This document shows positions 1 to 35,652 of a stretch of DNA of 35,652 nt, in pieces; the stretch's first letter is position 1; the number at the start of each line of letters is the position of its first letter. The notes beneath the pieces were generated by a model. It was not told the origin of the DNA. It worked only from the letters and a program-made list of their open reading frames with translations, and searched no databases. Location: contig JAJZSR010000008.1 in the NCBI GenBank assembly GCA_021849595.1, forward strand, positions 394 to 36,045, written 5' to 3'. Made by a program: the position numbers and the translations under genes. The stretch comes from Pseudomonadota bacterium. GTDB lineage: Bacteria > Pseudomonadota > Gammaproteobacteria > Burkholderiales > Thiobacillaceae.

Positions 1-459
1 GGTCTTGTAGGGGCGATCCCAATCGCCCAGCACGCCCAGGCGGATGAAGTCGGCCTTTTGGCGCTGGATCTGGCTTTCGGCGTATTCCCGGCACAGTTGC
101 CGGAAACGGGCGGCGGGAATGTCCTTGCCATGCTGCTTTTCCACCTGCAGCTCAATGGGCAGGCCGTGGCAATCCCAACCGGGCACGTAGGGTGCGTCGA
201 AGCCGGCCAGCGTCTTGGACTTGACGACGATGTCCTTGAGAATCTTGTTGACGGCATGGCCGGTGTGGATGTCTCCATTGGCGTAGGGCGGGCCGTCATG
301 CAGGATGAACTTGGGGCGCCCAGCCGCTCGTGCGCGAAGTTTTTCGTAACGCCTCTGCTCTTGCCAGGCTTTAACCCAGCCCGGCTCCCGCTTGGCCAGG
401 TCGCCGCGCATGGGGAAAGGCGTGTCGGGAAGATTGAGAGTGTTTTTGTAGTCAGCCAT
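1..459 (-). CDS. ileS: Isoleucyl-tRNA synthetase, N-terminal part (cut by window edge)
   Basis: Charges tRNA-Ile with isoleucine in the cytoplasm. Only the first 153 codons are present; the gene runs off the left edge. The minus-strand translation begins [20 protein letters not shown] and contains [15 protein letters not shown], the class I synthetase HIGH-type motif of IleS, then [11 protein letters not shown], also typical of IleS. The start codon shares one base with the ribF stop (TGATG), so translation is probably coupled to ribF. The order murJ-ribF-ileS is common in betaproteobacteria, usually followed by lspA, which would lie outside the window. Confidence 0.95.
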
Positions 460-1382
460 CAGCGGGTCGCGAAGTAGTGTTTGGCATGGTCCACGTCGCG
501 GGCGATTTGGGCGACGAGGGAGGGGAGGTCGGGGAATTTTTCCTCGTCCCTAATTTTTTTCAGGAAATCCACGCGAAGTTTCCTGCCGTAGAGGTCGCCC
601 TGGAAGTCGAATATGAACACCTCGAGGGTGGCGCGGCCGCCTTCGTGCACCGTAGGTCTTACGCCGAGGCTGGCGGCTCCGGGGTGAGCGCGGTCACCCA
701 TGCCCCAGACTTCCACGGCGAATATCCCCATGAGCGGCGGCCGGTTGTGGCGCAACTGTATGTTTGCGGTGGGGAAGCCGATTTGGCGGCCCAGGTTGTC
801 GCCGTGTATCACCCGGCCGGTGATGCCATAAGGGCGCCCCAGGAGGCTGCCGGCATGCTCTAGGTTGCCTGCCGCCAGAGCCTCGCGCACCGCGGTGCTG
901 GAAGCCCGGCGATCTGCCACGCTTACCGTCGCCAGCGCCTCGGCCGTAAACTCAAGCCTCGGTCCAAGTGCCTGAAGCAGGGAAAAATCCCCTCCGCGCC
1001 CACGGCCGAAGCGAAAGTCGTCTCCCACCAGAACGTAGCGGGCATCCAGTGTCCGGGCCAGAACGCCGGCGACGAATTCCTCTGCCGACAAGGCGGCGAG
1101 CCTGTCATCGAAGCGCAGGACGTGCAGGCGATCGATGCCTGCGGCGGCGATCAGGGCGGCTTTTTCTCCGAGAGAGGTGAGGCGCGTGGGGGCCTGCTCG
1201 GGAGCGAAAAATTCGCGCGGATGTGGCTCGAATGTCAGCACGCAACTGGGCAGGCCGCGGGTACGGGCTTCCTGTCTGAGTTTGTCTAGCATGGCCTGAT
1301 GACCGCGGTGCAGGCCGTCGAAGTTGCCGATGGTGACGGCATGGGGGCTGGCAAGAGAGGTCAGGCCGTGGGAAATGCGCAT
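459..1382 (-). CDS. ribF: Bifunctional riboflavin kinase / FAD synthetase
   Basis: Phosphorylates riboflavin to FMN and adenylates FMN to FAD. The protein has 307 residues, the usual size for the bifunctional enzyme. The N-terminal FAD-synthetase domain (about residues 10-160) shows [13 protein letters not shown], the nucleotidyltransferase motif. The C-terminal flavokinase domain (about 180-305) shows [11 protein letters not shown] and [13 protein letters not shown]. It lies 63 bp downstream of murJ and overlaps ileS by one base. No FMN riboswitch fits in the short gap before it, so it is probably read from the murJ promoter. FAD supply would serve the flavoproteins of the qmo operon, but no direct link is visible. 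Confidence 0.96.
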
Positions 1383-1445
1383 GGCGCAAGCGAAGCGATG
1401 CGTACAAAAAATAGATTTTACCGGATGCGGCGGGCGCCTTCGCGC

Positions 1446-2984
1446 CTATTTGGCGGCGCCGCGATAAAACTGGCGCGGGTGGATGCCCAGCAGATACAGC
1501 GCGCCGAAGTACACGGCGATGCCCAGGGCCACCAGGCCCAGGAGGGCGGCCGCCTTGTTGAGTGCCCGTGCCGTGAGCCAAAAGCTGTCCGGCCCGGCGG
1601 CAAAGTACAGGGCCAGCGCCATGAGCGCGACGGCCGTCAGCACGCGCAGGAGGAAGCCGCGCCATCCGGGCTCGGGATGGAAGATGCCGTGCTTGCGCAG
1701 CAGGCGGTAGAGGATCGCGGCGTTGAGGCAGGCGGCCAAGCCGATGGACAGGGCGAGCCCGGCGTGCTTGAGCGGGCCGATGAAGGCCAGGTTCATGAGC
1801 TGGGTCGCCGCGAGCGTCAGGAGAGCAACCTTCACCGGCGTCTTGATGTTTTGCCGGGCGTAGAAGCCGGGTGCCAGCACTTTTACGAATATTAGCCCGA
1901 GCAGACCTACGCTGTAGGCCAGCAGCGCCTCGCGCGTCATCCATAGATCCTGGGCGTCGAATTTTCCGTACAGGAACAGGCTGCAGATGAGCGGCACCGC
2001 GAGCACGGCCAGCGCCACGGCCGCGGGCAGGGCCAGGAGCAGGGTGAGGCGCAGGCCCCAGTCGAGCAGGCGGGAATATTCCTGCGGATTTTCGTCGGCG
2101 TAATGCTTGGCCAGGCTGGGCAAAAGAATGGTGCCCAGCGCGACGCCCAACATGCCGGTGGGGAATTCCATCAAGCGGTCCGCGTAATAAAGCCAGGAAA
2201 CGCTGCCGGTGGCCAGGAAGGAGGCGAAGATGGTGTTGATGAGCAGGCTGATCTGGGCCACCGAAACTCCCAGCGTGGCCGGCCCCATCAGTTTGAGGAT
2301 GCGGTGCACGCCCGGATCGGTAATGCGCAGCGTCAAACGCGGCAGCATGCCGATGTTGCGCAGGAAGGGAATCTGCAGCGCAAGTTGTAGGACGCCGCCC
2401 GCCACTACTCCGACCGCCAGGGCCAGGATCGGGGGATGGAACCAGGGGGCGAGGAAGAGGGCGGCGACGATGAGGCAGACATTGAACAGCACGGGGGTGA
2501 ATGCCGGCACCGAAAAGCGGCTCCAGGTGTTGAGGATGCCGGCCGCCAGCGCCACCAAGGAAATGAAGGTGATGTAAGGAAAGGTGATGCGCAGCAACCG
2601 CGCCGTAAGGCGGAATTTTTCCGGGTCTTCGGCAAAACCAGGCGCACTGATCCAAACCACAGCCGGAGCGGCCAGGATGCCCAGCAAGGTCACGGCGAGC
2701 AAAGCCAGCGTAAGCGCCGAGGCGACCTGGTCCACCAGCCGGCGCGTATCTTCCGCGCCGCGCCGATTTTTGTATTCGGCCAGGATGGGTACGAAGGCCT
2801 GGGAAAAGGCACCTTCCGCAAACAGGCGGCGCAGCAGGTTGGGCAGCTTGAGAGCGACGAAGAAAGCGTCGGTGTAGAGGCTGGCGCCGAACGCCCGTGC
2901 CACGATAGTGTCGCGAACAAAGCCGAGAATGCGCGACATGAGGGTCATCGACCCAACCGTCGCGAGGGCTTTGAGCAGATTCAT
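1446..2984 (-). CDS. murJ: Lipid II flippase MurJ (MviN)
   Basis: Integral inner-membrane protein that flips lipid II for peptidoglycan synthesis (MOP exporter superfamily). The protein has 512 residues and is strongly hydrophobic, in line with about 14 transmembrane helices. The N-terminus [18 protein letters not shown] and the following [14 protein letters not shown] are the family hallmark, and [19 protein letters not shown] follows near residue 50. I take the ATG at 2984 over an in-frame TTG two codons upstream because the family starts with MNLLKA. No strong Shine-Dalgarno is visible. It is the first gene of the leftward murJ-ribF-ileS operon. Confidence 0.95.
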
Positions 2985-3011
2985 CGGCAAGGCAGGGAAG
3001 AGGCAGGGCGC

Positions 3012-3040
3012 ATTGTCGGGGAAGGCGGGGGACGGGTCAA
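3012..3040 (-). promoter_or_regulatory. Sigma70-type promoter for murJ-ribF-ileS
   Basis: On the minus strand a TTGACC (3040-3035) is separated by exactly 17 bases from GACAAT (3017-3012). This would start transcription near 3005, about 20 bases before the murJ ATG. Five of six -35 bases and four of six -10 bases match consensus. Confidence 0.5.
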
Positions 3041-3119
3041 ATGATTAATTCATGCTTAATACAGAAGAACGCTGAAAAAAAGCTTACGCGGACTGGGCTG
3101 AAGAAAGAGGCGGACGGGG

Positions 3120-3125
3120 TAGAAT
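3120..3125 (+). promoter_or_regulatory. Possible -10 element for the stress-protein gene
   Basis: TAGAAT lies 31 bases before the universal stress protein ATG. No convincing -35 element stands 16-18 bases upstream, so this is a weak call. The intergenic region is shared with the divergent murJ promoter. Confidence 0.3.
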
Positions 3126-3156
3126 CCTTGCCCGGCGCACCCCCTTACACGATCCC

Positions 3157-3660
3157 ATGAGCAAAGGCGTCATCCTTGCAGCCATCGACGGTTCGCAAAA
3201 TTCTCTCTTGGCCGCTGGCCTGGCGGCCCGGCTGGCCAGCCTGCTGGGTACTCACCTGGGCTTAATCCACGTCCTGGACGAGCCGGTGGTAGGCTTTTGG
3301 GGCGGCTTGGCCGCGCGCATGAAATCCGACATACGCCGCGAGGCGGAGGCCACCCTGACGGCCTTCGCGGAAAAGATCACTGCGTCCTGCGGCGTCGTGC
3401 CGGAATTCTTCATCGAAGAGGGTCTGCCGGAAGACGTCATTCCCCGCGTCGTCGAGGCGCGGGAGCGGACCATGATGCTGGTGCTGGGACGCATCGGCCT
3501 GGACGGCGAACGGCGCGCCCATTTGCGCCAACGCACTATCGGCCATGTCACGGATCGGCTGCTGCACCACCTGGACCTGCCTGTCCTGACGGTGCCGGCA
3601 GATATCGACCCCAGCCAGATCTGCGAGGCGGCGGGCATGTTGCGTACCCCTGCGCCCTGA
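3157..3660 (+). CDS. Universal stress protein (UspA family)
   Basis: Cytoplasmic single-domain Usp protein of 167 residues, slightly longer than the common 140-150. The N-terminal strand GVILAAIDGSQNSLLAAGLA is typical. The C-terminal part (LVLGRIGLDGERRAHLRQ, then TIGHVTDRLLHHLDLPVLTV) follows the pattern of the ATP-binding Usp subgroup (G-x2-G-x9-G-S/T), here with T in the last position, so nucleotide binding is plausible. It precedes the TauE-type exporter by 28 bases on the same strand and may be co-transcribed with it. There is no obvious Shine-Dalgarno before the ATG. The stress it answers cannot be told from sequence. Confidence 0.88.
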   Translation: MSKGVILAAIDGSQNSLLAAGLAARLASLLGTHLGLIHVLDEPVVGFWGGLAARMKSDIRREAEATLTAFAEKITASCGVVPEFFIEEGLPEDVIPRVVEARERTMMLVLGRIGLDGERRAHLRQRTIGHVTDRLLHHLDLPVLTVPADIDPSQICEAAGMLRTPAP

Positions 3661-3688
3661 TGCGTCAAACATAACGAACGAGCGTTGC

Positions 3689-4603
3689 ATGGAGATATTT
3701 CTGCCTATCGCCCACATGGATGTGAATCTGCTGCTGATCGTTTTCTTCGGCGCCATCGTGGGATTTCTTTCCGGATTGGTGGGGGTGGGCGGGGGATTCC
3801 TCATCACCCCCCTGCTGATTTTCGTGGGCGTGCCACCCCTGGTGGCGGTGGGCACCGGTGCGGCGCAAATCGTCGGCACCTCCGCGGGCGGAACGTATGC
3901 CCATTGGCGCCTGGGCAACGTGGACATGAAGATGGGCCTGGTGCTGCTGGTGGGGAGCTGGAGCGGCGGGGCGCTCGGTGTGCAAATCGCCAAGATGCTC
4001 GAAGCCGGCGGCAACTTCGGCAACACCGTGACCTTTCTCTACGTGGGCCTGCTGGGCTTCGTCGGTTTCAGCATGCTGCTGGAATCCATCAATGCCCTGC
4101 GCGGGAGCCAGAAGGCCCGGGCCCGCCCGGCAGCCGCCAATGGCGAAGGCTGGCACGCGCGCCTCCCCATGCAGATGGATTTCCCTGTTTCCGGCCTGCG
4201 GATTTCGCTCATCTTGCCGGTAGTGATCGGCGTGGGGGTCGGTATCCTGACTTCGCTGATGGGGGTGGGCGGGGGTTTCATCATGGTGCCGGTGATGATT
4301 TACCTCTTGCGCATGCCTACCAAGGTGGTGGTCGGGACGTCGCTGTTCCAACTGCTTTTCACCACCACCGAGGTGGCGATTCTGCAGGCCGGGGTGAACC
4401 ATGCCGTCGACCCGCTCCTGGCCATCATCCTGATCCTGGGCTCGGTTTTCGGCACCCAGTGGGGCATCCGCTTGGGGGCGAAGCTGCCGGGTGAGCAATT
4501 GCGCCTGATACTTGCCCTGGTGGTGGTGTCCGTGGCGGTCAAGATGCTCTACGGCATTCTGGTGAAACCCGATGAACTCTATAGCTTGGCGTTGACCCGA
4601 TGA
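3689..4603 (+). CDS. TauE/SafE family anion exporter, probably sulfite or organosulfonate
   Basis: Inner-membrane transporter of the sulfite exporter TauE/SafE family (PF01925), 304 residues. It shows the internal duplication of the family: the glycine-rich motif GLVGVGGGFLITPLL (about residues 30-45) recurs as SLMGVGGGFIMVPVM (about 190-205). Each copy is followed by a V-GT/GTS loop (AVGTGAAQIVGTSAGG and VVVGTSLFQLLFTTTEVA). A charged cytoplasmic linker lies near residues 140-165. Its stop overlaps the next gene by 4 bases, so the two are translationally coupled. Sulfite export would suit a sulfur oxidiser, but the family also moves sulfoacetate and other small anions, so the substrate is inferred. 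Confidence 0.88.
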   Translation: MEIFLPIAHMDVNLLLIVFFGAIVGFLSGLVGVGGGFLITPLLIFVGVPPLVAVGTGAAQIVGTSAGGTYAHWRLGNVDMKMGLVLLVGSWSGGALGVQIAKMLEAGGNFGNTVTFLYVGLLGFVGFSMLLESINALRGSQKARARPAAANGEGWHARLPMQMDFPVSGLRISLILPVVIGVGVGILTSLMGVGGGFIMVPVMIYLLRMPTKVVVGTSLFQLLFTTTEVAILQAGVNHAVDPLLAIILILGSVFGTQWGIRLGAKLPGEQLRLILALVVVSVAVKMLYGILVKPDELYSLALTR

Positions 4604-5343
4604 TGCTGCGCGCGCTCCTTTTTCTGACCTGCCTGCTCGGTGTCCCGTCGTATGGCGCGGTGGCACCGCTGGTGACCGAACTGAACAAGCACAGCGTGGA
4701 TATCACGGCCCGTTATACCGGCGACCGCATTCTGTTGTTCGGCGCTATGCCGGGGGGCGGCGACGTAGTGGTGAAGGTGACCTCGCCCGCCGAAAAAATT
4801 TCCATCGACCGTAAGGAAAGCCTTGGGCCTTTCTGGCTGTCCGGGCACAAGCACGTGGTGGAGGGGGTGCCCGGCGTGTACTACCTGCTCAGTTCGGCGC
4901 CGCTCGGGCATCTTGCCGATGCCGACACATTGGCCCGCTACGGCCTGACGTTGGACACGGTTTTCGCCGCCATGCGGGCAAGCCCCCCGCCGCAGCATCC
5001 CGCAGCCATGCGCGCCGCCATCCTGCGTATCAAGAAAGCCGACCAGCATTTCCTGGTGCTGGATGATGCCGTAAAAATCATCGGCGGCAGGTTGTTTTAC
5101 GTGAGCATTCCCATTCCCGCCCGCCTGCCGTTGGGCCAGTACACGATCCATACCCTGTTTCTTCGGAACGGAACGGTGCTGGCCGAGGAGAGCAAGCCCC
5201 TCGACGTCGACGAAGTACGCTTGGAGCACTGGGTTTCGCAAGTGGCCGAGGAAGCGCCTTGGACCTTCGGCGCGCTCTTCGTGGCCCTGGTGCTGCTGCT
5301 CGGCCTGGGCTTGGGCATCTTCCTCAATCGCTCCCGCGCGTGA
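4600..5343 (+). CDS. Membrane-anchored periplasmic protein, PF09608/TIGR02186 type
   Basis: Protein of 247 residues with a cleavable-looking signal peptide (about residues 1-19, ending PSYGA) and one C-terminal transmembrane helix (about 222-243, FGALFVALVLLLGLGLGIF). The middle (20-215) should face the periplasm. It fits the poorly described TIGR02186 family, whose members typically sit beside a TauE/SafE exporter, as here: its ATG overlaps the exporter stop by 4 bases. I infer a partner of the exporter, perhaps in substrate capture or assembly. No cofactor motif is visible. A second ATG directly follows the first, so the start is uncertain by one codon. Confidence 0.8.
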   Translation: MMLRALLFLTCLLGVPSYGAVAPLVTELNKHSVDITARYTGDRILLFGAMPGGGDVVVKVTSPAEKISIDRKESLGPFWLSGHKHVVEGVPGVYYLLSSAPLGHLADADTLARYGLTLDTVFAAMRASPPPQHPAAMRAAILRIKKADQHFLVLDDAVKIIGGRLFYVSIPIPARLPLGQYTIHTLFLRNGTVLAEESKPLDVDEVRLEHWVSQVAEEAPWTFGALFVALVLLLGLGLGIFLNRSRA

Positions 5344-5385
5344 GTCCGTCGCGCCCGCGGGCCGCATGGACTATATGTGAAAGGC

Positions 5386-5399
5386 GCCCTACTCAGGGC
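5386..5399. terminator. Weak hairpin between convergent genes
   Basis: GCCCT-ACTC-AGGGC forms a 5-bp stem in the 66-base gap between the PF09608-type gene and msrB, which point at each other. There is no T-run on either side, so termination is only a guess from position. Confidence 0.25.
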
Positions 5400-5409
5400 C
5401 CGTAAAGCC

Positions 5410-5811
5410 CTAGTCAACAGGGTCGTCTTTTTTGAATTCGAGAGACGCCGAGTTGATGCAATAGCGCAGACCGGTCGGATAGGGGCCATCGGGGAAGACG
5501 TGACCCAAATGGGCACCGCAGGCTCGGCAGACCACCTCGGTGCGGTTCATGCCATGGCTCGTGTCCTCGATTTCCCGGACGCCGTTCGCAGTGGCGGGAG
5601 CGTAGAAGCTCGGCCAGCCGGTGCCAGAATCGAACTTGGCGTTTGAGGAGAATAGGGGCGCGCCGCAGCACACGCAGCGGTACAGCCCGATCTCGTGGTG
5701 GTCCCAGTAACGCCCAGTAAAGGCGTGCTCGGTACCTTTTTCGCGGCACACGCGATATTGCTCGGGGGTGAGTCGTGCACGCAGATCCTCATCGTCAGGC
5801 AGATCGTTCAT
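5410..5811 (-). CDS. msrB: Peptide methionine-(R)-sulfoxide reductase
   Basis: Reduces methionine-R-sulfoxide in proteins; repairs oxidative damage. The protein has 133 residues, a normal size. It shows both zinc-binding CxxC pairs (CVCCG and CRACG), the substrate loop GTGWPSFY, and the catalytic cysteine in [11 protein letters not shown] near the C-terminus. The start at 5811 is chosen because a strong Shine-Dalgarno (TTGGAGG) stands 5 bases upstream; an in-frame TTG further out lacks this. It is divergent from the rubrerythrin operon and shares a 178-bp control region with it, so both sides of the region serve oxidative stress. Confidence 0.96.
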
Positions 5812-5840
5812 ACAGCCTCCAAAAAATTCATGCTTTGCGG

Positions 5841-5870
5841 TTGACAAAGACCAAGAGCAAGTTTTACATT
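5841..5870 (+). promoter_or_regulatory. Sigma70 promoter of the rubrerythrin operon
   Basis: A perfect -35 TTGACA (5841-5846) and a -10 TACATT (5865-5870, four of six) are spaced by 18 bases. The start of transcription would be near 5877, giving a leader of about 113 bases before rubrerythrin. Confidence 0.6.
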
Positions 5871-5881
5871 ACGTACAGTGA

Positions 5882-5896
5882 TTAGACTAAGTCTAA
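5882..5896 (+). promoter_or_regulatory. PerR/Fur-like operator in the rubrerythrin promoter
   Basis: TTAGACTAAGTCTAA is a perfect 7-1-7 inverted repeat, the geometry of PerR/Fur-family boxes. It lies at about +5 to +19 from the predicted start, a position suited to repression. A 12-of-15 match occurs at the promoter of the Fur/PerR-type gene at 20976-20990. Binding is inferred from these facts. Confidence 0.5.
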
Positions 5897-5923
5897 ATCT
5901 AAATCCGGATTGATAGTGCCCAA

Positions 5924-5969
5924 CCCATCGCTGGGAAGGACCGATGGGAAGGTCCATTTTAAGTCCTTC
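5924..5969 (+). promoter_or_regulatory. Structured leader of rubrerythrin mRNA with competing hairpins
   Basis: Three overlapping pairings are possible: CCCATCG (5924-5930) with CGATGGG (5942-5948); GGACC (5938-5942) with GGTCC (5951-5955); and GAAGGAC (5935-5941) with GTCCTTC (5963-5969). They share bases and so exclude one another. No known riboswitch was recognised. Confidence 0.3.
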
Positions 5970-5989
5970 GTCTTGTACAGGAGCAAACC

Positions 5990-6409
5990 ATGCAACTCAA
6001 AGGTTCCAAGACCGAAAAACACCTCAAGGACGCCTTCGCGGGCGAATCCCAGGCCAACCGCCGCTATCTCTATTTCGCAGCCAAAGCCGACGTGGAAGGG
6101 TATAACGACGTGGCGGCAGTGTTCCGGTCCACCGCCGAAGGCGAAACCGGCCACGCCCATGGCCATCTCGAATACCTGGAAGCCTGCGGCGATCCGGCCA
6201 CGGGCATGGCTTTCGGCCCCACCGCCGACAATCTGAAGACCGCCATCGCCGGCGAAACCCACGAGTACACCGACATGTACCCGGGCATGGCGAAGGACGC
6301 GCGCGGGGAGGGCTTCGACGAGATCGCCGACTGGTTCGAGACGCTTGCCAAAGCGGAGCGTTCCCACGCCAACAAGTTCCAGAAAACCCTGGATTCCCTG
6401 GGCTCCTGA
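5990..6409 (+). CDS. Rubrerythrin without a rubredoxin domain
   Basis: Diiron protein of the ferritin-like superfamily that reduces hydrogen peroxide in the cytoplasm. Its 139 residues cover only the four-helix domain. Candidate iron ligands are in [12 protein letters not shown] (helix 1), the ExxH-like [10 protein letters not shown] (helix 2), GETHEY (helix 3) and AERSHANKF (helix 4). The C-terminal rubredoxin domain with two CxxC pairs, found in classical rubrerythrin, is absent, and the protein has a single Cys, in EACGDP. An outside electron donor is therefore needed. The Fe-S protein that follows is a candidate. A Shine-Dalgarno (CAGGAG) precedes the ATG. Promoter, PerR-like box and terminator flank the gene. 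Confidence 0.93.
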
Positions 6410-6436
6410 GGCGCCCGGATCAGGCAGCTTGCCTGC

Positions 6437-6463
6437 AAGGCCGCCTTGCGCGGCCTTCTTTTT
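6437..6463 (+). terminator. Rho-independent terminator after rubrerythrin
   Basis: AAGGCCGC (6437-6444), loop CTTGC, GCGGCCTT (6450-6457), followed by CTTTTT. The perfect 8-bp stem and T-run lie 28 bases after the rubrerythrin stop. Being inside the apparent operon, it may give more rubrerythrin than downstream mRNA by partial readthrough. Confidence 0.7.
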
Positions 6464-6557
6464 GCCCGGCCCCGTCGGCGGATCGACCTCCGACCGCGGG
6501 CGCGGGGCGCAAAATTTTGGCTATTAATAAACCTTGGCAACATGCTCGGGAGTTCGC

Positions 6558-7880
6558 ATGACGGTCCGTGAAGGCAATTTGGAAGCACCGACCCGGCACG
6601 CGCTGGATTGGCGCAATCCGGATTTCTACAACGAGGAGTCGCTCCTCAAGGAACTGGAGCGCATCTTCGACATCTGCCACGGCTGCCGCCGTTGCGTGTC
6701 TTTGTGCACGGCCTTCCCCACGCTGTTCGATCTGGTCGACGGATCCGAAACCACGGAGGTAGATGGCGTCAAAAAGGCCGATTACTGGAAGGTCGTGGAC
6801 CAGTGCTATTTGTGCGACCTCTGCTACATGACGAAATGTCCCTATGTGCCGCCCCATCCGTGGAACCTTGATTTTCCGCACACCATGCTGCGGGCCAAGG
6901 CGATCAAGTTCAGCAAGGGCGAATTCAAATTTCGCGACAAGCTTCTGTCCAGCACGGACGCCATGGGGAAACTTGCCAGCATTCCCGTGGTGGTGAAGGC
7001 GGTCAATGCCTCGCTCAAGAGCCCCGCCATGCGCGGCGTTCTGGACAAGGCGCTGGGCATACACAAAGACCGCGTCCTGCCTGATTACGACAGCGCGAAA
7101 TTCCGCGCGACGGCCAAACCGGATGCCTCTTTCCAGGTGCAAAACGGCCAGCGTACGCCCGGCAAAGTCGCGATCTATGCCACCTGCTACATCAATTACA
7201 ACGAACCCGGCATCGGCCACGATTTGTTGAAAATCCTGGCCCACAACGAAATCCCCGCCATGTTGGTGGAAAAGGAGGTCTGCTGCGGCATGCCCAAGCT
7301 CGAACTGGGCGATCTGGACACCGTGGAAAAGCACAAAGACATCAACATCCCTGTTTTGGCCCGGCTGGCGCGCGAGGGCTACGCCATCCTGAGCGCCGTG
7401 CCTTCCTGCACCCTGATGTTCAAGCAGGAACTACCGCTGATGTTCCCCGACGATGCCGAAGTGCAGGCCGTCAAGGAGGCCATATGGGACCCCTTCGAAT
7501 ATCTCATGGCGCGCAATGCCGACGGCCTGCTGAAAACGGACTTCAAGCGTTCCTTGGGCAAGGTCGCCTATCACGCGCCTTGCCACCAGCGTGTACAGAA
7601 CATAGGCAGCAAAACGCGCGATTTGCTCGCCAAGGTGCCGGGCACCCAGATCACGGCAATCGAGCGCTGCTCGGGGCATGACGGAACCTGGGGCGTCAAG
7701 CGCGAATATTTTGCCAACTCCATGAAAATCGTGAAGCCGGTGGCGAAGCTCGCCGCCGGGGCCGACTATGTCAGTTCGGATTGCGCCATCGCGGGGCGCC
7801 ACATCCTGCAGGGGATGGGCGAAACCGTGACCCGCAAGCTACACCCCATCAGCTTGATTTGCCTGGCTTACGGCCTGTAG
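6558..7880 (+). CDS. GlpC/HdrB-like Fe-S oxidoreductase linked to rubrerythrin
   Basis: Protein of 440 residues with an N-terminal ferredoxin-like domain and a C-terminal CCG (HdrB/GlpC-type) region. The clusters are C40-x2-C-x2-C-x3-C ([11 protein letters not shown]) and C83-x2-C-x2-C-x4-C ([12 protein letters not shown]). The first CCG repeat shows [16 protein letters not shown] and PSCTLMF. The second is degenerate, with one Cys where CC is usual ([25 protein letters not shown]). No membrane segment is seen. The trio rubrerythrin, this protein and DUF3501 recurs in proteobacteria, but its job is not established. I infer electron delivery to rubrerythrin. Start at 6558 follows GGGAG at short distance; a TTG eight codons upstream is less likely. 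Confidence 0.85.
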
Positions 7881-7918
7881 GCTGGGCGTTGCCGGGTTCG
7901 ACTGTCGAAAGGAAAGAT

Positions 7919-8503
7919 ATGCAGAAGGTTACGCGCGAATCGCTGCTCACTCTGGAGGCCTATGCCAAGGCACGGCCGGAGTTTCGTGCCAGAGTCATGG
8001 CCCACAAGAAAAGCCGTATCTTGCCTCTCGGGGAACACCTGACGCTGATCTTCGAGGATGAAACCACGATCCGCTACCAGATTCAGGAGATGCTGCGTGC
8101 GGAGAGGACTTTCGAAGAGGCGGGCATCCAGGACGAATTGGAAGCCTACAATCCGCTCATCCCGGACGGCTCCAATTGGAAGGCGACCATGATGATCGAA
8201 TACAGTGATCCCCAGGTACGTGCCGCGCAGTTGGCCAAACTCAAGGGCATCGAGGATCGGGTGTGGGTCAAGGTCGGGCAATGCGCGCCTGTGTATGCTA
8301 TCGCCGACGAGGACCTCGAACGGGAGAACGAGGAAAAGACATCGGCCGTGCACTTCCTGCGCTTCGAGTTGCCGGCCGATTCTGTCGCCGCCCTGAGAAA
8401 AGGCCAGGGGCTGTCGGCGGGCGTGGATCATCGGGAATACAACGCCGTCGTGCCCGAAGTGCCGGCCGCGGTACGCGATTCCCTGTTGCGGGATCTGGCC
8501 TGA
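7919..8503 (+). CDS. DUF3501 family protein
   Basis: Soluble protein of 194 residues matching the DUF3501 family (PF12007), whose function is unknown. The start MQKVTRESLLTLEAYAKARP, the stretch RILPLGEHLTLIFEDETTIR and the conserved EEAGIQDELEAYNPLIPDG are the parts I recognise. It has one Cys, and no cofactor motif is visible. It follows the Fe-S protein by 38 bases and has a purine-rich GAAAGGAAAG before the ATG. Conserved linkage with rubrerythrin and the Fe-S protein suggests a shared pathway, perhaps as an assembly or regulatory partner. That role is a guess. Confidence 0.85.
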   Translation: MQKVTRESLLTLEAYAKARPEFRARVMAHKKSRILPLGEHLTLIFEDETTIRYQIQEMLRAERTFEEAGIQDELEAYNPLIPDGSNWKATMMIEYSDPQVRAAQLAKLKGIEDRVWVKVGQCAPVYAIADEDLERENEEKTSAVHFLRFELPADSVAALRKGQGLSAGVDHREYNAVVPEVPAAVRDSLLRDLA

Positions 8504-8525
8504 AAAAAGCTAGCGGGGGTGGCCG

Positions 8526-9737
8526 ATGCTGGAGGACAAACTCGTCGAGGAAGTAAAAAAGCGTCTGGGCGGGGCGGAACTGCCGGTCAACGTCCAATTA
8601 TGGAATGGCCAACAATACGCCAGCGCCGCCGGCGTCCAAGTGAGCATCCGTTTGAATACACCGCGTGCTTTGGGGCAGTTGGCGAAACCCACCTTGGGCG
8701 GGCTGGCGCGCGCCTATGTCGAGCAGGATTTGGACATCGACGGGGCTGCCCGCGAGATACTTAAACTGGGCGACAGGCTTTGTCTGGCCGACGGCTCCTG
8801 CCGCGACCGCAAGGGTAGCGCGGCCTGGCAATGGTGGCGCCACACCCGCACGCGCGACCGCAAGAACATCCAATACCATTACGACGTCTCGAACGATTTT
8901 TACGGTCTTTGGCTGGACCGACGCAGGGTCTATTCCTGTGCTTATTTCCGCACCCCGGATCTCGACCTGGACGCCGCCCAGGAGGCCAAGCTGGACCATA
9001 TCTGCCGCAAGCTCGCGCTCAAGCCGGGGGAAACCCTGCTGGATATCGGTTGCGGGTGGGGCGGGCTCATTCTGCATGCCGCCAAAAATTATGGCGTGCG
9101 TTCGGTAGGCATTACCTTGTCGGACAATCAACGCGACTACGTGCTTGAGCAGGTTGCCCGCCTCGGGCTGCAAGGCCGGGTCGAGGTGCGCCTCATGGAC
9201 TATCGCGACGTTCCCGAAGAGGGTGCGTATGACAAGGTCGCCAGTGTCGGCATGTTCGAGCATGTCGGGCGCCGCAACCTGGGAGAGTATTTCGCCAAGA
9301 TTCACCGGCTGCTCAAACCCGGCGGCTTGGTCATGAACCATGGCATCACGTCTGCGGCGCTCGACTCCCACGGCTTGGGCGGAGGCGTATCCGAATTCAT
9401 CGATGACTATGTGTTCCCGGGCGGTGAACTGGTGCATGCTTCCGAGGTCGTGCGTGCCGCTTCCGGCGCCGGGCTGGAGTGCTTGGATTGCGAAAACCTC
9501 CGTCCACATTACGGCAAGACGCTGTGGCACTGGGTCGAACGCCTGGAGGCCCGGCAGGACGAGGCACGCCGCCTCATCGGGGAGCAGAAATACCGCATCT
9601 GGCGCATCTACATGGCCGGTTCCGCGCATGCCTTCGAACGCGGCTGGCTGGAACTCTGGCAGGTCCTGGCGGGCAAGGCGGCGGACGGCGGCCAGCCGCA
9701 GTACCCTTTCAGCCGCGACTACATCTATCGCTATTGA
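8526..9737 (+). CDS. cfa: Cyclopropane-fatty-acyl-phospholipid synthase
   Basis: Transfers a methylene group from S-adenosylmethionine to unsaturated acyl chains in membrane phospholipids. The protein has 403 residues. An N-terminal domain (1-about 110) precedes the methyltransferase core: YHYDVSNDFYGLWLD, LLDIGCGWGGLILHAAKNYG (SAM site), SVGITLSDNQ and VGMFEHVGRRNLGEYFAKIH, all Cfa hallmarks. It starts 22 bases after DUF3501, so it probably shares its transcript. Membrane cyclopropanation is a known response to acid and oxidative stress, which fits the island. It may instead belong to the wider Cfa-like methyltransferase group, but the motifs favour true Cfa. Confidence 0.9.
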   Translation: MLEDKLVEEVKKRLGGAELPVNVQLWNGQQYASAAGVQVSIRLNTPRALGQLAKPTLGGLARAYVEQDLDIDGAAREILKLGDRLCLADGSCRDRKGSAAWQWWRHTRTRDRKNIQYHYDVSNDFYGLWLDRRRVYSCAYFRTPDLDLDAAQEAKLDHICRKLALKPGETLLDIGCGWGGLILHAAKNYGVRSVGITLSDNQRDYVLEQVARLGLQGRVEVRLMDYRDVPEEGAYDKVASVGMFEHVGRRNLGEYFAKIHRLLKPGGLVMNHGITSAALDSHGLGGGVSEFIDDYVFPGGELVHASEVVRAASGAGLECLDCENLRPHYGKTLWHWVERLEARQDEARRLIGEQKYRIWRIYMAGSAHAFERGWLELWQVLAGKAADGGQPQYPFSRDYIYRY

Positions 9738-9806
9738 CCGCCCGATATGGCGGTTTGCATCGGTAACACGCCATGCCGGGCGGCGGCCGTAATACAATGG
9801 GCGACC

Positions 9807-10313
9807 ATGAAAACCGCACTGTTTTTTGCCTTGCTGATCGCGGCTGCGCCCGCGTTCGCCGACTGGGGCGAAATTATTCCTCCCGGCGCCCTGCGGGAGG
9901 ACAAACCCTGGGTGGAAAGCGCGCTGAGCCTGCCGGCCTATCCGAAAGCCGAGGACCTGGTGGCTTTTTCGGTGTCGCCTCTCGGCTCTTTTCATTACGC
10001 TCTGGACAAAAGTTCGATAAGCGTGGAGCCGGGGGGGCTGGTACGTTACGCGGTGGTGGCGACTTCCGCGCAGGGGGCGGTCAACGTCAGCTACGAAGGC
10101 ATCCGTTGTCCCACGCAGGAATACAAGATTTACGCCATCGGCATGGCGGGAAAGTGGCAACTGGTGCGGGATCCGGTCTGGCGTCCCATCCAACTGCGCT
10201 CGCCCTACAGCTTTCGCCGGACGCTGATGCAGGACGTGCTCTGCCCCGGCGGCATTGCGGTGACCGGCCCGGCGCAGGCCTTGGATAATCTGCGCAAGGG
10301 GCACGGCTGGTGA
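9807..10313 (+). CDS. CNP1-family exported protein
   Basis: Exported protein of 168 residues with a clear signal peptide, [18 protein letters not shown], cleaved before DWGE. The mature part resembles the CNP1-like family (PF08750), found mainly in betaproteobacteria next to proB and of unknown function. It has two Cys residues (IRCPTQEY and VLCPGG) that could form a disulfide in the periplasm. The start at 9807 is chosen for the signal peptide; an upstream in-frame ATG would bury it. Its stop overlaps the proB GTG by 4 bases. A TACAAT at 9793-9798 could be a -10 element but is very close to the ATG. Confidence 0.8.
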
Positions 10314-11437
10314 CGCAGACGGCTTCCGTGGTGAGCGGTGCGCGCCGCCTGGTGGTCAAGGTGGGCAGCTCGCTGGTCACGGCCGATGGGCGCGGGCTCG
10401 ATCATCAGGCCTTGTCCGGCTGGGCCCGACAGATTGCGGCGCTCATGCAGGAGGGTCGGCAGGTCGTGCTGGTGTCCAGCGGCGCCATCGCCGAGGGTAT
10501 GCAGCGCCTGGGTTTGAGCCGGCGCCCCAAGGCCGTCAACGAATTGCAGGCTGCTGCCGCCGTCGGGCAGATGGGCTTGGTCGAGGCCTATGAGCGGATC
10601 TTCGCCGTGCACGGGCTGCACACTGCGCAAATCCTTCTGACCCACGACGACATGGCGCACCGCACCCGCTATCTCAACGCGCGCACCACGCTCAAGACGC
10701 TGCTGGACCTGCACGTGCTGCCCATCGTCAACGAAAACGACACCGTGGCCATAGACGAAATACGGCTGGGCGACAACGATACGCTGGGCGCGCTGGTGAC
10801 CAACCTCATCGAGGCCGATTGCCTCATCATCCTCACCGACCAACAGGGGCTCTATAGCGCCGATCCCAGGCGCGATCCGGACGCCAGGCTGATCACCCAT
10901 GGCCATGCCGGCGATGCCGATCTGGAGCGCATGGCGGGCGGGGCGGGCAGCAGCGTAGGGACCGGCGGCATGCTCACCAAGGTATTCGCCGCCAAGCGCG
11001 CGGCACGCTCGGGTGCCCATACCGTGATTGCCTCCGGACGCGTGGACAACGTGCTGCTGCGGCTCGCCGGCGGGGAGATGATAGGCACCCAGTTGAGTGC
11101 GGTGTCCCCGCCGTTGGCGGCACGCAAGAAATGGCTGGCCGACCACTTGCAGGTGCGGGGGCGACTGCGTATCGATGCCGGGGCCGTGCGCGCGCTGCGC
11201 GAGGAAGGCAAAAGCCTGCTGCCGGTGGGAGTGCACGAGGTCGCGGGCGAATTCGAGCGTGGCGAGGTGGTGGCTTGCCTAGATTCCGCCGGGGCGGAAA
11301 TCGCGCGCGGCCTGGTCAATTACGACGCGGCGGAAATCCGCCGCATTGCCGGGCATCCCAGCGCGCGCATCGAATCCATATTGGGCTATGTCGACGAGGC
11401 GGAGCTGATCCACCGCGACAACATGGTGCTGCTTTGA
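10310..11437 (+). CDS. proB: Glutamate 5-kinase
   Basis: First step of proline synthesis: ATP-dependent phosphorylation of glutamate. The protein has 375 residues, the size of the form with a C-terminal PUA domain. The kinase domain (about 12-255) shows [59 protein letters not shown] and GTGGMLTK. The PUA domain occupies roughly 280-360. It starts with GTG and overlaps the CNP1 stop by 4 bases (GTGA), so translation is probably coupled. In many betaproteobacteria obgE precedes proB; here the upstream neighbour is the CNP1 gene. Proline feedback is expected of the family. Confidence 0.95.
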
Positions 11438-11498
11438 CGGGGACTAACGGGGTGTCGAGAAACGTCTCCAGATCATCGTATGGCAAGGCGGATCGGAC

Positions 11499-12071
11499 AT
11501 GACCACGCTGGTTGTCGTTAAGAAAGACGGCGTGGCGGCGCTCGCCACCGATACCTTGACCAAGTGGGGTTCCATCAAGGAATCGGCCAAGTACGTGGTC
11601 AACCACAGCAAGATACTCACGGTGGGGGACAGTCTGGTCGCGGTCACCGGCTACAGCACTTTTCTGCATATCCTGCGGGACTATTTTTCCCATGCCGAGG
11701 TATCGCCCGATCTGAGCCGGGTGGAATCCATCTTCAGTACCTGGCAGACATTGCATGCGGCGCTCAAGGATCAGTATTATCTTCAGGCGGGCGAGGACAA
11801 GGACGACGACCTAGAGTCCAGCCAGATCGACGTGCTGATCGCCAATCCGAGTGGCATTTTCGGGGTGGCCGAGCATCGCTCGGTGCAGGAGTTCGCGCGG
11901 TTCTATGCCTATGGCAGCGGGGCGGAACTGGCGCTGGGTGCCCTGTATGCGCTTTATGATACGCCGCTGGGGGCCCGGGAAATCGCCCGCAAGGCGATCG
12001 AGGCGGCAGCCGAATTTGACGACCGTACCGGCCTGCCGGTCGAGGTCAAGACCTTGCACTTGTTGTCTTGA
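11499..12071 (+). CDS. Betaproteobacterial proteasome homologue (BPH), Ntn-hydrolase
   Basis: Protein of 190 residues with a proteasome beta/HslV-like fold. After the start Met the sequence is TTLVVVKKDGVAALATDT, placing a candidate nucleophile at Thr2 and the conserved Asp 16 residues later (D18), as in HslV. A Lys in NHSKI (K38) is four residues beyond the usual spacing. VGDSLVAVTGYSTFLHIL matches the HslV strand-helix segment, and YAYGSGAELALGALYALYD matches the proteasome GSG-xxA-xGAL motif. BPH is a described, mostly betaproteobacterial family forming double rings. No unfoldase (hslU, clpX, ARC) lies near, so any partner is unknown. Automatic annotation may miss it or call it a generic Ntn-hydrolase. 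Confidence 0.82.
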   Translation: MTTLVVVKKDGVAALATDTLTKWGSIKESAKYVVNHSKILTVGDSLVAVTGYSTFLHILRDYFSHAEVSPDLSRVESIFSTWQTLHAALKDQYYLQAGEDKDDDLESSQIDVLIANPSGIFGVAEHRSVQEFARFYAYGSGAELALGALYALYDTPLGAREIARKAIEAAAEFDDRTGLPVEVKTLHLLS

Positions 12072-12080
12072 GGAACAGCC

Positions 12081-12566
12081 ATGCCTTCCTTTGACATCGT
12101 ATCCGAAGTCGATCAGCAGGAAGTACGCAACGCGGTGGAGCAGACCAACAAGGAGGTCGCCAACCGCTTCGATTTCAAAGGCTCCGACGCGCGCGTGGAG
12201 CAGAGCGGTTATGGGCTCACCGTATATGCGGACGACGAATTCAAGCTCGACCAGGTGCAGGACATACTCAATGCCCGCCTGGCGAAGCGGACCATAGACA
12301 TCAAATGCCTGGAAATCGGCAAGGCCGAGAAGATTTCCGGCAACAAGGTCAAACGCCCGGTCACGGTCAAGACAGGGGTGGACAGCGAGCGGGCGAAAAA
12401 AATCGTCAAGCTGCTGAAGGACTCCAAGCTCAAGGTGCAGGCCAGCATCCAGGGCGAAGCCGTGCGCGTGGCGGGCGCCAAGCGCGATACGCTGCAGGAG
12501 GCCATCGCCCTGGTGAAAAAGAACATTGCCGATTACCCGCTGCAGTTCGGCAATTTCCGCGATTAG
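12081..12566 (+). CDS. yajQ: YajQ family nucleotide-binding protein
   Basis: Soluble protein of 161 residues, the normal length of the YajQ/DUF520 family. It begins [19 protein letters not shown] and contains [14 protein letters not shown], with the C-terminal half [20 protein letters not shown] and ending PLQFGNFRD, all typical. In Xanthomonas and Pseudomonas YajQ-type proteins bind cyclic di-GMP and affect transcription; whether this one does is not visible. It lies 9 bases after BPH and is followed at 9 bases by the DJ-1 gene, so the three are likely one transcript. The DJ-1 Shine-Dalgarno overlaps the yajQ stop. Confidence 0.95.
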
Positions 12567-12575
12567 GAGGTGTCC

Positions 12576-13133
12576 ATGAGCAAGGTATTGGTGCCGCTCG
12601 CACAAGGCTTTGAAGAGATCGAGGCGGTGACCATCGTCGATGTGTTGCGCCGCGCCGACATCGACGTCGTGACGGCCGGTCTTGCCCCGGGCATGGTCAG
12701 GGCCAGTCATGGCATGCAACTGGTGCCGGATACCACGCTGGACGCCGTTTTGGAGCAGCCATTCGACATGGTGGTGCTGCCCGGCGGCATGCCGGGAGCG
12801 AGCCATCTGGCGGGGGATGCGCGACTGCTCGCGTTGTTACGGCGCATGGCCGAGGCAGGCAAATACGTTGCCGCCATATGCGCGGCTCCCACGGTGCTGG
12901 CGCAGGCGGGCCTGTTGCGTGGCAAGGCGGCAACCTCTTATCCGGGCTTTCTCGATCGCAGTCCCGCGGAGGGGATGACCTACCGTACCGACGCCGTGGT
13001 GGCCGACGGCCGCATCGTTACCTCGCGCGGACCGGGTACGGCCATGGATTTTGCCCTCAAGCTGGTGGAGCTTCTGGCCGGGGGGGCAAAACGCCGGGAA
13101 GTGGAGGCGGGGCTGGTGCGTTCCCTTCCGTAG
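12576..13133 (+). CDS. DJ-1/PfpI family protein (YajL-like)
   Basis: Protein of 185 residues in the DJ-1/YajL branch. It starts MSKVLVPLAQGFEEIEAVT, with the conserved acidic residue of the active site, and has the nucleophile elbow AAICAAPTVLAQAG with the reactive Cys near residue 106, plus TSYPGF and the C-terminal VTSRGPGTAMDFALKLVE. Family members have been credited with chaperone, oxidation-sensing and deglycase-type activities, and the point is disputed. The start at 12576 is set by a strong AGGAGG at 12565-12570; a GTG two codons upstream overlaps this site and is rejected. It probably shares the BPH-yajQ transcript. Confidence 0.9.
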   Translation: MSKVLVPLAQGFEEIEAVTIVDVLRRADIDVVTAGLAPGMVRASHGMQLVPDTTLDAVLEQPFDMVVLPGGMPGASHLAGDARLLALLRRMAEAGKYVAAICAAPTVLAQAGLLRGKAATSYPGFLDRSPAEGMTYRTDAVVADGRIVTSRGPGTAMDFALKLVELLAGGAKRREVEAGLVRSLP

Positions 13134-13181
13134 AGGGAAAATTCCTCCCTTCCATACGCTTGCTTGAACAGAGGGTCACCC

Positions 13182-13613
13182 ATGTACATACGCGATGTCC
13201 TGACCAAAAACCGCGCGCCGATTTCAACCGAACCGGAAATGCTGGTGTCCCGGGCCATGGAGTTCATGGTCAGCAACGATATCGGCTCCCTGGTCGTCAT
13301 GAAGGGCGGGGAGATGGTTGGTTTCATTACCGAGCGGGACATCATCCGCAGCCTCAGCAAATCAGGATGCGCCGTGCTGGAAGCGCCGGTTGCCGACATC
13401 ATGACGTTGGAGCCCATCATTGGCGGCTTGGACGACAGCATAGATTATGCCCGCGACGTGATGACCCGTTACCGCGTGAGCCACATCCCGGTCATGGACG
13501 GCAATATGCTCATTGGGGTCATTTCCTTCCACGACGTCGCGAAGGCCTGTCTGCGGGAAGCCAAGTTCGAGAACAGCCTCCTCAAGCGCTATATCAAGCA
13601 CTGGCCGGAGTAG
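13182..13613 (+). CDS. Two-CBS-domain protein
   Basis: Soluble protein of 143 residues made of two CBS domains and little else. The first spans about 8-60 (ISTEPEMLVSRAMEFM, then IGSLVVMKGGEMVGFITERD). The second spans about 75-130 (VADIMTLEPIIGGLDDSI, then SHIPVMDGNMLIGVISFHDV). The pattern G-x-(I/V)-(T/S)-x-x-D at the end of each domain is the usual ribose-binding site, so adenosine-nucleotide sensing is plausible. No effector domain is attached. The start is the ATG at 13182 rather than a TTG six codons upstream, because MYIRDVLTK is a common opening. It lies between the DJ-1 gene and ppa. Confidence 0.88.
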   Translation: MYIRDVLTKNRAPISTEPEMLVSRAMEFMVSNDIGSLVVMKGGEMVGFITERDIIRSLSKSGCAVLEAPVADIMTLEPIIGGLDDSIDYARDVMTRYRVSHIPVMDGNMLIGVISFHDVAKACLREAKFENSLLKRYIKHWPE

Positions 13614-13649
13614 AGGCCCGCGCGTCGTCCGTGAGGCGTTGCGGGCACG

Positions 13650-13655
13650 TATAAT
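13650..13655 (+). promoter_or_regulatory. -10 element of ppa
   Basis: A perfect TATAAT lies 24 bases before the ppa ATG, giving a leader of about 18 bases. No good -35 is visible. The leader has a run of T and no Shine-Dalgarno. Confidence 0.45.
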
Positions 13656-13679
13656 CCATCGTTTTTTTTCTCAGTCCCC

Positions 13680-14228
13680 ATGAACCTGGATCGCGTCACT
13701 TCCGGCAGGAATCTGCCGGACGACTTCAACGTCATCATAGAAATCCCTCAGCATGGGGAACCCATCAAATACGAGATGGACAAGGAAACGGGCGCCATGT
13801 TCGTGGATCGTTTCATGTCCACGGCCATGCACTACCCGTGCAACTATGGCTATATCCCGCATACCCTGTCGGAGGATGGGGATCCGGTCGATGTCCTGGT
13901 GATAACGCCGGTGCCACTGATCACCGGCGTAGTGGTGCGTTGCCGTCCCGTCGGGGTATTGAAAATGACCGACGAGGCGGGAGCGGACAGCAAACTCATC
14001 GCCGTGCCCATAGACAAGCTCTGCGGCCTCTACAAGGCGGTGCACAAGCCCGAGGATCTGCCTTCCCTGACCCTCAACCAGATTGCCCATTTCTTCGAGC
14101 ACTACAAGGACCTCGAGCCCGGCAAGTGGGTGAAGGTCCAGGGCTGGGGCGGTGCCGACAACGCGCGAGCGGAAATTTCCGCCGGCGTGGAACGTTATCG
14201 GGCCTCTGCCCATAAGCCGGCCTTTTAG
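13680..14228 (+). CDS. ppa: Inorganic pyrophosphatase (family I)
   Basis: Hydrolyses pyrophosphate in the cytoplasm, pulling biosynthetic reactions forward. In sulfur oxidisers it also bears on the ATP-sulfurylase step, which consumes pyrophosphate. The protein has 182 residues, usual for bacterial family I. The signature DGDPVDVLV is present, with the substrate-binding parts [25 protein letters not shown] and the Lys/Tyr segment [17 protein letters not shown]. It has its own TATAAT and no clear Shine-Dalgarno. It stands alone between the CBS protein and a phosphodiesterase. Confidence 0.96.
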
Positions 14229-14249
14229 GTCGCTTGGGCCGGCATTGCC

Positions 14250-14810
14250 ATGAAAATTTGCATACTCTCGGACAGCCATGACAACCGGCGCCTGTTGGCG
14301 GCGGCCGTCGAGCATGCGCAGGGCCAGGGCGCCGAGGCAATCCTGCACTGCGGCGACGTGGTGGCGCCCACCACGCTGCGGGTACTGCAGCGCTTCGAGT
14401 TGCCGGTGCATGTCATCCATGGCAACAACACCGGGGATTTGTACAACATGACCCGGCTGGCCGCCGAGCCTGGCAGCGTCGTGCGCTACCATGGGCAGGA
14501 TGCCGGACTCACCCTGGCGGCACGCAGGATTTTTCTGGTCCACTATCCGCATTACGCCCATGCGCTTGCCTGCACCGGCGATTACGATCTGGTGTGCTGC
14601 GGCCATGACCATAGGCCAGGCATCTCGCAGGTGCCGAATGTGCGCGGCGAAACTACCTGGCTGCTCAATCCGGGTACGGTTGGAGGGGTGGGACACATGC
14701 CCACCTACATCCTGGGCGATCTCGAAAGCATGGAGTTCCGGGTCATCGCCGTACCCGTGGCGGAGCCCCTGCCGCCGACGATGCCGCAAGTGACTCCGCA
14801 TGCGAATTGA
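14250..14810 (+). CDS. YfcE/MJ0936-type metallophosphoesterase
   Basis: Calcineurin-like phosphodiesterase of 186 residues. All metal-binding motifs are visible in order: ILSDSHDNRR (D-x-H), HCGDVV (GD), HGNNTGD (GNN, family GNH/GNC), LVHYPHYAH (H) and CCGHDHRPG (GHxH), then LLNPGTVGG. Relatives hydrolyse small phosphodiesters in vitro with Mn, and the natural substrate is unknown. It follows ppa by 21 bases. The C-terminal tail (about 168-186) is proline-rich and variable. Confidence 0.9.
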   Translation: MKICILSDSHDNRRLLAAAVEHAQGQGAEAILHCGDVVAPTTLRVLQRFELPVHVIHGNNTGDLYNMTRLAAEPGSVVRYHGQDAGLTLAARRIFLVHYPHYAHALACTGDYDLVCCGHDHRPGISQVPNVRGETTWLLNPGTVGGVGHMPTYILGDLESMEFRVIAVPVAEPLPPTMPQVTPHAN

Positions 14811-14816
14811 TTCCGT

Positions 14817-14846
14817 TTCTTCTATCCAGGCATAAGAAACTTCGAT
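14817..14846 (+). promoter_or_regulatory. Possible promoter of the qmo-hdr operon
   Basis: TTGATT (14817-14822), 18 bases, CATAAG (14841-14846, four of six to TATAAT). It would give a leader of about 130 bases before qmoA. Other starts in the AT-rich 14840-14860 stretch are possible. Confidence 0.3.
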
Positions 14847-14909
14847 TAAAAATCTAGTCGGGCCGTCTGGTGGCCGGATGGCACCGAGAGTAACATTCTC
14901 CACCTTTGA

Positions 14910-14940
14910 GCGCCGCCGCCTTGCAGGCCTCGGGCGGCGC
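14910..14940 (+). promoter_or_regulatory. GC-rich hairpin in the qmoA leader
   Basis: GCGCCGCC (14910-14917) pairs perfectly with GGCGGCGC (14933-14940) around a 15-base loop. A T-rich stretch, TTTTATTTTG, begins about 13 bases later. It is not directly adjacent, so this is a poor terminator but may be a protein or attenuation target. Confidence 0.35.
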
Positions 14941-14981
14941 AAATTCCAGCTTTTATTTTGTTCCGTTGAGGAGGAAACCCG

Positions 14982-16268
14982 ATGACGGCCATCGTTGCGA
15001 CCAACGAGACCATACTCGTGGTGGGTGGCGGCATATCCGGGATGACGGCGGCCCTGGAAGCGGCTGAAACCGGCAAGCAGGTGGTGCTGCTGGAGAAGAC
15101 TGCCGCGCTGGGTGGGCGCACTTCCCAGTTGTACCGCTATTTTCCGAAGATGTGTCACCCTGTCTGCGGTCTGGAAATCAATCTGCGCCGGCTCAAGTCC
15201 AATCCGCGCATCAAGGTGCTTACCCTGGCCGAAGTAACCGGTATCGCGGGCAGCAGCGGCGATTACACCGCCACGGTGCGGATCACGCCGCGTTACGTGA
15301 ACGAAAATTGCACGGCCTGCGGCGAATGCGCCAAGGCCGTGAGCACCCTGGTGGACGACCAGTTCAATTACAAGCTGGGCAAGACCAAGGCTGCGTATCT
15401 CCCCAATGCCATGGCCTATCCGCAGCGCTACGTGCTGGATCCTTCCATCATCGGCACGGCCGAGGCGGAAAAAGCCAAGGCGGCCTGCAAATACGGCGCC
15501 ATCGATCTGGGTCAGAAAGAAGAGATCGTGCAAATCAAGGCCGGTGCGGTGGTCTGGGCCACCGGCTGGCAACCCTACGATGCCGCCAAGATCCAGCCTT
15601 ACGGTTATGGCCGCTTCAAGAACGTCATCACCAGCGTGGAATTCGAGCGTCTGGCTGACCCGCACGGTCCTACCGGTGGCAAGCTTTTGCGCCCGTCCGA
15701 CGGCAAGGAAGCAAAGAACGTGGCATTCATCCAGTGCGCCGGCTCCCGCGACGAAAACCATCTGCGCCACTGCTCGCGCTTCTGCTGCATGGCTTCTCTG
15801 AAGCAGACGCACTATGTGCGCGAACGTTTCCCGGAAGACGGCAAATCGACCATCTACTACATCGACATCCGTGCCATCGACCGCTTCGAGGATTTCTATC
15901 AGAAGGTCAAGGCCGACAGCAGCGTGACCTTCACCAAATCCAAGGTGGCGCGCATCTCCCTAAATGAGGCCAACGGCAATCCCATCTGCCACGGCGTCAA
16001 TACCGAGGGCTATCACCGCTACGCCAACGAACACGATCTGGTGGTGTTGGCCGTGGGCATGGAACCGTCGGTGAAGGGCATGAACATTCCTGCGTCCGTG
16101 GTGGCGGATTCGAGCGGCTTCATCGAGGCAGACCCGGCCAACGGAGGCATCTTCGGCGCGGGTTGCGCCACCAATGCCTTGGATGTGAACCGTTCTGTGC
16201 AATCCGCCACGGCGGCGGCCCTGCGGGCGGTTCAGGTAGTCAACAAAGTCGCACGCGCGGAGGCATAA
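14982..16268 (+). CDS. qmoA: QmoA: HdrA-like flavoprotein of the Qmo complex
   Basis: FAD protein of 428 residues, similar to the HdrA subunit of heterodisulfide reductase. The FAD site is VVGGGISGMTAALEAAETG (about 13-31), followed by LEKTAALGGRTSQLYRYFP and CHPVCGLEI. A Cys group CTACGEC near residue 110 falls short of a full ferredoxin set. FIQCAGSRDENHLRHCSRFC and a C-terminal VVLAVGMEPS / GIFGAGCATNALDVNRS are typical of QmoA. With QmoB it is thought to pass electrons between APS reductase and the quinone pool; in sulfur oxidisers the flow is from APS reductase. A strong GAGGAGG precedes the ATG. First gene of a four-gene operon. Confidence 0.9.
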   Translation: MTAIVATNETILVVGGGISGMTAALEAAETGKQVVLLEKTAALGGRTSQLYRYFPKMCHPVCGLEINLRRLKSNPRIKVLTLAEVTGIAGSSGDYTATVRITPRYVNENCTACGECAKAVSTLVDDQFNYKLGKTKAAYLPNAMAYPQRYVLDPSIIGTAEAEKAKAACKYGAIDLGQKEEIVQIKAGAVVWATGWQPYDAAKIQPYGYGRFKNVITSVEFERLADPHGPTGGKLLRPSDGKEAKNVAFIQCAGSRDENHLRHCSRFCCMASLKQTHYVRERFPEDGKSTIYYIDIRAIDRFEDFYQKVKADSSVTFTKSKVARISLNEANGNPICHGVNTEGYHRYANEHDLVVLAVGMEPSVKGMNIPASVVADSSGFIEADPANGGIFGAGCATNALDVNRSVQSATAAALRAVQVVNKVARAEA

Positions 16269-16271
16269 GCC

Positions 16272-18512
16272 ATGTCGGCGGAAAAGAAAGTTGCAGCTTA
16301 CATTTGCAAAGGGTGCGGCCTGGGCGAACGGCTCGATGCCGACGCCCTGGTGAACGTCGCGCAAAAGGAGGGCAAGGTTCAGCTTGCCCGTTCCCACGAT
16401 CTCCTCTGCTCGGCAGAAGGCGTGGACTTGATCAAGAATGACGTCGCCAACGAAGGCGTCACCCACATCATGATCGGTGCCTGCTCGCGGCGCGCCAAGA
16501 CCGAGGCGTTTTACTTCCCGCAAAATGCGGTGGCGCGGGCCAATTTGCGCGAGGGCGTGATCTGGATCCGCCCGGACACCGAAGAGGCCCGTGAAACCAC
16601 GCAGGAAATGGCCGAAGACTACATCCGCATGGGCTGTGCCGAGGTCAAGGCCATGTCGGCGCCGGCCGGCAATCCCAACACCGGCAGTGCCCGCACCCTG
16701 CTCGTGGTCGGCGGCGGCGTGTCCGGCATGACGGCGGCGCTGGAGGCCTCCCGTACCGGCTATCCGGTCGTGCTGGTGGAAAAAAGCGGGCAGTTGGGCG
16801 GCTGGGCTGCCAAGCTGTGGAAGCGTATCCCGGTGCATGAGCCCTTCAAGGCGCCGGCGGGCACCGGGGTGGCTGATCTCGTTGCCCAGATTCAGGCCGA
16901 CCCCAACATCAAGGTCTATCTCAATGCCACGGTCACCAAGACCGACGGCGCGCCGGGGCGATTCGAAGTGCAGATCGCGACGGAATCCGGCTCGGTCGCC
17001 ACCGAGGACATCGGCGCCATCATCCAGGCCACCGGGTCGGAGCCCTATGACGCGAACAAGCTGCCTGAACTGGGCTATGGCAAGTCCCCCGACGTCGTCG
17101 ATCAGGCTGGCCTGGAGGCCTTGGCGCGCGCCGCTAACGGCGGACCCATACTCAAACCATCCGACGGCAAGCCGGTGAGGTCGGTGGCTTTTGTCCAATG
17201 TGCCGGCCAGCGTGACGCCGACGGCCAGCATCTGCCCTACTGCTCGGGCTACTGCTGCAACGCCAGCATCAAGCAGGCCATGTACTTCAAGGACGGCAAT
17301 CCGGACATCGACACCACCATTCTTTTCACCGATCTGCGTACGCCCGGTAACGGCGAGGATTTCTACCGCAGCGCACAGGAAAAAGGAGTGATCTTCTCCA
17401 AGGGCAAAGTGGCGTCGGTCAGCCCGGGTGCGGGCGCGCTCACGGTGAATTTCCATGACCTGATCCTGGACGACAAGGACGCCAAGCTGGAGGTGGATCT
17501 GGTGGTGCTGGCGACCGGCCAGGTGCCCAACTCCGGGGTCGATATCGAGGCGCTGAGCAAACCGCCGGTCGAGGGGGAAGGCGGCGAGGCGACGGTCGAA
17601 GCCAAGCCCATCTCCATCCTCAATCTGCAGTACCGGCAGGGGCCCGATGTCCCGCAATTGAAATGGGGTTTCACCGACTCGCACTTCATCTGCTTCCCCT
17701 ATGAAACACGCCGCACGGGCATCTATACCGTGGGCCCGGTGCGCCGTCCCATGGATATGGCGCAGGCGCGCGAGGATGCCACCGGGGCGACGCTGAAGGC
17801 CATCCAGGCCATCGAAAACGCCCAGTTGGGGCGGGCCGCGCATCCGCGTTCGGGGGATTTGTCCTTCCCCAAGGTGCGTCTGGAGGGCTGCACCCAGTGC
17901 AAGCGTTGCACGGTGGAATGCCCCTTCGGTGCGATCGACGAGGACGAGAAGCGCTTTCCGTTGTTCAACGAATCGCGTTGCCGGCGCTGCGGCACCTGCA
18001 TGGGCGCCTGCCCGGTGCGGGTGATCTCTTTTGAGAACTACTCAGTCGATACCGTGGGTTCCCAGATCAAGGCGGTGGACATCCCGGACGAGTTCTCGGA
18101 AAAGCCCCGCATCCTTATTCTGGCCTGCGAAAACGACGCCTATCCGGCGCTGGACATGGCCGGCATGCAGCACAACGAATACAGCGCCTTCGTGCGCATC
18201 GTTCCGATTCGCTGCCTGGGATCGGTCAATACCATCTGGATCACCGATGCCCTCAATGCCGGTTATGACGGCGTCATGCTCATGGGCTGCAAGCACGGCG
18301 AGAATTATCAGTGCCACTTCGTCAAGGGCTCTGAACTCGGCCGCTACCGCTTGTCCAAGATTGATGACACGCTGAAGAACCTCAACCTGGAAACCGACCG
18401 GGTACGGGATCTGGAAGTGGCGATTACCGACATCGAACACGTGCCGGCGATGATCAATCAGTATGCCGAGCGCATCGTGGAAATGGGCATGAGCCCGTTC
18501 AAGAGCTTCTAG
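16272..18512 (+). CDS. qmoB: QmoB: HdrA-like flavoprotein with MvhD-type C-terminus
   Basis: Protein of 746 residues, the usual QmoB length. Order of parts: an N-terminal HdrA-type Cys region (ICKGCGLGERL, LLCSAEG, GACSRRAKTEAF; about 10-85); an FAD site VVGGGVSGMTAALEASRTG near 140; FVQCAGQRDADGQHLPYCSG; two [4Fe-4S] sets CTQCKRCTVECP (about 540) and CRRCGTCMGACP (about 570); and an MvhD-like domain (about 613-746) with RCLGSVN and MGCKHGENYQCHF. This flavin and cluster chain suits electron transfer, possibly bifurcating in some relatives. It follows qmoA by 3 bases; GGAGG before the ATG lies in the qmoA end. Confidence 0.9.
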   Translation: MSAEKKVAAYICKGCGLGERLDADALVNVAQKEGKVQLARSHDLLCSAEGVDLIKNDVANEGVTHIMIGACSRRAKTEAFYFPQNAVARANLREGVIWIRPDTEEARETTQEMAEDYIRMGCAEVKAMSAPAGNPNTGSARTLLVVGGGVSGMTAALEASRTGYPVVLVEKSGQLGGWAAKLWKRIPVHEPFKAPAGTGVADLVAQIQADPNIKVYLNATVTKTDGAPGRFEVQIATESGSVATEDIGAIIQATGSEPYDANKLPELGYGKSPDVVDQAGLEALARAANGGPILKPSDGKPVRSVAFVQCAGQRDADGQHLPYCSGYCCNASIKQAMYFKDGNPDIDTTILFTDLRTPGNGEDFYRSAQEKGVIFSKGKVASVSPGAGALTVNFHDLILDDKDAKLEVDLVVLATGQVPNSGVDIEALSKPPVEGEGGEATVEAKPISILNLQYRQGPDVPQLKWGFTDSHFICFPYETRRTGIYTVGPVRRPMDMAQAREDATGATLKAIQAIENAQLGRAAHPRSGDLSFPKVRLEGCTQCKRCTVECPFGAIDEDEKRFPLFNESRCRRCGTCMGACPVRVISFENYSVDTVGSQIKAVDIPDEFSEKPRILILACENDAYPALDMAGMQHNEYSAFVRIVPIRCLGSVNTIWITDALNAGYDGVMLMGCKHGENYQCHFVKGSELGRYRLSKIDDTLKNLNLETDRVRDLEVAITDIEHVPAMINQYAERIVEMGMSPFKSF

Positions 18513-18526
18513 GCGAGGAGAGCGCA

Positions 18527-19159
18527 ATGAGTGCAAACGCGCAAATGGTTGCCAAATACAAGAACAACTTCCTCAAGGAAGTGCAAGAGCAGGTGGAGAT
18601 GGGCGAGTGGGTCAAGATGTGCATGCAATGCGGCGTGTGCTCGGGATCCTGTCCGACCAATTTCCACCCCGGCTGGGAGCATCCGCCGCAGGAGATCTTC
18701 ATGATGATCCGTGCCGGCAAGCGGGAGGAAGTGTTGACCAGCCCCTCCATGTGGATGTGCACATCCTGCTACAACTGCATCGTGCGCTGTCCGCGCAAGC
18801 TGCCCATCACCCACATCATGCATGGCCTGGCCAACTATGCCCATCGCCTGGGAATGGCACCCAAGATGCAGCCCACCCGGCATTTCGCCAAGCTGTTCTG
18901 GAACAACTGCGTGAAGACGGGGCGGGTCAACGAGCTCAAGCTTTCCATGGGGCTTTATTTCAAGGACGGTTTCGGTCAGGGCATCAAGAATGGCATGGCG
19001 ATGAAGGATGTCGCCCTGGGGCTGCTCAAAGCTAAGCGCCTGAATCCGTTCGAGATGCTCGGCGGCCACAAGTGCAAGGATCAGAACGGCATTCACGCCA
19101 TGCTCAAGAAGGCCAGGGAACTGGAAGAAAAACGCAAGGCCATCAAGGCCGCTGCGTAA
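18527..19159 (+). CDS. hdrC: HdrC-like Fe-S subunit
   Basis: Soluble protein of 210 residues with two [4Fe-4S] motifs: CMQCGVCSGSCP (Cys 32, 35, 38, 42) and CTSCYNCIVRCP (Cys 78, 81, 84, 88). It resembles HdrC and the soluble front half of QmoC. The membrane cytochrome-b half of QmoC (HdrE-like) is absent: after residue 100 the protein is polar, ends in a Lys/Glu-rich helix and has no transmembrane segments. It should relay electrons between QmoAB and the next subunit, HdrB. A GGAG stands before the ATG, 14 bases after the qmoB stop. Confidence 0.9.
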   Translation: MSANAQMVAKYKNNFLKEVQEQVEMGEWVKMCMQCGVCSGSCPTNFHPGWEHPPQEIFMMIRAGKREEVLTSPSMWMCTSCYNCIVRCPRKLPITHIMHGLANYAHRLGMAPKMQPTRHFAKLFWNNCVKTGRVNELKLSMGLYFKDGFGQGIKNGMAMKDVALGLLKAKRLNPFEMLGGHKCKDQNGIHAMLKKARELEEKRKAIKAAA

Positions 19160-19170
19160 GGAGAACTGAT

Positions 19171-20070
19171 ATGGCGAAAAAGGAATATGCGTTCTATCCC
19201 GGCTGCTCCTCGCAAAAGGGCGCATCGGCGTCCAACTATCTCACGTCGGTGAACGCGATGTGCAAGACGCTGGACGTGAAAATGACCGAAATTCCGGATT
19301 GGAACTGCTGCAGCGCCTCCATTGGTTACGCCGAGGGCGGCGAGCTGCCGCGCCATGTGCTGAATGCGCGTAACTTCGCCCTGGCGGAAAAACACTTGCC
19401 CGGACAGGACATCGTTGCCACCTGCGCGGCATGCTGGCTCGGTGCGCGCGAATCGAAGGAGCGCCTGGAACATTCCAGCGTGCTGCTGCAGGACACCCAG
19501 GAGGCGCTCAACGAGGCCGGCCTGAACATCAGGGCCATTCCCGAAGTGCGGCACATGGTCGAGGTGCTCATCGAAGACCTCGGCTGGGATGCGCTCTCGG
19601 CGCCGGTGAAGAAGCCGCTGGAGGGGCTCAAGTTCGCCGGTTATGTGGGATGCCAGACGAACCGTCCTTTCGGCATCGTTGGGGAAAATTTCGAAAACCC
19701 CATGTATCTGGACAAGCTGATCGAGACGGTCGGCGGCGAGGCGGTGCCCTATGACCAGAAAGTCACCTGCTGCGGCGGTGCGCTGGCGTTTTCCGAGCCG
19801 GACAAGGCGCAGGCGCAGATCAAGGACATCGTGGAGTCGGCCTATGACCATGGCGCCGAGATGATCGTGACGCCCTGTCCGCTATGCCAGGCCAATGTGG
19901 AAATCTACCAGGGCCACGTCAACAAGAAATACGGCACCAAGTTTCACATCCCGGTTCTGTATTACAGTCAGCTCATGACGGTGGCTTATGGCGGCAGCGC
20001 CAAAGAAGCCGGCCTGGACGGACAAGTGATCAAGGCGCCCAAGCTGGAAGCGATCGCCGGCAAGAAGTGA
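19171..20070 (+). CDS. hdrB: HdrB-like subunit with two CCG motifs
   Basis: Protein of 299 residues with both complete CCG domains: C12-x33-C46-C47-x37-C85-x2-C88 (YPGCSSQKG, NCCSAS, TCAACW) and C161-x38-C200-C201-x34-C236-x2-C239 (GCQTNRPFG, CCGGALAF, CPLC). In methanogen HdrB these bind the non-cubane [4Fe-4S] clusters that reduce the CoM-CoB disulfide. Bacteria lack that substrate, so a different disulfide, thiol or quinone partner is implied. The start at 19171 follows AAGGAG and leaves 11 bases after hdrC; longer in-frame readings run into hdrC. Last gene of the operon, followed by a terminator. Confidence 0.92.
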   Translation: MAKKEYAFYPGCSSQKGASASNYLTSVNAMCKTLDVKMTEIPDWNCCSASIGYAEGGELPRHVLNARNFALAEKHLPGQDIVATCAACWLGARESKERLEHSSVLLQDTQEALNEAGLNIRAIPEVRHMVEVLIEDLGWDALSAPVKKPLEGLKFAGYVGCQTNRPFGIVGENFENPMYLDKLIETVGGEAVPYDQKVTCCGGALAFSEPDKAQAQIKDIVESAYDHGAEMIVTPCPLCQANVEIYQGHVNKKYGTKFHIPVLYYSQLMTVAYGGSAKEAGLDGQVIKAPKLEAIAGKK

Positions 20071-20094
20071 TCCGCCGGCGACGAGGAGTTTGCG

Positions 20095-20120
20095 ACAGGG
20101 GCGCCGCCCCTGTTTTGTTT
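20095..20120 (+). terminator. Rho-independent terminator of qmoAB-hdrCB
   Basis: ACAGGGGC (20095-20102), loop GCC, GCCCCTGT (20106-20113), then TTTGTTT. A perfect 8-bp stem with a T-rich tail, 25 bases after the hdrB stop. Confidence 0.8.
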
Positions 20121-20134
20121 TGTGGGGGTGGGTT

Positions 20135-20443
20135 ATGGCTATGCAAAAACCGCGTGACTATGACGAGTTTCTGGATCTGCTCCATCAGGCCGTTTACGAG
20201 GTCGATGAACTGCGTGCCTGCATCGAGGATGACCCCGAGGAAATGGAGCGCTACGTGCCGTTTTTGGACCCGCTCGACGCGCAGCTTCGGCGGTTGTTCG
20301 AAGATGTCCGGCAGGGTGTCCTGATAGGGTTCGGTCAGAGCCGCGATCTGCCCTACATGGCCCTGTTTGTACGTTTCGAGCGCGACATACCTTTTCGCGA
20401 ACTCCTGCGTACTCTCAATGCCGCTTACCGGGAAGGGTTCTGA
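20135..20443 (+). CDS. Small acidic protein of unknown function
   Basis: Soluble, acidic protein of 102 residues that I do not recognise. It is mostly helical by eye: DYDEFLDLLHQAVYEVDELR, then an acidic turn EDDPEEME, DPLDAQLRRLFEDVRQG, and a closing FRELLRTLNAAYREGF. It has one Cys and no metal or nucleotide motif. It starts 15 bases after the qmo-hdr terminator with a G-rich run before the ATG; another ATG two codons in is possible. A longer start at 20090 would run through the terminator and is unlikely. It could be made by readthrough from the qmo operon. It is convergent with the Fur-type gene. Confidence 0.7.
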   Translation: MAMQKPRDYDEFLDLLHQAVYEVDELRACIEDDPEEMERYVPFLDPLDAQLRRLFEDVRQGVLIGFGQSRDLPYMALFVRFERDIPFRELLRTLNAAYREGF

Positions 20444-20519
20444 GCGACGGTCCGAAACCCGGTAGCCGGCGCCCGGCACCATCCATTCGGTACGCCGATA
20501 TTGGCGGTGACCCAGGCCT

Positions 20520-20930
20520 TCAGCCGGCCTTGCGGATGCGCACGATGAGATCGATGCCTTCCAGGGCCGCGCCTTCCGGGAGGGGCGGCAGGCCGCTGAT
20601 ATGGATGTCCTCGGCATCGACGTCTGTCAGGTGCCCGCTTTCCACGTCATAAAGATGATGATGCGGGCGCGTGTTCGGATCATAGAAAACCTTGTTCGGG
20701 TCCACGATCACCTCCCGGATCAGTCCTTTTTGCAGAAACAGGCTGAGCGTGTTGTAGACCGTCGCTTTCGAGGTCTCGCTATGGTGCACGTTGACCAGCG
20801 CCATGACCTGGTCGGCGGATAAGTGCTCCATGCGCGAGAACAGGGCATAGGCAATCTCGATCCGCTGATGGGTCGGATTGATGTCGTGGCTGCGCAAAAG
20901 CCCAGCCATGTTGTCACGGCTATATCGCAT
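20520..20930 (-). CDS. Fur-family regulator, PerR/Irr-like, cysteine-free
   Basis: DNA-binding regulator of 136 residues. The winged helix (about 10-80) shows NPTHQRIEIAYALF and SKATVYNTLSLFLQKGLI, the Fur-family recognition helix. The metal site is suggested by EHLSADQV (like PerR His37), VFYDPNTRPHHHLYD and GHLTDVD. It has no Cys at all, so the structural zinc site of classical Fur/PerR is missing, as in Irr-type and some PerR-type members. Iron- or peroxide-dependent repression is likely. A TTGGACTTTGTCTAA box overlaps its own promoter, pointing to autoregulation. The start at 20930 has only a weak Shine-Dalgarno; an ATG seven codons in is an alternative. Confidence 0.9.
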   Translation of the reverse strand: MRYSRDNMAGLLRSHDINPTHQRIEIAYALFSRMEHLSADQVMALVNVHHSETSKATVYNTLSLFLQKGLIREVIVDPNKVFYDPNTRPHHHLYDVESGHLTDVDAEDIHISGLPPLPEGAALEGIDLIVRIRKAG

Positions 20931-20960
20931 CTCGTCGGGCGGGTGAATCGAGTTGATTTA

Positions 20961-20989
20961 ATGGTAATCTAGAGTTTGGACTTTGTCTA
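20961..20989 (-). promoter_or_regulatory. Promoter of the Fur/PerR-type gene
   Basis: On the minus strand TAGACA (20989-20984, five of six to TTGACA) is followed after 17 bases by TACCAT (20966-20961, four of six). The start would lie near 20954, about 24 bases before the ATG. Confidence 0.5.
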
Positions 20990-20990
20990 A
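20976..20990 (-). promoter_or_regulatory. PerR/Fur-like operator at the regulator's own promoter
   Basis: TTGGACTTTGTCTAA on the plus strand agrees at 12 of 15 positions with the box at the rubrerythrin promoter and keeps the TT-GAC and GTCTAA halves. It covers the -35 element, which fits repression of its own gene. Confidence 0.45.
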
Positions 20991-21049
20991 TTCGAGATGT
21001 GTGGGACAAGCCAGGCGAAATGCACCGGCGGCGCCTGTATCGCGCCGCG

Positions 21050-21055
21050 TATAAT
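21050..21055 (+). promoter_or_regulatory. -10 element of the his operon
   Basis: A perfect TATAAT lies 24 bases before the hisD ATG. No -35 match is visible in the GC-rich bases upstream. There is no His-codon-rich leader peptide in this 148-base gap, so classical attenuation is not supported. Confidence 0.4.
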
Positions 21056-21078
21056 GATGATTTACGTCCGTATCGATC

Positions 21079-22389
21079 ATGGCAGCAGATTTTTTTCTTT
21101 CCAGACTGGACACCTCGCTAGCGGATTTCAAGTCCGCATTTGCCAAGCTGCTTCAATTCGACGCCACCCAGGATGCCGCCATAGATGACACCGTGGCGGC
21201 GATTTTGCGCGACGTAAAGGAGCGCGGAGATGCTGCTGTCCTGGAATACACCGGCAAATTCGACGGTCTTGAGGCAGCGTCGATGGGCCAATTGGAGTTG
21301 CCGCCATCCCGCCTGGCCGAAGCCCTCGTTGGCTTGGACGAGGAGCGCCGTGCGGCCCTCGATCTGGCGGCGCAGCGCATACGGAGTTACCACGAGCGGC
21401 AACTGCTGGCGTCCTGGAGCTATACGGACGAGGACGGCAACCTCTTGGGCCAGCAAATCACTGCCCTGGATCGGGTGGGGCTGTATGTCCCCGGCGGCAA
21501 AGCGGCTTATCCCTCCTCCGTGCTCATGAATGCCATTCCCGCCAAGGTTGCCGGAGTGGCCGAACTCATCATGGTGGTACCCACCCCGCGCGGAGAGCGG
21601 AACGACCTGGTGCTCGCGGCCGCTGCCGTAGCCGGCGTGGACCGCGTTTTCACCGTCGGGGGTGCGCAAGCGGTGGCCGCTCTGGCCTACGGAACTCGGA
21701 CCATCCCTCAGGTCGACAAAATCGTGGGCCCCGGCAACGCCTATGTGGCGGCGGCCAAGCGCCGGGTGTTCGGCGTTGTCGGCATAGACATGATCGCCGG
21801 ACCCTCCGAGATACTGGTGATCTGCGACGGCAAGACCGACCCCGACTGGATCGCCATGGATTTGTTTTCCCAGGCCGAGCATGACGAGCTGGCCCAGGCG
21901 TTGCTGCTGTCGCCCGACGGGGAGTTCCTGAATGCGGTGGAGGCTTCCGTACGCCGCCTGCTGGCGCAAATGCCCCGGTCTCAGGTTATCGCCACTTCCT
22001 TGCAGAAGCGCGGTGCGTTCATTAAAACCCGCGACCTTGACGAAGCGGCGGACATCGCCAACCAGGCGGCGCCCGAGCATCTCGAACTGTCGGTCGAGGA
22101 TCCTCTGGCTCTGGCTAAGAAGATCCGCCACGCAGGCGCCATCTTCCTGGGGCGCAACACCTGCGAGGCGCTGGGAGATTACTGCGCCGGGCCCAACCAT
22201 GTGCTGCCCACTTCGCGCACGGCGCGCTTCTCTTCCCCCTTGGGCGTGTATGACTTCCAGAAGCGTTCCAGCCTCATCATGGCATCGGCACAGGGTGCCC
22301 AGACCTTGGGCCGTATTGCGGCCACGCTGGCTTATGGGGAAGGGCTGCAGGCCCACGCCAGGTCCGCGGAATACCGCATCCATCGCTGA
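21079..22389 (+). CDS. hisD: Histidinol dehydrogenase
   Basis: Catalyses the last two steps of histidine synthesis, histidinol to histidine, with NAD and zinc. The protein has 436 residues. Signature parts are [61 protein letters not shown] (zinc His), [14 protein letters not shown] and the closing [13 protein letters not shown] (zinc His). It is the first gene of the operon here; hisG, which usually precedes hisD in betaproteobacteria, is absent, and the divergent Fur/PerR-type gene stands in its place. Confidence 0.97.
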
Positions 22390-22397
22390 GCCGCCCC

Positions 22398-23477
22398 ATG
22401 AGCCGCTATTGGAGTGCCGTGGTGCACGGCCTCACCCCTTATGTGCCGGGCGAGCAGCCCAAGCTCGCCGATTTGGTCAAGCTCAACACGAATGAAAACC
22501 CGTACGGTCCCAGCCCGCGCGTGCTTGAGGCCATACGCGGGGGCACGAGCGACGCGCTGCGCCTGTATCCCGATCCCCTCGCGACCGAGCTGCGCGAGGC
22601 CATAGCCGGATTCCATGGTCTGGATGCGGCGCAGGTATTCGTCGGCAACGGCTCGGACGAAGTCCTGGCACATGCCTTCCTGGCTCTGCTCAAGCACGAG
22701 ACGCCGATTCTTTTCCCGGACATCGGCTACAGTTTCTATCCGGTCTATGCGCGGTTGTACGGTATCGCTTACCGGGAAGTCCCGTTGACCGACGCTTTCG
22801 AAATCCGAGTGGAGGATTATTTCCGGGCCAACGGCGGCATCGTCTTTCCCAACCCCAACGCCCCGACTGGCCGCCTTCTGGCGCTTGGGGAAATCGAACG
22901 TCTGCTGCAGGCCAACCGCGATTCCGCAGTGGTGATAGACGAGGCCTATATCGATTTCGGCGGTGCGTCGGCGGTGCCGCTCATCGAGCGCCATCCCCAA
23001 CTGCTGGTGGTACATACGCTTTCCAAGTCGCGCGCCTTGGCCGGGCTGAGAGTGGGCTATGCCCTGGGGCACCCGGACCTCATCGCCGGCCTGGTACGGG
23101 TCAAGGACAGTTTTAACTCTTATCCGCTCGACCGCCTGGCCTTGGCCGGCGGGATCGCTGCCATGCAGGATACGGCCTGGTTCGACGCGACCAGAAAGCA
23201 GATCATGGCCAGCCGGGAAAATTTGGCGACAGGCCTGAAGGCGCTTGGCTTCGAGGTACTGCCCTCGGCGGCAAACTTCGTTTTCGCACGCCATCCCGGC
23301 GCGCGCGGGGAGACACTGGCGGCGCGCTTGAGAGAAAAGCGCATTATCGTGCGCCATTTCCGCACGCCCGAGCGCATTGCCGATTTTCTGCGCATTACCG
23401 TGGGAACGGAGGCGCAATGCGCGACGCTGCTGGCTGCGTTCGAGGAGATTCTGGCCGCGTGCCGCGCGCTCGGCTAA
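22398..23477 (+). CDS. hisC: Histidinol-phosphate aminotransferase
   Basis: PLP enzyme that aminates imidazole-acetol phosphate. The protein has 359 residues. [20 protein letters not shown] near the N-terminus, [36 protein letters not shown] and the PLP-lysine segment [19 protein letters not shown] are all of the HisC type. It starts 8 bases after hisD and ends 25 bases before the chosen hisB start. Confidence 0.96.
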
Positions 23478-23502
23478 AATGGCCACAGATCAAGGTATAA
23501 CT

Positions 23503-24090
23503 ATGCGCAGCGCTCAGGTTTCCCGCAACACCCTGGAAACGCAAATCACCGTGGCCATCAATCTGGATGGCTCCGGCGTGGCACACCTGGATACCGGGGT
23601 TCCTTTCCTCGACCATATGCTGGACCAGGTCGCCCGTCATGGACTCATCGATCTGGACATCCGTGCCCAGGGGGATTTGCACATCGACGCCCATCATACG
23701 GTGGAGGATACCGGCATCACCCTGGGTCAGGCGTTCGCCCAAGCCCTAGGGGATAAAAAGGGCATCCGCCGCTATGGTCATGCCTACGTTCCGCTGGACG
23801 AAGCGCTGTCCCGCGTGGTGCTGGATCTCTCCGGTCGTCCGGGCTTGGAATATCACGTCGATTTTACGCGCGCCCGTATCGGCGATTTCGATGTGGATCT
23901 GTTTTTGGAATTTTTTCGCGGCTTCGTGAATCATGCCGCGGTGACCTTGCACATCGACAATCTGCGCGGCATCAACGCCCATCACCAGGCCGAAACGGTG
24001 TTCAAGGCGCTGGGACGTGCGCTACGCATGGCGGTGGAACTCGATTCGCGCATGGCGGGCCAGACGCCATCCACCAAGGGGGCGCTGTGA
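23503..24090 (+). CDS. hisB: Imidazoleglycerol-phosphate dehydratase
   Basis: Dehydrates imidazoleglycerol phosphate to imidazole-acetol phosphate, using manganese. The protein has 195 residues, the monofunctional form without the phosphatase domain of E. coli HisB. The motifs [33 protein letters not shown] and [18 protein letters not shown] carry the metal-binding His and Glu residues. The start at 23503 is preferred because betaproteobacterial HisB usually opens [12 protein letters not shown] and AAGGT stands upstream; an in-frame ATG at 23479 would add eight residues. Its stop overlaps hisH by 4 bases. Histidinol-phosphatase must come from another gene. Confidence 0.95.
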
Positions 24091-24776
24091 GCGGTGTCGA
24101 TGTCGCGGTGATCGACTACGGCATGGGCAATCTGCGTTCCGTGCAGAAGGCGCTGGAGTATGTGGCGCCCGCCCTGACGGTAGCCGTGACCAGCGATCCA
24201 CAAACCATACTTGATGCGCAGCGCGTGGTTTTTCCCGGGCAGGGCGCGGCGCCGGACTGCATGCGCGAGATCGGCGCGCGCGGACTGGCCGAAGTGATAC
24301 GCGAGGTCGCCGCAAGCAAGCCTTTTCTGGGCATCTGCATGGGCCTGCAGGTGCTTTATGAGCACAGCGAGGAAGGCGACACCCAGTGCCTGGGTATCCT
24401 TCAGGGCGAGGTGGTGCGATTTCCGCGCGTCAATTTCACGGACGAGCAGGGCAATCGCCTCAAGGTACCGCACATGGGGTGGAACGAGGTACATCAGGTG
24501 GTGAGCCATCCCCTGTGGGAGGGCATCGAAGACGGCAGCCGTTTTTATTTCGTGCACAGCTATTTCGTCCAGCCCTTTGCCCCGGATGTAGTGGCGGGGT
24601 TTTCCCACTACCCGTTTCCGTTCACCTGCGTCGTGGCATCGGATAATATCTTTGCCGTGCAGTTTCATCCGGAAAAAAGCGCACAGGCGGGGTTGAGGCT
24701 GCTGAGCAATTTCATCACCTGGCAGCCGCGCGCCGGGCAAGGCGCCTCGTGCAGCCCGGCTTTTTCCTGTTCCTAA
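24087..24776 (+). CDS. hisH: Imidazole glycerol phosphate synthase, glutaminase subunit
   Basis: Glutamine amidotransferase that feeds ammonia to HisF. It begins at a GTG overlapping the hisB stop. The N-terminal [19 protein letters not shown], the nucleophile region [19 protein letters not shown] and the catalytic His/Glu in [15 protein letters not shown] are complete. At 229 residues it is longer than usual; family members normally end near the NF-W segment, whereas here a Ser/Cys-containing tail of about 16 residues ([17 protein letters not shown]) follows. The tail has no clear function. Confidence 0.95.
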
Positions 24777-24793
24777 CACTCCCTTGCATTGCC

Positions 24794-25549
24794 ATGCTCA
24801 TCATTCCCGCCATTGATCTCAAAGACGGCCACTGCGTACGCCTGAAGCAGGGCGAAATGGACTCGGCCACGGTATATTCCGAGGATCCGGCGAAGCAAGC
24901 GCGGCATTGGCTGGAGCAGGGCGCGCGGCGCCTGCATCTGGTGGATCTCAACGGTGCCTTTGCCGGCAAGCCGGTCAACGAAAAGGCGATTCAGGCCGTC
25001 ATTGAGGCGGTGGGGGACAGCATACCCGTGCAACTCGGTGGCGGTATCCGCGATTTGGCGACGGTGGAGCGTTACCTCGACGATGGCATCCGCTATGTCA
25101 TCATCGGCACCGCGGCGGTGAAAAATCCAGGCTTTCTGCATGAGGCCTGCGATGCTTTTCCCGGCCACATCATCGTCGGCCTGGATGCCAAGGACGGCAA
25201 GGTGGCGACTGACGGCTGGTCGAAAATCACCGGCCACGACGTGGTGGACCTGGCCAAACGCTTCGAGGACTATGGCGTCGAATCGGTGATTTACACCGAC
25301 ATCGGCCGCGACGGCATGCTCACCGGTGTCAACATCGAGGCCACCGTGCGCCTGGCGCGTGCGCTCAATATCCCGGTGATCGCCAGCGGCGGGCTGACGG
25401 ACCTGGAGGACGTCAAGAGTCTTTGCGCAGTCGCCCAGGAAGGCATCATGGGAGCGATCACCGGCCGCGCCATTTACCAGGGAACGCTGGATTTCGCCGC
25501 GGCGCAAAGGCTGGCGGACGAAATGGCAGGCGCGGTGTACGGTTCCTGA
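24794..25549 (+). CDS. hisA: ProFAR isomerase
   Basis: Isomerises ProFAR to PRFAR, the fourth step of histidine synthesis; a TIM barrel of 251 residues. It opens [17 protein letters not shown] with the catalytic Asp, then [36 protein letters not shown] with the second catalytic Asp, and [13 protein letters not shown]. The ATG at 24794 is chosen because HisA normally begins M-IIPAIDLK; longer in-frame readings would overlap hisH. Confidence 0.97.
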
Positions 25550-25550
25550 C

Positions 25551-26309
25551 ATGGGGCTCGCCAAGCGCATTATCCCCTGCCTGGATGTCACGGCCGGGCG
25601 CGTCGTCAAGGGGGTCAACTTCGTCGAACTAAAGGATGCGGGTGATCCGGTGGAGATCGCCCGCCGCTACGACCGGGAAGGCGCGGACGAACTGACCTTT
25701 CTCGACATCACGGCCAGCTCCGACGAGCGCGACATCATTTTGCACATCATCGAGGCGGTCGCCGAGCAGGTGTTCATTCCGCTCACGGTGGGAGGCGGCG
25801 TGCGCCAGGTCGAGGATGTGCGGCGTCTGCTCAACGCCGGCGCGGACAAGGTTTCCATCAACACAGCGGCGGTCGTGAACCCGCAACTGGTGCAGGACAC
25901 CGCGGATCGCTACGGCTCCCAGTGCATCGTCGTTGCCATAGACGCGAAACGGACAGGCTCCGGATGGGAGGTGTTCACCCATGGCGGGCGCAAGCCTACC
26001 GGGCTCGATGCCTTGGAGTGGGCCGAAAGGATGCAGCGACTGGGTGCCGGCGAGCTCCTCGTCACCTCGATGGATCGCGACGGCACCAAGAGCGGATTCG
26101 ACCTGGAACTCACGCGCGCCATCTCGGATGCCGTCGATATCCCCATCATCGCCAGCGGTGGCGTGGGCAACCTGCAGCATCTGGTGGACGGCGTAAAGCT
26201 GGGCCATGCCGATGCCGTGCTGGCTGCCAGCATTTTTCATTTCGGCGAATACACCCTAGGCGAAGCCAAGGAATACATGCGCCGCCAAGGGGTGGAGGTT
26301 CGCCTGTGA
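25551..26309 (+). CDS. hisF: Imidazole glycerol phosphate synthase, cyclase subunit
   Basis: Forms imidazole glycerol phosphate and AICAR from PRFAR and ammonia supplied by HisH. A TIM barrel of 252 residues opening [20 protein letters not shown] with catalytic Asp11, followed by [38 protein letters not shown] with the second Asp near 130, and [17 protein letters not shown]. It starts one base after the hisA stop. HisF and HisA are paralogues, and the differing Asp contexts tell them apart. Confidence 0.97.
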
Positions 26310-26349
26310 AGCCGGGTTGCGGGCAAGCCGGGGCCGGCGGGAGGTTGCC

Positions 26350-26730
26350 ATGAACTGGCTGGGCGAAGTGAAATGGAATGAGCAGGGCCTCGTGCCCGCC
26401 ATCGCGCAAGACACGACAACAGGCGAGGTCCTCATGGTGGCTTGGATGAACCGGGAAGCGCTTGCGGAAACCGCGGCGACGCGGCGCGGTGTGTATTGGT
26501 CCCGCTCACGCAAGAAACTGTGGCGCAAGGGCGAGGAGTCCGGCCATGTCCAGGAGGTCGACGGAATTTACCTGGACTGCGACGGCGACGTGATCCTGCT
26601 CAAGGTAAACCAGATCGGGGGCATTGCCTGCCACACTGGGCGGCGTTCCTGCTTTTTCCGCGCGCTGAGCGGCGAGCAGTGGGAAACCGTTGCGCCGGTG
26701 CTCAAAGATCCCGAGAGCATCTACAAATGA
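26350..26730 (+). CDS. hisI: Phosphoribosyl-AMP cyclohydrolase
   Basis: Opens the purine ring of PR-AMP, third step of the pathway, zinc-dependent. The protein has 126 residues and is separate from HisE, unlike the fused enterobacterial protein. [35 protein letters not shown], the acidic [10 protein letters not shown] and the Cys-bearing [11 protein letters not shown] are the family signature. The start at 26350 gives the usual length; its stop overlaps the hisE ATG by 4 bases. Confidence 0.96.
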
Positions 26731-27044
26731 GCAGCGATATTCTGGCCCGACTGGCCGCCACTCTGGAAGACCGCAAGGGCGGCGACCCGGCCACTTCTTA
26801 CGTGGCGAAGCTGTACGCCAAGGGCCTGGATGCCATTCTCAAGAAAATCGGCGAGGAGGCCACCGAAACGGTGATGGCCGCGAAAGACGGCCAGGCGGAA
26901 AAAATCATCTACGAAGTGGCGGATTTGTGGTTTCATACCCTGGTGCTGCTCGCGCACGAAGGCCTGCACCCGGATCAGGTATTGGCCGAACTGGCCCGCC
27001 GCGAAGGAGTCTCAGGTATTACGGAAAAGGCGAACCGGCCATGA
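26727..27044 (+). CDS. hisE: Phosphoribosyl-ATP pyrophosphatase
   Basis: Removes pyrophosphate from PR-ATP, second step of histidine synthesis. A MazG-like helical protein of 105 residues. [17 protein letters not shown] and [19 protein letters not shown] carry the metal-binding acidic residues. The ATG overlaps the hisI stop, and the hisE stop overlaps the hinT start, so the three are translationally coupled. Confidence 0.95.
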
Positions 27045-27376
27045 AGGACTGCATATTCTGCCGCATCGTGGCAGGCGAATTACCCTGCCGCAAGGTCTAT
27101 GAGGACGATGAAGTGCTTGCTTTCCATGATATTCACCCCATGGCACGGGTGCATTTCATGATTATCCCGAAAACTCACATAGAGAGCCTGGAAACCGCAG
27201 GGACGGAACACCAGGCACTGCTCGGACACTTGCTCCTGCTGGCGCCCAGGCTGGCGCGGGAGCAGGGCCTGACCCGCGGTTTTCGCACCCTGATTCGCAC
27301 CGGCCCCGAAGGCGGACAGGAAGTTCCGCACATACACGTGCATATTTATGGCGGTGGTGAACCGCCCAGCCGTTGA
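27041..27376 (+). CDS. hinT: HIT-family nucleotide hydrolase
   Basis: Histidine-triad protein of 111 residues, similar to HinT, which hydrolyses AMP-lysine and purine phosphoramidates. It opens [19 protein letters not shown] with the Cys pair common in bacterial Hint proteins, and has [10 protein letters not shown] and the triad [11 protein letters not shown]. It is joined to hisE by an ATGA overlap and precedes tatA by 21 bases; this his-hinT-tat order is widespread in betaproteobacteria. Confidence 0.94.
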
Positions 27377-27397
27377 TTTATTAGGAGGTAACACATC

Positions 27398-27610
27398 ATG
27401 GGTGGCTTCAGCATCTGGCATTGGCTCATCGTATTGCTTATTGTTCTGCTGGTTTTCGGCACCAAAAAACTCAAGAACATCGGCTCCGATCTTGGCGGTG
27501 CGGTCAAGAATTTCAAGGAAGCCATGAAGGAAGAGAACGCCAAGCTTCCCGATGCCGGGAAGACCGGGCAGACCTATGACGCCGAGGTCAAAGACAAGCA
27601 CGAATCCTGA
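27398..27610 (+). CDS. tatA: Twin-arginine translocase subunit TatA
   Basis: Pore-forming Tat subunit, 70 residues. One N-terminal transmembrane helix (about 6-21, [16 protein letters not shown]) is followed by the hinge [17 protein letters not shown], an amphipathic helix and a charged tail. The FGxKKL and SDLG motifs are diagnostic. A strong AGGAGG precedes the ATG. Confidence 0.96.
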
Positions 27611-27637
27611 TTCGGGCCCGTGCCCGGCCGTACGCCC

Positions 27638-28042
27638 ATGTTTGATATCGGTTTCTCGGAACTTTTGCTCATTGCCGTGGTGGCGCTCATCGTCATCGGG
27701 CCGGAGCGCCTACCCAAAGTCGCGCGCACTGCCGGGCATCTGCTGGCCCGCTTCAACCGCTACGTATCCCAGGTGAAGGCCGACATCAGCCGCGAGATGG
27801 AACTGGAAGAACTGCGCAAGGCGGGACAGCAGGTCAAGGAATCGGTGGAAAACGCGGGCCAGGAAATCGAAAGTCATGCGCGCCAGGCCGACTATGTGAT
27901 CCGTGAAGAGGTGGGGCAGGCGGAAAAATCCGTGACGGGCGCGCTTGGCCACGAGGCCGCCGATCATCCGCAAGTAAATCCGGATTCCCCCGCTCCCGAT
28001 GCGCCGGCAGCCGGCAAGCCTGCGCAACCGCTCCATGAGTGA
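27638..28042 (+). CDS. tatB: Twin-arginine translocase subunit TatB
   Basis: Receptor-side Tat subunit, 134 residues. [20 protein letters not shown] with the Glu in the membrane segment and [13 protein letters not shown] are the TatB hallmarks. A long charged helix follows (about 35-100), and the tail is Pro/Ala-rich. I take the ATG at 27638 over a GTG six codons upstream because TatB proteins begin MFD. The last 8 bases overlap tatC. Confidence 0.96.
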
Positions 28043-28868
28043 CGCGGAAGATTCGCTGCAGGACAGCTTCATCTCCCATCTCATCGAACTGAGGGACCGG
28101 CTGCTGCGTTCCCTCATTGCCGTGGTGGTGGTGTTTCTGGCCCTGTTCCATTGGGCGCGGCAAATTTACGAGCTGCTGGCCAAACCGTTGCTGGCGGCGC
28201 TGCCCAAAGGCGGGCAGATGATCGCGACCGAAGTGACGACCCCTTTTCTCGTGCCGGTGAAAGTCACCCTCATGGTGGCTTTCCTAATCAGCCTTCCCTA
28301 CGTGCTGTACCAGATCTGGGCATTCGTCGCGCCGGGGCTCTACAAGCATGAAAAGCGCCTGGCGCTGCCGCTGGTGGTGGCGAGCGTTGTGCTGTTTTTT
28401 CTCGGCATGAGTTTCGCGTATTTCCTGGTCATGCCGATAGTGTTCCACTTCATCGTCAGTTTTGCGCCCGAAGGCGTGGCGGTCATGACGGACATCGGCA
28501 AATACTTGAATTTCGTGATGACGCTGTTCCTGGCGTTCGGCACGACATTCGAGGTGCCCATCATCGTCATCGTGCTGGTCAAGATGGGCTTCGTTTCAGT
28601 GCAGAAGCTGCGCGAAGTGCGCCCCTACGTGATCGTCGGCTGTTTTGTCGTGGGGGCGATTTTCACGCCGCCGGACATGCTTTCGCAGACGATGCTGGCC
28701 GTACCGCTCTGGCTGCTTTATGAACTGGGCGTGCTGGTCGCGTCACTCATGACCCGGCCGCGTGCGGAAGCCGCGGGCGAGGAAGAATACCGGCCGATGA
28801 CCGCCGAAGAAATGGATCGGGAATTCGATAGCCTGGAAAAAGAAAATCAGGATATACCCAAACCCTGA
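28035..28868 (+). CDS. tatC: Twin-arginine translocase subunit TatC
   Basis: Integral Tat subunit that recognises twin-arginine signal peptides; 277 residues, six predicted transmembrane helices. [17 protein letters not shown] (the conserved HL-ELR motif), [17 protein letters not shown], the conserved F and E in [13 protein letters not shown], and the [19 protein letters not shown] segment are typical. The start at 28035 overlaps tatB by 8 bases. The C-terminal tail of about 35 residues is strongly acidic. Tat exports folded redox proteins with cofactors, which a lithotroph needs in quantity. Confidence 0.97.
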
Positions 28869-29014
28869 GTGCATATCAAAGTGCACAGCACTTAGATATG
28901 CGCACCATATAAGTGCTTAACGTTACATTAAAAGCACTCAAATAGTTCACAACTTTCCCGAATTTTTTATAACCCATTGATTTTTTGTGCACACAAACTG
29001 TGCATAAAAATTGC
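28868..29014 (+). promoter_or_regulatory. Repeat-rich control region of the ammonium transporter gene
   Basis: This AT-rich gap holds several AGTGC/GCACT elements. GCATATCAAAGTGC (28871-28884) and GCACTTAGATATGC (28888-28901) form a 14-bp inverted repeat with one mismatch. GCACCATATAAGTGC (28902-28916) resembles an NtrC site. AGTGCTT (28912-28918) and AAGCACT (28932-28938) form another pair. TG-N10-GC at 29001-29014, with TTGC at its end, differs from the sigma54 GG-N10-GC rule in one base. Nitrogen control through NtrC and sigma54 is inferred. Some repeats could instead terminate the tat transcript, though no T-run follows them. Confidence 0.4.
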
Positions 29015-29045
29015 TTCTTGTCCGTCTTGTTTCAAGGAGCAAGCA

Positions 29046-30248
29046 ATGGATGTTCTAAAAAATGGCACGGATGTTTTTTTCATACTCATGGGCGCGGTCA
29101 TGGTGTTGGCCATGCACGCCGGCTTTGCCTTTCTCGAACTGGGAACGGTTAGGCAGAAGAACCAGGTCAATGCGCTGGTCAAGATACTGACGGATTTTTC
29201 CGCCTCGACCATTGCTTATTTTTTCATCGGTTATACGCTGGCTTACGGGGTGAGCTTTTATCACGGGGCCGCGGCTTTGATGGACCATTCCGGGCATGAG
29301 CTGGTGCGCTTCTTTTTCCTGCTCACGTTCGCCGCGGCCATACCCGCCATCGTCTCGGGCGGCATCGCCGAGCGTGCCAAATTCGCGCCCCAACTGGCGG
29401 CCACGTTTATCCTGGTGGGTTTCGTCTATCCCTTTTTCGAAGGCATCGCCTGGAACGACCATTTCGGCATCCAGGATTGGTTGACGCGGGAGTTTGGCGC
29501 GCCGTTTCACGACTTTGCCGGATCGGTCGTAGTGCATGCTGTGGGCGGTTGGATCGGGCTCGCGGCCGTATTGTTGCTCGGCCCGCGCAGGGGGCGCTAT
29601 CGCAAGGACGGCGCCATGGCGGCGCATCCGCCTTCCAGTATCCCTTTTCTCGCCCTGGGCGCCTGGATACTCATTGTCGGCTGGTTTGGCTTCAACGTCA
29701 TGTCGGCGCAGACTATCGACAAAATTTCCGGCCTGGTGGCGGTCAACTCGCTCATGGCGCTGGTCGGCGGCACGCTGGCGGCGCTCGTGGCGGGGCGCAA
29801 CGACCCCGGCTTTGTGCACAACGGCCCCTTGGCCGGCCTGGTGGCCATCTGCGCGGGTTCCGACGTCATGCATCCCATTGGCGCCCTGGTGACCGGAGTC
29901 ATCGCCGGTTTGTTGTTCGTATGGATGTTCACGGTCACGCAAAACCGCCTGAAGATCGACGATGTCCTGGGGGTGTGGCCGCTGCACGGCCTGTGCGGCG
30001 TGTGGGGGGGCATCGCCGCCGGCATCTTTGGCAGCCGCGCGCTCGGCGGGATGGGCGGCGTGAGCCTGATGTCCCAGATTCTGGGCACACTGCTGGGTGT
30101 GGCGATCGCGTTCGCCGGCGGCCTGCTCGTGTATGGCGCGCTCAAAGTCTGGGTCGGTATACGCCTGGACCCGGAGGACGAATTCAATGGCGCGGATTTG
30201 TCCTTGCATCGCATATCCGCGACGCCGGAAGGCGAGACCGCCAACTGA
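29046..30248 (+). CDS. amtB: Ammonium transporter (Amt family)
   Basis: Inner-membrane ammonium channel of 400 residues with about 11 helices. The twin pore histidines are visible: H164 in VVVHAVGGWIG and H314 in WPLHGLCGVWGG. GFAFLELGTVRQKNQVNAL near residue 25 and WFGFNVMSA are also family motifs. There is no signal peptide, unlike E. coli AmtB, and the sequence differs from the usual proteobacterial glnK-linked type; no glnK is adjacent. The start at 29046 follows AAGGAG. It may use a PII protein encoded elsewhere. The C-terminus is acidic. Confidence 0.93.
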   Translation: MDVLKNGTDVFFILMGAVMVLAMHAGFAFLELGTVRQKNQVNALVKILTDFSASTIAYFFIGYTLAYGVSFYHGAAALMDHSGHELVRFFFLLTFAAAIPAIVSGGIAERAKFAPQLAATFILVGFVYPFFEGIAWNDHFGIQDWLTREFGAPFHDFAGSVVVHAVGGWIGLAAVLLLGPRRGRYRKDGAMAAHPPSSIPFLALGAWILIVGWFGFNVMSAQTIDKISGLVAVNSLMALVGGTLAALVAGRNDPGFVHNGPLAGLVAICAGSDVMHPIGALVTGVIAGLLFVWMFTVTQNRLKIDDVLGVWPLHGLCGVWGGIAAGIFGSRALGGMGGVSLMSQILGTLLGVAIAFAGGLLVYGALKVWVGIRLDPEDEFNGADLSLHRISATPEGETAN

Positions 30249-30257
30249 GTTTCCTCT

Positions 30258-30277
30258 CGCCTGCCGCGGAGCAGGCG
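30258..30277 (+). terminator. Hairpin after the ammonium transporter gene
   Basis: CGCCTGC (30258-30264), loop CGCGGA, GCAGGCG (30271-30277): a perfect 7-bp stem 10 bases after the amtB stop. No T-run follows, so it may stabilise the mRNA end rather than terminate. Confidence 0.35.
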
Positions 30278-30290
30278 ATGGCGGGCGGGG

Positions 30291-30296
30291 TAAAAT
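30291..30296 (+). promoter_or_regulatory. -10 element of dnaE
   Basis: TAAAAT lies 19 bases before the dnaE ATG, in an otherwise GC-rich stretch. No clear -35 is visible; the hairpin after amtB occupies that region. Confidence 0.3.
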
Positions 30297-30314
30297 TACG
30301 TCGAGGAATCGACC

Positions 30315-33300
30315 ATGACCCCCAGCTTCGTTCACCTGCGCCTGCATTCCGAGTACTCCGTGACCGACGGAACTGTGCGGGTGGACGACGCAGTAGCGCT
30401 GGCCGCGGCCGACGGGATGCCGGCACTGGGTCTGAGCGATCTCGACAACACCTTCGCTTGGGTGAAGTTCTATCGAGCGGCGCGAGGCAGCGGCATCAAG
30501 CCGATATTTGGCGTCGACGCCTGGGTGTCCAATCCCAAGGATGCCCAGCGGCCCTCGCGGCTGCTCCTGTTGGTGCGCCACCTCGACGGCTATCGCAGGC
30601 TGTGCGAAATACTCACGCGCGCCTACCGCGAGGGCATGCGGCGCGGCCGGGCCGAGATCGATCCGCACTGGCTTGCCGGGGGAGCCGCGCACGGTTTGCT
30701 GGCCTTGTCCGGCGGCTTCCAGGGGGATGTCGCGCTATCGTTGTTGAGCGGTAATTACGACCAGGCAAGGCGGCAGGCCGAAACTTGGCTGGAACTGTTT
30801 CCGGAGGGCTATTATCTGGAACTGCAGCGCTTCGGGCGGCCGCAGACGGAAGCGCTGATCGATGGCCTGCTGGAATTGGGCGCGGAGCTGGGCGTCCCCA
30901 GCGTGGCCACCCATCCCATCCAGTTCGCGCAGGCGGAGGATTTCAAGGCCCACGAGGCGCGAGTCTGTATCGCCCAGGGCGAGTTGCTGGGCGATGCGCG
31001 CCGCGTCAAGGCCTACACGCCCGAGCAGTATTTCAAGAGCACGGCGGAAATGGCGGAACTGTTTGCCGACCTGCCCGAGGCCTTGGCCAATAGCGTGGAA
31101 ATCGCCAAGCGCTGCAACCTGACGCTGGAGCTAGGCAAGAGCAAACTGCCGCTTTTTCCCACCCCGGGCGGCAAAACGCTGGACGAACACATACGCGAGG
31201 CGGCCTACGAGGGTTTGGCCCGCCGCCTTGCACACCTGTATCCCGATCCGCAAGCGCGCGAAGGCAAGCGCGCCGAATACGAGAAGCGCCTAGAATTCGA
31301 GCTCGGCACCATCGTCCAGATGGGCTTCCCGGGCTATTTCCTCATCGTTGCCGATTTCATCAACTGGGCCAAGAACAACCACGTGCCGGTGGGTCCGGGG
31401 CGCGGCTCCGGAGCCGGCTCACTGGTGGCTTATAGCCTGGGCATCACCGATCTGGACCCCTTGCGCTACGATCTTCTGTTCGAGCGCTTCCTCAATCCCG
31501 AGCGCGTATCCATGCCGGACTTCGACGTGGATTTCTGCCAGGATGGGCGCGATCGCGTGATCAATTACGTCAAGGAGCGCTACGGCGCCGATGCCGTCTC
31601 GCAGATCGCCACTTTCGGCACACTCGGCTCCAAATCGGTGATCCGGGACGTCGGGCGGGTGTTGGACATGCCCTATGTCTATTGCGACAAGCTCTCCAAG
31701 CTCGTGCCCATGGAAGGAGTCAAGCCCGTTTCCCTGGCCAAGGCCCTGGAAATGGAGCCGCAATTGAAGGAGCGTTACGAGAGCGAGGAAGAAGTCAGGG
31801 AACTGTTCACCCTCGCGGACAAGCTGGAAGAACTGCCGCGCAACGTGGGCATGCATGCCGGCGGGGTGCTCATCGCGCCGGGCAAGCTGACCGATTTTTG
31901 TCCGCTATACCGCCAGGAAGGCTCGGATGCTTTCGTTTCCCAGTTCGACAAGGACGACGTCGAGGCGGTCGGTCTGGTCAAGTTCGACTTCCTGGGCCTG
32001 CGCACGCTCACCATCCTGAACGAAGCGGTCGGCTTCGTGCGGCGCCAGCCCGGCATGGAAACTTTCCGCTTGGAAGATCTTCCGCTCGACGATGCCGCGG
32101 TCTACCGACTGTTCGCGGAAGGCAACACCACCGGGGTATTTCAGTCGGAATCGCGCTCGGCCAAAGATCTGGAGCGGCGGCTCAAGGCGGATTGCTTCGA
32201 GGACATCATTGCCCTCATGGCACTGAACCGGCCCGGCCCGCTCGGGTCGGGCATGGTGGACGATTTCATCGCGCGCAAGCAGGGCAGGCAGACGCCGGAG
32301 TACTTCCATCCCGATCTGGAGCCAGTACTCAAGTCCACTTACGGCATCATCGTCTATCAGGAGCAGGTGATGCTTGTCGCCCAGATTCTGGCCGGTTACA
32401 CGCTGGGGGGGGCGGACATGCTGCGCCGCGCCATGGGCAAGAAAAAACCTGAGGAAATGGCCAAGCAGAGGGCCATTTTCCTGCAGGGGGCGCAAGGTCG
32501 CGGCGTCGACGCCAAGCTGGCGGAGCGGCTGTTCGATCTGATGGAGAAATTTGCCGAATACGGCTTCAACAAATCCCATTCCGCGGCCTACGCCCTGGTT
32601 GCCTACCAGACCGCCTGGCTCAAGGCGCATTACCCGGCCGAATTCATGGCGGCGACGCTGTCCTCGGAAATGGCCGATACCGATAAGGTGCGGGTGTTTT
32701 TCAAGGATTGCCGGGCCAACGGCATCGAAGTGCTGGCGCCGGACATCAACCTTTCCGGCTACCGCTTCGAGCCGGTCGGCCCGCGCGCGGTGCGCTATGG
32801 CCTGGGCGCCATCAAAGGCACCGGCGAGGCGGCGATCGCGGCCATCGTCGCGGCGCGCGAAACGGGGGAGCCTTTTAGCGGCTTGTTCGAACTGGCCCGG
32901 CGCGTGGACAAGAAAGCCATCAATCGGCGCGTGCTCGAAGCGTTGGTCAAGGCGGGAGCGTTTGACAGCCTGGAGAGCGACCGGGCGCGCCTGCTGGCCA
33001 GCGTGGGCATTGCGCTCGATCTGGCCGGCAAGGCGGCGCAGGATGCGGGGCAGGGGGGCTTGTTCGGTGAAGCGGCGGCGGGGGGCGACGAGCCTCTGGT
33101 CGACGTTCCGGGCTGGGGTGACGTGGAAAAGCTCTTGCAGGAAAAGTCTGCTTTGGGCTATTACCTGTCGGGCCATCCGTTCACCGCCTATGCTCCAGAA
33201 GTGCGCAGATTTGCCAGGAGGCCCTTGGCCGAACTGGAGGCCGGCCGGGAACTGCAGGTCTTAGCGGGCATCGTGACCGGTCTGCGCACGCAGATGACGC

Positions 33301-33752
33301 GGCGGGGAAAAATGGCCATTCTGCTGCTCGATGACGATACTGCCCCCCTGGAAGTGGCAATCTTCAACGAACAGTTCGAGCGATTCCGCGACTGGCTCAA
33401 GGAAGATACTTTGCTTGTTGTCGAAGGCAAGGTTAGCCGGGACGACTATTCCGGCGGTCTGCGCATCACGGCGGAACAGTTGTATGACTTGGCGGGGGCG
33501 CGCAGCCGCTTCGCGCAGGCTTTGAGTCTCCGGCTCAACGGTCAGGCGGATGCGGACAAGCTCAAGAAAATATTGGGAGACTACCGCCGGGCTGCGCCAG
33601 CAGGCTGCCCGGTGTATCTCGTTTATTACAATGGCTTGGCCGAATGTCAGCTAAGGCTGGGGGAGGGCTGGCAGGTCAATCTGCAGGACCGGCTGCTGGA
33701 ATCCCTCCGGGCCTGGCTGGATGACGCCAGTGTTACGGTGTGCTACCAATAA
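30315..33752 (+). CDS. dnaE: DNA polymerase III alpha subunit
   Basis: Replicative polymerase subunit of 1145 residues, close to the usual 1160. The N-terminal PHP domain starts FVHLRLHSEYSVTDGTVRVD. The catalytic acidic residues are in MPDFDVDFCQDGRDRVINYV (about 400-405) and LVKFDFLGLRTL (about 559). Other markers are GPGRGSGAGSLVAYSLGITD, GVFQSESRSAKDL, NRPGPLGSGMVDDFIARK and GFNKSHSAAYALVAYQTAWL. A C-terminal OB fold (about 985-1060) includes LAGIVTGLRTQMTRRGKMAI. No frameshift is seen. GAGGAA stands before the ATG. It is flanked by amtB and a candidate sRNA and seems to be monocistronic. Confidence 0.97.
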   Translation: MTPSFVHLRLHSEYSVTDGTVRVDDAVALAAADGMPALGLSDLDNTFAWVKFYRAARGSGIKPIFGVDAWVSNPKDAQRPSRLLLLVRHLDGYRRLCEILTRAYREGMRRGRAEIDPHWLAGGAAHGLLALSGGFQGDVALSLLSGNYDQARRQAETWLELFPEGYYLELQRFGRPQTEALIDGLLELGAELGVPSVATHPIQFAQAEDFKAHEARVCIAQGELLGDARRVKAYTPEQYFKSTAEMAELFADLPEALANSVEIAKRCNLTLELGKSKLPLFPTPGGKTLDEHIREAAYEGLARRLAHLYPDPQAREGKRAEYEKRLEFELGTIVQMGFPGYFLIVADFINWAKNNHVPVGPGRGSGAGSLVAYSLGITDLDPLRYDLLFERFLNPERVSMPDFDVDFCQDGRDRVINYVKERYGADAVSQIATFGTLGSKSVIRDVGRVLDMPYVYCDKLSKLVPMEGVKPVSLAKALEMEPQLKERYESEEEVRELFTLADKLEELPRNVGMHAGGVLIAPGKLTDFCPLYRQEGSDAFVSQFDKDDVEAVGLVKFDFLGLRTLTILNEAVGFVRRQPGMETFRLEDLPLDDAAVYRLFAEGNTTGVFQSESRSAKDLERRLKADCFEDIIALMALNRPGPLGSGMVDDFIARKQGRQTPEYFHPDLEPVLKSTYGIIVYQEQVMLVAQILAGYTLGGADMLRRAMGKKKPEEMAKQRAIFLQGAQGRGVDAKLAERLFDLMEKFAEYGFNKSHSAAYALVAYQTAWLKAHYPAEFMAATLSSEMADTDKVRVFFKDCRANGIEVLAPDINLSGYRFEPVGPRAVRYGLGAIKGTGEAAIAAIVAARETGEPFSGLFELARRVDKKAINRRVLEALVKAGAFDSLESDRARLLASVGIALDLAGKAAQDAGQGGLFGEAAAGGDEPLVDVPGWGDVEKLLQEKSALGYYLSGHPFTAYAPEVRRFARRPLAELEAGRELQVLAGIVTGLRTQMTRRGKMAILLLDDDTAPLEVAIFNEQFERFRDWLKEDTLLVVEGKVSRDDYSGGLRITAEQLYDLAGARSRFAQALSLRLNGQADADKLKKILGDYRRAAPAGCPVYLVYYNGLAECQLRLGEGWQVNLQDRLLESLRAWLDDASVTVCYQ

Positions 33753-33816
33753 TATATGTAAAAACAATTAGTTGATTTTTATTTCCGGGAGGGGACGGTT
33801 TTTTTGCAAAAAAGGG

Positions 33817-33845
33817 TTGCACAAATAAGAAAAATATTAGAAAAT
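33817..33845 (+). promoter_or_regulatory. Promoter of the candidate sRNA
   Basis: TTGCAC (33817-33822), 17 bases, GAAAAT (33840-33845; four of six). The predicted start, about 33852, is exactly the first base of the sRNA's 5' stem, which supports the pairing of promoter and RNA. Confidence 0.45.
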
Positions 33846-33852
33846 TCTAATA
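33835..33852 (+). promoter_or_regulatory. 18-bp palindrome over the sRNA promoter
   Basis: TATTAGAAAATTCTAATA is a perfect inverted repeat (8-2-8) covering the -10 and start site, an operator-like position. It shares TTAGA/TCTAA halves with the PerR-like boxes, but with 4 instead of 5 bases between them. Confidence 0.4.
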
Positions 33853-33947
33853 ACACTAACGCACTTGCTCAGCAGGTCTTAGTGTTGTCTCCTCCATCCT
33901 CCTCCTTTGGTGGATTTTAAAGCCCGGTTCAAACCGGGCTTTTTTTT
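33852..33947 (+). ncRNA. Candidate small RNA with anti-Shine-Dalgarno segment
   Basis: This RNA of about 96 bases fills most of the 305-base gap after dnaE. It has three parts. The 5' stem-loop pairs AACACTAA (33852-33859) with TTAGTGTT (33879-33886), with an inner CTTGC/GCAGG stem. A C-rich, probably single-stranded stretch follows (33888-33908) with CTCCTCC and CCTCCTCCTTT. Last comes a strong terminator with eight T. CCTCCTTT resembles the 16S rRNA 3' end, so the RNA could pair with AAAGGAGG sites on mRNAs. This layout resembles C-rich-loop sRNAs of other proteobacteria. No known family was recognised, and it could also be a leader attenuator for the next gene. Confidence 0.55.
33919..33947 (+). 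terminator. Rho-independent terminator of the candidate sRNA
   Basis: AAAGCCCGG (33919-33927), loop TTCAAA, CCGGGCTTT (33934-33942), with eight T in a row (33940-33947). It is the strongest terminator in the window. Confidence 0.88.
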
Positions 33948-34024
33948 GCCATCGCCGAGCGTGTCTTGCGTGCGAGGCGGGTTCCGGCCGCCGCGCGCGC
34001 AAAGCATCTTGTCCCGCGCTGACC

Positions 34025-34030
34025 TATATT
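34025..34030 (+). promoter_or_regulatory. -10 element for the two small genes
   Basis: TATATT lies 28 bases before the ATG at 34058. The -35 region is GC-rich without a match, so confidence is low. Confidence 0.3.
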
Positions 34031-34057
34031 GATATCGTTTTTTTAGGAGGCGCCGAG

Positions 34058-34288
34058 ATGAAAGCCAGTTTCGATCCCAAAAACGGCCTGGAACTCCAGT
34101 TTGACGCAGCCGAAGCCCGCAAACTGGCGCAGGATATCATCCAGCATTCCGAGGCGGCCAATACCCTGGTGCTTAACTTGGCCTATGCCTTGCGGGAGGC
34201 GGACTACGACTTGAAGAATCACTTCCGTCAGCCGCCCCATGCTTGGGATGAGCAGCATGTGCCGTGGCCCAGCACGCACACGCATTGA
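34058..34288 (+). CDS. Small protein of unknown function (76 residues)
   Basis: I do not recognise this protein. It has a strong AGGAGG 7 bases before the ATG, which supports it being real. The N-terminal part may be a short strand pair (ASFDPKNGLELQFDA), then a helix (AEARKLAQDIIQHSEAAN, then TLVLNLAYALREADYDLKNH), and a His/Pro/Trp-rich tail (PPHAWDEQHVPWPSTHTH) that could bind metal. It has no Cys, signal peptide or membrane segment. It ends 9 bases before the next small gene, with which it probably forms a pair. Confidence 0.65.
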   Translation: MKASFDPKNGLELQFDAAEARKLAQDIIQHSEAANTLVLNLAYALREADYDLKNHFRQPPHAWDEQHVPWPSTHTH

Positions 34289-34297
34289 GAGAATGAT

Positions 34298-34495
34298 ATG
34301 GACATTGAAGCCGATGCTGCCCGGATCGCCGCGCGCCTGGATGCGGGCGATGCCGCCAAGCTGCTGCAGGGCTTGGAAGCCATGCAGGAAGAGGTTGGCA
34401 GCCTCGCCGGCGAGTTGATCCAGCTCCTGCGGGCGGCTGGTGTGGTCGCGCCGCCTGCGGGGCCCGTGCGCAGCGAATACGCCGGTCCGCAATAA
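34298..34495 (+). CDS. Small helical protein of unknown function (65 residues)
   Basis: Not recognised. It consists of an Ala/Leu-rich helix with heptad-like spacing (AARIAARLDAGDAAKLLQGL, then EEVGSLAGELIQLLRAAG) and a short Pro-rich tail. It could be a coiled-coil or dimerisation peptide. GAGAATGAT precedes the ATG; the Shine-Dalgarno is moderate. It follows the 76-residue gene by 9 bases and ends 6 bases before the stop of icd on the other strand. Confidence 0.6.
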   Translation: MDIEADAARIAARLDAGDAAKLLQGLEAMQEEVGSLAGELIQLLRAAGVVAPPAGPVRSEYAGPQ

Positions 34496-34514
34496 CGCCC
34501 GTTACATGCGGGCG
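34496..34514. terminator. Possible two-way hairpin between the small genes and icd
   Basis: CGCCCG (34496-34501), loop TTACATG, CGGGCG (34509-34514). The stem starts at the end of the 65-residue gene and contains the icd stop. No T-run is present on either side. Confidence 0.3.
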
Positions 34515-35652
34515 ATCATGGCCTGACCGAAGGCGGAGCATTTCACTTCGGTCGCACCCTCCATCAACCGGGCGAAGTCGTAGGTTACGGTCTTCGCCGC
34601 GATGGCCTTTTCCATGCTGGCGACGATGAGGTCGGCCGCCTCGATCCAGCCCAGGTGGCGCAGCATCATCTCGGCCGAGAGGATCAGCGAGCCCGGGTTG
34701 ACGTAGTCCTTGCCGGCATATTTTGGCGCGGTGCCGTGGGTGGCCTCGAACATGGCCACGGTGTCGGACAGGTTCGCTCCCGGCGCGATGCCTATGCCGC
34801 CCACTTCGGCCGCGAGGGCGTCGGAGATATAGTCGCCGTTCAGATTAAGGGTGGCGATCACGTCGTATTCGTCGGGCCGAAGCAGGATTTGCTGCAGGAA
34901 GGCATCGGCGATGACGTCCTTGATGACGATGCCGCCCGCCCCAGATTTCTCGGGCAGCTTCATCCAAGGGCCTTCGTCGATCAGGGTGGCGCCGAATTCG
35001 CGTGCCGCCAGCTCGTAGCCCCACTTCTTGAAGCCGCCTTCGGTGAACTTCATGATATTGCCCTTGTGCACCAGGGTCACCGACTTGCGCCGGTTGTCGA
35101 TGGCGTACTGGATGGCTTTGCGGATCAGACGCTCGGAGCCTTCGATGGACACCGGCTTGATACCGATGGCCGACGACTCGGGGAAACGGATCTTCTTCAC
35201 GCCCATGTCCTGCCGCAGGAAGGCAATGACCTTCTTCACCGCGTCGGAGTTGGCTTCCCACTCGACGCCGGCATAGATGTCTTCGGTGTTTTCGCGGAAG
35301 ATCACCATGTCCACCTTTTCCGGCGCCTTCACTGGGCTGGGCACGCCCTGGAAATAGCGCACCGGGCGTAGGCAGACGTAGAGATCCAGCATCTGCCGCA
35401 GGGCCACGTTGAGCGAGCGGATGCCGCCCGAAGTCGGGGTCGTGAGCGGCCCCTTGATGGAGATGACATAGTCCTTCACCGCCTGCACGGTTTCGTCCGG
35501 CAGCCACTGGTCGCCCCCGTACACCTTGACCGCCTTCTCGCCGGCATAGACCTCCATCCAGGCGATGGCCCGCTTGCCGCCATAGGCCTTGGCTACCGCG
35601 GCATCCACCACGGCGCGCATGACCGGCGTGATGTCCACCCCCGTACCGTCGC
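34502..35652 (-). CDS. icd: Isocitrate dehydrogenase (NADP), 5' end outside window
   Basis: TCA-cycle enzyme converting isocitrate to 2-oxoglutarate. The visible 383 codons start inside the gene, at [18 protein letters not shown]; the true start lies beyond the right edge. Substrate-site parts are [20 protein letters not shown] (Ser and Arg residues), [13 protein letters not shown] (Tyr) and [13 protein letters not shown] (Lys). Metal Asp residues lie in [37 protein letters not shown] has the Lys-Tyr pair that marks NADP use in the E. coli type. It ends TAA at 34502, convergent with the small genes. Confidence 0.95.

Follow-up and report, generated by a model that had tools for sequence, protein, structure and literature searches.

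The gap that follows dnaE in a stretch of Thiobacillaceae DNA (35,652 nucleotides in full, hereafter the window) had been proposed, in an initial annotation made from the letters, to hold a small RNA (sRNA) gene with a promoter, a two-part 5' stem-loop, C-rich segments resembling an anti-Shine-Dalgarno sequence and a strong terminator. All these features were found where they had been placed, and the locus raises the questions of which kind of RNA this is, which mRNAs it would act on and what would switch it on. Our overall model, to which we assign a probability of roughly 0.6, is that the gene encodes a trans-acting sRNA of the Rfam family RF02278 that would block ribosome-binding sites, and that its promoter would be repressed by an ArsR-type protein similar to BigR and SqrR and released by reactive sulfur. 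Members of this family of toxic sRNAs occur widely among Betaproteobacteria, and to our knowledge few of the triggers that switch them on have been described.

An RF02278 gene downstream of dnaE

The features discussed below, all on the forward (+) strand, are as follows.

33852-33947, +: sRNA gene, predicted RNA of about 96 nt; promoter, 5' hairpin, anti-Shine-Dalgarno stretch, second hairpin and terminator
33817-33822, +: -35 element TTGCAC, assigned from the sequence and the conserved TTG with its 17-base spacer
33840-33845, +: -10 element GAAAAT (consensus of the relatives, GANAAT)
33836-33851, +: dyad ATTAG-N6-CTAAT, putative operator for an ArsR protein similar to BigR and SqrR; overlies the -10 element, last base at -1
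33852-33886, +: 5' hairpin, first base at the predicted +1; assigned from compensatory changes and folds
33886-33947, +: RF02278 core, full-length Rfam match
33887-33895, +: site 1, single-stranded anti-Shine-Dalgarno stretch GUCUCCUCC, unchanged in nearly all relatives
33896-33915, +: second hairpin AUCC...GGAU, with site 2 (UCCUCCUCCUUU) exposed in and around its loop
33919-33947, +: intrinsic terminator
30315-33752, +: dnaE (DNA polymerase III alpha; NF004226, 1451.6 bits), upstream neighbour outside the RNA

Positions 33886-33947 match the RF02278 model (Betaproteobacteria toxic sRNA) from end to end (model positions 1-64 of 64; E 1.2e-10) with 63.2 bits, where this covariance model has its cut-off, the gathering score, at 50 bits. 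An Rfam scan of the whole window returned no other match. The conserved UGUCUCCUCC of the family is present, and behind it come a hairpin whose loop is CU-rich and the intrinsic terminator. The RNA is a new member of a known family; the view of it as a candidate of a new kind was not borne out.

Scores above the cut-off were obtained for 41 of 61 relatives and, across the order (Burkholderiales in the taxonomy used), for 114 of 300 genomes. Among 369 genomes sampled from the whole class, such a match occurred solely in the genome of the window and in two more genomes, both from this order, and none of 14 control genomes had one; above the cut-off, the family was confined to this order in the genomes searched, in agreement with its restriction to Betaproteobacteria. 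The exact core sequence recurs in 35 named contigs, mostly from Thiobacillus, Parasulfuritortus and related metagenome assemblies, and dnaE lies directly upstream of the sRNA in most Thiobacillaceae loci with enough flanking sequence. There is one RF02278 copy in the genome of the window, whereas three genomes of another family (G043, G457 and G575, family f8) have eight or nine copies, some of them in tandem.

The 96-mer folds at -37.2 kcal/mol, compared with -18.5 +/- 3.1 for shuffled sequences (z = -6.1; 0 of 200 as good). The terminator with eight T, as annotated, consists of a 10-pair stem (33919-33942) and a T run at 33940-33947. The C-rich region had been described as unpaired, which holds for GUCUCCUCC, a stretch unchanged in nearly all relatives, whereas the second motif lies in or around the loop of the second hairpin. 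The proposed promoter was not called by a scan for the sigma-70 consensus but is supported by conservation: each of the 47 distinct promoters aligned has the -35 TTG at a distance of exactly 17 bases from GANAAT, the alignment having taken its register from part of the -10 motif rather than from the TTG. Conservation in relatives extends to the core, the stem of the 5' hairpin, the promoter and the terminator; a lack of conservation in relatives had been named as the observation that would speak against the sRNA. Two open frames 3' of the gene, 34058-34288 (76 residues) and 34298-34495 (65 residues), matched no Pfam family.

Characterized members of RF02278 include ncS03, ncS05, ncS27/BdhR1 and ncS62 of Burkholderia cenocepacia (PMC5688073, PMC4603805), which are reported to inhibit the growth of Escherichia coli when cloned; for ncS27, a shift in carbon-source use and an association with shutdown of metabolism have been described (PMC10987360, PMC5688073). 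The RNA described here shares with them two hairpins, the second being the terminator, CU-rich unpaired regions and predicted cover of ribosome-binding sites, and differs from them in its single copy, its extra covarying 5' hairpin from +1, its promoter dyad and its dnaE locus. With S17 of Bordetella pertussis it shares Site 1 (here GUCUCCUCC), site 2 (here a CUCC-rich loop) and the type of terminator; peculiar to S17 are a 190 nt RNA that RNase E cuts to 67 nt, regulation by Bvg state and a locus near coq7 (PMC11722255). S17 binds Hfq, represses mRNAs at their ribosome-binding sites, among them BP2158 directly, and its deletion de-represses 92 genes, 70 of which have complementary ribosome-binding sites; its sites 1 and 2 are reported to be conserved in other Betaproteobacteria (PMC11722255). 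The mode of action of these relatives supports the annotated role, in which a free-standing sRNA would act in trans by pairing its C-rich stretches with Shine-Dalgarno sequences. Neisseria NmsRb (RF02877) and Burkholderia anti-hemB/ncS16 (RF02837, RF02866) are likewise CU-rich sRNAs of the anti-Shine-Dalgarno type, and their matches here (26.5, 29.1 and 23.8 bits), all under the gathering scores, indicate similar working and not membership. The anti-hemB, NmsRb and ErsA families of Rfam were rejected as the identity of this RNA on scores below their cut-offs.

The 5' hairpin and the extent of the RNA

The 5' hairpin is not covered by the Rfam model and overlaps the RF02278 match by a single base, 33886, with which the hairpin ends and the match begins. 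We registered its stem from the two ends, because RNAalifold applied to a MAFFT alignment misplaces it owing to gaps caused by varying loop length. Over the seven outer pairs of 44 distinct sequences, the relatedness of which inflates counts of this kind, 287 of 308 cells hold a standard pair, as against 255 +/- 3.5 (maximum 267) in 1000 shuffles, and 16 pairs of types are compensatory, differing on both sides, as against 7.2 +/- 2.1 (maximum 14). The variants include AACACTG...CAGTGTT, GACACTG...CAGTGTC, AACGCTG...CAGCGTT and GCCGTTGA...TCAACGGC, and stem positions 1, 4, 5 and 6 have changed repeatedly, in several lineages. The paired changes that the initial annotation had suggested looking for are found, and the pairing of the hairpin is maintained through compensatory change.

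In 18 of 47 relatives, although not in the genus of the window, the hairpin contains a CUCC motif, a possible third pairing site. Other families have a different leader or none, the RNA then starting at the core, which itself stays unchanged across families that differ in terminator sequence; the hairpin shows RF02278 to be a fixed core with exchangeable 5' modules. Since it leaves all the 5' nucleotides paired, it probably protects the RNA. One metagenome assembly (JACAEC01; L039, L048) contains two versions of the sRNA that differ in the 5' hairpin, which would mean either that the gene is present twice or that the bin is mixed.

These observations bear on what the functional RNA is. The position directly behind dnaE and the strength of the terminator would fit a mere terminator of dnaE transcription, or an attenuator of the 76-residue gene, with no trans-acting sRNA at all; given a conserved promoter of its own, characterized relatives at other genomic places and a core identical across families while the terminator sequence varies, we regard this as very improbable. 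A rather unlikely, if far less remote, reading is that the RNA functions as a short, processed molecule from about 33886-33888, the 5' hairpin being a discarded leader as in S17. Processing of S17 and ncS27 does occur where the conserved core begins (PMC11722255, PMC5688073), the core of some other families directly follows the -10 element, so that the RNA starts there (for example L118 and L078), and the genome of the window has two RNase E/G genes; yet the 5' stem is maintained by compensatory change, and the CUCC motif in the hairpins of relatives would be pointless in a leader that is thrown away. A stem flush with +1 should, moreover, hinder 5'-dependent cleavage, which also counts against processing. 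We favor a primary transcript of about 96 nt, which would be made from a promoter of the sigma-70 type, start near 33852 and end at the terminator at 33947.

The promoter dyad and a putative ArsR-type regulator

A dyad that the initial annotation had not mentioned, at 33836-33851, overlies the promoter. Part of the -10 motif had served as the anchor of the promoter alignment, and the dyad was therefore tested anew, free of this anchor, by scanning the 80 bases upstream of the core: ATTAG-N6-CTWAT with at most one mismatch is present at 34 of 34 Thiobacillaceae loci read, and exactly at 31 (shuffle mean, 0.015 loci), and at these loci always ends immediately before the 5' hairpin or one base earlier. 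It also occurs at the sRNA, exactly or with one mismatch, in families f15, f217, f230, f228 and f210, and was not found there in f18, f213, f221, f26, f11, f4 and f10. The sRNA promoter has the only exact copy in the genome of the window; with up to one mismatch allowed, copies in this genome are at chance level (11 vs 11), and exact copies alone were therefore used. A search of 37 genomes gave few copies of the dyad in each and almost none of the reversed pattern. No description of either the 5' hairpin or the promoter dyad of this sRNA was found in the literature searched, and the covarying hairpin and the near-invariant dyad of Thiobacillaceae look new for the family.

The dyad is linked to the gene for an ArsR-type protein. 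Among the matches listed, nine exact dyads lie within 190 bases of this arsR gene, compared with 0.02 expected, and at arsR loci read directly the dyad is in the promoter that follows, 59-170 nt after the stop codon (exact at 12 loci, with one mismatch at 2); at one locus (L212) it separates the ArsR gene from an efflux operon. RND/TolC efflux genes are the commonest neighbors of arsR in the family, which counts against our overall model. Elsewhere, exact dyads adjoin genes for SoxC, whose score exceeds the curated cut-off, for a sulfur transporter protein of the YeeE/YedE type with the domain PF04143, and for a Blh-like sulfur dioxygenase, which at 361.8 bits stays below its cut-off.

Orthologues of this protein, with 82-92% identity, are encoded in 22 of the 23 Thiobacillaceae genomes searched, the exception being a genome that is 80% complete. 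Its best matches among solved structures are BigR (the top PDB match), YgaV, HlyU and SqrR, all of them ArsR-type sensors of sulfur or redox state (PMC5823870, PMC9774250). Cys35 and Cys101 align with the cysteines of BigR (3pqj) and are invariant in 25 of 25 orthologues, yet the score against the NCBIfam BigR equivalog is 77 bits for a cut-off of 155; the protein is BigR-like and is not filed as BigR, and given this score its signal may be something other than sulfur. The dyad agrees with the SqrR motif, ATTC-N8-GAAT, in the ATT-N10-AAT frame and is otherwise different (PMC9774250).

Judging by these sequence patterns, a repressor with a cysteine pair would bind the dyad and control the sRNA by occluding the -10 element, and this control would probably respond to reactive sulfur: oxidation or persulfidation of the two cysteines would release the repressor and turn the sRNA on. 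Such a link between ArsR and this sRNA would be new, and no sRNA target of BigR, SqrR, YgaV or HlyU was found in the literature searched. We give about even odds to the wider proposition that, in Thiobacillaceae and several related families, the RF02278 sRNA belongs to a regulon of the BigR/SqrR-like ArsR, in which reactive sulfur would turn on this RNA and with it the repression of chosen mRNAs, perhaps with those of sulfur-oxidation genes such as qmoA among them. Should the dyad be the operator of this ArsR, the sulfur response of chemolithotrophs would include a post-transcriptional repressor, and one lineage would provide a defined sensor, a defined operator and a single-copy RNA that can be tested together with the signal.

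The same RF02278 sRNA could nevertheless act at ribosome-binding sites while the dyad is a feature of the promoter or the site of another regulator. We consider this improbable, though to be taken seriously. Its overlap with the -10 element places the dyad where the sequence would be constrained in any case, many exact dyads are not near arsR, many are situated in coding or unrelated DNA, and two genomes (G000, G001) have no dyad near arsR. The arms ATTAG and CTWAT (-16 to -13 and -5 to -1), however, fall outside the sequence required by sigma-70, and the excess of dyads beside arsR is hard to account for otherwise. In the genus of the window (L237, L238), arsR has lost its adjoining dyad, so that the connection of the BigR/SqrR-like ArsR with the sRNA there rests on orthologues; the regulator gene is conserved in the genome of the window even though the exact dyad occurs solely at the sRNA. 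Families f11 and f3 have both an arsR orthologue and the sRNA, with no dyad at the latter. Upstream of the BigR-like arsR, most Thiobacillaceae (L236-L258) have GTATTTTAGTATATTTGAATAC, perhaps a weaker operator for autoregulation, and the genus of the window differs at this place.

Pairing sites and candidate targets

The CU-rich sites, at 33887-33895 and in the loop region of 33896-33915, are predicted to pair with ribosome-binding sites of the GGAGG type, probably with the help of Hfq, and the pairing would block translation of selected mRNAs. Two Hfq proteins are encoded in the genome of the window. Of the four targets suggested by the initial annotation, qmoA stands out: its start at 14982 (GAGGAGGA / GAGGAGGAAACCCGATG) would form a duplex of -15.0 kcal/mol with site 2. 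The values for msrB (-10.1), tatA (-12.3) and the 76-residue gene (-11.4 kcal/mol) are ordinary among the 80 Shine-Dalgarno-like start sites in the window, and these three were discarded as special targets on their unremarkable energies; duplex energies ignore structure and cannot identify targets. The qmoA-like and qmoB-like genes at 14982-18512, putative names from the initial annotation and by eye, include in the first the Shine-Dalgarno sequence that matches site 2.

A perfect 9-mer target of site 1 (GGAGGAGAC before ATG) occurs once in the genome of the window, within a long open frame. There was no obviously recurrent gene with such a target among the loci of relatives that were read, and hence no conserved regulon can be named. 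The shorter GGAGGAG precedes ATG 37 times in the genome of the window, compared with 10 for the reversed pattern; real starts with this sequence include those of genes similar to class I fructose-bisphosphate aldolase and SoxA (putative names given by eye) and of one unnamed gene without known function (L186; G000:C73:2430). This last gene has GGAGGAGGAUGCAUG at its start, and its predicted duplex of -29.8 kcal/mol with the sRNA is the strongest among those examined.
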